From positions 1-50,887 of the forward strand of contig CANGYA010000009.1 in the NCBI GenBank assembly GCA_947457925.1: a DNA stretch of 50,887 bases, read 5' to 3'. The notes beneath the pieces are model-generated. The model was given only the letters and a program-made list of their open reading frames with translations, was not told the origin of the DNA and made no database searches. The stretch comes from Cytophagales bacterium (GTDB lineage: Bacteria > Bacteroidota > Bacteroidia > Cytophagales > Thermoflexibacteraceae). Shown here piece by piece: positions 1 to 50,887 of this stretch. Made by a program: the position numbers and the translations under genes. How positions within the stretch are numbered: the stretch's first letter is position 1; the number at the start of each line of letters is the position of its first letter.

Positions 1-14
1 AACACACAAAAAGT

Positions 15-2993
15 ATGAACAAAATTCGCAATCTATGGAGATTGTCATTGACGTTGGCACTTTCCCTATGTTTCACCACTTTACTTTTCGCCCAAAAAAC
101 GGTATCGGGCAAGGTAACAACGAAAGAAGAACCTAATGGCGCGCCAAGTATCACTGTATTAGTAAAAGGTACTACTACAGGTACAATCACAGACATCGAG
201 GGTAACTATAAAATAGCCGTTCCAGACGACAAAGCTATTTTGGTATTCAGTTTCGTAGGCTATAAATCGCAAGAAATTGTGGTGGGTAATCAGACTTCTA
301 TCAATATTGCCTTAGAAGAAGATAACCAACAATTACAAGAAATCGTTGTGGTAGGTTATGGCGTACAAAAGAAAACAGATTTGACAGGCTCAATAACTCG
401 TTTAGGAGAAAAAGACTTGAACGCAGGTACTTTCACAAGCCCCCTACAAAGAATGTCTGGACGTGCAGCAGGTGTAACCATTAACCAAGCAGGTGGAGAG
501 CCGGGTGTAGCTCCTAATGTTCGTATTCGTGGTATCGCAGGTATTACGGGAGCAAGTGACCCTTTAGTGGTAGTAGATGGTATTCAAGGTGGTATGGACT
601 TATTGAACCAAGTACCTCCTACTGAAATAGAATCTTTTGACATCTTGAAAGATGCCTCTGCCACAGCTATTTATGGTGCAAGAGGTGCAGCAGGTGTTAT
701 TTTGGTTACTACAAAAAAAGCTAAACAAGGTAAAACTACTTTAGAGTATAGTGCTGTAGGTTCTTACGAAACTATCTCTAAACGTTATGAAATGCTTACC
801 GCAGACGAGTGGAGAGCCTTGGCAACACAAAGAGGGTTAGACCTTAAATCAACAGATTTTGGTGGCAACACAGATTGGCAAAAACAAGTAACTCGTGATG
901 GTTATACACAAAACCACAATTTATCTATTGGTGGTGGCACATCAGGCTTTAACTACCGTGCTACACTCACAGCTATTGACCAACAAGGTATCATCATTGG
1001 TTCTGGTTATACCAACTATATTGGTCGTTTGCAAATTAGCCAAAAAGCCTTGAATGATAAATTAACTCTTACTTACAATGCTAACGTAGGTTCTGAAGAC
1101 CGCCGTTTTAATAATGCAGATGTAATAGGTACGGCATTAGGCAGAAGACCAACAGACCCTATTTATAGAACAGATGGTACTTATTTCATTGATAATGAGA
1201 TTTTTGGCTATGTAAACCCTTATGCACGTGCCAAAGAAATGGTAGATGGACAAACTTTGTTGAATATGTTTGGTAGTGCAAGAGCAGATTATCAAATTAC
1301 CAAAGATTTAACGGCGAGTGTGTTTGGTTCTTGGCGTAAAACAGATTTGGAGTATGGTCAATTCAAGTCAGTTAAAACAACTTTAGGTGATGCAAGAGAT
1401 AATAAAGGTATTGCTACCAGAGAAACTAAACAAAGTGATGAGCAATTATTCAACGCCATTTTGAGCTACAAGAAAAACTTTGGTGACCACAATTTAGACT
1501 TCACCTTAGTATATGAATGGCAAAAAGCTGTTTATCAAGGCTTCAAAGCCATAGGTCGTAATTTCATCAATGAAGCTACTGCTTTAGATGCTTTACAAAG
1601 TGGTAATATAGCTGATGTACAAGCTGGCGACATTACTTCTTACAAGAATGACCAAACTTTATTGTCTTATTTGGGTAGAGTAAATTATTCTTACAAAGGC
1701 AAATATTTAGCTACTGTAAACTTCCGTAGAGATGCCTCCTCTAAATTTGGTGAAAATAATCGTTGGGCAAACTTCCCTTCTGTGTCATTAGGTTGGCATA
1801 TTTCAGAAGAAGATTTCTTGAAAAAACAGAATATCCTTTCTGATTTGAAACTACGTGCAGGTTTTGGTATCACAGGTAGCCAACAAGCATTAGGAGCATT
1901 AAACTCTGTACGTTTAGTAGGTGTAACAGGTACTACTTATTTTGGTGGTATTATTCCAAGTTTTGGTATCAAACAAAATGCTAATCCAGATTTACGTTGG
2001 GAAACTCGCCAAATGTTTAACGTAGGTTTAGACTTTGCCTTCCTCAACAATAAATTGACTGGTACGATTGACTATTACAATGGCGTAACATCTGATTTAT
2101 TATTCAAATACAGAGTACCACTTCCACCTTTCCCTTACAACGAACTTTTTGCTAACGTAGGTAAAATGCGTAATTCAGGTGTCGAAGTTACATTGAATTA
2201 TGTAGCTATTGACAAAGGAGATTTCAGATTAACATTAGGCGGTAACTTTACCCATAACGCCAATACCATTGAGGAATTAAGTGGCTCTATTGGTGGTGTG
2301 CCTTTGAATGCAGATTATGTACGTTGGGGCGGTGGCGGCACTGTGGGTGTAGCCTCTACAAATGATGCGATGCAATACCTCATCAAAGGTCAGTCTATTG
2401 GTACTTTCTATGTATTTAAACACGCAGGAGTAGATGCAGAAGGCAATCAACTGTTAGATGATATTAATGGAGATGGTGTAGTAGAATCAGGCGACGCTAG
2501 TAAAGACCGTTATATAGCTGGTAATGCCTTACCTATTTTTACTTATGGTTTTACACCTACAGCCAGCTACAAAAACTGGGACTTTGGTATGGTATTAAGA
2601 GGCGTATATGGCAATGATATTTACAATGTTCGTAGGGCTCAATTAAGTGCTTTATCACAATTAGGACAAGGTAACGTTATCAAAGGTGCAGCAGAAACAG
2701 GTATTCGCAATATCTCAAATGCTTCTGACTATTGGATAGAAAAAGGCTCTTATGCTCGTTTGGAAAACCTCTCTATAGGTTACAGATTTAAGACAGAAAA
2801 CTGGAAGTTGATAGAGTCTTTGCGTGTGTCTTTCGTGGCTAACAACTTATTTGTGATTACCAACTACTCTGGCATAGACCCTGAAACTAATATCAACGGT
2901 CAAGACAATGATCGTCGTGGTTTTGGTACAGACTTCGGTTTATATCCTCGTACTCGTAGCTTTGCAGTAGGTTTGAATGTAGCATTCAAGTAA
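15..2993 (+). CDS. SusC/RagA-type TonB-dependent outer-membrane receptor
   Basis: A 992-residue protein with a signal peptide (about 1-26, ending LLFAQ), a carboxypeptidase-D regulatory-like domain (about 28-105; GKVTT..., DIEGNYKI), the VVVGYG stretch typical of SusC plugs, a TonB plug (about 115-235, with VRIRG, PLVVVDG, LKDASATAIYGARGA) and a beta-barrel reaching the C-terminus, which ends in an aromatic-rich strand. SusC proteins form the transport barrel that imports oligosaccharides handed over by the SusD lid, driven by TonB. It is directly followed by SusD- and SusE-like genes, so this is the import end of a polysaccharide-utilisation locus. The start lies 14 bases into the window, so its promoter and any upstream regulator are out of view. 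The substrate cannot be read from this gene alone. Confidence 0.95.
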   Translation: MNKIRNLWRLSLTLALSLCFTTLLFAQKTVSGKVTTKEEPNGAPSITVLVKGTTTGTITDIEGNYKIAVPDDKAILVFSFVGYKSQEIVVGNQTSINIALEEDNQQLQEIVVVGYGVQKKTDLTGSITRLGEKDLNAGTFTSPLQRMSGRAAGVTINQAGGEPGVAPNVRIRGIAGITGASDPLVVVDGIQGGMDLLNQVPPTEIESFDILKDASATAIYGARGAAGVILVTTKKAKQGKTTLEYSAVGSYETISKRYEMLTADEWRALATQRGLDLKSTDFGGNTDWQKQVTRDGYTQNHNLSIGGGTSGFNYRATLTAIDQQGIIIGSGYTNYIGRLQISQKALNDKLTLTYNANVGSEDRRFNNADVIGTALGRRPTDPIYRTDGTYFIDNEIFGYVNPYARAKEMVDGQTLLNMFGSARADYQITKDLTASVFGSWRKTDLEYGQFKSVKTTLGDARDNKGIATRETKQSDEQLFNAILSYKKNFGDHNLDFTLVYEWQKAVYQGFKAIGRNFINEATALDALQSGNIADVQAGDITSYKNDQTLLSYLGRVNYSYKGKYLATVNFRRDASSKFGENNRWANFPSVSLGWHISEEDFLKKQNILSDLKLRAGFGITGSQQALGALNSVRLVGVTGTTYFGGIIPSFGIKQNANPDLRWETRQMFNVGLDFAFLNNKLTGTIDYYNGVTSDLLFKYRVPLPPFPYNELFANVGKMRNSGVEVTLNYVAIDKGDFRLTLGGNFTHNANTIEELSGSIGGVPLNADYVRWGGGGTVGVASTNDAMQYLIKGQSIGTFYVFKHAGVDAEGNQLLDDINGDGVVESGDASKDRYIAGNALPIFTYGFTPTASYKNWDFGMVLRGVYGNDIYNVRRAQLSALSQLGQGNVIKGAAETGIRNISNASDYWIEKGSYARLENLSIGYRFKTENWKLIESLRVSFVANNLFVITNYSGIDPETNINGQDNDRRGFGTDFGLYPRTRSFAVGLNVAFK

Positions 2994-3001
2994 TTTTTCA
3001 C

Positions 3002-3035
3002 TCTACTTCCTCTCTTTTTGGAGAGTAAGTGTAGA
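3002..3035 (+). other. imperfect hairpin between susC- and susD-like genes
   Basis: TCTACTTCCTCTC can pair imperfectly with GAGAGTAAGTGTAGA across a short T-rich loop just after the susC stop. There is no strong trailing T-run. It may be an mRNA processing or attenuation structure that sets the receptor-to-lid ratio; this is inference. Confidence 0.35.
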
Positions 3036-3107
3036 ACTTTAACAGAGTGATAAAAACATTTTCTTTTCACAAATCATTTTCTTAACGAACTATCATAGTT
3101 AGTATAT

Positions 3108-4562
3108 ATGAAAAAATTTCTTTTAACAGCAGCTCTCTTAGGAGCTACTATTTCGGGGTGTACCGTAAAAGAAGGGGTGTATGACCAAGCAGTGGCAGAC
3201 CAATTCTATGCGACCCCAGCAGGTATCAATGCAGCATTAGCTGATCTTTATGGAGAAGTACGTGGCGACTGGGGTGGCAAAGGTATAGCAGGAGCAGATA
3301 GAGGTTGGTTTGATATTAATGAAGTAACCACAGACGAATTGATGTTACCAACAAGAGCAGACGGAGCATGGGACGACAACGGTATTTGGCGACAACTCTA
3401 CAGACATGAGTTTGACGCTGGACAAGAAATGATTAATAATACATGGAATTGGTTATATAGGTCTGTATATAAGTCTAATTTGGCTATCGAACTATTAACA
3501 AAAGCTAATGCAAACCCTGAAAGAATAGCAGAAGCAAGAGTATTACGTGCCTATTTCTACTATATGTTGATGGACGGTTGGGGCAATATTCCCTTCTATA
3601 CAGATATTAGTGTAACAGTAGATAAAATACCTCAAACAGACCGTAAAACCGTGTATGATTTTGTAGTAAAAGAGTTAAAAGAAAACATAGACAAATTGCC
3701 AACTACTAAAGGTGGAGAAGAGTTTTATGGTCGTTTTAACCGTTGGGCTGGTTATGCCTTGTTAGCAAAAGTGTATTTGAATGCACAAGTCTATACAGGT
3801 ACGCCACAATGGGCAGAGGCATCATCTGCTTGTGATAAAATCATCAATGAAGGTGGCTTTAGCTTAGTTGCAGACTATATGACCTTAGCTGGTGACCGTT
3901 GTCCTGATACAGAAGTTATTTTAGCTGTTTTCGTAGATGGTAACGTAGCCCCACGTAATATTATTGGTATCCGCAGTTTGAGAGGCTCACATGGCAAGGC
4001 ATTATTTGGTTTTGATACTTGGAATGGTGCTACAGCCCATCAAAACTTTGTGAATAAGTATGACAATGCAGATAAACGCAAGGCACAGTGGATTACTGGT
4101 TCGCAACCCGGTGGTGTAAATTACACCTTAAATCTTAGTTCATTGACAAGTGCAGGTGTAGAAGAAGGTGCAAGAAATATTAAATATTTTCCTGTAGCTC
4201 CTTACAATGGTGGTACTTCTTCTAATGACTTCCCTGTGTTCCGTTATGCAGATGTGTTATTGATGAAAGCAGAGGCTTTAGCTCGCCAAGGTAATACAAG
4301 TGGTGCAGCACCATTGGTAAACCAAGTACGTTCAAGAGCTGGTTTAGCTGCTATTACGTCAGTAACTTTGGAAGAAATTTATGACGAGAGAGGACGTGAA
4401 TTGTGTTGGGAAGGACACCGCCGTCAAGACATGATACGTTTCGGTACGTTTACCTTAGCACATGACTTTAAGCCTGCAAGTGATGCCAAGTATCGTTTAT
4501 TCCCGATACCTGCTCCAGCACTATCTACGAATACAAATTTGAAACAAAATCCCGGTTATTAA
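3108..4562 (+). CDS. SusD/RagB-family glycan-binding outer-membrane lipoprotein
   Basis: A 484-residue lipoprotein: signal peptide with lipobox ISGC (Cys about residue 18), then a SusD fold. Diagnostic stretches are the TPR-type helix EARVLRAYFYYMLMDGWGNIPFYTD (middle) and the conserved C-terminal region with LEEIYDERGRELCWEGHRRQDMIRF followed by LFPIPAPALSTNTNLKQNPGY. SusD proteins sit on the cell surface as the lid of the SusC barrel and bind the glycan. It lies about 115 bases after the susC-like gene in the same direction, so the two are probably co-transcribed. Family assignment is firm; the ligand is not known from sequence. Confidence 0.95.
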   Translation: MKKFLLTAALLGATISGCTVKEGVYDQAVADQFYATPAGINAALADLYGEVRGDWGGKGIAGADRGWFDINEVTTDELMLPTRADGAWDDNGIWRQLYRHEFDAGQEMINNTWNWLYRSVYKSNLAIELLTKANANPERIAEARVLRAYFYYMLMDGWGNIPFYTDISVTVDKIPQTDRKTVYDFVVKELKENIDKLPTTKGGEEFYGRFNRWAGYALLAKVYLNAQVYTGTPQWAEASSACDKIINEGGFSLVADYMTLAGDRCPDTEVILAVFVDGNVAPRNIIGIRSLRGSHGKALFGFDTWNGATAHQNFVNKYDNADKRKAQWITGSQPGGVNYTLNLSSLTSAGVEEGARNIKYFPVAPYNGGTSSNDFPVFRYADVLLMKAEALARQGNTSGAAPLVNQVRSRAGLAAITSVTLEEIYDERGRELCWEGHRRQDMIRFGTFTLAHDFKPASDAKYRLFPIPAPALSTNTNLKQNPGY

Positions 4563-4572
4563 TGTAATGAAA

Positions 4573-4612
4573 CCTTACAAAGAACAGAACTGTTCTTTGT
4601 AAGGGCTTTTTT
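4573..4612 (+). terminator. Rho-independent terminator or attenuator between susD and susE
   Basis: A perfect 15-bp stem (CCTTACAAAGAACAG paired with CTGTTCTTTGTAAGG, loop AA) is followed by GCTTTTTT. It starts 10 bases after the susD stop, while the next gene continues in the same direction, so it probably reduces rather than abolishes read-through into the SusE-like gene. Confidence 0.8.
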
Positions 4613-4654
4613 CCCAATCATTATACCTTAATCAAACTTATCGATAAATTGAAT

Positions 4655-6073
4655 ATGAAAAAATATTTTAAATTTTCAGCCTTAGCATTCAGCACTTTGC
4701 TGCTAATTACGGGTTGTGCAAAAGATAGCGTAGCCCCAACGATTGAGGGAGTAGCTATTATGGATTACGATTTAGTCCAAATTACGAATGACACACCCAA
4801 TATGCCTATCAATATCAAAGCTAATGATAATGATAAGCTAAGTTCTTTGAGCATTAAAGTAATGCCTGATGGTGGTTCTTCGGTAACAGCTTCGCAAGAA
4901 ATTAAAAACATGACAGCAAGCAGTTTGGCGAGGACTTCTATCAACATTCCGTTTCCAATAGCAGAAAAAGCTCCTTCGGGCTTATATACAGTAGAATATA
5001 CATTGACGGATGCAGCAGGTAATAAAAGTACAAAGTCTTACAAAGTCAATGTATTGAACTACCAGACCGCAAGAGTAGAAAAATGCGAATTTCCTGCGGT
5101 TTCGTTACCTGCGGGCAGAAACGTAACTTTCTTTGTTACTGCACCTGCCAATACAGAAGGAGATTTGTATGTATCTGGTAATATGGAGCAGGCAGCAGGT
5201 GGTACTGGCGACTGGACAGGTGGCGGTACGGCAGCCTTGAAACTAACGAAAGTAAGCAATACTTGTTACTACATACACTTGAACCTTACCAATGCCTCTG
5301 AATTTAAGATAACAAGAGGTGAGTGGGGCAAAGTAATGAAAACAGCTACAGGCGAGGAGGCAGATAACTTGAAGTGGGCAGGACAAGCCACCCAAAGTGT
5401 AACTGTACAAAACTGGGCTGATAGAGTTACTTTACCGCCTGTTACACTACCTAAGTCGGCTATTGAAACCAATAAATTGACTGTAGTAGCTGATGTAAAG
5501 AATAACGATGCTGCCAAATATTATTTGGTGAAGAAAGGAGCTACCTCATTGACAGGGGCAATACCAATGGAAAGAGTAGTAAGTAGCACCAAATTGGCGG
5601 CGGCTGTTCCTCGCGAAACAGGTGCTGAATATGTATTGGTGAAAGACAATGTAGCTTCTGTGGGTGTAAATGCTTATGGTTATGAACAAGTAGCTTCTTG
5701 GGACGGCAAAACCAACCCAGTAAATCTAATCGTTGATGCTTACAAAGGCTCTGCACCTTTATTAAGTAATAACCAAAGATTGTTTATTGTAGGTGCTGCC
5801 ACCGAAGGCGGTTGGAACAACCCTGTGCCAGCTAACCAAGAGTTTACGAGAGTGGCAGAAGGAAAATTTGAATTGACCATTACCCTCAAAAAAGAAGAAT
5901 ACTTACTATTGCCTGTAAATGGTGATTGGGGTTTTAAGTGGGGTATGGCAGGCTCGAATCCATTGGCGGGTAATGTAAATTGGCAAGGTGCCAATTTTAG
6001 AGCCCCAGATGCGGGTCGTTTTAAAATAGAAGTAGATTTTTTCAGAGGTACTTACAAATTGACAAGACAATAA
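4655..6073 (+). CDS. SusE/SusF-like surface glycan-binding lipoprotein
   Basis: A 472-residue lipoprotein starting at ATG 4655 (an in-frame TTG lies 6 bases upstream). The lipobox is LITGC. An N-terminal Ig-like domain (about 25-135; VEYTLTDAAGNKSTKSY) precedes a region resembling a starch-binding CBM fold (about 145-245; RNVTFFVTAPANTEGDLYVSGNM..W), then a linker region and a C-terminal domain of the SusE/SusF type (about 370-472; LFIVGAATEGGWNNP...FKWGMAGSNPLAGNVNWQGANF...YKL). These proteins bind glycan at the surface beside SusCD. The CBM20-like look hints at an alpha-glucan substrate, which is inference. No glycoside hydrolase is visible downstream; one could lie upstream of the window. 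Confidence 0.85.
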   Translation: MKKYFKFSALAFSTLLLITGCAKDSVAPTIEGVAIMDYDLVQITNDTPNMPINIKANDNDKLSSLSIKVMPDGGSSVTASQEIKNMTASSLARTSINIPFPIAEKAPSGLYTVEYTLTDAAGNKSTKSYKVNVLNYQTARVEKCEFPAVSLPAGRNVTFFVTAPANTEGDLYVSGNMEQAAGGTGDWTGGGTAALKLTKVSNTCYYIHLNLTNASEFKITRGEWGKVMKTATGEEADNLKWAGQATQSVTVQNWADRVTLPPVTLPKSAIETNKLTVVADVKNNDAAKYYLVKKGATSLTGAIPMERVVSSTKLAAAVPRETGAEYVLVKDNVASVGVNAYGYEQVASWDGKTNPVNLIVDAYKGSAPLLSNNQRLFIVGAATEGGWNNPVPANQEFTRVAEGKFELTITLKKEEYLLLPVNGDWGFKWGMAGSNPLAGNVNWQGANFRAPDAGRFKIEVDFFRGTYKLTRQ

Positions 6074-6077
6074 AATT

Positions 6078-6141
6078 AAAGTAGCTAACAAAAAAAGATG
6101 ACATCTATAAAAAGATGTCATCTTTTTTTGTTAGCTACTTT
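6078..6141. terminator. 29-bp perfect bidirectional terminator hairpin
   Basis: Arms 6078-6106 and 6113-6141 are perfectly complementary over 29 bp with a 6-base loop. A run of seven A in the left arm and seven T in the right arm gives a T-tract on either strand, so it can end transcription of both the SusE-like gene and the convergent lipoprotein gene, whose stop lies 13 bases away. Confidence 0.85.
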
Positions 6142-6153
6142 GATATGATTTAT

Positions 6154-7365
6154 CTAATCATGTCCTTTGCTTGTTTCTGTACCTACAATAGTAATGCTAC
6201 TAGGAGAACCACCCACAGCTAATTTTGTAATGCTTTTTAAGTTACTACTTTGTACTTGTAAAACTTCGCCTGTGTTAGGTTGTGTGATATAAATATATTT
6301 TTGAGTAGCAACAAGTTGTGGTTTAGTAGTAGAAGTTTTTTCAGTAGCCCCTATTACCACGTCCTTAGCTTTTAATAAGCCATTAGCTAAATTGTAAATA
6401 TGCAACTCCCCACTATGTAATAGTACAATTAAGTTAGCCCCAGCATAATCTACCTTACACTGCATAATATCTGTACTTGTTATAATAGGAGTTATTTTAT
6501 CTGTGGTTGCATCAATAAAATAAGCTCCTTTGGCGGCTGTATAACCAATGAACTTATTGGCTTGTGCAGCTTCTAAAATAGTACCAAACCATGCCGTTCC
6601 AAAATCTGTAGGATGCGGAATTAACTTTTGAGTGCCGTCATTATTCACGACTAAAACACCACTTGCAGAACCAAAGATAGCTACCTTACCATTTGTAGCA
6701 TTTCCATGAATACCTTTGGTTTGAACAGTAGAAACATGGAGAGTTTTGCCATTGGTATCCATGATTTTTACTCTTTCGGGAAGAGAACCTGCCACAGAAC
6801 CATCTTTTTCTGTAATAGCATAATTGCCATTGTCAAATTTTGCCATAGCTCCATGATGAGCTTTATTGCCTGTTTGGATAGTTTTCAATTGGATACCTGC
6901 CGTATGAAAATCATTTTCGTTAGCTATGCTCAATGTCCCATCTCCATCATTAAATACTGCCACTTCGCTACCATGCGACTTAAAATGGGTTGGTAAGGCA
7001 CTATTCCCAACAAAAGCACCAAACTTAGGTGTACCCTTCACATCAACATGGTCAGAATGCCTCTCAAAACCAGTATCAAAAGTTTCTACGGTATTGTCTG
7101 CTCGATGTATAATCACAGCAAATCTTCCTGACTCGGTAGTATAAAGAGCAGATTTTACAAACTTAGCATTAAAGGCACTAATTTTATTTGTTTGAGGAGT
7201 GATTAATGATAAACGATTCGTTGTGTTATCACTTACCAAAAGATTAATGAATTTGTATTCTCTGTTGTCTTCTGGGGCTGTTTCTTCGCTTTTTTGACAA
7301 GCCACAAAAAAAGAGGCACTTAATGCCAATAAAGAAAACCTAAAAATAGATTTTTGTTTGAACAT
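6154..7365 (-). CDS. AztD-like zinc-binding beta-propeller lipoprotein
   Basis: A 403-residue lipoprotein; the start at ATG 7365 gives MFKQKSIFRFSLLALSASFFVAC with lipobox FVAC, whereas the longer ORF adds 18 residues lacking signal character. The body is a repeated beta-propeller-like protein with histidine clusters: HSDHVDV, PTHFKSHGSEVAVFNDGDGT, KAHHGAMAKF and KGIHGNATNGKVAIFGSASGVLVV. That order of His motifs and the FxDGDGT and GIHG phrases recall AztD, the periplasmic zinc metallochaperone that hands zinc to the AztC binding protein. The azt ABC genes are not in the window, so a stand-alone zinc-binding or zinc-sensing surface role is also possible. Two palindromes upstream suggest metal-dependent control. 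The family call is moderately sure; the role is inferred. Confidence 0.65.
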   Translation of the reverse strand: MFKQKSIFRFSLLALSASFFVACQKSEETAPEDNREYKFINLLVSDNTTNRLSLITPQTNKISAFNAKFVKSALYTTESGRFAVIIHRADNTVETFDTGFERHSDHVDVKGTPKFGAFVGNSALPTHFKSHGSEVAVFNDGDGTLSIANENDFHTAGIQLKTIQTGNKAHHGAMAKFDNGNYAITEKDGSVAGSLPERVKIMDTNGKTLHVSTVQTKGIHGNATNGKVAIFGSASGVLVVNNDGTQKLIPHPTDFGTAWFGTILEAAQANKFIGYTAAKGAYFIDATTDKITPIITSTDIMQCKVDYAGANLIVLLHSGELHIYNLANGLLKAKDVVIGATEKTSTTKPQLVATQKYIYITQPNTGEVLQVQSSNLKSITKLAVGGSPSSITIVGTETSKGHD

Positions 7366-7391
7366 GATAAAATAAGGTTTAAAATAAAAAA

Positions 7392-7446
7392 TGCAACAAT
7401 GTTGCAAATATAGAGTCATTGTTAGTAAAAATGCAACAATGTTGTA
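7392..7446 (-). promoter_or_regulatory. tandem 15-bp palindromic operators upstream of the AztD-like gene
   Basis: TGCAACAATGTTGCA at 7392-7406 is a perfect palindrome around one central base. A second copy at 7432-7446 (TGCAACAATGTTGTA) has one mismatched pair. They are 40 bp apart start to start, close to four helical turns. The first lies 26 bases from the start codon, where a repressor would block transcription. The 7-1-7 geometry is Fur/Zur-like and the gene is probably zinc-related, so a Zur-type repressor is the best guess; the regulator itself is not visible. Confidence 0.6.
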
Positions 7447-7650
7447 TTTTTATTCTCAATAATTTAAAAACAACTCGTTATTGAGTATCAAAATTTAATA
7501 TAAATAATTGACAATTAAGTATTTATATAATTTACAATCATTTTTCACAAACAAATACTTCAAATATGCCTTTATTGATGTCACCAATAAGTAGGACATC
7601 ACTTATCGTGATTTGAGCTTATCAATTTGAGTGAAGCACCGAAAATGTCA

Positions 7651-7668
7651 TCTTTTTTTGTAGCTTTG
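7651..7668 (+). promoter_or_regulatory. possible promoter -7 element (TAnnTTTG) for proC
   Basis: TAGCTTTG at 7661-7668 matches the Bacteroidota -7 consensus TAnnTTTG, 31 bases before the proC start, but no TTTG sits at the usual -33 distance. The rest of the 7447-7699 gap is A+T-rich and shows nothing else I can name. Confidence 0.3.
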
Positions 7669-7699
7669 CTTACTGATTTAACCCTAAACTGCATTTATT

Positions 7700-8506
7700 A
7701 TGAAAATCTTGATTATTGGTGGTGGCAATATGGGGAAAACCTATGCCGACAGTTTTACGGCAAACCATACCGTTGCCAAAGAGAATTTATATATTTTGGA
7801 GCATGAACAAAAGAAAGTAGATTACTTCAAAAACTTGGGCTATGACAACACCTTCCTACAACCAAGTTCTTATATCCAACAAATGGAATTAATCATTTTG
7901 GCGATTAAACCTCAAGATTTTCCTTCTATACCGCCCATCATTGCCCCCTACATGAAACCCCAGCAGTTGGTCATGAGCATCATGGCGGGTATGCCAATGG
8001 CTACGATTGAAAAGATGTTAAGCAATGTAAGAGTAGTACGTGCTATGCCTAATCTCCCCGCCCAAATCGGCATGGGCATTACTGGCTTTACGGCTGCCAA
8101 AGATGTAACTCGTGAAGAATTATTTTTGGTACAAAACCTATTGAATACCACAGGAAAATCTTTGTATTTTAATAGAGAAGAACAATTAGATGCAGTAACC
8201 GCCATTTCGGGTAGTGGTCCTGCCTACGTCTATTTTTTCATGGACGCAATTATAAATACTGCCCGCAAAATGGGTTTTACAGACACAGAGGCTGAAATGT
8301 TGGTGGAACAAACCTTTATGGGGGCTATTCACCTACAAAAAATGCACACTTTCACTTGTAAAGAATGGATTGGCAAAGTTGCCTCTAAGGGTGGTACTAC
8401 CGAAGCTGCTTTGAATGTGTTTAACCATTTGGGCTTAGAAACTGTCATAGAAAAAGGCTTGCAACGTGCCTTAGAACGTGGGCGTGAGTTAGGGGCTAAT
8501 AAATAA
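7700..8506 (+). CDS. proC: Pyrroline-5-carboxylate reductase
   Basis: A 268-residue protein of normal length for ProC, which reduces 1-pyrroline-5-carboxylate to L-proline with NAD(P)H in the last step of proline synthesis. The N-terminus has a Rossmann signature (ILIIGGGNMGKTYADSF, residues 3-19), followed by LIILAIKPQDF, the VRVVRAMPNLPAQIGMGITGF segment and the C-terminal dimerisation helices holding the ProC signature AISGSGPAYVYFFMDAI and VASKGGTTEAALNVF. It is cytoplasmic. The next gene begins 7 bases downstream in the same direction, so the two are probably co-transcribed, though their functions are not obviously linked. Confidence 0.97.
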   Translation: MKILIIGGGNMGKTYADSFTANHTVAKENLYILEHEQKKVDYFKNLGYDNTFLQPSSYIQQMELIILAIKPQDFPSIPPIIAPYMKPQQLVMSIMAGMPMATIEKMLSNVRVVRAMPNLPAQIGMGITGFTAAKDVTREELFLVQNLLNTTGKSLYFNREEQLDAVTAISGSGPAYVYFFMDAIINTARKMGFTDTEAEMLVEQTFMGAIHLQKMHTFTCKEWIGKVASKGGTTEAALNVFNHLGLETVIEKGLQRALERGRELGANK

Positions 8507-8513
8507 CGGAGGC

Positions 8514-9194
8514 ATGAAAAATTTTTTTGAAACACTAATAAAAGCATTAGGGGTACTTACAGCTATTTTTCTATGTATTTCTTTGTATGATATTTGGCAG
8601 TGGCGACAATTCACCAAGAAATATGATAAAACAATAGGCGTTATTACCAAAAATAAAGAAAATAAAGACAAGACTTTTTCTCCTGTCATACGTTTTAGGA
8701 CTTTGGACAACCAAAAAGTTACGTTCAAAGCTCGGAAAAAAGCCGAAAAGAAATTTAACGAAGGAGATACAGTACTAGTCTATTACAATTTGTTGAATAC
8801 AGACGAGGTGCATTTGGCTACCGAAGCCGAAGGTAATTTGTGGTTGTCGCCTTGTTTGGCTCTGCTTTTTGGTGGGGCTGGAGCATTGGCTTTGTGGGGC
8901 AAACAACGGAAACGCCAACAACGCAGCCAGCTACTTTCGCATGGGCGTAAAATTACGGCAGTATTCACAGGTGTACAAGAAAGAATGGTGTTAGGTTTTA
9001 AATTATATGTGCTAACGGCTTCATGGACAAGCCCTTACAATGAGCAACCACAACTGTTTGAAAGTACATACTTTTTGGAAGACCCACAACAGTATCTTAA
9101 ACATAAAGATATTGATGTGTATATAGACAAGGAAAATACCAAAGACTACTACATGGACTTAGAAGGCATACCTGCCGAATGGTTTTGGTTTTAA
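8514..9194 (+). CDS. DUF3592-type membrane protein
   Basis: A 226-residue protein with an N-terminal membrane helix (about 10-27), a beta-rich segment (FSPVIRFRTLDNQKVTFKARKKAEKKFNEGDTVLVYYN), a second helix (about 107-127, LWLSPCLALLFGGAGALALWG) and a second beta-rich domain ending in DVYIDKENTKDYYMDLE. The pattern 'V.Y.F.D..G......GD.V.VYYNP..P' is that of DUF3592, a family of unknown function. A GGAGG lies just one base before the ATG, too close for normal Shine-Dalgarno pairing, so it probably does not drive initiation. A gene of the same kind lies on the opposite strand at 9584, suggesting a local duplication. No function is known. Confidence 0.6.
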   Translation: MKNFFETLIKALGVLTAIFLCISLYDIWQWRQFTKKYDKTIGVITKNKENKDKTFSPVIRFRTLDNQKVTFKARKKAEKKFNEGDTVLVYYNLLNTDEVHLATEAEGNLWLSPCLALLFGGAGALALWGKQRKRQQRSQLLSHGRKITAVFTGVQERMVLGFKLYVLTASWTSPYNEQPQLFESTYFLEDPQQYLKHKDIDVYIDKENTKDYYMDLEGIPAEWFWF

Positions 9195-9207
9195 TTTTTT
9201 TGTTGTA

Positions 9208-9240
9208 AACTCCGCAAGGGCTTGTAGCCCTTGCGGAGTT
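9208..9240 (+). terminator. 15-bp perfect hairpin after the DUF3592 gene
   Basis: AACTCCGCAAGGGCT (9208-9222) pairs with AGCCCTTGCGGAGTT (9226-9240) with a 3-base loop. It is G+C-rich but lacks a T-run on the plus strand. It may work with the second hairpin just downstream. Confidence 0.5.
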
Positions 9241-9253
9241 ATGTTAAATGTGC

Positions 9254-9300
9254 AACTCTGCCTACAAAATATTAAAATTTTTGTAGGTAGAGTTTTTTTT
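9254..9300 (+). terminator. Rho-independent terminator
   Basis: A 16-bp stem with one mismatch (9254-9269 with 9279-9294) is followed by eight T (9293-9300). This is the canonical terminator for the proC-DUF3592 unit. Confidence 0.8.
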
Positions 9301-9320
9301 GAAAAAATGTAACTTCTTAT

Positions 9321-9350
9321 TTTTAATTAGTCTAAATAGTAGTAAATTTG
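9321..9350 (+). promoter_or_regulatory. possible promoter for the small Cys-rich ORF
   Basis: TAAATTTG (9343-9350) matches the Bacteroidota -7 motif TAnnTTTG, with TTTT at 9321-9324, 18 bases upstream, in the -33 position (consensus TTTG). Transcription would begin about 50 bases before the ATG at 9407. Confidence 0.4.
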
Positions 9351-9406
9351 CAACGTCATTTTAAATACAGTTTCTAACCAATCGTACAGCTATATTTACT
9401 GAAGTC

Positions 9407-9565
9407 ATGCAACAAGATAAACTATTCCAATCTGCCCAAAAGATTTCTATTTTGAAAGCAAACACACCTTGCGAACTGTCTGCTTGCGTTTTATTGTGTA
9501 AGAAAAAAGACTGTTGCAAAAAATACAAAAAAGGGAAAAGATGTAAAAGTTGTCCTGATAGGTAG
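9407..9565 (+). CDS. small Cys/Lys-rich protein, 52 residues
   Basis: An open frame from ATG 9407 to TAG 9565 encodes MQQDKLFQSAQKISILKANT followed by a basic, Cys-rich tail with eight cysteines: PCELSAC, LLCKKKDCCKKYKKG and KRCKSCPDR. The tail CCKKYxKGKRCKxCP resembles a short conserved sequence I recall from other Bacteroidota genomes, usually annotated as hypothetical. The spacing of Cys pairs suggests a metal (Zn or Fe-S) or redox site, and the lysines could bind nucleic acid; both are inference. It has its own promoter-like motif after a terminator and lies between two DUF3592-type genes. It is not an obvious remnant of a larger gene. Confidence 0.6.
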   Translation: MQQDKLFQSAQKISILKANTPCELSACVLLCKKKDCCKKYKKGKRCKSCPDR

Positions 9566-9583
9566 AATATTGTAATTTTTTTT

Positions 9584-10432
9584 CTACCACAAAAGCCATG
9601 TTACAAGTACCTCCAACAAAATAATCATTGTACTTAACAAATACAATAGAGTTTTACTCGTTGGGCTTGTTTCTATTTCTCGACTGTTTATAAAACGTGG
9701 ACAAGTCGGCATCTCGTCTAAAGTCATGGCTTTTTTGGGGTTTTCGGATAAATAAAGTATGCTCTCTGTTTCCTCGTCTTGTAGCAATTCGGGTTGGTGA
9801 GTTTTGGCAATAATTTGGTAAGTTTGTCTGTCTTTTGCAGTGAACTCAAAAGTCATATCATATACAGCTCTACCATTTACTTTGGACGCAGTAGGTACAG
9901 AATTTAGTAACTTTCCTCTTGTAAATTCACCGTATTTCAACAGTCTTACTGCCAAAAAACCTTTTTTGAACCCAAGATAGGCTAAAATTAAGCCAATAAT
10001 AGGAAAAATAATTACAACTAAGGCTACCCATGCAGGAAATTCGGCGTTTCGCATACCTACAATGCAAGAAATATGCGGACTATCTGCTACATATTGAATC
10101 GTTACATTGCTGCCTTCTTTCAAATCTTCTCTATTTGTTTCATACGAAGTACCGTTTAAACGTTGCCCTTGCAAAGAAAAGGTGTATGAATACGCATAAA
10201 TACGTTGTTTATTTACTTTGCTGTTAGTGGCTGCTATTTTGGTCAAAATGGCTTGTGTAGTAGGCGAATTGCTACTTAACGCAAAGCTGTCAAAATCTGC
10301 TTTTCCTGTAAAAGCCACAACGAAGATGTATCCAAAGGCAATCAGCCCCAAGCCAACTTGTGTCATTACATCACCCAAAAGCACAGAAAAATAGGTACTT
10401 AGTGGAACAGTCCTGTAGTTATCTTGTAGCAT
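9584..10432 (-). CDS. DUF3592-type membrane protein (second copy)
   Basis: A 282-residue protein. The start at ATG 10432 leaves a 12-base gap after the upstream stop; the longer frame (to 10471) would overlap that gene. Helices are seen at about residues 18-40, 135-160 and near the C-terminus (LLYLLSTMIILLEVLVTWLLW). Between them is a soluble region with YAYSYTFSLQGQRLNGTSYETNREDLKEGSNVTIQYVADSP, the DUF3592 pattern, and a second similar half (YDMTFEFTAKDRQTYQIIAKTHQPE). The architecture parallels the protein encoded at 8514 but is longer. It is co-directional with, and close to, the next gene. Function unknown; a membrane-linked envelope role is only a guess. Confidence 0.6.
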   Translation of the reverse strand: MLQDNYRTVPLSTYFSVLLGDVMTQVGLGLIAFGYIFVVAFTGKADFDSFALSSNSPTTQAILTKIAATNSKVNKQRIYAYSYTFSLQGQRLNGTSYETNREDLKEGSNVTIQYVADSPHISCIVGMRNAEFPAWVALVVIIFPIIGLILAYLGFKKGFLAVRLLKYGEFTRGKLLNSVPTASKVNGRAVYDMTFEFTAKDRQTYQIIAKTHQPELLQDEETESILYLSENPKKAMTLDEMPTCPRFINSREIETSPTSKTLLYLLSTMIILLEVLVTWLLW

Positions 10433-10443
10433 AGGGTTGCGTA

Positions 10444-10923
10444 TTAAAATTTGGTAGGGTAGGTATAACAATGCTCACAAATGGTAATCAATTCGTGCAG
10501 TCTTTCATGCGTAAGGTGCCTGTCCGATATTCTTTCTACCCGTAAATCCTCGCGACTTCTGCACACCACACACCGAAATTTATCTCTATACAATACTTGT
10601 TCTTTAAGTTCCAGCCACGTATCCGAACTTTCATAGGAGGCTAATTCTACAGGGTTAATGGGTTCTTCGGGTACGTCTTCTTGGAACAAAAAACGCAGTG
10701 CTAAGACCATGAGCAAACCTGTCATGGGCAACCAAACCAACCAATTTAATCGAAACAAAGCCACTATCCACAGCAGAATAGGCACGAGTAGCAACACCGC
10801 ATTGAGTCCCCGCATAATGAGTAATTCTTTGGGGTGGGTACGAATTTTACGTACCAACTCAAGCAGGTACAGTATCGAAAGGTAAAACGCCGTTTTATAG
10901 GCACTTAGTACGTCTTCTTTCAC
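10444..10923 (-). CDS. membrane protein with a degenerate HNH-like zinc fold
   Basis: A 159-residue protein: an amphipathic N-terminal part, two membrane helices (about 38-56 and 60-80), then a C-terminal domain WLELKEQVLYRDKFRCVVCRSREDLRVERI...LHELITICEHCY. This follows the HNH endonuclease layout (VLxRDxxRCxxC ... LxxLCxxC), including both CxxC pairs that would bind structural zinc. However, the catalytic first His-His is replaced (VERI) and the final His is replaced by Tyr. It therefore looks like an HNH fold that has lost nuclease chemistry. The start could be later, at Met 36, but the helices would remain. It is immediately upstream of the DUF3592-type gene. Function unknown. Confidence 0.6.
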   Translation of the reverse strand: MKEDVLSAYKTAFYLSILYLLELVRKIRTHPKELLIMRGLNAVLLLVPILLWIVALFRLNWLVWLPMTGLLMVLALRFLFQEDVPEEPINPVELASYESSDTWLELKEQVLYRDKFRCVVCRSREDLRVERISDRHLTHERLHELITICEHCYTYPTKF

Positions 10924-10949
10924 ACAAAGGACAGGTTCAAGTAAAAAAA

Positions 10950-11336
10950 TTAGTTCAATCTTGGCGGAAATATCATACTGAACTCTGGCACAATGACCTT
11001 GAAGGGTCGGTTGTCCAATACTCTTTCCATGATATAATAGCCTTTCATTTTCCCAATACCTGAATTGAGGTTACAACCCGACACATATTCAAAAGCCTGA
11101 TTAGGGGCTATAAAAGGCTGTTCACCTACAACCCCTTCCCCTTCTACTTGGCGGTGTGTGCCGTCTGCATCATAAATATCCCAAAAACGAGAAATTAGTT
11201 GTACCGTATATTCACTATTGTTCTGAATACGAATACGGTAGCTAAACACAAAATGGTCGTCTGAAGGGCTTGAATACTTCGGTTGGTATTCTGTCTGTAC
11301 GGTTACTTGTATGTCTCTGGTGCTGGCTGTAATCAT
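10950..11336 (-). CDS. apaG: ApaG protein
   Basis: A 128-residue single-domain protein matching ApaG in length and sequence: TRDIQVTVQTEYQPKYSSP, FSYRIRIQNNSEYTVQLISRFWDIYDADG, the VEGEGVVGEQPFIAPNQAFEYVSGC signature and GYYIMERVLDNRPFKVIVPEFSM. ApaG is a small fibronectin-III-like protein linked genetically to Co2+/Mg2+ resistance in enterobacteria; its molecular role is unclear. It starts the minus-strand run that continues with the HNH-like and DUF3592-type genes, and a good promoter lies just upstream. Confidence 0.92.
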   Translation of the reverse strand: MITASTRDIQVTVQTEYQPKYSSPSDDHFVFSYRIRIQNNSEYTVQLISRFWDIYDADGTHRQVEGEGVVGEQPFIAPNQAFEYVSGCNLNSGIGKMKGYYIMERVLDNRPFKVIVPEFSMIFPPRLN

Positions 11337-11365
11337 TTTTCAAGCAAGAATTAGGTCTATTATTC

Positions 11366-11397
11366 CAAATTTATAGAGAATTTAGGGAAAAAACAAA
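11366..11397 (-). promoter_or_regulatory. Bacteroidota-type promoter for apaG
   Basis: On the minus strand TTTG (11394-11397) is followed after 20 bases by TAAATTTG (11366-11373), an excellent match to the -33 TTTG / -7 TAnnTTTG consensus. The predicted transcript start is about 20-25 bases before the apaG ATG. The rest of the 11337-11719 gap is A+T-rich; I see no other element in it beyond a weak motif before the esterase gene. Confidence 0.65.
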
Positions 11398-11719
11398 ATT
11401 ACAATACTATTTGTAGCATTGCAAAACACTTTTACACAAGTATAACAGATTTTGGAGCTTGTTTTCTAAAGCAAAAAACCGCAGATTCAACTTTGAAATG
11501 CAATTTTATTTTTAGTTAAACTTTATATCAGACTGTCATATTCTAATTTTTTTAGCCAATATATAGTGCCTAACTACATATTATATTATATTTATCAAAA
11601 ATATCACTTGTAATTTTCCTTATTCAGTTGTAAAATATTTTTTGTAATTAAATATTTGATAATGAATATTTTAAGTATTTTGAATTTTGTATAACTGACG
11701 AAATATTTCTGTATAATAT

Positions 11720-12931
11720 ATGAAAAAGAAAGTAAACATGAAGTATTTGGTAGCCTTTGTTTGCTATTTGGTACTGAATTTCAGTTGTTTGGCACAACAA
11801 GAATTTTCTCAAACAGTACAAAATTGGCAACAGCTTATTGTGAATGGCTCTCCTATTGAATGGGAGAATTTTTGGCAAGAACGTATCAAAGCAAAGGAAA
11901 TTCCTTTGGTAATAGGAGATTCTGTAGCATTTTTCTACAAAGGTGAGGCTCAGTCGGTGGCTTGGGCAGGAGATTTTTCGGGCTGGAATCCCGAAGATAA
12001 ACGGTATCAAGGGGTGCGAATAGGCTCTACTCCTTTTTGGTTCTGCAAAGCTAAATTTCCTGTTAATGCTCGTTTAGACTACAAGATTGTGATAGATAAC
12101 AAAGACTGGGGTATAGATGCAGCTAATCCGTATCAACAATGGTCGGGTGCGGGAGGTGGGCAGCCTAATTCTGAATTGAGAATGTCGGGCTGGCAGGCAG
12201 AAAAATGGACATTTCCACAAGAAAATATCTTGAAAGGTACAATGACAACTTACCAATTTGAAAGTAAAAACTTGTATTATCGTTTAAAATACAGTGTGTA
12301 TTTGCCTGTAGGCTATGAAAAATTATCAAAATTGCCTGTAATTTATGTTACAGACGGGCATGAATACAGTGATGCACGCATGGGGGCAGTGGTAACTGTC
12401 TTGGATAATTTGATAGCTGCGAATAAAATTAAACCTGTGATAGCCGTATTTATAGACCCTCGCCAACCTGATAAATTGGAGAATAACCGTAGGGCAGATG
12501 AATTTTTAGGCAATGAAAAATACAAAGATTTTGTAACTCAAGAGTTGATTGCACATATAGACAAAACCTATAAAACACAAGCTACTGCGGAGGCAAGAGT
12601 GATTGTGGGAACTTCTTTTTGGGGCTTTTGTGCCACTTATTTTGCCTTAAATGCCCCTAATTATTTTGGGAATGTGGTCATTAACTCACCTGCTTACTGG
12701 TATGATACGGATTTATTGACCAAATTTTTGGCTACGCCTAAACTGCCTATCAAAAAGATTTTTTTCTCTAATGGCACTATCTCTGATGGAGAAAAGTTGA
12801 GCCGTTTGATGCAGGCAATATTGAAAGAAAAGAAATATAATTGTCGTATTGTAGAAGTGAATGAAGGGCATTCTTGGGGAAATTGGCGGGCTTTGGTAGA
12901 TGATTGGTTGTTGTATTTATTTGGCAAATAA
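11720..12931 (+). CDS. esterase (Fes/IroE-like) with N-terminal glycogen-binding-type domain
   Basis: A secreted 403-residue protein. The signal peptide ends near SCLAQQ; Met 7 at 11738 is an alternative start favoured by a promoter-like TTTG...TATTTCTG whose predicted start point would be close to 11720. An E-set/CBM48-like domain (about 70-155: VAWAGDFSGWNPEDK, FPVNARLDYKIVID) is followed by an alpha/beta-hydrolase of the enterochelin-esterase/esterase-D type (about 170-400). The nucleophile region reads VGTSFWGFCATY, where the usual GxSxG has Trp at the last position, and the His lies in EGHSWGNW. Such enzymes cleave siderophores, acetylated sugars or ferulate esters; the substrate is not clear here. 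It is a single-gene unit ending in a strong hairpin. Confidence 0.8.
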   Translation: MKKKVNMKYLVAFVCYLVLNFSCLAQQEFSQTVQNWQQLIVNGSPIEWENFWQERIKAKEIPLVIGDSVAFFYKGEAQSVAWAGDFSGWNPEDKRYQGVRIGSTPFWFCKAKFPVNARLDYKIVIDNKDWGIDAANPYQQWSGAGGGQPNSELRMSGWQAEKWTFPQENILKGTMTTYQFESKNLYYRLKYSVYLPVGYEKLSKLPVIYVTDGHEYSDARMGAVVTVLDNLIAANKIKPVIAVFIDPRQPDKLENNRRADEFLGNEKYKDFVTQELIAHIDKTYKTQATAEARVIVGTSFWGFCATYFALNAPNYFGNVVINSPAYWYDTDLLTKFLATPKLPIKKIFFSNGTISDGEKLSRLMQAILKEKKYNCRIVEVNEGHSWGNWRALVDDWLLYLFGK

Positions 12932-12937
12932 ACAAGT

Positions 12938-12982
12938 AAAACGAAACTTTTTAAGTTTTAGCAACTTAGAAAGTTTCGTTTT
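12938..12982 (+). terminator. terminator after the esterase gene
   Basis: An 18-bp stem with one mismatch (12938-12955 with 12965-12982) and a 9-base loop begins 7 bases after the stop. The run of A on one side and T on the other suits termination from either direction. Confidence 0.7.
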
Positions 12983-12993
12983 GACTTTGAAGA

Positions 12994-13165
12994 TAATTAA
13001 CATAAGTTGCGTAGTGCTTTAAATGCCCCCACCACTACCTTCCAACTCAGTTGCTCCCCCGCAGGGGAGGGAGCTTGAAAATCAATTACTTACAAGTTCC
13101 CCTCCCTACGGGGAGCAACTGAGTTGGAAGGAGCTAAACTAACATTACGCAACTTGCATTAATTA
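12994..13165. repeat. MITE-like palindromic element, copy A
   Basis: A 172-bp element with ~20-bp inverted ends (left TAATTAACATAAGTTGCGTA 12994-13013; right end 13146-13165 is its near reverse complement). Inside is a perfect 22-bp inverted repeat (13038-13059 with 13110-13131). The ends match the element at 18594-18757, and the 75-base core at 13057-13131 is nearly repeated at 42193-42267 (8 differences). No ORF. The layout suggests a non-autonomous mobile element, possibly composite. Confidence 0.75.
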
Positions 13166-13228
13166 CTTGATTTTCAAACAATTAAAATAAAAGAATAAAG
13201 CCTATGCTACAAATTTTAGGAAACTTTA

Positions 13229-14554
13229 TTATACGTTTTTCATTGCTTTTTCACGCAAAGTATCCAACAAGGCTTGTACGGAACTAAACGAAACCACGTT
13301 AGTTTTGAAATGCTCAACGGCTGCGGCTTGCTCGGCTTCGTTGGCTTTGAAGTGGCGAAGAATGTTCAACAAGTGCATTTTCATGTGTCCTTTCTGAATA
13401 CCCGTAGTTGTCAAAGATTTTACTGCCCCGAAATTTTGAGCCAAGCCCACAACGGCAGCTATTTTCATTAATTCTTGTGCAGAAGGGTGTCCTAATAACT
13501 CTAAACTGCGTTTTGCCAATGGGTGCAAGGTTGTCAAACCACCTACTACGCCTAATGCAATCGGTAAATCTATCCAAAAACGGAACTCTCCGTTGTCTGT
13601 GCTGGCGTAGCTCAAGCTGCGGTACTTGCCTGTACGTGCTGCGTAAGTGTGTCCACAAGCCTCTACAGCCCTAAAATCGTTGCCTGTGGCTAAAATTACG
13701 GCATCTATGCCATTGAAAATGCCTTTGTTGTGTGTCGTAGCTCGGTGTACGTCTATATGGGCAATATCCACTGCCTTTTTGAATTTATCGGCAAAAATTT
13801 CAGCTGCCATGCCTTCTACTTCACCCAAAACAGGAATCGGACAACTTACCGAAGCCCTTACCATACATTCTGGCGTGTAGTTAGACAAAATAGACATGAC
13901 AATCGTAGGGTTTTTCTCGGCTTCTGTGAATATTTCTTGTACGGCTGCCCACTCTACAAAAGTCTTTGCGAAGGTTTCTAAACAAGTATTGATGAAGTTT
14001 GCCCCCATAGAGTCGCAAGTTTCAAAAGTGGCTTTGAATTGGTAATAATGAGGCATTTCGGCAGTCATATTGACCAATTCTATGTCTAAAATACCGCCAC
14101 CTCTTGCCCGCATATTTTTGGTAGTGAGGGCTGTGGCTGCTAAAAACTTTTCTTTGAGGTCATCAAACAAGACATATAATTTATGAAAGTCGCCTTCCCA
14201 AATAAAATGTACTTGTCCAATTTTTTTGGTATCAATGATTTCGGCTTTAAAACCGCCTCTGTCTGCCCAGAACTTCGCACTTTTGGCTGCTGCTGCCACT
14301 ACACTACTTTCTTCTATGACCATTGGAACGGCATAGTTCTTTCCGTTGATAATCACATTAGGAGCTACGCCAAAAGGTAGGTAGTAATTGGTGAGGGTGT
14401 TTTCGCTAAATTCGTCGAAGTGTTTTTGTACTTTTTCGTCAGTGTGCCAAAAACCTTGAAATTCAGCTAAAAGGCTTTCATCGCCTATTTGCTTGCCCAA
14501 CCACTTGATTTTGTCTTCTTTAGACAGTTTTGAAAAGCCAGAGATAAGTTCCAT
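13229..14554 (-). CDS. hydroxymethylglutaryl-CoA reductase, class II-like
   Basis: A 441-residue HMG-CoA reductase. Visible motifs: ENTLTNYYLPFGVAPNVIING, the catalytic Glu region AVPMVIEESSVVAAAAKSAKFW, the ATGNDFRAVEACGH segment with the catalytic Asp, and GIQKGHMKMH near the C-terminus with the catalytic His. Length and lack of a membrane anchor fit the soluble class II enzymes, often annotated as 'degradative'. In Bacteroidota using the mevalonate route for isoprenoids the enzyme probably works biosynthetically, reducing HMG-CoA to mevalonate; the direction is inference. It stands alone in the window with no other mevalonate genes beside it, and a TAAATTTG motif lies about 85 bases upstream. 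Confidence 0.9.
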   Translation of the reverse strand: MELISGFSKLSKEDKIKWLGKQIGDESLLAEFQGFWHTDEKVQKHFDEFSENTLTNYYLPFGVAPNVIINGKNYAVPMVIEESSVVAAAAKSAKFWADRGGFKAEIIDTKKIGQVHFIWEGDFHKLYVLFDDLKEKFLAATALTTKNMRARGGGILDIELVNMTAEMPHYYQFKATFETCDSMGANFINTCLETFAKTFVEWAAVQEIFTEAEKNPTIVMSILSNYTPECMVRASVSCPIPVLGEVEGMAAEIFADKFKKAVDIAHIDVHRATTHNKGIFNGIDAVILATGNDFRAVEACGHTYAARTGKYRSLSYASTDNGEFRFWIDLPIALGVVGGLTTLHPLAKRSLELLGHPSAQELMKIAAVVGLAQNFGAVKSLTTTGIQKGHMKMHLLNILRHFKANEAEQAAAVEHFKTNVVSFSSVQALLDTLREKAMKNV

Positions 14555-14636
14555 ATCAAAAAAATTAATGCCAGATAAACATAGTCAATAAACCGCAATA
14601 CAGTAGGCTTTGTTTGACTTTTAGTGTAATATGCTC

Positions 14637-14644
14637 CAAATTTA
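14637..14644 (-). promoter_or_regulatory. possible -7 element for the HMG-CoA reductase gene
   Basis: TAAATTTG on the minus strand fits TAnnTTTG, but the nearest TTG upstream is only 16 bases away. The 14555-15054 gap otherwise holds two repeat structures, listed separately, and A+T-rich sequence with a fragment (14815-14850) resembling the ACACAGATGACACT repeat seen at 46681. Confidence 0.3.
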
Positions 14645-14884
14645 ACGGTAATTGCTTAAACAAGTTTTAGAAGTTTCAGAAAAATTTGAAAGTTTAAACA
14701 GTTTATGATTTTTTTAGAATAACCTGCCCTGTTCTCTCCACTTGAAGATAGGTTTTCTGCGTTAATTTTTTAAATAAGTTTTATGTAATAAAAATATATT
14801 TAACGTAAGTTTTGGAACACAGATGACACTAAGCACACAGAGTTGCACGGATTATTTTTTACTTATAAGTAAGTGAGCATTATT

Positions 14885-14951
14885 AAAGTAGATTTGCCTT
14901 CAGGCGAATAGCTTGATAGTCAATGTATTCACCTAAAGGCAAATCTACTTT
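14885..14951. repeat. 26-bp inverted repeat hairpin
   Basis: Arms 14885-14910 and 14926-14951 are complementary with two mismatches; the 15-base loop is unpaired. AAAGTAGATTTGCCTT begins the left arm. It may be a transcript end or a REP-like palindrome; no adjacent gene ends here. Confidence 0.6.
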
Positions 14952-14980
14952 TATTTTGTCTTATTACTTACATTAGTGTT

Positions 14981-15050
14981 ATTTGTAAATGAACCACAAG
15001 GACACAAGTTCACTAAGAAAATTAGGAAGATTTATTTCTTCTTGTTACTT
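14981..15050 (+). repeat. dispersed intergenic repeat, copy 1
   Basis: Bases 14981-15021 are identical over 41 positions to the reverse complement of 50675-50715, with weaker similarity continuing another ~30 bases. The core is GAACCACAAGGACACAAGTT. It ends next to the DUF4349 gene stop. The repeat carries no ORF. Confidence 0.7.
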
Positions 15051-15054
15051 ATAA

Positions 15055-16020
15055 CTAACTTTTCATAGTTTTAGCAATGTACCTAAATAAAGCTAATGAA
15101 CCTATGAGCAACAAAATTATCCACCAAATATTTGCTAAGAAAATCACAAAAGTTCCTAACATTTTGATACTGTCTGTAAACGCATCTCCCAATTTTTCAA
15201 AGAAGGTAGGAGCAAAATCTATAGACTGCGGTTCTTTGGCTACACTTTCCTGATTGGTTTTAGGATTTTGATAAATCTGTAATTTAACGGTACTATAGGC
15301 TATATCTGCACGTATAGATTGGCTGTTGAGTTGCGAGTTGCCTAACTCTTGTTGTCTATTCAACAAATTGTCTTCAGCCTGATTAGTTTCGCCTAATTTT
15401 GATGCTTTGCGGTCAATAGCACTGCCTAATCTGTTATTGTGTTGTTTGAGGCGTTGCTGTTTTTGTTGTTCTGCCCATAAAGTTAGTGTCATGTCGGTAG
15501 CCGTAATGGTGCGGTAGTCCAAAAATTCACTTAAAGTAACAAAACTTCTAAGGGCAGAGTCTAATTTATCATTAGGCACTTTTAAGGTAATGGTATTCGC
15601 AACGGTGTAAGGGGTAAGCACAATCGTAGAATCTTTACGGGTGGTGATGTACTCTACATAACCTTTTTCAGAGGCTAATTGCGTGTAACTCACGTAGCCC
15701 CCTAACTGTGCCGTCATATTTTCTATAAAAATGGTAGCTGCATACACATTTTTCACTTTGAATTTCATGTCGGCAGTGCGAATAAACATATCTTTTGCCT
15801 TGTCTTTTACTTCGGCAGCCGAAGATGACAAATAGTAAGGCGAAGTGCTTGTATCAGCAGTGGTAGTTGCGGTTGGGCTACTTGCTTGATAATCTTGTTC
15901 CTCTTTTTGCCTACTTTCTGGGGCAAATGGGGCAGAGTGTTCGGCTCTTTTACTACAAGCTACTAATTGAGCAAGAGTAATAGCTACTAAGAAAGAACGA
16001 AATGCAATGAGGGTTTTCAT
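15055..16020 (-). CDS. DUF4349 lipoprotein
   Basis: A 321-residue protein from ATG 16020 (the longer frame to 16227 adds about 69 residues without signal character and runs into the divergent gene). Signal peptide MKTLIAFRSFLVAITLAQLVAC gives a lipoprotein. A Ser/Thr-rich linker follows, then the DUF4349 domain: MFIRTADMKFKVKNVYAATIFIE, GGYVSYTQL, a coiled coil (WAEQQKQQRLKQHNNRLGSAI..., about 205-250), IRADIAYSTVKLQIYQ and a C-terminal membrane helix (about 285-312) with a basic tail. DUF4349 proteins are widespread envelope proteins of unknown role. A lipid anchor plus a C-terminal helix is odd and may mean that both ends sit in membrane. Confidence 0.85.
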   Translation of the reverse strand: MKTLIAFRSFLVAITLAQLVACSKRAEHSAPFAPESRQKEEQDYQASSPTATTTADTSTSPYYLSSSAAEVKDKAKDMFIRTADMKFKVKNVYAATIFIENMTAQLGGYVSYTQLASEKGYVEYITTRKDSTIVLTPYTVANTITLKVPNDKLDSALRSFVTLSEFLDYRTITATDMTLTLWAEQQKQQRLKQHNNRLGSAIDRKASKLGETNQAEDNLLNRQQELGNSQLNSQSIRADIAYSTVKLQIYQNPKTNQESVAKEPQSIDFAPTFFEKLGDAFTDSIKMLGTFVIFLANIWWIILLLIGSLALFRYIAKTMKS

Positions 16021-16198
16021 AAAAATGTATGTTAAGTTGTTTGATAGTAAGAGGCAAGGACGTTGGAAATTCCATAAAAGGTATTCATTTTTTTCTGTAA
16101 TTAGCTTAGAAATCTTAAAAAAATAGTCAAGCCTTTGCGAAAGCCCGCAAAAAATGATATGTTTGGTTAGTAAAAATTCTACCCAAACACCTACTATC

Positions 16199-17071
16199 AT
16201 GAGTTTACGCAAGGCTTTACAACTCAAAACCCTCTTTACGGCTGAACAAAATTTATTTGCAGACGAAAAAAAGATAGCAGCTACTAAAACGCCTGCCGAA
16301 TGGATTGATTTTTTTGAAGAATTAGTAGAATTTGATGAAATAGTAGATGCAGCTTATGACAAAGTAGGCAATGCTATGATTGGCTTTGGGGTAGTAGGCG
16401 TAATTTGTTTTATTGTAGCCTTTTTCTTCCCGCCTCTTTTTATGTTTTTTTTGGTGCTACTCATGGTGTTTTTGGTGCTTTGGTCGAGGCAAAAACAACT
16501 CATAAAGTTGAACATAGAAAACCGTATGCGTCATTTTGTGTATCCTCTTATAAGGGTGTTAGCACAAGAAATGGAGGCAGACGGCATGATTCATATTGAA
16601 GCAGACTTTAAAACGGGGTTGAATCCTACTTGTCAAACGAATAATGAAAAAAAGAAAATCAATGGACGTAACATAGACAGCACGTATTATGCGTATGATG
16701 TTTTGCAGCTAACCGCCAAATTAGCCGATAAAAACGAATTGCATTTAGCTATTCACGAACAAGCCCGAATGAACAAAGTGGGCAAGTATAATGCACGAGG
16801 TAAGTACAAAACCAAGACGAAATACAAAGTAAAAACAGCCTTTGAGAGTAGTTTAGTAGTCAAAAAACAAAATTTTACATTAAAAAAAGCCTCTGCTGAT
16901 GGTACAATTTCTTTGGAAGGTGGCAAAAAATTGTATGTAAAAGACAAAGGCGACAAAGTGATAGTTACGAATTTTCATCAAGTTATTAGTACAGAAACCT
17001 ATCCTATCCCTACTGTTCCGCAAGTTTTAGGTACTATAGCTCCTTGTTACCAAGCCTTGCAACAAAATTAA
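16199..17071 (+). CDS. hypothetical membrane protein, 290 residues
   Basis: The start at ATG 16199 (MSLRKALQLKTLF) is preferred to the in-frame ATG at 16154, which overlaps the divergent regulatory space. An acidic N-terminal helical part (EWIDFFEELVEFDEIVDAAYDKV) is followed by two close membrane helices (about 65-100; GFGVVGVICFIVAFFFPPLFMFFLVLLMVFLVLW) and a long soluble domain, partly beta-rich and strongly basic (GKYNARGKYKTKTKYKVKTAFESSLVVKK). I do not recognise the family. The arrangement, two helices then a cytoplasmic or periplasmic domain, is all that can be said. It is divergent from the DUF4349 gene and ends at a terminator. Confidence 0.7.
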   Translation: MSLRKALQLKTLFTAEQNLFADEKKIAATKTPAEWIDFFEELVEFDEIVDAAYDKVGNAMIGFGVVGVICFIVAFFFPPLFMFFLVLLMVFLVLWSRQKQLIKLNIENRMRHFVYPLIRVLAQEMEADGMIHIEADFKTGLNPTCQTNNEKKKINGRNIDSTYYAYDVLQLTAKLADKNELHLAIHEQARMNKVGKYNARGKYKTKTKYKVKTAFESSLVVKKQNFTLKKASADGTISLEGGKKLYVKDKGDKVIVTNFHQVISTETYPIPTVPQVLGTIAPCYQALQQN

Positions 17072-17088
17072 AATAACCTCACCCCAAA

Positions 17089-17118
17089 CCCCTCTCCATT
17101 TGGAGAGGGGCTTTTTTT
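17089..17118 (+). terminator. Rho-independent terminator
   Basis: CCCCTCTCC and GGAGAGGGG form a 9-10 bp G+C-rich stem with a 2-4 base loop, then C and seven T. It is preceded by CCTCACCCCAAACC, a phrase that recurs in the intergenic repeats of this window. Confidence 0.85.
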
Positions 17119-17203
17119 GACCTTAAAAGCTCAAGATTGATGTAAAGCCTTCCCTCTCTAAGCTAAGATAGGCGAAAATAAAAAGAAATTCACCTTGTAG
17201 TAA

Positions 17204-18529
17204 TTATTTATCTGCTACTCTATCTACCTGACTTTCAATTACATCTTGCACTTTTTTAGGCAAATTTGATAAAAAGTCATAACCCGTAGCTTTTTCTATG
17301 GCACGTACACTTACTCTGTACTCTGTCCATCTTTTTTGGGCGACACCCCTTTGGTTAGGTGTGTCTATGGCTATTACTCTTGTACTTTCGTTGATACGTT
17401 GCAAGTCATTGTTGCCCTCGTCTAAGACTACAATAATTTTCCAAATACGTGCAGGTACAACAATACCATTGCCTACTGTGCCTTTGGACTTACCATCTTT
17501 GTCTGTACCGCCTTTCCCGTACACGCCAGCTATGATATACAACTCTTTGCCATTTTCCACTAATTTACGAGCATATTCTTCTAATTGTCGCCAAACTTCT
17601 TTGTTATTATCAGATGTTTGCGGAACTATGTTGGTCATATAAAAAGTAGCTTCGTTAATAGGCACAGACTTGTCCCTGTCATCAGAAGGACACAAATGCC
17701 CTCTGTCAAAGCCACTGTTGGCATAGTCTTTAGTAACTACAGCATACCAACCCGCAGGCAGTAAGGGGTCTGCGTGGAATCCTTCACTACGAGGGGCATC
17801 ACCTTTCCAACTTTTGTTTAAGTGCCAAGCTACCCAATTAGCTGTACCTCTTGATTTGTTGTAAGATAAAATGTATTCATCTCTGCTAATCAAATAGTTA
17901 TCGGGGCTACTTGTATTGGTTTGTGCATTGCTGGGGTTACCCAATAATAAATGGCTGTTGTCTTTGGCAGCCACTACAGCATTGTTATTGGTCGTACTGT
18001 TGTTATTATCTGCTGGCGGTGTAGGCGTACTGTTATTACTACTTTCTCCCCAAGCAATGTCGTCGATGTTAATTCTTGCTCCCGAAGCCGAAGTATTGCG
18101 TATTTCTAACCTAACTTTACCTTTTACGCCAAAGTTTGCTGTTTTTAATTGGCTACCTAATGCACTCACAACACCTGCCTTTTTCCAAGTGCTACCGCCG
18201 TCTGTAGAAGTCCACACTTCAAAGGCTGTTTTTTTGTCCGCATCATAAGCCCCGTAGCCAATACTTACGCCATTGGCAGTAACGTCGAACTTCATGGTAA
18301 TTTTTCCTCCGTCTTTCAAACGTACAGCTTTACTACCATTTTTTACATCTTTGTCGTCATTGCCTATCAAGGCATCAGATAGTTCCCATTTGCCTGTTAC
18401 CAAAGAAACATTGTCGGCAGCATAGCCATTTTTAGAGCCACTTTCAAAATCTTCTTTTTGGGCTGTAGCCAACGAACAACTGAATAAGACAAACACCAAT
18501 CCGTATATCAAATTAAAATGTTTAAACAT
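17204..18529 (-). CDS. secreted DNA/RNA non-specific endonuclease (NucA-type)
   Basis: A 441-residue exported protein (signal peptide ending SLATAQ). Residues about 25-160 form a beta-rich N-terminal module (EDFESGSKNGYAADNVSLVTGKW ... RINIDDIAW), then a Ser/Asn/Thr-rich linker with poly-Asn, then the nuclease domain (about 200-425). The active-site motif FDRGHLCPSDDR is present, with the general-base His at residue 278, followed by TFYMTNIVPQTSDNNKEVWRQLE, which holds the metal-binding Asn, and ELYIIAGVYG. These Mg2+-dependent enzymes cut DNA and RNA outside the cell. No T9SS sorting domain is visible, so it is probably periplasmic or released otherwise. A paralogue with the same domain order lies at 49093. 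Confidence 0.93.
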   Translation of the reverse strand: MFKHFNLIYGLVFVLFSCSLATAQKEDFESGSKNGYAADNVSLVTGKWELSDALIGNDDKDVKNGSKAVRLKDGGKITMKFDVTANGVSIGYGAYDADKKTAFEVWTSTDGGSTWKKAGVVSALGSQLKTANFGVKGKVRLEIRNTSASGARINIDDIAWGESSNNSTPTPPADNNNSTTNNNAVVAAKDNSHLLLGNPSNAQTNTSSPDNYLISRDEYILSYNKSRGTANWVAWHLNKSWKGDAPRSEGFHADPLLPAGWYAVVTKDYANSGFDRGHLCPSDDRDKSVPINEATFYMTNIVPQTSDNNKEVWRQLEEYARKLVENGKELYIIAGVYGKGGTDKDGKSKGTVGNGIVVPARIWKIIVVLDEGNNDLQRINESTRVIAIDTPNQRGVAQKRWTEYRVSVRAIEKATGYDFLSNLPKKVQDVIESQVDRVADK

Positions 18530-18593
18530 AATTGCATGAGTTTAGTGCTTACGCACAGTGAGTAATTAGTTAGAAGTAGTAGCAAAAATACAA

Positions 18594-18757
18594 TAATTAA
18601 CGTAAGTTGCGTAATACCTAACTGTAGAACGGACTTTAGTCCGTTTTTTTCGCATTTAGCAACAAAAAATGCGTTTTTATAGTGAAGAACTCTTGTTTTT
18701 ATGCGGAAGAAACGGACTAAATTTTGTTTTATAGGTACTACGCAACTTACATTAATT
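18594..18757. repeat. MITE-like palindromic element, copy B
   Basis: A 164-bp element with ~27-bp terminal inverted repeats (two mismatches), the left end reading TAATTAACGTAAGTTGCGTA. The ends match copy A at 12994-13165, but the interior differs: it contains small hairpins (CGGACTTTAGTCCG) and a distal AACGGACTAAA. Same ends with different cores is what a non-autonomous transposable family would give. The rest of the 18530-18914 gap is A+T-rich plus the hairpin listed next. Confidence 0.75.
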
Positions 18758-18853
18758 ATTAAATAATCGAATTTTTTATTATTAAAAAATGGAGTAAAAT
18801 AGGCTTATTTAGCTTTTATAGGAATGAATGTAAGCATATATTTCAGTTCTTTA

Positions 18854-18897
18854 ATTTTCCGTAAGATAGGGTTTGTAAACCCTATCTTACGGAAAAT
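18854..18897 (-). terminator. 21-bp perfect hairpin, terminator of the GNAT gene
   Basis: Arms 18854-18874 and 18877-18897 are perfectly complementary, with a 2-base loop in the plain reading. It lies 18 bases after the acetyltransferase stop, and on the minus strand the stem ends in a short T-run. Confidence 0.75.
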
Positions 18898-18914
18898 ATG
18901 TAGTTTTGCTTAGT

Positions 18915-19418
18915 TTAAATAGCTGTTGAAAACAATAACAACTGCTCGTTATTCATACTTATTTCTTTGTCAAATCGCAATCCTAATTGTTCTGCCAAAC
19001 GGATAGAACGGTGGTTATCCGCAGTAATAATAGCTAATACAGTTGAAAAACCAAGTTGATTTTTACCGTAATCCATTACGGCTTTGGCTGCTTCATAAGC
19101 ATACCCTTTGCCTTCATAGGCGGGTAGCAAAGCATACCCAATATCTACATGAGGCAGTTCTGCCCTTTTCACAAAACCAGCTATACCAATCGGTAACTCT
19201 TTGTCTTTCAAGATGATTACATAAAAACCAAAGCCATTTTCATAACCTTTTATGAGTCTATTTTCTAAGTAGGTAGTAGCATCTTCTTCATTTTTTACGT
19301 TTCTATCTCCAATAAACTGTAACCATGCAGGCGTATTCAGTAGTTCTAAGATGAATGGAGCATCTGTTAGTTCAAAGTTACGCAAGTAAAGGCGTTGGGT
19401 TGTTAAAATAGTTGTCAT
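18915..19418 (-). CDS. GNAT-family N-acetyltransferase (RimJ/RimL-like)
   Basis: A 167-residue protein from ATG 19418 (MTTILTTQRLYLRNFELTDA); the longer frame adds seven residues. It has the GNAT layout: TQRLYLRxFxLxDAPFILELLNTPAWLQFIGDRNV at the N-terminus, beta strand and acetyl-CoA loop GIAGFVKRAELPHVDIGYALLPAYEGKGYAYEAA and SIRLAEQLGLRFDKE. This matches acetyltransferases that modify ribosomal-protein N-termini or small amines; the acceptor is unknown. It is a single gene, divergent from the DinB-family gene. Confidence 0.9.
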   Translation of the reverse strand: MTTILTTQRLYLRNFELTDAPFILELLNTPAWLQFIGDRNVKNEEDATTYLENRLIKGYENGFGFYVIILKDKELPIGIAGFVKRAELPHVDIGYALLPAYEGKGYAYEAAKAVMDYGKNQLGFSTVLAIITADNHRSIRLAEQLGLRFDKEISMNNEQLLLFSTAI

Positions 19419-19520
19419 TATAGATTTGGTAGCAATCATTTGAAGATAATTAGTTTCTGCTTACTTTGCAACTATTTAATAGCGTTGCTTTTTTTAATTC
19501 ATACCTTAAAAAATAATACT

Positions 19521-20033
19521 ATGTATTTACCTACCCCTAACGAATATAGTGGTTTTTATACTAATTATATTCAAAAATCCATTCAACATGAAAACCTCTT
19601 ACAAGGTTTAACCAGTGAATTTGCTACTACGCTCAATTTATTGAACAATCTTGCTGCCGAAAAACATAGCTACCGTTATGCAGAAGGCAAATGGTCTATC
19701 AAAGAACTCATTGTGCATTTGTCAGATGCAGAAAGGGTTTTTGCTTATAGAGCCTTGCGTTTTGCTCGCCAAGATAAAACTGCTTTGGCAAGTTATGATG
19801 AGAATTTGTTTGTGGCTACTTCTAAGGCTGACCAAAGAGATTTTCAAGCTATTCTCCAAGAATTTTCGGCAGTAAGAGCAGCCACCATACAGTTATTCTC
19901 CTCTTTTGATGCCATAGATTTACAACAAATAGGTACGGCTAATGACTATCAACTTTCTGTAAGAGCATTGGGCTACACCATTTTGGGACATGAATTACAC
20001 CATAGACAAATTTTACAAGAAAGATATTTGTAA
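19521..20033 (+). CDS. DinB/YfiT-family putative metal-dependent hydrolase
   Basis: A 170-residue four-helix protein from ATG 19521; the upstream 27 codons look like a spurious extension. Conserved features are KWSIKELIVHLSDAERVFAYRALRFARQD and the C-terminal HELHHRQILQERYL. The three histidines in LIVHLSDAE and HELHH form the DinB-superfamily metal triad, probably Ni or Zn. Family members include thiol-dependent transferases and uncharacterised damage-induced proteins. The gene ends within a few bases of a palindromic repeat that also carries the end of the convergent permease gene. Confidence 0.88.
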   Translation: MYLPTPNEYSGFYTNYIQKSIQHENLLQGLTSEFATTLNLLNNLAAEKHSYRYAEGKWSIKELIVHLSDAERVFAYRALRFARQDKTALASYDENLFVATSKADQRDFQAILQEFSAVRAATIQLFSSFDAIDLQQIGTANDYQLSVRALGYTILGHELHHRQILQERYL

Positions 20034-20172
20034 CAGTTATCAGTGAGCAGTTATCAGTAAACAGTTTTTAGTTTGCCAAAATACTTATAAACACCTCTTT
20101 ATCAACACACTATAAACTTAATAACTGATAACTATTCATTGATTACTAAAACTGTTCACTGATTACTGTTCA
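20034..20172. repeat. CAGTTATCAGT-type intergenic repeat cluster
   Basis: CAGTTATCAGTgaGCAGTTATCAGT and AACAGTTTTTAGT on the left mirror ATAACTGATAACTATTC and ACTAAAACTGTTCACTGATT on the right, giving an imperfect palindrome. The last codons of the minus-strand permease lie inside the right arm. Such AT-rich CAGT repeats are low-information and may form by slippage. Confidence 0.6.
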
Positions 20173-21434
20173 TGCCCTTTCAAACCATACCAAGCTATAT
20201 ACAAATAACAAACTACAGGAATAAGGAAAGAAAGTTGCAGAGAAACGGTATCGGCTAATGCTCCTTGTATAACAGGAATGGCTGCCCCACCAAAAATAGC
20301 CGTACTCAACAAACCTGATGCTTGATTGGTGTGTTTGCCCAGACCTGCAACAGCTAAAGTAAAAATGGTAGGGAACATAATAGAGTTGAAAAAGCCAACA
20401 GCTAATAATGCGTACATACCCAAATGTCCGTCTAATAACACCGCACAAAGCACCAATAAGGCAGCTAAACCTGCATTGACAGCTAAAACGTAGCCAGCCT
20501 TTACCCTTTGTAAGACAGCCGAACCAATAAAACGACCTATCATAGCTCCACCCCAATAGTAACTTAAATAGCCACCTGCCACATCTTCTGTTAGCCCCGC
20601 ATATTTTTCCATGAACAAAATTAGTAAGCTACCAATGGCAACTTCTGCCCCTACATACACAAAAATACTACCTACACCAAAACGCAAATGTTTGAAATCC
20701 CAAGCACTATCGGCTTGTGAGTTGGAGTTGTTGTCTGTTTGTACGTCTTCGGCTTGAATGGATGGTAGTTTTAAAAACCCAACAATAAGGGCAATAACAA
20801 ACAAAGTACAAGCAATACCAATGTAAGGATATTTGATTTTGTCTAAATTTTCGGCTACCTGTTCGGGTGTAAGAGGTGTACCTACGGCTGCTCTAATGAT
20901 TGAACCTAAGATAAGAATTTCGCCAAATTTGGGGGCTATGGTCGTACCCACAGAGTTAAAGGCTTGTGTCAAGGTCAAACGGCTTGATGCGGTTTCTGGT
21001 TTGCCCAAAATGGCTACATAAGGGTTGGCAGCCACTTGTAATAGCGTAATACCCGAAGCCAAGATAAACAAAGCCCCTAAAAACAAGGCATAAAGTTGGT
21101 GTTGGGCTGCTGGCACAAACAGCAAACAACCTACGCCTGCTGCCACAAAACCGCCAATCATGCCTCGTTTGTAGCCTACTTTTTGCACAATCATACTCGA
21201 AGGAAAAGACATGACTAAGTAGGCAGTAAAAAAGCAAAATTGGACTAACATAGACTGCGTATAATTAAGAGCAAAAGCCCCTTTTAACACAGGAATTAGT
21301 ACGTCATTTAGACAGGTGATAAAACCCATCATAAAAAATAAAATCGTGAGAGATACTAAGGCAGGTGTGTAGTCTGCTTGTGGATTGGTCGTATTACTCG
21401 ATATTCTGGGGGTATTTCCCGAAAAACTCGCCAT
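20163..21434 (-). CDS. sugar MFS permease (glucose/galactose or fucose type)
   Basis: A 423-residue major-facilitator protein with about twelve hydrophobic helices. FFMMGFITCLNDVLIPVLKGAFALNYTQSMLVQFCFFTAYLVMSFPSSMIVQKVGYKRG and the helix-4/5 region ITLLQVAANPYVAILGKPETASSRLTLTQAFNSVGTTIAPKFG are signatures of the FucP/GluP group, H+ symporters for L-fucose, glucose or galactose. The C-terminal half includes EVAIGSLLILFMEKYAG and GAAIPVIQGALAD. GluP is the better guess, but the sugar cannot be fixed from sequence. The stop lies in a repeat, so the extreme C-terminus (GHEQ) may be recently altered. Confidence 0.9.
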   Translation of the reverse strand: MASFSGNTPRISSNTTNPQADYTPALVSLTILFFMMGFITCLNDVLIPVLKGAFALNYTQSMLVQFCFFTAYLVMSFPSSMIVQKVGYKRGMIGGFVAAGVGCLLFVPAAQHQLYALFLGALFILASGITLLQVAANPYVAILGKPETASSRLTLTQAFNSVGTTIAPKFGEILILGSIIRAAVGTPLTPEQVAENLDKIKYPYIGIACTLFVIALIVGFLKLPSIQAEDVQTDNNSNSQADSAWDFKHLRFGVGSIFVYVGAEVAIGSLLILFMEKYAGLTEDVAGGYLSYYWGGAMIGRFIGSAVLQRVKAGYVLAVNAGLAALLVLCAVLLDGHLGMYALLAVGFFNSIMFPTIFTLAVAGLGKHTNQASGLLSTAIFGGAAIPVIQGALADTVSLQLSFLIPVVCYLYIAWYGLKGHEQ

Positions 21435-21677
21435 ATTGATAAGTGGTTTGATAAATGGTTAAAACAGATTTGAAATACATTATTTTTGACTAAATATCAA
21501 AACAGTAAAGGTATCTTTTTTGATAAACAGAAAGAATAAATGCTTGCAATCTCTTACATGGTCATTTTATACTTGTTTTTTAACAATTAAGGTAGTAACA
21601 CCTTAAAAATTTAGATAAAATCTTTGCGTTTTGTTAAAATATGCACATTTTTTGTAAAATTGCATACGACACCTTAC

Positions 21678-23942
21678 ATGAGTGCGATGAACAGAATATT
21701 CTTACTAATGGTTTTGGGGCTTTGTGCCACTCATTTGCTATTAGGACAAAATAAACCTAACGCCACAAAAAGCCTTTCGCCTGTTGTACCATCTGTTACC
21801 AGCAAGCAAAGCAAAGATACTGTGCGTTTTGAGGTAGAACCTCTGAAAATTAATACAGAGTACGCCGAAATAGCCCCAATGTTTTATAAACAAAACTTTT
21901 TATACACTTTAGTTAAAACTAAAAAGGCATTTTCACACCAAGAATTGCGTTGGCACAAGTACCCCGAAGTAGTACCTTGTATTATTCCGCACCCAGACAG
22001 TGCCACACAAATAAAACCAATTTTGACTGCTACTAGCGAAACTTGGCATTTTAATACAGGCATTGCTGCACCTATTCCTAATACGGAAAAAATTATCATT
22101 ACAAGAAGTTTACATAAAAAGCTCAGTTTCAAAGATTTATTTTCTAAACCAATTCCTGAAAGATTAGGACTATTTGAAGCTAATACCAACGGAGATGTAT
22201 GGTTTAATCTGCAACCAGTATTTCCTTTAGATAGTTTAGACTATTCAGAAGCACACCCTACGCTGTCTGAAGATGGTAAAACTTTGTATTTTGTATCTGA
22301 TATGGCAGGAGGCTATGGAGGAACGGATATTTATGTAACACACAGGAAAGAAGATGGGCATTGGTCTACTCCTATCAATTTAGGAGATAAAATTAATACA
22401 CCCGATAACGAATTGTACCCTTTTGTGCATAGTGATAAAAACTTGTATTTTGCATCGAATAGAAAAGGCGGATTCGGTGGGTACGATATTTACGAGGCAA
22501 TTTGGGACGGTGAGCAATTTGCAAGGGTCGTGAATATGGGGATTCCTACCAACTCCAACAAAGATGATATTTCGTTTATTGTGAATGAACCTAAAAGAAT
22601 TTGCTATTTTTCCTCAAACAGAGATGGCGGAGAAGGCAGTTTTGACATTTACAAAATGAATGTAAAACTCCTGAATATTTCACGCAATTTGACAGATGGC
22701 GGAGAAAATTTGTTTGGGGTTTTGAACATCGAAATTAGTGGAAAAGTAGTGGATAGTTTGACAGGACAACCTGTAAAAAGAGCTATGGTCAAATTGCGTG
22801 ATTTTAATAATGATGATATTCAAGTAGTTTTTGCCGATAACAAAGGCAATTACAAATTTAGTATCAGCAACGACAATAAATTTCAAATTGCAGCCAACCG
22901 CATAGGTTACAACAGTTCGCCAGATTATCAATTCTCTACTTATGGTTTGTCTTCGCCTACGCCTTTGAGTATCGATATTTACATGAAACCTGTTATTTAT
23001 ACAGTCACTTTAGATGTTTCGGTCTTTGAAACTTCGCAGACTTTAGATGCCAGCATTTTGCCCATAGTTGATGCCAAATTATTATTAAAAGAAAATACGA
23101 GTGGAAAATTGACCGAAGCCAAAACTAATGCGAATGGTACTTTCCAATTCACATTGGAACAAGGCAAAGTGTACAAATTAGTCGTAACCAAAGACGGTTA
23201 TCAAAGCAGCTTGCCTTATTCTATTTCTACAGTGCAAAGACATAATGCGGAAAGGATAGAATTGAATATTTCTTTGACAAGATTAGAAACAGGTTCTCTC
23301 AAAGATTTTGTGATTAAAGCTGTGGTAAAAGACAAAGACACCAATAAAGCTATTCCTTTTGCTGCGGTGTTACTCAAGAATATTGATACCAAAGAAATCA
23401 CAGAAAAAATTACAGATGACAATGGCGTAGCTTTGTTTGAAGTAGATACAACACACAGTTATTCGTTGGAAAGCATCAAGGAAAAGTACCAATTAGATAA
23501 CTACGTGCATATTTTCCCAAAAGGCATGAAAACGGGTTTGGTATCTGAAACAATACTACCCATGAAACAAGTAACCTATGTGCCTGTACCCTTAGACTTT
23601 GTTTTTGAGCCTGTGTATTACCCAACAGGCAAAATGACGTTTGACAATGACATCATGAAACAGTTGGACGAAATTTACAAACTCTTGCAAAAGTACAAAA
23701 GCATTAGAATTTCTATTGTAGGGCATACAGACAACGAAGGTAGTCGAGAAAGCAATTTGATTTTATCACAAAAAAGAGCAAATGCAGCCTATAACTATTT
23801 GGTAAAGAAGGGTTTACCTAAAAATAGAGTAATTTCTGTAACGGGTGCAGGAGATGAGAAACCCGCCATAAACTGTTCGGATTGTACGACAGAACAAAAT
23901 CAAAAAAATAGACGTACAGAATTGGTTATTGTGGAAAGATAA
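21678..23942 (+). CDS. PD40 / CarboxypepD_reg / OmpA-family envelope protein
   Basis: A 754-residue protein from ATG 21678 (or 21687), with signal peptide ending LLLGQ. Domains in order: WD40-like PD40 repeats (about 200-310; HPTLSEDGKTLYFVSDMAGGYGGTDIYV and NLYFASNRKGGFGGYDIY), a carboxypeptidase-regulatory-like domain (ISGKVVDSLTGQPVKRAMVKLRD), two further beta-sandwich repeats, and a C-terminal OmpA domain (about 650-754) with SIVGHTDNEGSRESNLILSQKRANAAYNYL, which binds peptidoglycan. This order resembles PorE, a T9SS accessory protein that anchors the machine to the wall, but the same order occurs in many other Bacteroidota proteins. The presence of a T9SS cargo in the window makes a T9SS link possible. 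Confidence 0.85.
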   Translation: MSAMNRIFLLMVLGLCATHLLLGQNKPNATKSLSPVVPSVTSKQSKDTVRFEVEPLKINTEYAEIAPMFYKQNFLYTLVKTKKAFSHQELRWHKYPEVVPCIIPHPDSATQIKPILTATSETWHFNTGIAAPIPNTEKIIITRSLHKKLSFKDLFSKPIPERLGLFEANTNGDVWFNLQPVFPLDSLDYSEAHPTLSEDGKTLYFVSDMAGGYGGTDIYVTHRKEDGHWSTPINLGDKINTPDNELYPFVHSDKNLYFASNRKGGFGGYDIYEAIWDGEQFARVVNMGIPTNSNKDDISFIVNEPKRICYFSSNRDGGEGSFDIYKMNVKLLNISRNLTDGGENLFGVLNIEISGKVVDSLTGQPVKRAMVKLRDFNNDDIQVVFADNKGNYKFSISNDNKFQIAANRIGYNSSPDYQFSTYGLSSPTPLSIDIYMKPVIYTVTLDVSVFETSQTLDASILPIVDAKLLLKENTSGKLTEAKTNANGTFQFTLEQGKVYKLVVTKDGYQSSLPYSISTVQRHNAERIELNISLTRLETGSLKDFVIKAVVKDKDTNKAIPFAAVLLKNIDTKEITEKITDDNGVALFEVDTTHSYSLESIKEKYQLDNYVHIFPKGMKTGLVSETILPMKQVTYVPVPLDFVFEPVYYPTGKMTFDNDIMKQLDEIYKLLQKYKSIRISIVGHTDNEGSRESNLILSQKRANAAYNYLVKKGLPKNRVISVTGAGDEKPAINCSDCTTEQNQKNRRTELVIVER

Positions 23943-23961
23943 TTGTAATACTGTTGTCAAT

Positions 23962-23999
23962 CCGTTTTTTTAAGCAAGTGTTATGAGCCTAAAAAACGG
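23962..23999 (+). terminator. weak hairpin after the OmpA-family gene
   Basis: CCGTTTTTT (23962-23970) pairs with AAAAAACGG (23991-23999) around a 20-base loop, starting about 20 bases past the stop. The stem is short and the loop long, so this is only a possible terminator. Confidence 0.3.
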
Positions 24000-24026
24000 C
24001 ACAATCACCAATAAACACCTACAAAC

Positions 24027-24458
24027 ATGAAATATTTTTTGGCAACACTTTTTTTATACTTTGGAATTTTTGGCAGTGCAACTGTAACAGCACAATGCAA
24101 TTATGAATTTCAACGCGGAAAAGCATTGAGTTACTTGCCTCGCAACTACTTTTTTACACATACACTGAAATGCAATCCTATTTCGAGTAACCAAGGTGTA
24201 AAAGCAACCTATTTAATGTTTAAAAACAGAACGTATTGCTTTACGGCAAGTAGCAAAGAAGGCGAAGCACAAGGTATGGTCGTTACGGTGTATGATGACA
24301 AACAAAACGTGATTTGCTCTAACTATAACGAAAATGAACATAAATTTTACCGAAAAATGCTTTTTCAGTGCAATAAGTCGGGTTTATACACCGTAGAAGT
24401 TAGTTTTAAAGACGCAAAAACTACTTGTGGCTACTTGGCGGTTGGGGTAAAATATTGA
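24027..24458 (+). CDS. hypothetical secreted Cys-containing protein
   Basis: A 143-residue protein with a clear signal peptide (MKYFLATLFLYFGIFGSATVTAQ). The mature ~120 residues are beta-rich and contain six cysteines (CNYEF, LKCNPI, TYCFTAS, VICSN, FQCNKSG, TTCGY), an even number suited to disulfides in the periplasm. The phrasing, GVKATYLMFKNRTYCFTAS and SGLYTVEVSFKD, resembles small bacterial beta-sandwich modules that follow larger envelope proteins, but I do not recognise the family. It lies 84 bases after the OmpA-family gene in the same direction and may be co-transcribed with it. Confidence 0.65.
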   Translation: MKYFLATLFLYFGIFGSATVTAQCNYEFQRGKALSYLPRNYFFTHTLKCNPISSNQGVKATYLMFKNRTYCFTASSKEGEAQGMVVTVYDDKQNVICSNYNENEHKFYRKMLFQCNKSGLYTVEVSFKDAKTTCGYLAVGVKY

Positions 24459-24715
24459 GTTGCTGATAGACTTAAATACAGACCTCTTGCAAAAGTATAA
24501 GGAGAATAACCTCGCAAGTGATTTAAGCACATAACTACTTAATTAAGGCTTTAATTTCTACAAAGCCTTGACTAAGTGGTAGCATACTTAGGTTGGGGGG
24601 GCTTACGTGGATTAGAGAAAATGGTTACATTCTTTAGAAAATTTTAATCTTTACGATTTGCAATTACGATTTTCTTACTAATTTGCAGCCCAAAACAAAA
24701 AGACTAACCCTACCC

Positions 24716-25780
24716 ATGAATAAGTCATACATAAAATACTTCATTTTTACCCTCCTTACACTGTTTTTGGGCAACAAAGTGCAAGCTGATGAACCAACAG
24801 AAGGCGGGGTATTCAATCCGGGTGATATGATTATCCACCACATTTCTGATGCCCACGAATGGCATTTGTGGACAACTACAGGTGCAGACGGTAAAGAACA
24901 CCATGTAAGTATTCCTTTGCCAGTGATTTTGTATTCAGAAAAAGGATTAGAGATTTTCTCATCTGCCAATTTCCACAACGACTTACAAACCTATAACGGT
25001 TACAAGTTGGAACACGAACACATCTATTTGGCAGATGCTAACGGCACTATTTTGACAGATGCCAACGGTAAAAAATTAGCTCCATTAGATTTTTCTATTA
25101 CTAAAAACGTAGCAAGTATTTTTATTTCTGCCTTTTTGTTAATCACAATTTTCTCTGCGGTAGCAGGTGGTTACAAGAAAAATGCAGGCAAAGCACCTTC
25201 GGGCATTCAATCTATTTTCGAGCCTTTGATTGTGTTTGTAAGAGATGAAATAGCTATACCGAATATTGGTGAGAAAAAATACGAAAAATATTTACCTTAC
25301 TTATTAACAGTATTCTTCTTTATTTGGGTAAACAACTTGTTAGGACTTATACCTACGGGTGCAAATGCCTCTGGTAACATTGCTTTCACAATGACTCTGG
25401 CAGTTTTGACAGGTGTAATCACTAATTTGTCTGGCAATTCAAGCTATTGGGGACATATTTTCTGGACACCGGGTGTCCCACTTTGGTTGCGTCCTATCAT
25501 GTTGCCTGTAGAGGTGGTAGGTATTTTGACCAAGCCTTTCGCCCTAATGATACGTCTTTTCGCTAACATTACAGCAGGACACATTATCATTTTGAGTTTG
25601 ATGAGTTTCATTTTCATCTTCAAAAGTGTGGCGGTAGGTGTACCTGTAAGTGCTTTCGTTGTCGTAATGACCATGATGGAGTTGTTCGTAGCAGCTTTAC
25701 AAGCATTTATCTTTACATTATTATCTGCGTTATTTATTGGTGCTGCGACTGAGGAGCATCATCATGACGACCATCATTAA
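24716..25780 (+). CDS. atpB: ATP synthase F0 subunit a
   Basis: A 354-residue membrane subunit. The start at ATG 24716 (MNKSYIKYFIFTLLTLFLG) gives a signal-like N-terminus; the in-frame TTG at 24683 is less likely. As in other Bacteroidota, a long extracytoplasmic N-terminal extension (about 22-120, with DMIIHHISDAHEWHLW) precedes the conserved core: PYLLTVFFFIWVNNLLGLIP, the essential half-channel arginine in MIRLFANITAGH (Arg 280), and the last helices. A His-rich tail (EEHHHDDHH) is present and may be a local oddity. With subunit c it forms the proton path. It begins the atpB-atpE-atpF-atpH run. Confidence 0.95.
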   Translation: MNKSYIKYFIFTLLTLFLGNKVQADEPTEGGVFNPGDMIIHHISDAHEWHLWTTTGADGKEHHVSIPLPVILYSEKGLEIFSSANFHNDLQTYNGYKLEHEHIYLADANGTILTDANGKKLAPLDFSITKNVASIFISAFLLITIFSAVAGGYKKNAGKAPSGIQSIFEPLIVFVRDEIAIPNIGEKKYEKYLPYLLTVFFFIWVNNLLGLIPTGANASGNIAFTMTLAVLTGVITNLSGNSSYWGHIFWTPGVPLWLRPIMLPVEVVGILTKPFALMIRLFANITAGHIIILSLMSFIFIFKSVAVGVPVSAFVVVMTMMELFVAALQAFIFTLLSALFIGAATEEHHHDDHH

Positions 25781-25786
25781 TCTATT

Positions 25787-25821
25787 AAACCTAATAAGTT
25801 TTTCAAAACCTTGTTAGGTTT
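25787..25821 (+). other. hairpin between atpB and atpE
   Basis: AAACCTAATAAG (25787-25798) pairs with CTTGTTAGGTTT (25810-25821), 11 of 12 positions matching with a G:T pair and an 11-base loop, followed by a short T-run. It lies in the 90-base gap before atpE. Confidence 0.55.
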
Positions 25822-25870
25822 TGCACTAATTTGTTTTTTCTTTTTCAATTATATTTTAAATTTTACAATT

Positions 25871-26119
25871 ATGTTATCTAACGTATTATTAGAACTTTCT
25901 GGTTCAATTACCCCAATGGGTGCAGGCATCGGTGCTGGGTTAGCCGTATTAGGTGCTGGTATGGGTATTGGTCGTATCGGTGGTAGTGCTATGGAAGGTA
26001 TGGCACGCCAACCTGAAATGGCAGGCAAAATCCAAACAGGTATGTTGATTGCATCAGCTCTTATTGAAGGTGCTGCTTTGTTTGCAATCGCCGTATGTTT
26101 CTTGATTGGTAACAAATAA
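25871..26119 (+). CDS. atpE: ATP synthase F0 subunit c
   Basis: An 82-residue hairpin protein from ATG 25871 (the upstream frame adds 20 hydrophobic residues lacking conservation). The first helix carries the Gly-rich repeat GAGIGAGLAVLGAGMGIGRIGG, the loop is MARQPEMAGKI (the RQP loop), and the second helix has the ion-carrying Glu 66 in ALIEGAALFAIAVC. The absence of the Gln in helix 1 and of Ser/Thr after the Glu points to H+ rather than Na+ coupling. This subunit is needed in about ten or more copies per complex, and the gene is bracketed by hairpins. Confidence 0.95.
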   Translation: MLSNVLLELSGSITPMGAGIGAGLAVLGAGMGIGRIGGSAMEGMARQPEMAGKIQTGMLIASALIEGAALFAIAVCFLIGNK

Positions 26120-26550
26120 TTTTAATATAACCCCACCCCAACCCTCCCCACTTTGGGAGGGCAAAAGGTAGGTTATGTTTACAATTTTAAAAGTACAAAA
26201 AACAAAGTCTGTTTTTGTTCGGTTAGCGGAGAGAACAGGCTTTGGAATTTTGATAAAATAAAAGAAGCAACAAAAGTAAAAAACAGTGTTATACCGAGCC
26301 AAGTCTGTGAGATGTATTCAAAAGTTTATCAATGAATTAGGAGTTTTTAGATGTAGTAAGATAGTTTTGTAAACCATCAATAAAATTTAGAGTTGTTTAG
26401 TAAACACAAAATTAGTTGGTATTATTTTTTGGAATAAAAACACTTTCAATTAACTGATTATTAACTATTTTTTTAAATTAAAAATTGTGCATTAGCACTT
26501 ACAATTGTCAAGTTTTCATTTAACCCGTATCATATAAACTCAATAATACA
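26120..26550 (+). other. 431-base non-coding gap inside the atp run, with G+C-rich hairpin
   Basis: The stretch holds a CCCTCCC/GGGAGGG hairpin (26142-26148 with 26155-26161) nested in an ATAACC/GGTTAT pair (26127-26132, 26172-26177), and the phrase CCCCACCCCAACCC that recurs in other intergenic repeats. After about 26190 it is A+T-rich. A 60-codon open frame at 26153 has no coding look. It may contain a promoter for atpF-atpH, but no clear TTTG/TAnnTTTG pair was found. Confidence 0.6.
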
Positions 26551-27045
26551 ATGGAATTAGTAACCCCTGGTATAGGGCTTATTTTCTGGACAGCCCTCAC
26601 ATTCAGTATTGTATTCTTCGTTTTGCGTAGTTTTGCGTGGAAGCCCATCACTACTGCCTTGAAAGAAAGAGAAGAATCTATTACTAATGCTTTGTCAGCC
26701 GCAGAAAAAGCAAAGGCAGACTTACAACAATTACAGTCAAGCAATGAAAAATTATTGCAAGAGGCTCGTAATGAAAGAGAAAGAATATTGAGAGATGCAA
26801 AATCTGCCGCTGATAAAATGGTATCAGAGGCTACAGATAAGGCATCTACAGAACGTAACCGTATTATTGCAGAAGCTCAAGAGGCTATTCGTCAAGAAAA
26901 AAATGCTGCTCTGGCAGAATTGAAAAAACAAGTAGCTGATTTGTCTATTGACATTGCCGAAAAAGTAATGCGTAAGCAATTAACGGACAAGTCTTCACAA
27001 ATGGACTTAGTGCAATCTTATCTTAAAGACGTAAAAATTAACTAA
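26551..27045 (+). CDS. atpF: ATP synthase F0 subunit b
   Basis: A 164-residue peripheral-stalk subunit. It starts with LVTPGIGLIFWTALTFSIVFFVLRSFAWKPI, a single membrane helix and the typical WKPI, then a long charged coiled coil (about 40-150) rich in Lys, Glu and Ala with LIDIAEKVMRKQL-like C-terminal sequence (DLSIDIAEKVMRKQLTDKS). It holds F1 to the membrane through subunit delta. It is followed after 9 bases by atpH, so the two are co-transcribed. It is unusual that 431 bases separate it from atpE. Confidence 0.95.
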   Translation: MELVTPGIGLIFWTALTFSIVFFVLRSFAWKPITTALKEREESITNALSAAEKAKADLQQLQSSNEKLLQEARNERERILRDAKSAADKMVSEATDKASTERNRIIAEAQEAIRQEKNAALAELKKQVADLSIDIAEKVMRKQLTDKSSQMDLVQSYLKDVKIN

Positions 27046-27054
27046 CCTTACATC

Positions 27055-27594
27055 ATGTCAGAAATACAAGTTTCAGCTCGTTATGCCAAAGCCTTAATAG
27101 ATTTGGCAAATGAAAGAGGGCAATTGGACGAGGTTCACAAAGATATGATGTTGTTTATTAATACTTGTGACGAAAATAGACTATTGCGTCTATTGTTATC
27201 AAATCCGATTGTAAACACCTATAAAAAGTCGCAAATTCTGCGTGAGGTATTTTCAGGGAAAATTACTGCACTTACCACTTCTTTCTTTGAAATTATTTTG
27301 AGAAAAACTCGTGAGTCTTTGCTATTTAATATTGCTGTAGAATTTGATAGACAATATGGCGAACAAAACAATTTACAAATAGCCGAAGTAATTACGGCAG
27401 TAGAATTGACAGACGACTTACGTTCTCAATTAACTGCTTTGGCAGGAAGAATAGCTGTAGGTAAAAAGATAACTCTGAAAGAATACGTAAAACCAGCAAT
27501 TATTGGTGGTTTTATTCTCAAAGTAAGAGATAAACAAATAGACCAATCTATTCAAAGTCGTTTGAAAAACCTAAGAGTACAATTAACACACTAA
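27055..27594 (+). CDS. atpH: ATP synthase F1 subunit delta
   Basis: A 179-residue protein with an N-terminal six-helix domain (VSARYAKALIDLANERGQLDEVHKDM, RLLLSNPIVNTYKKSQILREVFSG) and the C-terminal beta/alpha part with AEVITAVELTDDLRSQLTALAGRI and the family signature KEYVKPAIIGGFILKVRDKQIDQSIQSRLKNLR. Delta links F1 to subunit b. A terminator follows immediately. The genes for alpha and gamma, which usually follow delta, are absent. Confidence 0.95.
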   Translation: MSEIQVSARYAKALIDLANERGQLDEVHKDMMLFINTCDENRLLRLLLSNPIVNTYKKSQILREVFSGKITALTTSFFEIILRKTRESLLFNIAVEFDRQYGEQNNLQIAEVITAVELTDDLRSQLTALAGRIAVGKKITLKEYVKPAIIGGFILKVRDKQIDQSIQSRLKNLRVQLTH

Positions 27595-27600
27595 GCATAC

Positions 27601-27636
27601 AAAGGTGTAGTCTTTTAAAGATTACACCTTTTTTAC
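27601..27636 (+). terminator. Rho-independent terminator of the atp run
   Basis: AAAGGTGTAGTCT (from 27601) pairs with the mirrored sequence ending at 27631 with one G:T or mismatch, followed by a T-run. It lies 7 bases after the atpH stop, so transcription ends there. Confidence 0.85.
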
Positions 27637-27752
27637 TTTTCTTAGGGCTGCTTTTTCGTTAAAAAATGGTAATCGATTTTCCCTTCTCTTTATTTTTAAC
27701 GTACTTCGCACCAAGAATAGAAAATATATCAGGGTTTGAATTGCGTTGAATA

Positions 27753-28406
27753 ATGAAAAAATTACTCTTGTATCTCGTCTTTTGTGGCTGCACTCTCTTG
27801 TCTTTTCCGTCTATAAAGGCTCAAAATTATGATTCTTTGCAAAAAGTAGAGGAAAAAATTTTGCAAGACTCTATTAGAGCTATTGACAAAAGGCGGGCAG
27901 ATTCTATGAAAATAGTGCGAAAACAACGCAAAATTCGCAAGCCTATGTCCACACCTTTACGGGCTGCTTTGCTGTCTGCTGCTTTACCTGGGGCAGGGCA
28001 AATCTATAACAAATCTTTGTGGTATGTGCGTGTGCCTATCATTTACGGGCTTGTGGGATTTTTGGCTTACAACGTAAAAATTAATCAAGATGCGTACATT
28101 GCTTTTAGAGATAATTACTTGTATTCAAGAGATGATAACCCTTTGACGGTTGTCGACTCCAAATACGCCTTGTACGATGCCAATAACCTCAAAACACAAA
28201 GAGATAGATTTTTGAGGGAACGGGACTTTAATATTATTATGTTATTGGTTGCGTATGGACTGAATATAGCCGAAGCTGCTGCTACTGCTCACCTCAAAAA
28301 ATTTGATGTAAGTGATGATTTATCTCTGCAATTTAAGCCAAAATTTATGACAGACGGCAATATGGGAATGGCTGCGGGTATTTCTCTAACTTTTACTTTT
28401 AAGTAA
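27753..28406 (+). CDS. DUF5683 membrane protein
   Basis: A 217-residue protein with a signal peptide (ending FPSIKAQ), a charged helical stretch (about 28-65, rich in Lys/Arg and Glu), then MSTPLRAALLSAALPGAGQIYNKSLWYVRVPIIYGLVGFLAYN. The AALPGAGQIYNKxxWYVP and the later DFNIIMLLVAYGLNIAEAAATAHLKKFDVSDDLSLQ are the hallmarks of DUF5683, a Bacteroidota envelope family of unknown function with two membrane helices. It is a lone gene between two intergenic regions. Confidence 0.88.
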   Translation: MKKLLLYLVFCGCTLLSFPSIKAQNYDSLQKVEEKILQDSIRAIDKRRADSMKIVRKQRKIRKPMSTPLRAALLSAALPGAGQIYNKSLWYVRVPIIYGLVGFLAYNVKINQDAYIAFRDNYLYSRDDNPLTVVDSKYALYDANNLKTQRDRFLRERDFNIIMLLVAYGLNIAEAAATAHLKKFDVSDDLSLQFKPKFMTDGNMGMAAGISLTFTFK

Positions 28407-28574
28407 TAGATGACCATTGGCCTAAAGGCGAATATACAGTTGTTAGCCAAACAATTAACATTGTTTAAAAAGTGTTATTGTAATGTTATATTTTAGTTTC
28501 GAGATTGCTGTTTTCGTATTTGCTCCGTATTATTGTCAAGGTTTATTAACCGTTTCAACTAAACGTCATCAAAT

Positions 28575-29237
28575 ATGAAAAAAATCAGTATTTATAGCCT
28601 GTTTTTACTCGCATTATTAGGTATTTTATCGGCTTTTAGACAAGAAGATACTATTGGTGCAGGTTTAAAAGAGGCTCTTTCACAAGGCATCACAAAAGGC
28701 GTAAGTTCTGCTTCTGCCTTAGATGGTTTTTTGAAAAATCCACTGATTCGCATACCTTTTCCTTCTGAAATCAAGTTTGTAGAAGACAAACTAAGGGCTG
28801 TGGGTATGGGAGGCGAAGTGGATAGATTTGTTACTGCTATGAACAGAGGGGCAGAAAATGCAGCTAAAGATGCTTTGCCGATTTTTTTAGGAGCTATTAA
28901 AAATATTACGATTACAGACGCACTGGCATTGTTGAAAGGCGACCAAAATGCAGCTACTACGTTTTTAAAACGTACCACCTACGACCAATTAGTCGGTTTA
29001 TTTAAGCCAACCGTACAAAAGTCTTTGAACCAAGTAGAGGCAACTCGATATTATGGACAAATTATGGGGAAATATAACCAGATTCCTTTTGTGCAAAAAG
29101 TAAACCCAGATTTGAATGACTATGCAACCCGTAAAGCTGTAGATGGTTTATTTGTGTTGATAGAACAAGAAGAAAAAAATATTCGCCAAAACCCTTTGGC
29201 AAGAACCACAGATTTGTTAAAAACAGTATTCAAATAA
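28575..29237 (+). CDS. DUF4197 protein
   Basis: A 220-residue protein with an N-terminal signal-like helix (MKKISIYSLFLLALLGILSAF). The mature part follows the DUF4197 pattern: AGLKEALSQGITKGVSSASALDGFLKNPLIRIPFPSEIKFVEDKLRAVGMGGEVDRFVTAMNRGAENAAKDALPIF, ITDALALLKGDQNAATTFLKRTT and NDYATRKAVDGLFVLIEQEEKNIRQNPLARTTDLLKTVF. These are all-helical secreted or periplasmic proteins of unknown function. The start is the only convincing one. The IS1 element is inserted 9 bases after its stop. Confidence 0.9.
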   Translation: MKKISIYSLFLLALLGILSAFRQEDTIGAGLKEALSQGITKGVSSASALDGFLKNPLIRIPFPSEIKFVEDKLRAVGMGGEVDRFVTAMNRGAENAAKDALPIFLGAIKNITITDALALLKGDQNAATTFLKRTTYDQLVGLFKPTVQKSLNQVEATRYYGQIMGKYNQIPFVQKVNPDLNDYATRKAVDGLFVLIEQEEKNIRQNPLARTTDLLKTVFK

Positions 29238-29245
29238 AAAAATCA

Positions 29246-30061
29246 GGTTGTGGTAAAAAATGTATGATAAATAACAAATTGACAATGAGTTAGTTATATT
29301 GTAAAACTTTCTAAATTTTTACAAAAATGATAACTTATCCTCATTGTCAAAACAAACATATTAATAAAAATGGTAAAAAATCCACAGGTACACAAAATTA
29401 TTTGTGTCGTAATTCAACTTGTGGTAAACAGTTTCAGCTTGTCTATAAAAATCAAGGTGCTAATCCTGTAGTGAAAAATTATGTTCAAAAAGCTCTTGCA
29501 AGGAATTGTGGCATTCAAGATATAAAAATATTTTTAATGTGAGTAAACCTTACATTTTAAATACATTAATAATTTATGCAAAAAAAATAGAAATTACTCC
29601 ACAAAAAGAGTATTATGAAAGTTTACAAATTGATGAATTTTGGACATATGTAGGTAACAAAAGTAACAAAGTATGGCTTTTATATGTCTATTCTGCTGAA
29701 AATCAAGAAGTTGTTAGCTATATTTTTGGGGATAGAAGTGAAAATACAGTGTGAAAGTTATATGAGAAACTCTGGAGTAAAAATATTTCAGTAGTTACTT
29801 TTTACACTGATAATTGGAAGGCATTTAAGAAAGTATTACCTAAAAAAAGCATAAAATTGGTGGGGACACCTAATCAAAAAGTACACAAAAGCTATTGAAG
29901 GTAATAATAACTATATTAGGTCACGAAACAGAAGAACTGTTAGAAAAACTTGTGGTTTTTCTAACAAAATGGAAAATCATGAAGCTGCTATGAAAATATG
30001 TATTTATTGTAAAAATTACAATTATTGTTAAAAAAAGTATCATACATTTTTTACCACTACC
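29246..30061 (+). mobile_element. IS1-family insertion sequence, decayed copy
   Basis: An 816-bp element. The left end GGTTGTGGTAAAAAATGTAT and the right end are inverted repeats over about 24 bases with one mismatch. It contains a disrupted IS1-type transposase. The flanks share AAAAAAT on both sides, a possible eroded 8-9 bp target duplication as IS1 makes. A second, partly visible copy at the window end (50733) has the same end and about 99% identity over the 155 bases that overlap. Confidence 0.9.
29327..30031 (+). pseudogene. IS1-family transposase, broken
   Basis: The InsA-like start MITYPHCQNKHINKNGKKST with a second CxxxxCG pair forms a zinc finger. After about 68 codons a frameshift in an A/T-rich run near 29520 leads to the next frame, which continues NVSKPYILN and the InsB-like LQIDEFWTYVGNKSNKVWLLYVY (first catalytic Asp). 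A TGA stop at 29752 follows, then FYTDNWKAF (second Asp), another frameshift near 29885 and AIEGNNNYIRSRNRRT with the final Glu region, ending at TAA 30031. Three lesions mean it cannot make a normal transposase. IS1 uses a programmed -1 shift, but that lies later, near the end of insA. Confidence 0.85.
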
Positions 30062-30125
30062 AAAAAATACACCTATTTTTTTAACCCTTGGCAGGGCTTT
30101 TAGCCACAGCCAAGGGTGTTATAGC

Positions 30126-30692
30126 TTAGTTCAGCCTTCGTACAATTTCACCTTTTACAGCATTGTATAAGCCCAAAGGTTGCATAGTTCGCCAATTTTC
30201 TATGTCTAAGTTGCCTCCAAAGTTAATGTAAGTATCGATATTGTATTTTTTCCATTCTGCTCGTACAAAATCCCTGAAATTGACGGCAGCTATCCAGCCA
30301 TCTTCCACATCTTCAAACCATTCTTCATAGTAACAGTCATCTGAACCATGAAAATTGAGTACATTTTCGCCTATCAAAATAAATTGTGATATCCCTTTTT
30401 TTAACAACTTGTCAATTACATTTTGTTTTAAATACATAATATCATTTGTGATGGCATCATTCCACTCACCAAATAACTCTATAATTGCAAATTTGTGTGT
30501 GTAGTTAGCAAACAGTATTTTGATAAACAGCGTATCTGAACCGATATAGTCCCAAGAAGGGTGAATATAATAACCATAAATGTCGTAGGTGTACTGCGTA
30601 TAGTTGTAAGTACGCCGATAGAACGGAGAATTAGCATCTGCTGAGGCAGTATAGAGATTCTCCCAACGGTAAAAAGGCTCAATTTCGTGCAT
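30126..30692 (-). CDS. conserved hypothetical protein, 188 residues
   Basis: A soluble protein with no signal peptide or membrane helix. It is rich in Tyr and Trp: FYRWENLYTASADANSPFY, DIYGYYIHPSWDYIGSDTLFIKILFANY, AIIELFGEWNDAITNDIMYLKQNVIDKLLKKGISQFILIGENVLNFHGSDDCYYEEW and FGGNLDIENWRTMQPLGLYNAVKG. I recall this phrase set from Bacteroidota hypothetical proteins but cannot name a function. It looks like a globular alpha/beta protein, and the ENVLNFHGSDDCYYEEW stretch has several acidic and His residues. It follows the IS copy on the opposite strand and the large T9SS gene on the same strand. Confidence 0.7.
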   Translation of the reverse strand: MHEIEPFYRWENLYTASADANSPFYRRTYNYTQYTYDIYGYYIHPSWDYIGSDTLFIKILFANYTHKFAIIELFGEWNDAITNDIMYLKQNVIDKLLKKGISQFILIGENVLNFHGSDDCYYEEWFEDVEDGWIAAVNFRDFVRAEWKKYNIDTYINFGGNLDIENWRTMQPLGLYNAVKGEIVRRLN

Positions 30693-30799
30693 AATAGTAC
30701 AAACAAGTTTTCAGGTTAAAGGTTTTCTTTGGCTATAAACTTGTGGTATTACTTCCTACCAATTTAACCTATTCTTGTCAAGTTTCATTCATCGTTTAT

Positions 30800-30838
30800 A
30801 AACAAAAATGTAGCTCTTTTGAAGCTACATTTTTGTTT
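30800..30838 (-). terminator. hairpin terminator after the T9SS surface-protein gene
   Basis: AAACAAAAATGTAGCT (30800-30815) pairs perfectly with 30823-30838 across a 7-base loop. A and T runs on either side fit a minus-strand terminator downstream of the stop at 30853. Confidence 0.75.
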
Positions 30839-30852
30839 TATTCTATAAAAAA

Positions 30853-33800
30853 CTATTGATGTCTATATTTTACTTTTTCATGGAATACTCTGTTGGAGGT
30901 AGCCACAGTAATAACATAAACTGCATCTGGCAAGTGTTTAGTTACTAAATAAGGCTCACCAGTGTACTCAAATGAGGTTTCATATACAACTTTACCCAAC
31001 ATATCATGCACACTTAATACAACTTTTTCGCCTTTTTCGGCAGGTACATCTACATAAAGTTGATAACTGTCCACAGGGTTTGGATAGAGGCGTAAAGTGC
31101 CTGCTGTTTCGCCTGGTAGTTGTACCACTTCTACTTTAGATAATGAAGATTTACCGTCAATATCTATTTGTTGTAGGCGGTAGTATGACACGCCAGCCAT
31201 AGGACGAGTATCTATGAATTGGTAATTGCTTACTCTTGTAGTTGTACCAGCACCTTTTACTCTGCTAATGGTTTCAAAAGTTTTACCATCTCCACTGCGT
31301 TGTACTAAGAAAGATTCATTGTTCAACTCATTAGAAGTTGCCCAATTCAGCACTACGTTTTGTTGTTGTACTTTGGCTGTAAATTGTACCCAAGTTACAG
31401 GCAATAGGGTTACGCCACCCATTGGTACAAAGTCTGTGAAAGAAATAAATCCACTTCTTTTGTAAGTGCTTGTAAACGAGCTACCAGCAAAACTCCATGC
31501 AGAAGGATAAGTACCCTTCGCTATGGTAATAGGTTCAATAGGGCAAACGATTGTACCACAGCTAAATCCTACGGGGAATAATTCTACATTATATTGTGCT
31601 GAACCTGCGAGTGTGGCAGTATTAGGCGTTAAGCTCCAGTAGCCACCTGTACATGGTTGATAGCCACAACCGCCAGAGGTCAGTGTACCTCCTGCGTCTT
31701 GGTTGCTGAAGAAACCGTCAATATAGGTTACGGCTGCTCCTAAGCCCGAAGTAATCTCCAAACGTGCATTTTGGTAGTTAATAGCATCGCCTACTGGGTA
31801 ATCATAAGTACGTGCAGTATTGGCAATGGCACGTCTTAAAATTAGTCTGTTTGCATCATTCGGTATGGTAGCTATATAGCTATTTGTGTTATAGCCTGTA
31901 ATACTTGCTGCTGCATTATTGGTTACGTTCACATAACGGAAACCTGCTGCACCACCTCTTTGGAAACGACCACTTGTTAATGTTAGCACATTAGATACTG
32001 TAAGGTCATTATTTAAGAAAATTGTACTTACGGGACTTTGGTTAGCTGTTACATTGTAAAACGTACAAGCTGCTACGCTGGCTGCATTCACAAAAGTTTG
32101 TGCTGCTCCACCATTAAATACAACGGTGCTATTATTGGCTGTGAATGTACCATTTGCATTGTTGGTAAAGTTACGGGCAACTTGTATAGTTCTACTATTG
32201 CCATTGACTGTGCCTAATGTAATTGTAAAATCTCTTGCAATAGTAACATTATTGTCGAAACGAAGCACTTGGGCAGCCGTTGTTTTATTGACAATAATAG
32301 AAGAAAAACTACCTGTGCCTGATAAATTACCACTAACAATTTGTGGATTATATGAACTTGTAAATGTAATTGTTGAAGTAATATCTGGAGTTAATGTACC
32401 ATTATTTGTCCAATTACCACATACATTGAGGTTTCTATTTGCATTCATGGTTAGAGATGCTCCTGCATCAATAGTTACACTTCTGGCAGTAGCTCCATCT
32501 GCATTGATAACGGGATATACACGACCAGTAGGAATAACAGGAATTGTTACATCATCAGTACAAGTTGGAGCAGAACAAGTACCCCAGTTATCTGCATTGA
32601 ACCAGTCACTGGTAATACCTCTCCAAATAAACACCTCACCGGGTGGGTAAGAAACAGGGTCAGTACATTCATAGAATTGAATATCATCAATCGTGATGTC
32701 ATTACCTCCTGCAAAAACGCCTATATTACGGATAGCAATGCTTACATTCGTATTACTACCACTGTTCCACTGTACTGAATATTTAGCCCAATTACAAGCC
32801 TCTACCCCGGGATTATCTATGTTTGCACCAATTTGATAACAGTTAAACAAAGTAGCAAAAGCTAATGAGCCTGCATTAAGGTTGATAGCATTGAAAGTTA
32901 ATACATAGTTTCTATTAGGATTTACAGCAACATTTTGTTGCCAAATGTTAATAGAACCACCTGTAGCTCCGTTACCCACTAAACAATAACCACCAGAACC
33001 ACCTATAACTTTTGAGCCGTGCATAAACCTGTAGTCCGAACCTGCTGCAACTGCTGCTGTAAAGGCTGGTGATACAGTTAATCTTTGAGCTCCTACATTT
33101 ACTGCTGTAATTAAACTTCTTTGACGAGGCACAGCTCCTACATAAACTACACTACCTACTAAATCTGCCGTAAAATTTGTCCCTGTCCCTCTTACTATAT
33201 TCAAAGAACCAGCTTGGACTTCTATTGTACCAGTACGAGCAACAGTAGCAGAGCCTGGAGCAGAGTTTACATTGGTTGTTGGAAAAGCTGAGTTACAGAA
33301 ATTAGTATGATAATCTGCAGGGTTAAAACCAACAGCATAAGTTGTTTCTGGATACATAGAGCAAGGGCGTGTAGCACTACCACCACCGTTACAATCTACA
33401 GTAGCTGCGGCTTCTACTCCAGTAGTTGGATTACCATATTGTGTTGCAAAACCCCAATTTACAGCAGGTACAATATGCCCTGCGGGAGGAGTTCCTGCAT
33501 AAGCCACAGGTGGTAACAGACTAAAATCGCCATTGGTTATTAAATTAGTGGTTACACTACAGTTTACAGAAATCTGTACGGCATCAGAAAAAGATTCTCC
33601 ACAGGCAGAAGTCAAAATACAAAATACATAATAGGTATTACTTACTGTTGTGAGTGGAGGGGCAGGTGTATAAGTAGCCGAAGTAGCTCCAGTTATATTA
33701 TTCACTACTGATGAACCTAATACCCTATATGCCCATTGATAGGACGTAGGAATAGGTGAAGGTGCTCCACCGCTGAAATTAGTGATAGATAGGGCTGCTC

Positions 33801-35883
33801 CTGTACCACCAACTGGCAATGTTTGGGGCAAAGTAGGCGAAGTACGATAACCATTAATCGCAATATTAGTACCATTGTCAGCTCCTACAAAACCTGCATT
33901 AAATGGCGTTTCATTGGTGATGATTCGCATACGAAACCCTGCTCCTTGTGTGTTGGCAGGAATTGCACAAGGAATTGTACCAGCAATAGCTGTACTTACA
34001 ATAGAACCTATGGTGATGGGGGCTGCAAAACTACCCGCAGCATTTGAAAGTTGCACACTAATAGTTGTGCCACTGTTAAAATGGGTATCGTTGCCTGCCG
34101 AAGTAGGTAAACTATAATTGACATTAAAGACCGCAGAAGGTGCTGTGAGTGAAGTACAATAAGTTCCACTTAAACCACTGATAATGGGTGTAGTAATAGG
34201 GTTGATTTCCAAATTACTCAATGTGATAGTACCTGTACCTGCTGTATATAAGATTTTTATATCTGTAGGAGCTAAACCTGCGGTGGTTAGAGCTATGTCA
34301 TCTGCAAACAAGGCATTCCCACGCCAAATATCAACGGAGTTAGCGGCTACAGTCGTTCCCACAGCGTTGTTAGGTGCTTTGTAGGTAATGGCAGCACCTG
34401 TGGCATTAATTACAGCTACATAGTTTTGTGTACCACCATTAGAGCCAGAGTTGGCTGCTCCTGCTACTAAAGTATGGTTATTATTATTGGTATCCACTAA
34501 TAAACTTGCAGTTGTATTCGCATTCGAAGGCGTAGAAGTATCATCTGTAAAGTTTTGCCCAAAAACAATCCTTGCTGCACTACCCTGATTAGAAGAACCT
34601 GTACTAGCCAATGAAAACTGTACCATCACAGCATTACTTGTGGCAGGGCTTGTATTGGTCTGCAAGTCTGTTGTGCGTACACTATAAAGAGTGCCACCAG
34701 CTCTTGTGAGGGCTATGTTATTGGTAGGGGTATTTTGGGCTAAGTTGCCAGCTGTTGCGTCTGCACTTGTAGCATTCATACGCCAAGCTGCAAATCTGGT
34801 TGTATTAAAGCCTATAAAATAAGGAGGTACAATAGCTGCTGCGTTTACTAACTTGCCATTAGGTCGTATATCTATATTGTTATCTACCAAAAGTTGAGGA
34901 ATACTATTTGTATAGACATCTAAAACCCTAACCATTGGTAACGTATAGGTAGTAGCCGTACCATTAATATTTCTATTATTTCCCTGAAAAATGTAAGCTG
35001 CTGTGGCTACAGAGCCACCTAAAATAGTGGCAGAAGCATTAACTGTAAAGTCATGTCCAATATAAAATTCTTCATTCCCAGAGTTATTCCAGTTACCATT
35101 AACGATAATGGCATTGTTAAAAGTTTTATTACCTACTGTAGAAGCAAAATCAACACTTGCACCCGCATTCACAGTGGTACTTCCTGTTACTGTTATTGTA
35201 CCTTGCCCTATGGTATTTGTACCTGTGGCTAAATTTAATGTTCCGCCAATCGTATAGATACCTGCATTTGTTCCATTAATTGTACCACCATTCATTGTTA
35301 CATTTTGCAAAGAAGTAGTACCTGTGGCACTATTGTCTAATAGTAAGCCGTTAATGGTTGTATTGCCCGCAATAGTGAAGTTAAAGGTGCTTACTTGCAA
35401 TGAAGTTGCGTTATCTATGAGCAACGTTTCAGCAGCAGAGGTATTTTGACCTAATGTTTTTACACCACCACCCGTAATAATCAAGTTTCTATAAGTTATT
35501 GCACCATTAGGCGGCGTGGGGATATTATAACTATTATTACTTGTAAACTCTACGGTGCTACCTGCTGTTGTGATGTGTGTATTAGTGGTTACCGAAGGGT
35601 AAGTGGGCGTACCACTTGTAGCTGCTAAACTTAATGTACCACCACCAGACAGAGTTGTAAAAGTATGTCCTGTGGTAGTCCCTAAATTCAAACGACCCCC
35701 CGTATTAATAGTAACAGAAGGAGCTATGGCACCATTCAGTGTTGTATTCACTGTATGTCCATTTAAAATTACTCTTGCTGTAGTAGGGCAGATAGTAGGA
35801 GTCATATAAGTAAGTCCAGTTGGGTCTGATGTCCAATTAGCATTATTTTCCCCAGTTACAACCACCGCCTGCACAGTTTCCAT
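30853..35883 (-). CDS. T9SS surface protein, C-terminal open part (1676 residues)
   Basis: This frame encodes most of a giant cell-surface protein. It is rich in Thr, Asn, Ser and Gly in repeated beta-helix-like stretches (G8-type 'ARVILNGHTVNT... VTINTGGRLNLGTTTGHTF'), with Ig-like modules (about 700-800), a jelly-roll-like region (about 800-1100) and VFIWRGITSDWFNADNWG. The C-terminal ~80 residues are a type A T9SS sorting domain: LRLYPNPVDSYQLYVDVPAEKGEKVVLSVHDMLGKVVYE ... VITVATSNRVFHEKVKY. It would be exported by T9SS and attached to the surface. The first ATG in this frame has no signal peptide; the real N-terminus is on the adjoining frames. Confidence 0.85.
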   Translation of the reverse strand: METVQAVVVTGENNANWTSDPTGLTYMTPTICPTTARVILNGHTVNTTLNGAIAPSVTINTGGRLNLGTTTGHTFTTLSGGGTLSLAATSGTPTYPSVTTNTHITTAGSTVEFTSNNSYNIPTPPNGAITYRNLIITGGGVKTLGQNTSAAETLLIDNATSLQVSTFNFTIAGNTTINGLLLDNSATGTTSLQNVTMNGGTINGTNAGIYTIGGTLNLATGTNTIGQGTITVTGSTTVNAGASVDFASTVGNKTFNNAIIVNGNWNNSGNEEFYIGHDFTVNASATILGGSVATAAYIFQGNNRNINGTATTYTLPMVRVLDVYTNSIPQLLVDNNIDIRPNGKLVNAAAIVPPYFIGFNTTRFAAWRMNATSADATAGNLAQNTPTNNIALTRAGGTLYSVRTTDLQTNTSPATSNAVMVQFSLASTGSSNQGSAARIVFGQNFTDDTSTPSNANTTASLLVDTNNNNHTLVAGAANSGSNGGTQNYVAVINATGAAITYKAPNNAVGTTVAANSVDIWRGNALFADDIALTTAGLAPTDIKILYTAGTGTITLSNLEINPITTPIISGLSGTYCTSLTAPSAVFNVNYSLPTSAGNDTHFNSGTTISVQLSNAAGSFAAPITIGSIVSTAIAGTIPCAIPANTQGAGFRMRIITNETPFNAGFVGADNGTNIAINGYRTSPTLPQTLPVGGTGAALSITNFSGGAPSPIPTSYQWAYRVLGSSVVNNITGATSATYTPAPPLTTVSNTYYVFCILTSACGESFSDAVQISVNCSVTTNLITNGDFSLLPPVAYAGTPPAGHIVPAVNWGFATQYGNPTTGVEAAATVDCNGGGSATRPCSMYPETTYAVGFNPADYHTNFCNSAFPTTNVNSAPGSATVARTGTIEVQAGSLNIVRGTGTNFTADLVGSVVYVGAVPRQRSLITAVNVGAQRLTVSPAFTAAVAAGSDYRFMHGSKVIGGSGGYCLVGNGATGGSINIWQQNVAVNPNRNYVLTFNAINLNAGSLAFATLFNCYQIGANIDNPGVEACNWAKYSVQWNSGSNTNVSIAIRNIGVFAGGNDITIDDIQFYECTDPVSYPPGEVFIWRGITSDWFNADNWGTCSAPTCTDDVTIPVIPTGRVYPVINADGATARSVTIDAGASLTMNANRNLNVCGNWTNNGTLTPDITSTITFTSSYNPQIVSGNLSGTGSFSSIIVNKTTAAQVLRFDNNVTIARDFTITLGTVNGNSRTIQVARNFTNNANGTFTANNSTVVFNGGAAQTFVNAASVAACTFYNVTANQSPVSTIFLNNDLTVSNVLTLTSGRFQRGGAAGFRYVNVTNNAAASITGYNTNSYIATIPNDANRLILRRAIANTARTYDYPVGDAINYQNARLEITSGLGAAVTYIDGFFSNQDAGGTLTSGGCGYQPCTGGYWSLTPNTATLAGSAQYNVELFPVGFSCGTIVCPIEPITIAKGTYPSAWSFAGSSFTSTYKRSGFISFTDFVPMGGVTLLPVTWVQFTAKVQQQNVVLNWATSNELNNESFLVQRSGDGKTFETISRVKGAGTTTRVSNYQFIDTRPMAGVSYYRLQQIDIDGKSSLSKVEVVQLPGETAGTLRLYPNPVDSYQLYVDVPAEKGEKVVLSVHDMLGKVVYETSFEYTGEPYLVTKHLPDAVYVITVATSNRVFHEKVKYRHQ

Positions 35884-36065
35884 TAAAAGAGTACACTACA
35901 GGCGAAACAACAGAGGCAGAGGTTCTAAAGCCAATATTTATGAATGCACTTCCTCCTGCTGTACTATGTATAAAAGTTACCTTCGTACCATTTAAAATTG
36001 GAACACCCACAATAGTTACTTGGAAATAATTACTTGTTTGGTTAGACCTTGCTATATAGTAGTAG

Positions 36066-37247
36066 TCATTGGGGGTCTTGTGAAGGTAAACAAGCATAAC
36101 CCGCAGCAGCAAAATCAAATGTAATGGCATACTGTTGCGAACCAGTAGATTCCAGCCAATAATCACGACCCAAATTATGTGTAAAAGTGGGTGCTAAACC
36201 AGCCATAAAGTTTGTAGTAGCAGCTACAGGTGTGTTATTATGACCTATGAATGTACATTTAGGTGCACCCGCAGTAGTTAAACTTCCTATATCTTCTGTT
36301 AAATTAACTGCTCCATCTGGCGTACTACTGTTGCTTTGTTTTTCGCCAGTATTTAGCCCCATAATCCCAATTACATCATAGTTAAAACCAGTTGCTCCGA
36401 CTGTATTTGCATTAGAAAAGTAATCATTTGCTCCTAAACTTCGTCCAAACTTAGCTCCTAAATGGTTTTCTACTACTAATCTTTGAGCAGCATTAAGAGC
36501 TACGCCATTAAAGATTATAGCATCACCTAAGTCTGCATTAAAATAATCTCCACCATTGATACGCCCAAATTGCGGAGTAGTAAAATTAACACCTGTTGCA
36601 TTACCTGTAGCTGTGCTTATTTGTGTAGCATCTCTAAATACAGTTAATCTCCTGTTACCGCCATTCAAATCTCCTATTGCACTGACTATGGTAGAGGCAG
36701 AGGCGTTTAAAGTATAACCACCAATAGCTGGATTGTTATTCCAAAATTCTACGGAATTATTATTTCCAGCAGGTGGTACATTAGCACCTCCACTACCATC
36801 ATTGTAAAAACGAAACGTATTAGCATTAAAAGGTGCAGAGTCGAACAGACCTTTGGGATTAGTTTGTGTGGCACTACTATTTGTTACAGCAAAAAACGAA
36901 ATGGGCAAAGCATTAGTAGAATTTAAGCCAGCTCCCATTTGCATAAATTGGCTTGTACCATTGAAACGCAAAATAGGTCTGCCATTGATAACATTAGTAG
37001 TAAAAACAGGTTGGTTTGCAACAGTAGCCTGAGTAAAATTATTACCATTACCCGATTGGTCTGTCCATGCACTTACGCCTGTAGCATTTGTACCGGGAGT
37101 TACGCCTATATCACTCCGTAACCACAAAGCTACACGAGGCTGACCACCTGCACCTGTAGCATTCCCTACACCTCCCGGTCCTGTTTGTGCTAAGAGGGGG
37201 GAACTAAGCAGCAAAACGGAAAGAGCTGCAAAGTTTTTAAAACGCAT
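36066..37247 (-). CDS. T9SS surface protein, N-terminal part (frameshifted from the rest)
   Basis: From ATG 37247 (MRFKNFAALSVLLLSSPLLAQ; a longer start at 37265 adds six residues) comes a signal peptide and a lectin-like domain: RVALWLRSDIGV, VSAWTDQSGNGNNFTQ, NGRPILRFNGTSQFMQ, DLGDAIIFNGVALNAAQRLVVENHLGAKFG. This is the LamG/concanavalin-like beginning common in large Bacteroidota surface proteins, ending in NDYFSN...YDVIGIMGLNTGEKQSNSS. The frame stops at 36066 right after a CCCCC run. Confidence 0.85.
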   Translation of the reverse strand: MRFKNFAALSVLLLSSPLLAQTGPGGVGNATGAGGQPRVALWLRSDIGVTPGTNATGVSAWTDQSGNGNNFTQATVANQPVFTTNVINGRPILRFNGTSQFMQMGAGLNSTNALPISFFAVTNSSATQTNPKGLFDSAPFNANTFRFYNDGSGGANVPPAGNNNSVEFWNNNPAIGGYTLNASASTIVSAIGDLNGGNRRLTVFRDATQISTATGNATGVNFTTPQFGRINGGDYFNADLGDAIIFNGVALNAAQRLVVENHLGAKFGRSLGANDYFSNANTVGATGFNYDVIGIMGLNTGEKQSNSSTPDGAVNLTEDIGSLTTAGAPKCTFIGHNNTPVAATTNFMAGLAPTFTHNLGRDYWLESTGSQQYAITFDFAAAGYACLPSQDPQ

Positions 37248-37420
37248 TAGTTGAGTTCCTATCATATACTTGCTATAAAATTATTAGACAAAATAATTAG
37301 AGAATGGTGTAATACTTACACAAAGAGGTGTTAGTAAGAAGGCGAGTGATTAGCTACACAAAATACGAATATTGTAAATGAAACGCAACAACCGTACTGA
37401 AAATTATTTTTATGACCTTG

Positions 37421-37449
37421 CAAAGCTATGAAAATATACGATTTTCAAA
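37421..37449 (-). promoter_or_regulatory. possible promoter of the T9SS surface-protein gene
   Basis: On the minus strand TTTG (37446-37449) and TAGCTTTG (37421-37428) are separated by 17 bases, a little short of the usual 19-20. It would give a ~170-base leader. The 37248-37571 gap is otherwise A+T-rich and serves both this gene and the divergent TamB-like gene. Confidence 0.4.
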
Positions 37450-37571
37450 AAAATATTACATATTTTTTATTTCATTTTTACCTGTTTTAAAACCTACAAC
37501 TATTTTTCTGACACAAACCTAATAATCAAAAAAAATCGTACTTTCGTATTTACAACTACCATTTCGTTGTC

Positions 37572-40500
37572 TTGGTCATCAAAAGAAAACTTCTTAGAGC
37601 ATGGCTCATTACTAAAAAAATCCTCTACGTAAAAAGTGTAATTTTACGGGTACTACTGCTATTGTTAGCTATTTTAGTTATCGCCCTACAATCTACCCAC
37701 GTACAAACGTGGCTGGGGCGAATAGCTACAGACAAATTATCAGTTGCTCTTAACTTCCCTATTAGTGTAAAACAAATAGAAATACAATGGCTCGACCAAA
37801 TAAAACTCAAAAAAGTACAAATATTAGACAGACAAAATAATAATATGATTTTTGTAGATGGTCTTACTTTAAACTACCATTTGCAAAAATTATTACAAGA
37901 AGGAAATATTTTTGTAGAATACGCCGAGTTAGACAGTGCCAATGTAAACCTCATAGATTTGCCTGATAGTTTGGGCGGTATGAACATAGACCAATTCATT
38001 GAGGCAATAGATAATAGCCCTGCCGATACTACTAAAAAGACAAATAAAGGGATGCAGGTTATTGTGGGGGAGATAGACTTGCGAAGGTCGTTTTTTAGTT
38101 TTCATAAACCATATGCGGATAGCCTCAAAGGGCAATTTGACTACAACCACTTCGCCCTCAAAGACTTACAGGCAAAAGTAAAGCATCTCACGATTGTTAG
38201 AGATACGGTCATGATGAATATGCAGCAGCTGCGCGGCGAGGAAACTAATACAAAATTGCCCATCAAAGAAATCACTACGTTTTTTAGGTACTGTCGTAGT
38301 GGATTAGAGTTTCAGGGTCTAAAGGCACACATTGGCGAAAGTATCATCAGAGATACTCTCACGTTTCAGTTCAAAAGACCTGCCGAAATGGGGGACTTCA
38401 ACAATAAAGTGAAAATTTATGCCCACTTAGATTCTTCTATTATTCGGTTCAAAGACCTTGCTGTATTCGTACCAAGTGTAGGAAAGTACAAAGAAACTCT
38501 CGTGATTTCGGGTAAACTAAAAGGAAAAGTTACAAAATTCAGAATAGAACAAATGGATTTGTCTTTTGGCAAATCCAGCAGAGTGATAGGCAAGTACAAC
38601 ATGGAGGGCTTTCCGAACTTAGAAGAAAGTTTTGTGGACATAGACCTCAAAAAGTCAGCCGTACACATAGACGATATTCGACAATATTTGCCGAATGAAG
38701 ACACTTATCGCCGATTGAATAAGTTTGGAAAGTTCCGATTTGATGCACGTTTTACAGGCTTTTTTACAGACTTTGTTACGTTTGGCAAATTTAATACGGA
38801 TTTAGGGTTTATTGATGCAGATATTAACATTAAGACGAAAAATAATTATTACAAAGGAAATATTATTACAAAAGAATTTAATTTAGGAACATTTTTAAAT
38901 ATTCCTGATTTAGTACAAAAAATAGACCTTTCTGGAAGTATTGTAGGTAATAACTATACAACAGAAGATGCTCATTTTAAGTTAAATGCGACTATTGCTA
39001 AACTTGGTTTCAAACAATACAACTATAAAAATATTAGGGTCAATGCAAATTTAGAACATAAGTTTTTTGAGGGAGATGTAAGTATAAAAGATACAAATTT
39101 TGTGTTTGATGGGCATGGGGAGATTAATTTGAAAGACAGCACCCTGAATTTTCAAGCCAATTTAGATTCGGCATTTTTGCACAAAATTAATTGGGTGAGA
39201 GAAAAAGACTATTTGTTTGTGCGGGGCAAATCACACCTTAATTTTGCAGGGCTGGACTGGGACAAATTGGAAGGAACTATAGATTTACAAGAGGCTTTTG
39301 TGCAGTATAACAAAGAAAGTTTGCCTCTCAAAAAACTATTTATTCGTTCTCATAAAGAAGACAAAACAAGAGATTTTGATTTGGTTTGTGATTATTTTGA
39401 CTTCAGAGCAGATGGCGAATTCGAATTAACTCGGTTCTTTAATGATGTAAAAGCTTTGGCAGAAGAATACCGCCTACACTTTGAAAATAACAAAAAGAAT
39501 TTAGATGACTATTACATACAGAAAAAGAATTTTTCAGACTTTGCCTTAGATGCAAAATTATCTTACCAACTGAAATATGACTTACTTCTCAAAGATATTA
39601 CGCCTGTGGCAAGGCTATTTGATAAGAAAATTTATGTATCTAAAAAATCACATATCAAAGGCTTTTTCAATAGTGATTATGAAAAGAAATTCTTTTTAGA
39701 TGGTTACATAGACAGTCTGTTTTATGGCGAATACAGATTTTATGATAATAATTTCAACCTCTCGACCTACAAAGCCGAAGATGAACGTAAGGTATTCTTA
39801 GAAGCAAATATTTTATCGGAAAAACAAAAAATTAGCAATGTATTCTTAACGGAAAAATTCAATATTAGTGCCGATTGGGACGACCATAAAATTCACTTCA
39901 GTTCATTCATCAAAGAACAAGGGACTATTAACAAAGCCGACTTGCAGGGCAGCTTAGAGTTTACAGGCAACCGAAGCTATGAACTCAAAGTACACCCTTC
40001 GGAGATAGTGGCTATGTATGAAACTTGGTGTAATTTTGATACGCTGCAAGTGAATATAGACAAGCAAGATATTGATTTTCATACCATACATTTCGAGAAT
40101 GGCAACAAAAAAGTATGGGTGATTGGGCAGATTTCAGAAGATTTGCAAAAATACTTACAGCTCAAAGTTCGCAATTTTGACCTAAATTTATTCAGTCCTT
40201 ACATTGGAAAAGCCTTAGCTGGCAGTATCAATGGCGAGGCTTTTCTGCGAAATTTGTACCATACACCTATGGTAGAGGGCGAAATAGATGTGTTGAATAT
40301 CAGTATGGACAAAGTGCAATATGGAAACCTGCACATCAATTCAGCATGGCAGGACACAGAGCAAAGGTTGGCTATTCATGCTAAATTACAAACCCCAGAC
40401 CATTTTGAGTATGACGAGCCACTGTTAAAAATAGATGGATTTTATAACGTAAAAAATAAAGTAAGTCCTTTAGAACTGAATGCTGAACTGCGAAAAACAC

Positions 40501-42155
40501 CTGTGAAATTAATAGAACCGTTTTTATCGGCAGTAGCTACTGAATTTGAGGGCATAGCCACAGGCGACATTGCTATTACAGGGAAACCAGCCTATCCGCA
40601 ACTACAGGGGGAGATTTTTGTGAGTGATGGCAAGTTCAAAGTCAATTATTTGAATACCTATTACCGTTTTCACGATTTTATTTACCTCGAACCCGACCAT
40701 ATCGGCATGAAACAGCTCAAACTGCTTGATGTCAATAATAATAGGGCTATTGTCAATGGCGGTATTTACCATGACGGTTTCCGTAACTTCTTGATGCAGT
40801 TGAGTTTAGATTTTTACAAGTTTCAAGTCCTCAATACGCAAATGACAGACGAGGCTCTGTATTTCGGTACGGCGTATGGCACAGGAAAATTAGATATTTT
40901 AGGGACAACAGACAATTTGGAGATAAACGTAACGGGACGTACCGAAGAAGGCACAAAACTGTATTTTGCTATGGACAGTTACAGTGGTGTACAAGAAAAA
41001 GAGTTTATTCGGTTTGTAGATTTCAAAAAAGATAGTTTACTCTTGAATAAAACCAAAAAGGTAGATTTATCGGGCATCAAACTCAATTTTAATTTAGAAT
41101 TAACGCCTGATGCCTACGGAGAAATTATTTTTGACAAAAGGTCTGGCGATATTATTCGAGGCAATACGTTGGGTAAAATCAATATGTTGATAGACACCAA
41201 AGGAGATTTTAAGATGTATGGAGATGTGGAGTTTGTGCGGGGGAAATACACTTTCACTTTTTTGAATGTTGTGAGCAAAGAGTTTGATATTTTGCAAGGT
41301 AGTCGTGTGGGGTGGACAGGCGACCCTTTGGGTGGACAATTAGATGTGAAAGCAGCTTATAAATTGCGTACTTCGCTTGCTCCTATCATGTTATTAACGG
41401 ATAGTGCCTCAAGAAATCTGCCCGAAGTGCGGAGGGCTTACCCAGTCAAAGTGGATATGAGTGTGCGAGGGGCTTTGTTTTCGCCTGAAATCAAATTTGA
41501 TATAGATATGGCAGAATACCCCGCTATGATTAGTGCTGGCGGTGTGGCTATTCCTCTGGAAACCTATGTGCAGGCTTTTAAAGCAAAAATTGCTGCGAAT
41601 GAACAAGAATTAACTCGGCAAGTATTTAGTTTGATGGTACTGAACCGTTTATCTTCAGAAAATGCCTTTGCAAGTGCCAATGGACAAGCCGTAACAAGTA
41701 GTGTGAGTGAGTTACTCACCAACCAACTGAGCCATTGGATGTCGCAGGTTGATGAAAATTTGCAGATAGACCTCAACCTCAACGGTTTGACTGCCGATGC
41801 CCTCAATACGTTTCAGATGCGGGTGTCGTATTCTCTACTGAATGGACGTATGCGGATTACGCGCAGTGGTGGTTTTACATCTGTGAATAATCGGGCAAGT
41901 GCTACAGCAGTGATTGGCGACTGGACAGTGGAGTATTTACTAACACAAGACGCAAAACTACGGGTAAAAGCCTACTACAAAAGTGTAACAAATACTTTTA
42001 GTACAGACCTCAACAATATTGGGGCTTCGGGCATGGGTATGTCTTATACGCATAGTTTCAGTAGATTTTCAGAACTTTTGCCTCGTCTTCGCAAATCTAA
42101 ACGCCTTAAAAAAGATAGTAAGGTGATAGAGTATAGAGATGATGAGATTAGGTGA
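37572..42155 (+). CDS. TamB-like translocation/assembly module protein
   Basis: A 1527-residue protein with an N-terminal signal-anchor (about 23-43; VILRVLLLLLAILVIALQ), a very long beta-rich AsmA/TamB-like middle and the C-terminal TamB domain (about 1200-1500) with GNTLGKINMLIDTKGDFKMYGDVEFVRGKYTF and GDPLGGQLDVKAAYKLRTSLAPIM. In Bacteroidota, TamB-like proteins act in envelope biogenesis, probably carrying lipids or helping assemble outer-membrane proteins across the periplasm. The frame has no ATG before residue 95; TTG at 37572 is the likely start, since it directly precedes the basic/hydrophobic anchor and an in-frame TGA lies at 37509. Single-gene transcription unit. Confidence 0.88.
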   Translation: MVIKRKLLRAWLITKKILYVKSVILRVLLLLLAILVIALQSTHVQTWLGRIATDKLSVALNFPISVKQIEIQWLDQIKLKKVQILDRQNNNMIFVDGLTLNYHLQKLLQEGNIFVEYAELDSANVNLIDLPDSLGGMNIDQFIEAIDNSPADTTKKTNKGMQVIVGEIDLRRSFFSFHKPYADSLKGQFDYNHFALKDLQAKVKHLTIVRDTVMMNMQQLRGEETNTKLPIKEITTFFRYCRSGLEFQGLKAHIGESIIRDTLTFQFKRPAEMGDFNNKVKIYAHLDSSIIRFKDLAVFVPSVGKYKETLVISGKLKGKVTKFRIEQMDLSFGKSSRVIGKYNMEGFPNLEESFVDIDLKKSAVHIDDIRQYLPNEDTYRRLNKFGKFRFDARFTGFFTDFVTFGKFNTDLGFIDADINIKTKNNYYKGNIITKEFNLGTFLNIPDLVQKIDLSGSIVGNNYTTEDAHFKLNATIAKLGFKQYNYKNIRVNANLEHKFFEGDVSIKDTNFVFDGHGEINLKDSTLNFQANLDSAFLHKINWVREKDYLFVRGKSHLNFAGLDWDKLEGTIDLQEAFVQYNKESLPLKKLFIRSHKEDKTRDFDLVCDYFDFRADGEFELTRFFNDVKALAEEYRLHFENNKKNLDDYYIQKKNFSDFALDAKLSYQLKYDLLLKDITPVARLFDKKIYVSKKSHIKGFFNSDYEKKFFLDGYIDSLFYGEYRFYDNNFNLSTYKAEDERKVFLEANILSEKQKISNVFLTEKFNISADWDDHKIHFSSFIKEQGTINKADLQGSLEFTGNRSYELKVHPSEIVAMYETWCNFDTLQVNIDKQDIDFHTIHFENGNKKVWVIGQISEDLQKYLQLKVRNFDLNLFSPYIGKALAGSINGEAFLRNLYHTPMVEGEIDVLNISMDKVQYGNLHINSAWQDTEQRLAIHAKLQTPDHFEYDEPLLKIDGFYNVKNKVSPLELNAELRKTPVKLIEPFLSAVATEFEGIATGDIAITGKPAYPQLQGEIFVSDGKFKVNYLNTYYRFHDFIYLEPDHIGMKQLKLLDVNNNRAIVNGGIYHDGFRNFLMQLSLDFYKFQVLNTQMTDEALYFGTAYGTGKLDILGTTDNLEINVTGRTEEGTKLYFAMDSYSGVQEKEFIRFVDFKKDSLLLNKTKKVDLSGIKLNFNLELTPDAYGEIIFDKRSGDIIRGNTLGKINMLIDTKGDFKMYGDVEFVRGKYTFTFLNVVSKEFDILQGSRVGWTGDPLGGQLDVKAAYKLRTSLAPIMLLTDSASRNLPEVRRAYPVKVDMSVRGALFSPEIKFDIDMAEYPAMISAGGVAIPLETYVQAFKAKIAANEQELTRQVFSLMVLNRLSSENAFASANGQAVTSSVSELLTNQLSHWMSQVDENLQIDLNLNGLTADALNTFQMRVSYSLLNGRMRITRSGGFTSVNNRASATAVIGDWTVEYLLTQDAKLRVKAYYKSVTNTFSTDLNNIGASGMGMSYTHSFSRFSELLPRLRKSKRLKKDSKVIEYRDDEIR

Positions 42156-42192
42156 GAATTTACGAATAAATTTAGCCCCCACCCCAGCCCTC

Positions 42193-42267
42193 CCCCGCAG
42201 GCGAGGGAGCTTGAAAACCAATTAGTTACAAACTCCCCACCCTATGGGGAGCAGCTGAGTTGGAAGG
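42193..42267 (+). repeat. 75-base repeat core, copy C
   Basis: Nearly identical (8 differences in 75) to 13057-13131 in copy A. It has GGGGAGCAGCTGAGTTGGAAGG at its end and the CCCCGCAGG...GAGGGAGCTTG arm at its start. It lies in the gap after the TamB gene and is preceded by CCCCCACCCCAGCCC. The MITE-type ends of copies A and B are not recognisable here. Confidence 0.8.
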
Positions 42268-42333
42268 GTGAGAGTAGGGCGAAACTTACACTAAATCAAC
42301 TATTGTGCAGTAATACAGTTATATTTTACAATC

Positions 42334-43152
42334 ATGAAAGACAAAGTAGTCATTATTACAGGTGGCAGTTCGGGCATTGGAAAAGCCTTAGCCGAAGTTT
42401 TTGGGCAGGAAGGGGCTAAAATTGTGATAACAGGCAGAGATATGCAAGCCCTACAACAAGCCCAACAAGCATTAGAACAAAAAGGAATTACTGTTTTGGC
42501 GGTGCAAGGAGATGTAAGCAAAGAAGCAGATACGCAACGCATGGCAGCCGAAACAGTCAAACAATTTGGGAAAATAGATGTATTGATTAACAATGCAGGC
42601 ATTTCTATGCGTGCTTTGTTCAATGAATTGGACTTGGGCGTAATTCACAAGGTCATGGACATCAACTTTTTTGGGGCTGTCAATGCAACAAAGGCTTGTT
42701 TGCCACATATTTTAGCAAGCAAGGGGTCTATTGTAGGCATATCGTCTATAGCTGGTTACAGAGGTTTACCTGCCCGCACAGGCTACTCCGCCTCAAAATT
42801 TGCTTTGCAAGGCTTCTTAGAGGCTTTACGCACCGAGTTGTTACACACAGGCGTACATATTCTCACAGCTTGCCCCGGGTTTACGGCTTCGGCTATTCGC
42901 CAAAAGGCTTTGTCCAAAGATGGTTCGGCACAAGGAGAATCGCCAAGAGATGAAGCCGAAATGATGACTGCCGAAGAGTGTGCAAGACACATTTACAAAG
43001 CTGTAGTCCAACGAAAAATTATTCTTACCCTCACGACACAAGGCAAATTGACTGTATTTCTGAACAAATGGTTTCCTCGTTTCATGGACAAAATGGTGTT
43101 CAATGCCTTAGCCAAAGAAGCAGATTCGCCACTGAAAAAGCCTAACAGTTAA
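42334..43152 (+). CDS. SDR-family NAD(P)-dependent oxidoreductase
   Basis: A 272-residue classical short-chain dehydrogenase: the cofactor motif IITGGSSGIGKALAEVFG (TGxxxGIG), NNAG in VLINNAGISMRALFNELD, and the catalytic Ser and YxxxK in GISSIAGYRGLPARTGYSASK. The C-terminal part has LTACPGFTASAIRQKALSKDG and a longer tail, like SDRs annotated as short-chain dehydrogenases with broad lipid or sterol-like substrates. The substrate is not clear. It is followed after 2 bases by the TSUP permease gene, so the two form one transcription unit. Confidence 0.9.
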   Translation: MKDKVVIITGGSSGIGKALAEVFGQEGAKIVITGRDMQALQQAQQALEQKGITVLAVQGDVSKEADTQRMAAETVKQFGKIDVLINNAGISMRALFNELDLGVIHKVMDINFFGAVNATKACLPHILASKGSIVGISSIAGYRGLPARTGYSASKFALQGFLEALRTELLHTGVHILTACPGFTASAIRQKALSKDGSAQGESPRDEAEMMTAEECARHIYKAVVQRKIILTLTTQGKLTVFLNKWFPRFMDKMVFNALAKEADSPLKKPNS

Positions 43153-43154
43153 TC

Positions 43155-43940
43155 ATGGACTACACGATTTTGTTGGCTTCGCTGGCAGCCTTGTTAGCTG
43201 GTTTTATTGATGCGGTAGTAGGAGGCGGAGGCTTGGTACAAGTCCCGTCTTTGTTTATTTTGTATCCTCATTTTGTAGTGCCACAAGTCATAGGCACAAA
43301 CAGATTTGCGTCTTTTATGGGAACTTCGGTAGCTGCCTACCAATACGCCAAAAAAGTAACCATGCCTTGGAAAGTTATTTTGGCTACAGGCATAGGAGCT
43401 GCAATTTGTTCGTATTTGGGGGCTACAGTGTCGAGTTTACTCCCTGCCAATGTCCTAAAACCCATTATGTTAGTGGTAATGATAGGCATTGCAGCTTATA
43501 CCTACAAAAATAAAAATTTTGGACAAACAGATAATCTACAATTTAACCCTACACAGCTGTTAATTTATGGAGCTTTGGTTGGAATGTGTTTAGGTTTTTA
43601 CAATGGTTTTATAGGACCGGGTACGGGTAGTTTATTGGTATTTGCCTTTGTGAGTGTTTTGGGCTACAGTTTACTCAATGCTTCGGGAATAGCCAAAGTA
43701 ATCAATGTAGTAGCAGATGTTTCTTCCTTGATTTTCTTCATAGCAGGGGGCTACGTACAATATGAAATAGCAATTCCTATGATGATTTGCAATATGTTGG
43801 GGTCTTATTTTGGCAGCCGAATGGCTATTCTCAAAGGCAGTGTTTTTATTCGCATGATGTTTATTGGGGTCATTGGTTTGTTAATTCTGCGGTTTGGGTA
43901 TGATGTACTGAAGCCTTTGTGGGTAACATCTCACCACTAA
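43155..43940 (+). CDS. TSUP-family (TauE/SafE) permease
   Basis: A 261-residue inner-membrane protein with about eight helices. The N-terminal ALLAGFIDAVVGGGGLVQVPSLFILYP with IGTNRFASFMGTSVAAYQYAKK and the later LGFYNGFIGPGTGSLLVFAFVSVLGYSLLNASGIAKVINVVADVSSLIFF and YFGSRMAILKGSVFIRMMFIGV are signatures of the TauE/SafE transporters, which export sulfite, sulfoacetate or related anions. It begins 2 bases after the SDR gene. Coupling to the SDR is probably transcriptional; a shared pathway is a guess. The 305-base gap downstream holds a repeat, listed next. Confidence 0.9.
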   Translation: MDYTILLASLAALLAGFIDAVVGGGGLVQVPSLFILYPHFVVPQVIGTNRFASFMGTSVAAYQYAKKVTMPWKVILATGIGAAICSYLGATVSSLLPANVLKPIMLVVMIGIAAYTYKNKNFGQTDNLQFNPTQLLIYGALVGMCLGFYNGFIGPGTGSLLVFAFVSVLGYSLLNASGIAKVINVVADVSSLIFFIAGGYVQYEIAIPMMICNMLGSYFGSRMAILKGSVFIRMMFIGVIGLLILRFGYDVLKPLWVTSHH

Positions 43941-44059
43941 CTACTCCTACTTCTCAAAAGTATGGTATGGGTTAAGGAGAATTGATAGGGTAAAAATTCG
44001 TTGTTATTAGCAGAATAATTGCCTATGAATTACCTTTATCGTCTAGCGGAAGTATAACC

Positions 44060-44151
44060 GCAAATCTGGAGATTTGCTATAAAAAAGGTCTTAGAGTACG
44101 CTGACACTAACTCTAAGACCAATAAAATAGAAAACTACGGATAACGGGGAG
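44060..44151 (+). repeat. dispersed REP-like repeat, copy i
   Basis: Two stem-loops: GCAAATC/GATTTGC (44060-44077) and GGTCTTAGAGT/ACTCTAAGACC (44087-44097 with 44110-44120), with GCTATAAAAAA between. About 15 bases further it ends in CTACGGATAACGGGGAG. Copy ii at 46358-46425 is the same repeat in reverse, copy iii at 46521-46584 the same orientation. The rest of 43941-44245 has no gene and shows only A+T-rich sequence. Confidence 0.8.
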
Positions 44152-44245
44152 TAGTAAGAAAATATGCAGATAACTACAAAGTTGATAATACATTATAAAA
44201 ATTCTTAGAGGAGAATAACATTTTACAATAAAGATAAAAATAGAA

Positions 44246-45790
44246 TTATTTATTTTGAAAGTATGTTTCAATGTTTAGTTGATACTTATCAAAATCTTCT
44301 TTAAATCCTTTTAATTTACGAATATCAGATATTAAATTCGAGTACTTTGCTGATAATGCACTATATTTTTCCTTTATAGCTTTAAATTCAGGAAATTTTT
44401 TGTTTGCTTCATTTTCCAAAATAGTTTGTGGGTATTTTTTTAGTTTATTAATTTCATTTATCCGTTGTTTCCAACGCCACAGACTAATTAAATTTTTATT
44501 ATAGTTTACCTTGCGATTTTGCTGTAAAATAGAAGGAACACCAATAAATGGTGTTATTTCTATTTTATATTTGTCTATTTTTTCTTGATACTCGTTATAA
44601 ATTGCTTTTGCTTGTTCATAAATTGGCGTTAATATTTCTAATTCTTTTTCGAGAGATGACAACTCTGCATTAAGTTTATCTATTTCTTTTTTTAAGATTG
44701 GTAATACTTTCTTATTGCAGTCTTCTATCCTACAAATAAAAGTTTTCATCGTTGCAATGTCTTTAAAACTTGCAATGCTATTGATAAATTTTAAAGCACC
44801 AGATATTTTTTCACCACGATACTTTAATAATTCTCTGCTATCTTTAAATTCTAACTTTCTTTTAGAATTATTTTGACTCACAACAAAAATCTCTTTACGT
44901 TCTATTACTTCAAAACTACTATTAGTTAGAATATCCTCTAAACCAACTACCATTTTTTCACATTCTCCAATAATATATTTTGAAATAAAGTCTGAAGAGT
45001 TTGCAACAGAAAGATTGTAGGCTTCTTTTGTGTATTCCATTGCATTTAGCCAAGAAGTATTGTCTAAACAAAAACTTTCTGAATAGTTTATAACTTCTCT
45101 ATAACCAGCAAAATAATAGGTAATCCATTCAGAGTATGGAATAATTTCAATATTCTTATAAGTCATTATGAGGAAAAAATACGAAGCAGAACCATAACCA
45201 AAATTTGTTTCAAATTTGAATAAAAAATCAGTTCCAGCTTTAAAATTGACTGTATTATATCCTGTTTTCCTATGTGAATAGGCAACAATTAACCCTTTAT
45301 TAATATCTTGTTGTGCTTTGAGATAAGTTTTTTCAAGTAAATAAGCAGTTAATCGTAATTTAAATCTGTCTAAAATTTGGGTTTTAAATTTTAAGAGTTC
45401 TTCTTTCTCCCTATTAATAGACCAACCCCACGACCTAACTCTATTTTTAATATCTTCCCCCTCTTTCAGGCATTCTTCTATACTTAATGCCCCAAGTTCA
45501 GCCCAAGCATTGCCAAAACTTCTACAGTAAGAATGATATGACCTCGTTAAAACACAATATTTATTCCCCCATACATCTGTTTGTGTGTAATCAGTTTCCA
45601 ACTCTTGTGCTTTTAATACATCTGCAACAGTATAAATAGCATTTTCATACTTTTTGACAAATGAGTTAAATTTGTCCTCTAAAATATCTTTTTCGAGTGG
45701 TAGGTAATCTACAACTAATTTGCTATCAGTTGCAAACTTTAATGTGCATAAAACATTTTCATTTATCTTTATTTCAGTAGGGTTTGTCAT
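44246..45790 (-). CDS. unrecognised 514-residue coiled-coil protein
   Basis: Start ATG 45790 (MTNPTEIKINENVLCTLKF); a TTG 12 bases earlier is the only longer option. No signal peptide or clear membrane helix. Residues about 1-330 are a globular domain rich in aromatic residues (SYHSYCRSFGNAWAELG, GYGSASYFFLIMTYKNIEIIPYSEWITYYFAGYREV). From about 370 to 514 it is a heptad-rich coiled coil (KEIDKLNAELSSLEKELEILTPIYEQAKAIYNEYQEKIDKY and SALSAKYSNLISDIRKLKGF). It is more A+T-rich than its neighbours, lies divergent from an XRE regulator, and sits in an island bracketed by inverted repeats. I cannot name a family. A defence or toxin role is possible from context but has no motif support. Confidence 0.75.
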   Translation of the reverse strand: MTNPTEIKINENVLCTLKFATDSKLVVDYLPLEKDILEDKFNSFVKKYENAIYTVADVLKAQELETDYTQTDVWGNKYCVLTRSYHSYCRSFGNAWAELGALSIEECLKEGEDIKNRVRSWGWSINREKEELLKFKTQILDRFKLRLTAYLLEKTYLKAQQDINKGLIVAYSHRKTGYNTVNFKAGTDFLFKFETNFGYGSASYFFLIMTYKNIEIIPYSEWITYYFAGYREVINYSESFCLDNTSWLNAMEYTKEAYNLSVANSSDFISKYIIGECEKMVVGLEDILTNSSFEVIERKEIFVVSQNNSKRKLEFKDSRELLKYRGEKISGALKFINSIASFKDIATMKTFICRIEDCNKKVLPILKKEIDKLNAELSSLEKELEILTPIYEQAKAIYNEYQEKIDKYKIEITPFIGVPSILQQNRKVNYNKNLISLWRWKQRINEINKLKKYPQTILENEANKKFPEFKAIKEKYSALSAKYSNLISDIRKLKGFKEDFDKYQLNIETYFQNK

Positions 45791-45841
45791 ATTTTTTAGC
45801 AAAGTATTTTGAATGTTTTTTAAATATCTAAACTATTCATA

Positions 45842-45853
45842 TCTTGCACAAGA
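45842..45853. promoter_or_regulatory. candidate operator between the divergent island genes
   Basis: TCTTGCACAAGA is a 5-2-5 palindrome (TCTTG / CAAGA around CA) located 39 bases before the XRE gene and 51 before the coiled-coil gene. An XRE regulator often binds such a site to control itself and its partner. The match is short, so this is tentative. Confidence 0.35.
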
Positions 45854-45892
45854 CAGTGTAACTACTATTTTTCAACACTACTACTACCAATT

Positions 45893-46324
45893 ATGCTCAA
45901 TATAGGCGAAAAACTAAGAGAATTTAGAACCCGTAAAGGCTTGACACAAGAAAATGTAGCTGAACTATTAGAAATGTCAGTAGGCAATTATGCACACATA
46001 GAACAAGGTAAAACAAAAGTTACAATACAAAAATTACAAGAAATAGCTGAAAAGTTGCAAACAGATATTTTTGAATTATTGACACTTGGCGAAAAAAACA
46101 CCTTTTATATTCAAGAAAATAAAGACAATAGCCAAAACGCATACATTATTCAAAACTCCCTTCCATCTGACTATCAAAAGGTTATTGCTACCAACAAAGA
46201 CCTCGCCCACAGTTTAGACAAATCTCAACAAGAAGTAAGTTTTCTGAAAGAAAAAATCACCTTGTTAGAAGCCACCATTACAGACCTGCGAAATACGCTA
46301 GCAGTGTTGCAAAAAGGGAAATAA
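45893..46324 (+). CDS. XRE-family helix-turn-helix regulator with coiled-coil tail
   Basis: A 143-residue protein from ATG 45893. Residues 1-65 form the DNA-binding domain: IGEKLREFRTRKGLTQENVAELLEMSVGNYAHIEQGKTKVTIQKLQEIAEKLQTDIFELLTLGE, an excellent HTH_3 match. Residues about 75-140 are Gln/Asn-rich, then a coiled coil (KSQQEVSFLKEKITLLEATITDLRNTLAVLQ) for oligomerisation. It is divergent from the 514-residue protein and probably regulates it. Similar proteins are found as orphan regulators next to accessory modules in Bacteroidota. Its partner or ligand cannot be told from sequence. Confidence 0.9.
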   Translation: MLNIGEKLREFRTRKGLTQENVAELLEMSVGNYAHIEQGKTKVTIQKLQEIAEKLQTDIFELLTLGEKNTFYIQENKDNSQNAYIIQNSLPSDYQKVIATNKDLAHSLDKSQQEVSFLKEKITLLEATITDLRNTLAVLQKGK

Positions 46325-46357
46325 AATATGAAACTACCAAAATATGACATCATAGCC

Positions 46358-46425
46358 CTCCCGTTATCCGTAGAGTTAGTGTAACGTACTCTACGGACTT
46401 TTTTATAGCAAATCTTCAGATTTGC
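46358..46425 (-). repeat. dispersed REP-like repeat, copy ii (inverted)
   Basis: The reverse complement runs GCAAATCTGAAGATTTGC, TATAAAAAAG, TCCGTAGAGTACG..., ACTCTACGGATAACGGGAG. It matches copy i at most positions and has the same two stem-loops. It lies just past the XRE gene, so copies i and ii face each other across the island. The short open frame from 46328 (18 residues) runs into it and is probably not a gene. Confidence 0.8.
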
Positions 46426-46520
46426 GTTTGCATTTTTTTTAAAGATACAGAGAGGAAAAGCTAACCAATTTGTAAATGATGATTTTGGGTAATGGCTCAA
46501 TGCCTAAGAAAACTATAACC

Positions 46521-46584
46521 ACAAATCTGGAGATTTGCTATAAAAAAGTGCGGAGAGAACGGCTGAAGACTAACTCTACGGACA
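46521..46584 (+). repeat. dispersed REP-like repeat, copy iii
   Basis: ACAAATCTGGAGATTTGC, TATAAAAAAG and ACTAACTCTACGGA match copies i and ii, but the second stem-loop is degraded. It lies next to copy ii in opposite orientation, so the pair could itself form a large cruciform. Confidence 0.7.
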
Positions 46585-46679
46585 ACACAAGACTAAGAAT
46601 AACAGGGTGGGTAACATCATAGATAATTTTATTTGGCTGTGGTAATATTATTTAACTTTTTGATAATCAATTATTTAAG

Positions 46680-46765
46680 GGAACACAGATGACACTGATT
46701 AGACAGATATTCACTGTTTTTAGTTTATTTGTGATTATCTGCCAAATCTGTGTTATCGGTGTTCC
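46680..46765. repeat. imperfect 29-base inverted repeat before the SbtA gene
   Basis: Arms 46680-46708 and 46737-46765 are inverted repeats with about six mismatches (GGAACACAGATGACACTGAT mirrored by ATCGGTGTTCC). A related phrase occurs at 14815. The rest of 46325-46803 is the repeat pair above and A+T-rich sequence. Confidence 0.55.
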
Positions 46766-46803
46766 AATATGACACTATACAAAAGCAACGAAACAACTCC
46801 TAT

Positions 46804-47769
46804 CTAAAAATTCTGCACCATCAAAAAATACAAAGGCATACCTACCGTAATGTTAATAGGGAAAGTAACCGCCAAAGCCATAGGCAAATACAACCCAGGG
46901 TTAGCTTGTGGCACTGTGATTTTCATAGCAGCAGGCACAGCAATATAAGAAGCACTTGCAGCCAAAACCGCAAAAATAAATCTATTGGTAATGTCTGTTG
47001 TTACCACCGAACTCAAAACAGCGAAAATGCAACCGTTTAACAAGGGAATAAAGGCTGCAAAAACGAAAGGGAATAGCCCAAAAGAAAAGAAAGATTTAAG
47101 TTTTTTACCACTCACAATGCCCATATCTAAGAGGAAAATAGCCAAAAAACCTTTGAATAAGTCATTCGTAAAGGGTTTAATGCCTTCGGCTTGTTTCGGA
47201 TTTGCCAACAAACCTATCAATAAGCTACCCAAAATTAACAAAACACTGCCGTTGGTTAATGAATGTTTGATGACTGAAGGAATGTCTATTTTAGTGCTGT
47301 TTTCGTCTTTGTTGAACAATGAAATTAAAACCAAACCTACAATAATTGCAGGAGATTCCATCAAAGCCATAATAGCTACCATGTGTCCACGCAAACTCAA
47401 CTGTTGCGAATCTAAGTAAGAAACCGCCGTTACAAAAGTTACCGCACTTACAGAACCGTAGGCAGCAGCTATAGCCCCTGCATCAAAAATGGATAGTTTT
47501 TTCTTTAAAATAAAAAAAGTGTATAGCGGAATCAATACAGAAATACTAATACCAAACAACATAGACCAAGCTATTTCTGCTGTAAAAGTTTCGTGTGATA
47601 ACTCTTGTCCACCTTTAAAACCAATAGAAAACAAGAGATAGAGAGAAATAAATTTTGAGGAATTAGGCGGAATTTCTAAATCACTTTTTAGACAAACAGC
47701 TAGAATACCCAAAACAAAAAACAAGAGGGCAGGATTTGTTAGATTTTCAATAAGTAGATTAAAATTCAT
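46804..47769 (-). CDS. SbtA-type sodium-dependent bicarbonate permease
   Basis: A 321-residue membrane protein with about ten helices. Typical of the SbtA family (PF05982) are the N-terminal NPALLFFVLGILAVCLKSDLEIPPNSSKFISLYLLFSIGFKGGQEL, the symmetric second half with FKGFLAIFLLDMGIVSGKKL, and the conserved AAYGSVSAVTFVTA and LAASASYIAVPAAMKI..ANPGLYLPMALAVTFPINITVGMPLY. SbtA takes up HCO3- with Na+ in cyanobacteria. Here it lies divergent from a LysR-type regulator, as in carbon-responsive loci. No PII-like SbtB or carbonic anhydrase gene is in the window. Transport of bicarbonate is inferred from the family. Confidence 0.9.
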   Translation of the reverse strand: MNFNLLIENLTNPALLFFVLGILAVCLKSDLEIPPNSSKFISLYLLFSIGFKGGQELSHETFTAEIAWSMLFGISISVLIPLYTFFILKKKLSIFDAGAIAAAYGSVSAVTFVTAVSYLDSQQLSLRGHMVAIMALMESPAIIVGLVLISLFNKDENSTKIDIPSVIKHSLTNGSVLLILGSLLIGLLANPKQAEGIKPFTNDLFKGFLAIFLLDMGIVSGKKLKSFFSFGLFPFVFAAFIPLLNGCIFAVLSSVVTTDITNRFIFAVLAASASYIAVPAAMKITVPQANPGLYLPMALAVTFPINITVGMPLYFLMVQNF

Positions 47770-47810
47770 TGGTTCTTTGAGATTTTTAAGGGTGCAAAGC
47801 TGTGTATTTT

Positions 47811-47867
47811 AATTCATAATTTTTTATTTATATTTGTAATACAAATCATTAAAATTATTTATGAATT
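47811..47867. promoter_or_regulatory. LysR-type operator between the permease and the regulator genes
   Basis: The inner site ATTTGTAATACAAAT (47832-47846) is a perfect 15-bp palindrome and contains a T-N11-A LysR box. It is set inside a wider inverted repeat (AATTCATAA at 47811-47819 and TTATGAATT-like at 47859-47867 covering the regulator start codon). Spacing between divergent genes fits self-repression and activation of the permease gene. Confidence 0.6.
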
Positions 47868-48784
47868 ATACCCTTAATCAGCTACAGATTTTCTTGAAGA
47901 TAGTGCAAACGCAAAGTGTAACGAAGGCATCAGAAGAATTGCACCTAACGCAGCCTGCCGTTTCTATTCAGCTCAAAAACTTTCAAGACCAATTTGAAAT
48001 ACCTTTGACAGAGGTGGTGGGAAGGAAAATTTTTATCACAGATTTTGGGAGAGAAATAGCCGAAGCTGCCGAAAATATTATTAACCAAGTCTATGCAATT
48101 AACTATAAAACCTTGTCTTACAAAGGTTTACTAACAGGAAAACTAAGACTTTCGGTAGTTTCTACAGGCAAATATGTGATGCCTTATTTTTTGTCTGACT
48201 TTATGAAGCAACATACAGGCGTAGAACTATTGATGGACGTTACGAACAAAAACAAAGTTGTAGAAAGTTTAGAAAATAATGAAGTTGATTTTACCCTTGT
48301 GTCCATTTTGCCTAGCAAGCTGAATGTGCATCAATTAGATTTGCTCCAAAATAAATTGTATTTAGTAGGCAATACCGACACAAAATTTCCACAAGAACCC
48401 GCCACCATAGATATTTTCAAAGAATTACCCTTGATTTTCAGAGAAAAAGGTTCGGGAACAAGGCAAACAATGGAAAGTTTTATTGAACAAAACAGCATTT
48501 CTGTCCTCAAAAAAATGGAACTCACCACCAACGAAGCCGTCAAGCAAGCTGTATTGGCAGGCTTAGGTTATTCTATTATGCCACTCATAGGCATAAAAAG
48601 TGAATTACAAAACAATGAATTGCAAATTATTCCGGTAAAAGGCTTACCTATCAAAACTACTTGGAGTTTGATTTGGCTAAAAGGTAAAAATCACTCACCT
48701 GTTTGCCTTGCTTTTTTAGAGTATTTGAACAAAGAAAAAGAGGCTATTGTGCAGTCAAAATTTAGGTGGAGTGAGGAGTTCTAA
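47861..48784 (+). CDS. LysR-family transcriptional regulator
   Basis: A 307-residue protein with the standard layout: an N-terminal winged HTH (YTLNQLQIFLKIVQTQSVTKASEELHLTQPAVSIQLKNFQDQFEIPLTEVVGRKIFIT, residues 3-60) and a C-terminal periplasmic-binding-like effector domain (LSVVSTGKYVMPYFLSDFM..., AVLAGLGYSIMPLIGI). The HTH is close to those of the CbbR/CmpR group that regulate carbon uptake and fixation. It is divergent from the SbtA-type gene and most likely controls it. Effector unknown; CmpR/CbbR sense metabolites of carbon metabolism, but this is inference here. Confidence 0.9.
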   Translation: MNYTLNQLQIFLKIVQTQSVTKASEELHLTQPAVSIQLKNFQDQFEIPLTEVVGRKIFITDFGREIAEAAENIINQVYAINYKTLSYKGLLTGKLRLSVVSTGKYVMPYFLSDFMKQHTGVELLMDVTNKNKVVESLENNEVDFTLVSILPSKLNVHQLDLLQNKLYLVGNTDTKFPQEPATIDIFKELPLIFREKGSGTRQTMESFIEQNSISVLKKMELTTNEAVKQAVLAGLGYSIMPLIGIKSELQNNELQIIPVKGLPIKTTWSLIWLKGKNHSPVCLAFLEYLNKEKEAIVQSKFRWSEEF

Positions 48785-48806
48785 AGATAAATAACATTTT
48801 TTTCAT

Positions 48807-48905
48807 TAGAGTTTATGAATAATTCCTTTTTAGCCCTCCCTGTGGGCGGTACTACGTTTCGCAGGGTTGGGTGGGGCTATAGCAAAAAATTATTCATAAA
48901 CTCTA
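48807..48905. repeat. 99-bp element with perfect 18-bp inverted ends
   Basis: TAGAGTTTATGAATAATT (48807-48824) and its exact reverse complement (48888-48905) enclose a core TAGCCCTCCC ... AGGGTTGGGTGGGGCTA that is itself a partial palindrome. The core shares the CCCCACCCCAACCCTCCC phrase with the gaps at 26130, 42180 and 17080. No ORF. The rest of 48785-49092 is A+T-rich upstream of the nuclease gene; TATTTTTG at 49001 is a possible promoter -7 element. Confidence 0.75.
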
Positions 48906-49092
48906 TTGATTACTCACAAAAATAAATAGATATTCTGCTATGTAACAATAAGTTAATATAAACTACATTTTAGCTCAATATACTTCTCAAAAAATAAAAA
49001 TATTTTTGTGCCGTTTTCAAATAGGTGTGTAATTACTTCTTAAATTTAGAATAAAATCACCTATATCTTCACCTATCTACTTCAATACTTAC

Positions 49093-50475
49093 ATGACACC
49101 AAAGGCAATTTTCCGCCGTTTGAGCCAAGTTTCAACTACAGTTCTATTATTAGCTGGCGTATGGGCTTGTACTCCCGAAAACACTGTTAAGCCTACCCAA
49201 GAAGGCGTAGCTGCTTACGACAAAGTTCAAAAAGGAACAACTACTCAAGCCACTGTAACCGAAAACTTTGAGGCAGGCGTAAAAACAAGCTATACCACTG
49301 GTAACGTGGCTCTTAGCTCTGGTTCTTGGGAATTTAATGATGCTTTATTAGGAGATTTATCTACAGATAAAAAAGCAGGCACAAAGTCTGCACGCCTTCG
49401 CAATAGTGGCAGATTGACCATGTTATTCAATAAATCTGGCGGTATTGGTACTGTAACCATTAAACACGCCAAATTTGGTACAGATGCCAATAGCACTTGG
49501 GAACTTTGGGTGTCAGCTAATAATGCTTCTTCGTGGACAAAAGTTGGTGGCACTGTAACCACAAGTTCATCTACCTTAGTTTCTTCAACTTTTACTGTAA
49601 ACCTTACAACTGCAAGATTACAGCTACGTAAGACAGACGCAACAACCAACCGTTTGAATATAGACGATATTACAATGACAGACTTTAGTGGCACGACTCC
49701 ACCGCCACCAACTTCTTCGTCAGTACATTTAACAATGGGTAATCCAAGTAATGCCGTAATAGATGCAGCCGTATTTGGCAATTATTTGTTGCAAAAAAGT
49801 CAATATGCTTTATCTTATCATAGAGATAGAGGCATACCCAACTGGGTAAGTTGGCATTTAGCCTCTGAATGGATAGGCAGCACAGCCCGCCAAGATGACT
49901 TCCGCCCCGACAACACATTGCCTACAGGTTGGTATCAAGTAACAAATACAGACTATACGGGTTCTGGTTTTGACAGAGGACATAATTGCCCTTCGGCAGA
50001 CCGTACAGCTACAGTTACAGACAACTCATCTACTTTCTTGATGACGAACATGATGCCACAAGCCCCCGACAACAACCAAGGACCTTGGCAGGTATTAGAA
50101 ACATATTGCAGAACCTTAGTATCACAAGGAAATGAGCTATATATCATTGCGGGTGCTTATGGAGTAGGTGGCACAGGTTCAAATGGTACTTTCAACACTA
50201 TAACAGGCGGAAAAGTTACCGTACCTAACCGTACTTGGAAAGTAATAGTTGTATTGCCAAAAGGAGATAATGATGTGGCAAGGGTTACTACTGCTACTCG
50301 TGTCATTGCTATAGATATGCAAAATGCACAAGGTATCCGCAACAATAACTGGGGAACTTACAGAGTAAGCGTAGATGCTATTGAAAGCCGTACAGGTTAC
50401 AATATTTTATCTGCCCTGCCTACAAGTGTGCAAAACGTGATAGAGGCAAGAGTTGATGCGGGTGCTACGCAGTAG
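49093..50475 (+). CDS. DNA/RNA non-specific endonuclease, lipoprotein form
   Basis: A 460-residue paralogue of the nuclease at 17204. The start ATG 49093 gives a signal ending in a lipobox (LLLAGVWAC), so it is a lipoprotein rather than a freely released protein. The N-terminal module (about 58-205; ENFEAGVKTSYTTGNVALSSGSW ... RLNIDDITMTDF) is the same as in the first copy, then a Pro/Ser/Thr linker and the nuclease domain (about 210-450) with active-site FDRGHNCPSADRT (His 297) and TFLMTNMMPQAPDNNQGPWQVLE. DRGH is intact; HxCPS differs from HLCPS only at the residue after His. It ends in a strong terminator. Together the two would digest extracellular DNA or RNA for uptake or defence. Confidence 0.92.
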   Translation: MTPKAIFRRLSQVSTTVLLLAGVWACTPENTVKPTQEGVAAYDKVQKGTTTQATVTENFEAGVKTSYTTGNVALSSGSWEFNDALLGDLSTDKKAGTKSARLRNSGRLTMLFNKSGGIGTVTIKHAKFGTDANSTWELWVSANNASSWTKVGGTVTTSSSTLVSSTFTVNLTTARLQLRKTDATTNRLNIDDITMTDFSGTTPPPPTSSSVHLTMGNPSNAVIDAAVFGNYLLQKSQYALSYHRDRGIPNWVSWHLASEWIGSTARQDDFRPDNTLPTGWYQVTNTDYTGSGFDRGHNCPSADRTATVTDNSSTFLMTNMMPQAPDNNQGPWQVLETYCRTLVSQGNELYIIAGAYGVGGTGSNGTFNTITGGKVTVPNRTWKVIVVLPKGDNDVARVTTATRVIAIDMQNAQGIRNNNWGTYRVSVDAIESRTGYNILSALPTSVQNVIEARVDAGATQ

Positions 50476-50518
50476 GTAATTGTTAGTTAGTAAATGATTA
50501 ATTACTATTTACAAGATT

Positions 50519-50566
50519 AAAAGCAAGATTTTTATGATAATTCTGTCATAAAAATCTTGCTTTTTT
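50519..50566 (+). terminator. 19-bp terminator of the nuclease gene
   Basis: AAAAGCAAGATTTTTATGA (50519-50537) pairs perfectly with 50546-50564 across an 8-base loop, ending in a T-run (50561-50566). It lies 43 bases after the stop. Confidence 0.85.
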
Positions 50567-50640
50567 CTTAACTAATTACCTTAGAATAAGGCATCAGAAA
50601 GATTTTAGCCACAAGTACACCAAATACACAAGGTTTTTTG

Positions 50641-50715
50641 TTTATGAGTAATAAGAAGACATAAATCTTCATTATTTTCTTAGTGAACTTGTGTCCTTGT
50701 GGTTCATTTACAAAT
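50641..50715 (-). repeat. dispersed intergenic repeat, copy 2
   Basis: The reverse complement of 50675-50715 is identical to 14981-15021 over 41 bases, with weaker similarity beyond. Close to it (50611-50634) CCACAAGTACACCAAATACA suggests a partial mirror copy. It lies next to the IS1 end. Confidence 0.7.
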
Positions 50716-50732
50716 AGTTATCTAAAATTGCA

Positions 50733-50887
50733 GGTAGTGGTAAAAAATGTATGATACTTTTTTTAACAATAATTATAATTTTTACAATAAATACATATTT
50801 TCATAGCAGCTTCATGATTTTCCATTTTTTTAGAAAAACCACAAGTTTTTCTAACAGTTCTTCTGTTTCGTGACCTAATATAGTTAT
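50733..50887 (-). mobile_element. IS1-family insertion sequence, second copy, cut by the window end
   Basis: The element end GGTAGTGGTAAAAAATGTAT matches the right end of the copy at 29246-30061, in opposite orientation. Over the visible 155 bases only two positions differ. The element continues past the window. Confidence 0.92.
50763..50887 (-). CDS. IS1-family transposase, C-terminal part
   Basis: The frame from the window edge to the stop at 50763 encodes NYIRSRNRRTVRKTCGFS, then KKMENHEAAMKICIYCKNYNYC, the C-terminal end of an IS1 InsB-like transposase. There is no lesion in the visible part, unlike the first copy, but the frameshifts and stop of that copy fall outside the visible region, so I cannot tell if this copy is intact. 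Confidence 0.8.
   Translation of the reverse strand, partial: NYIRSRNRRTVRKTCGFSKKMENHEAAMKICIYCKNYNYC

Follow-up and report, generated by a model that had tools for sequence, protein, structure and literature searches.

The twin palindromes upstream of an AztD-like gene in the window, the whole 50,887-nucleotide stretch of DNA analyzed here, are very probably zinc-repressor sites, since they lie on the promoter of that gene and recur in front of zinc-uptake genes in relatives. We consider it highly likely that they represent lineage-specific Zur operators of the Cytophagales that repress by promoter occlusion, a reading in which we infer binding, the zinc signal and repression from sequence. 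The recurrence of the site, its target genes, its conservation, its overlap with promoter elements and the presence of a Zur-like protein were computed directly. The window corresponds to contig C9 of a host genome of 4.86 Mb in 329 contigs.

Table 1 Features of the AztD-like locus and its upstream region (window coordinates).
Feature	Position	Strand	Remarks
Inverted repeat, likely terminator	6069..6150	.	Arms of 38 nt with 92% complementarity, where the AztD-like gene ends
AztD-like lipoprotein gene	6154..7365	-	403 aa, Cys23 lipobox, beta-propeller, AztD zinc ligands kept
Proximal box TGCAACAATGTTGCA, perfect palindrome	7392..7406	.	26 bp upstream of start codon; kept in orthologues
Predicted transcription start, inside proximal box	7400	-	Deduced from the -7 element, taken to cover -12 to -5
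Predicted -7 element TATATTTG	7405..7412	-	Fits TAnnTTTG; last two bases (TG) common to the proximal box
Distal box TGCAACAATGTTGTA, 1 mismatch	7432..7446	.	66 bp upstream of start codon
TTG inside distal box, possible -33 element	7434..7436	-	21 nt 5' of the -7 element

A sequence-only reading of this DNA had described two near-identical 15-bp palindromes, 40 bp apart from start to start, next to the beginning of an AztD-like gene, and both points were confirmed (Table 1). The consensus of the boxes, TGCAACA-N-TGTTGCA, is dyad-symmetric in a 7-1-7 arrangement, as in Fur-type sites. The longest open reading frame of the gene begins at 7419, beyond the proximal box. We rejected this start, as the proximal box would then be translated and MFKQKS at 7365 opens a proper lipoprotein signal. 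The signal peptide and the lipobox point to the ATG at 7365 as the true start, which places the boxes at the upstream distances listed. The gene lies between proC on one side and a SusCD-type cluster on the other. The glycan-uptake locus at positions 15-6073 of the window is of an ordinary kind, with a SusC/SusD pair and a third gene of surface-lipoprotein-like type, and a small Cys-rich open reading frame at about 9407-9565 carries, by eye, CCKKYKKGKRCKSCP near its end.

By the AztD-like protein, the nearest named records come from Thermoflexibacter ruber and from two MAGs, one of Cytophagales and one of Bernardetia. The protein scores 93.7 bits against the AztD profile NF038015, below the curated cut-off of 400, and no aztABC importer genes adjoin it; we therefore call it AztD-like rather than AztD. 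It also matches AztD sequences in the PDB, and its structure model aligns with the AztD structures 6CK1 and 6CMK at a TM-score of 0.79. The zinc-site ligands of AztD, taken from the accessible part of PMC6689063, map by sequence alignment to H103, H106, D108 and the C-terminal H402, and to H127, H170 or H171, and H220. All of these mapped residues are invariant in 17 aligned relatives, while D108 and the C-terminal His are variable in a wider set of 14. The earlier description of the gene as AztD-like is supported, with the known AztD zinc ligands kept.

To judge the frequency of the box against chance, we used the reversed pattern, counted in the same genomes, as control. Within the window, the motif at 2 mismatches was found 5 times, with 3.46 occurrences expected from shuffles; this is no excess over chance, and the argument therefore depends on the strict form and its recurrence. 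Across the host genome, exact TGCAAYANTRTTGCA occurs at 6 sites (control 0), and at up to 2 mismatches at 128 sites (control 43), while 23 sites fit TGCAACNNNGTTGCA with no more than 1 mismatch (control 3). Among 39 relatives, 20 genomes contain exact TGCAAYANTRTTGCA, at 48 sites in total (control 1). Of 194 genomes of the order, 94 contain it, at 238 sites in total (control 6). A narrower form, TGCAACANTGTTGCA, is present in 12 of 296 genomes phylum-wide, which makes the box largely a property of the Cytophagales and agrees with its initial description as a lineage-specific site.

The six exact host sites belong to four promoters, those of the AztD-like gene, a COG0523 GTPase, a His-rich lipoprotein and a secreted M43 metalloprotease, and the genes behind three of the four are of a zinc-linked type. 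The His-rich lipoprotein has two exact sites 27 bp apart; those of the M43 metalloprotease lie 24 bp apart, the nearer one 169 bp from the start. At 1 or 2 mismatches to the consensus, sites are located before a TonB receptor, 7 bp upstream of a ZIP transporter and in the intergenic region between a second COG0523 gene and an M4 protease; other host sites with 1 or 2 mismatches are intragenic and probably due to chance. As the earlier reading would predict, the motif recurs near other zinc genes of the host, namely the two COG0523 genes, the ZIP transporter, the TonB receptor and the His-rich lipoprotein, besides the AztD-like gene itself. The host's only ZnuA-family gene (contig C37) has no box with fewer than 3 mismatches, which counts against an assignment to Zur. 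Two secreted zinc metalloproteases are boxed in the host, the M43 enzyme (L023:9282-11571, G000:C31) and the M4 enzyme beside the COG0523 gene (L026:1-4104, G000:C117), and in one relative (G021, L092) a His-rich M43-type start lies behind a box at a gap of 378 bp. Secreted zinc proteases under zinc repression would be unusual.

The same association with zinc genes holds in relatives when homologues are picked regardless of the box. Within the order, 17 of 18 AztD-like genes carry a box at up to 1 mismatch, the exception being in G191, and 16 of the 18 carry the pair. A box precedes the TonB receptor in 24 of 30 examined cases (127 genomes with a match) and the COG0523 gene in 17 of 27 (30 fetched out of 69 genomes with a match), with reversed controls of 0 for both. 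The other 10 COG0523 genes have no box at up to 1 mismatch within 410 bp, which speaks against Zur. Of 79 AztD-like genes from named genomes, 35 are boxed directly upstream, nearly all of them from Cytophagales by record title, and 34 of the 79 have the pair; in some other named loci, the box heads the operon (e.g., L293, L303 and L321). The 44 named genes with no box directly upstream, mostly from Flavobacterium, likewise weigh against the Zur assignment, and most Flavobacterium loci have no box in the upstream stretch examined. An alternative palindrome for the Flavobacterium-type genes was sought in 44 upstream stretches and none was recurrent; the gene there is mostly intra-operon.

Starting from the sites instead, we collected 34 regions and 59 further regions, which gave 113 exact sites in 100 site groups among the matches listed. 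Among these matches, 91 of the 100 groups lie within 300 bp upstream of an open reading frame start (28% for random positions) and 8 lie inside open reading frames. Compared with a downstream reference gene set that was picked after inspecting the sites, and again among the matches listed, 12 groups precede a TonB receptor, 10 an AztD-like gene, 10 a MerC-like gene, 9 a COG0523 gene, 5 a lipoprotein of the His-rich type, 5 a Fur-family gene and 3 FolE. For 49 of the 100 listed groups there is no downstream match in the reference set, a further point against Zur. Known Zur regulons include COG0523, ZIP, TonB receptor and folE genes among their targets. The boxed FolE (GTP cyclohydrolase I) genes, found in three relatives (L116, L171 and L193), fit the prediction of a zinc-sparing logic. 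Among the 49 unmatched groups, seven oxidoreductases of one type were recognized by eye from their starts. They are thioredoxin-reductase-like (IIIGGSYAGLSAA; L087, L153, L162, L173, L176, L179 and L199), and one of the seven is assigned to Pyr_redox_2 by Pfam.

The His-rich-type lipoprotein family has no Pfam domain and carries paired boxes (L022:4160-4756, L098, L109, L184 and L197; alignment A2). This family has ELITTV and DLDGxG motifs, and the N-terminus of the host member is His-rich. Its structure model is beta-rich with a mean pLDDT of 84, and a fold search with it returned no PDB match at E<0.001.

The host has two Fur-family genes, on contigs C204 and C2. The C204 protein matches the PDB sequences 7NE9 (2e-7) and 4MTD (1e-5), the latter of which we take to be the Zur structure from E. 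coli. One His and one Cys of the C204 protein align with E. coli Zur, presumably at zinc-sensing ligands, and by similarity and aligned residues only the protein is Zur-like. A relative of C204 is present in 89 of 94 box-bearing genomes and in 53 of 100 box-less genomes, a comparison that ignores descent and to which small genomes without either contribute. The 53 genomes with a C204 relative and no exact box count against Zur. Autoregulation of the host-type gene was rejected, as no box was found in the 29 homologues checked, a result that likewise counts against Zur. At gaps of 13 to 644 bp, C204 relatives adjoin a TonB receptor in seven genomes of two genera (G159, G073, G127, G183, G139, G143 and G118).

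Five relatives have a box before another, divergent Fur-family gene, which is not a C204 orthologue where checked by hand; these boxes suggest autoregulated relatives. Together with the presence of two Fur-family genes in the host, they lend some weight to the idea that the box is the operator of another Fur-family protein, either the iron-type paralogue C2 or the second Fur-type protein, and answers to a different or additional metal signal. We regard this as unlikely, however, because the boxed genes are of zinc type (COG0523, ZIP and AztD-like), no gene among the host's boxed set, TonB receptors left aside, was identified as an iron-uptake gene, and C2 lacks the Zur-like Cys. It is highly improbable that the box serves a dimeric regulator from outside the Fur family that responds to envelope or metal stress: symmetry alone identifies no regulator family and MerC-like and thioredoxin-reductase-like genes are among those boxed, but every classified boxed regulator gene is of the Fur family, and the 7-1-7 layout and the co-occurrence with a Zur-like protein point the same way.

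The Bacteroidota promoter has a -7 consensus of TAnnTTTG and a -33 element of TTTG, according to the accessible text of PMC7366714 and PMC6847099. On the gene strand, TATATT lies directly 5' of the proximal box and, joined to its first bases, yields an octamer of the Bacteroidota primary-sigma -7 type (Table 1). Of 35 boxed named orthologues, 32 have TAnnTT directly before the proximal box, and among the matches listed this sequence directly precedes 32 of 113 sites, compared with 1 to 11 at other offsets. That the proximal palindrome acts as a leader RNA hairpin or attenuator is very unlikely; a simple scan does mark 7406-7392 as terminator-like (a stem of 6, then a T-run), yet the -7 element would place the start inside the palindrome, so that only half of it would be transcribed, and the box is found as spaced pairs and at varied distances from genes.

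The spacing of the twins is 38 or 40 bp in 27 of 34 pairs before named-genome AztD-like genes, which puts the TTG of the distal box 19 or 21 nt upstream of the -7 element, at a possible position for a -33 element. The geometry had first been read as suited to cooperative binding by a Fur or Zur dimer. Cooperativity may not be the sole reason for twin boxes, since the dominant spacing fits the -33 and -7 elements at least as well. A second class of twins, spaced by 27-29 bp, exists too; it misfits promoter geometry and may reflect dimer-dimer contacts. With both boxes on promoter elements, occlusion by Zur is the simplest mechanism. When zinc is sufficient, zinc-loaded Zur dimers would occupy both boxes, the one at the proximal box covering the -7 element and the predicted start (about 7400) and the one at the distal box covering the -33 region, and RNA polymerase would be blocked. 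Upon a drop in zinc, Zur would release the DNA and the AztD-like lipoprotein would be made, along with a co-derepressed regulon of TonB receptor, COG0523 GTPase, ZIP transporter and His-rich lipoprotein for zinc capture at the envelope.

A more tentative suggestion, which we put forward as possible, is that the box marks a zinc regulon of Cytophagales and some neighbours with an ABC-free uptake route at its core. A surface-anchored AztD-like propeller lipoprotein would capture zinc and hand it to the co-regulated TonB receptor, in the way that BtuG handles B12, and a MerC-like or ZIP protein would carry it across the inner membrane. This idea draws on the residues at the lipidated Cys, CQKSEE, which resemble the surface-export consensus QKDDE, and on operons such as L321, which combines MerC, COG0523, a His-rich-type lipoprotein, the AztD-like gene and a TonB receptor. 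A TonB receptor of the boxed type adjoins the AztD-like gene in 41 of 80 named loci, and a His-rich-type lipoprotein does so in 12 of 80.

In the literature searched, with subscription papers and RegPrecise outside its scope, we did not find a description of this version of a Zur site, nor of any Zur box for Bacteroidetes/Bacteroidota including Flavobacterium. The accessible text of the reviews PMC6103462 and PMC8000910 contains none of the Bacteroidetes names tried, that of PMC2770081 mentions the group in one line on a Cytophaga UreG, and the accessible parts of PMC11960050, PMC9976891, PMC12574912 and PMC4222909 contain no Zur box. The box would provide a searchable zinc-starvation signal for an order for which we found no described Zur box. 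It allows candidate zinc-regulated genes to be listed in any Cytophagales genome, and several unnamed lipoproteins, receptors and secreted metalloproteases become linked to zinc.

The dyad-symmetric 7-1-7 layout is a recognized one for Zur boxes and is common to the Cytophagales box and those of other phyla, whereas the review motif TRWNAYRWTATAWYRTNWCA is unlike the Cytophagales arm TGCAACA (both from the accessible text of PMC6103462). The regulons differ as well, with MerC-like, AztD-like and His-rich lipoprotein genes as targets here and no ABC zinc importer seen. With AztD of the AztABCD system (6CK1 and 6CMK; accessible part of PMC6689063), the host protein has in common the fold, both sets of zinc-site ligands and, probably, a zinc-linked regulation. 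In contrast to AztD, it is a lipoprotein, falls below the NCBIfam cut-off, is not accompanied by aztABC and in relatives often stands beside a TonB receptor. In this last respect it resembles the BtuG-type surface propeller lipoproteins of Bacteroides (8BMX chain D), which are likewise paired with a TonB receptor, although the fold match to 8BMX chain D (TM-score 0.51) is generic for propellers. The ligand of BtuG is B12, whereas that of the AztD-like protein would be zinc, with the TonB receptor as its putative partner.
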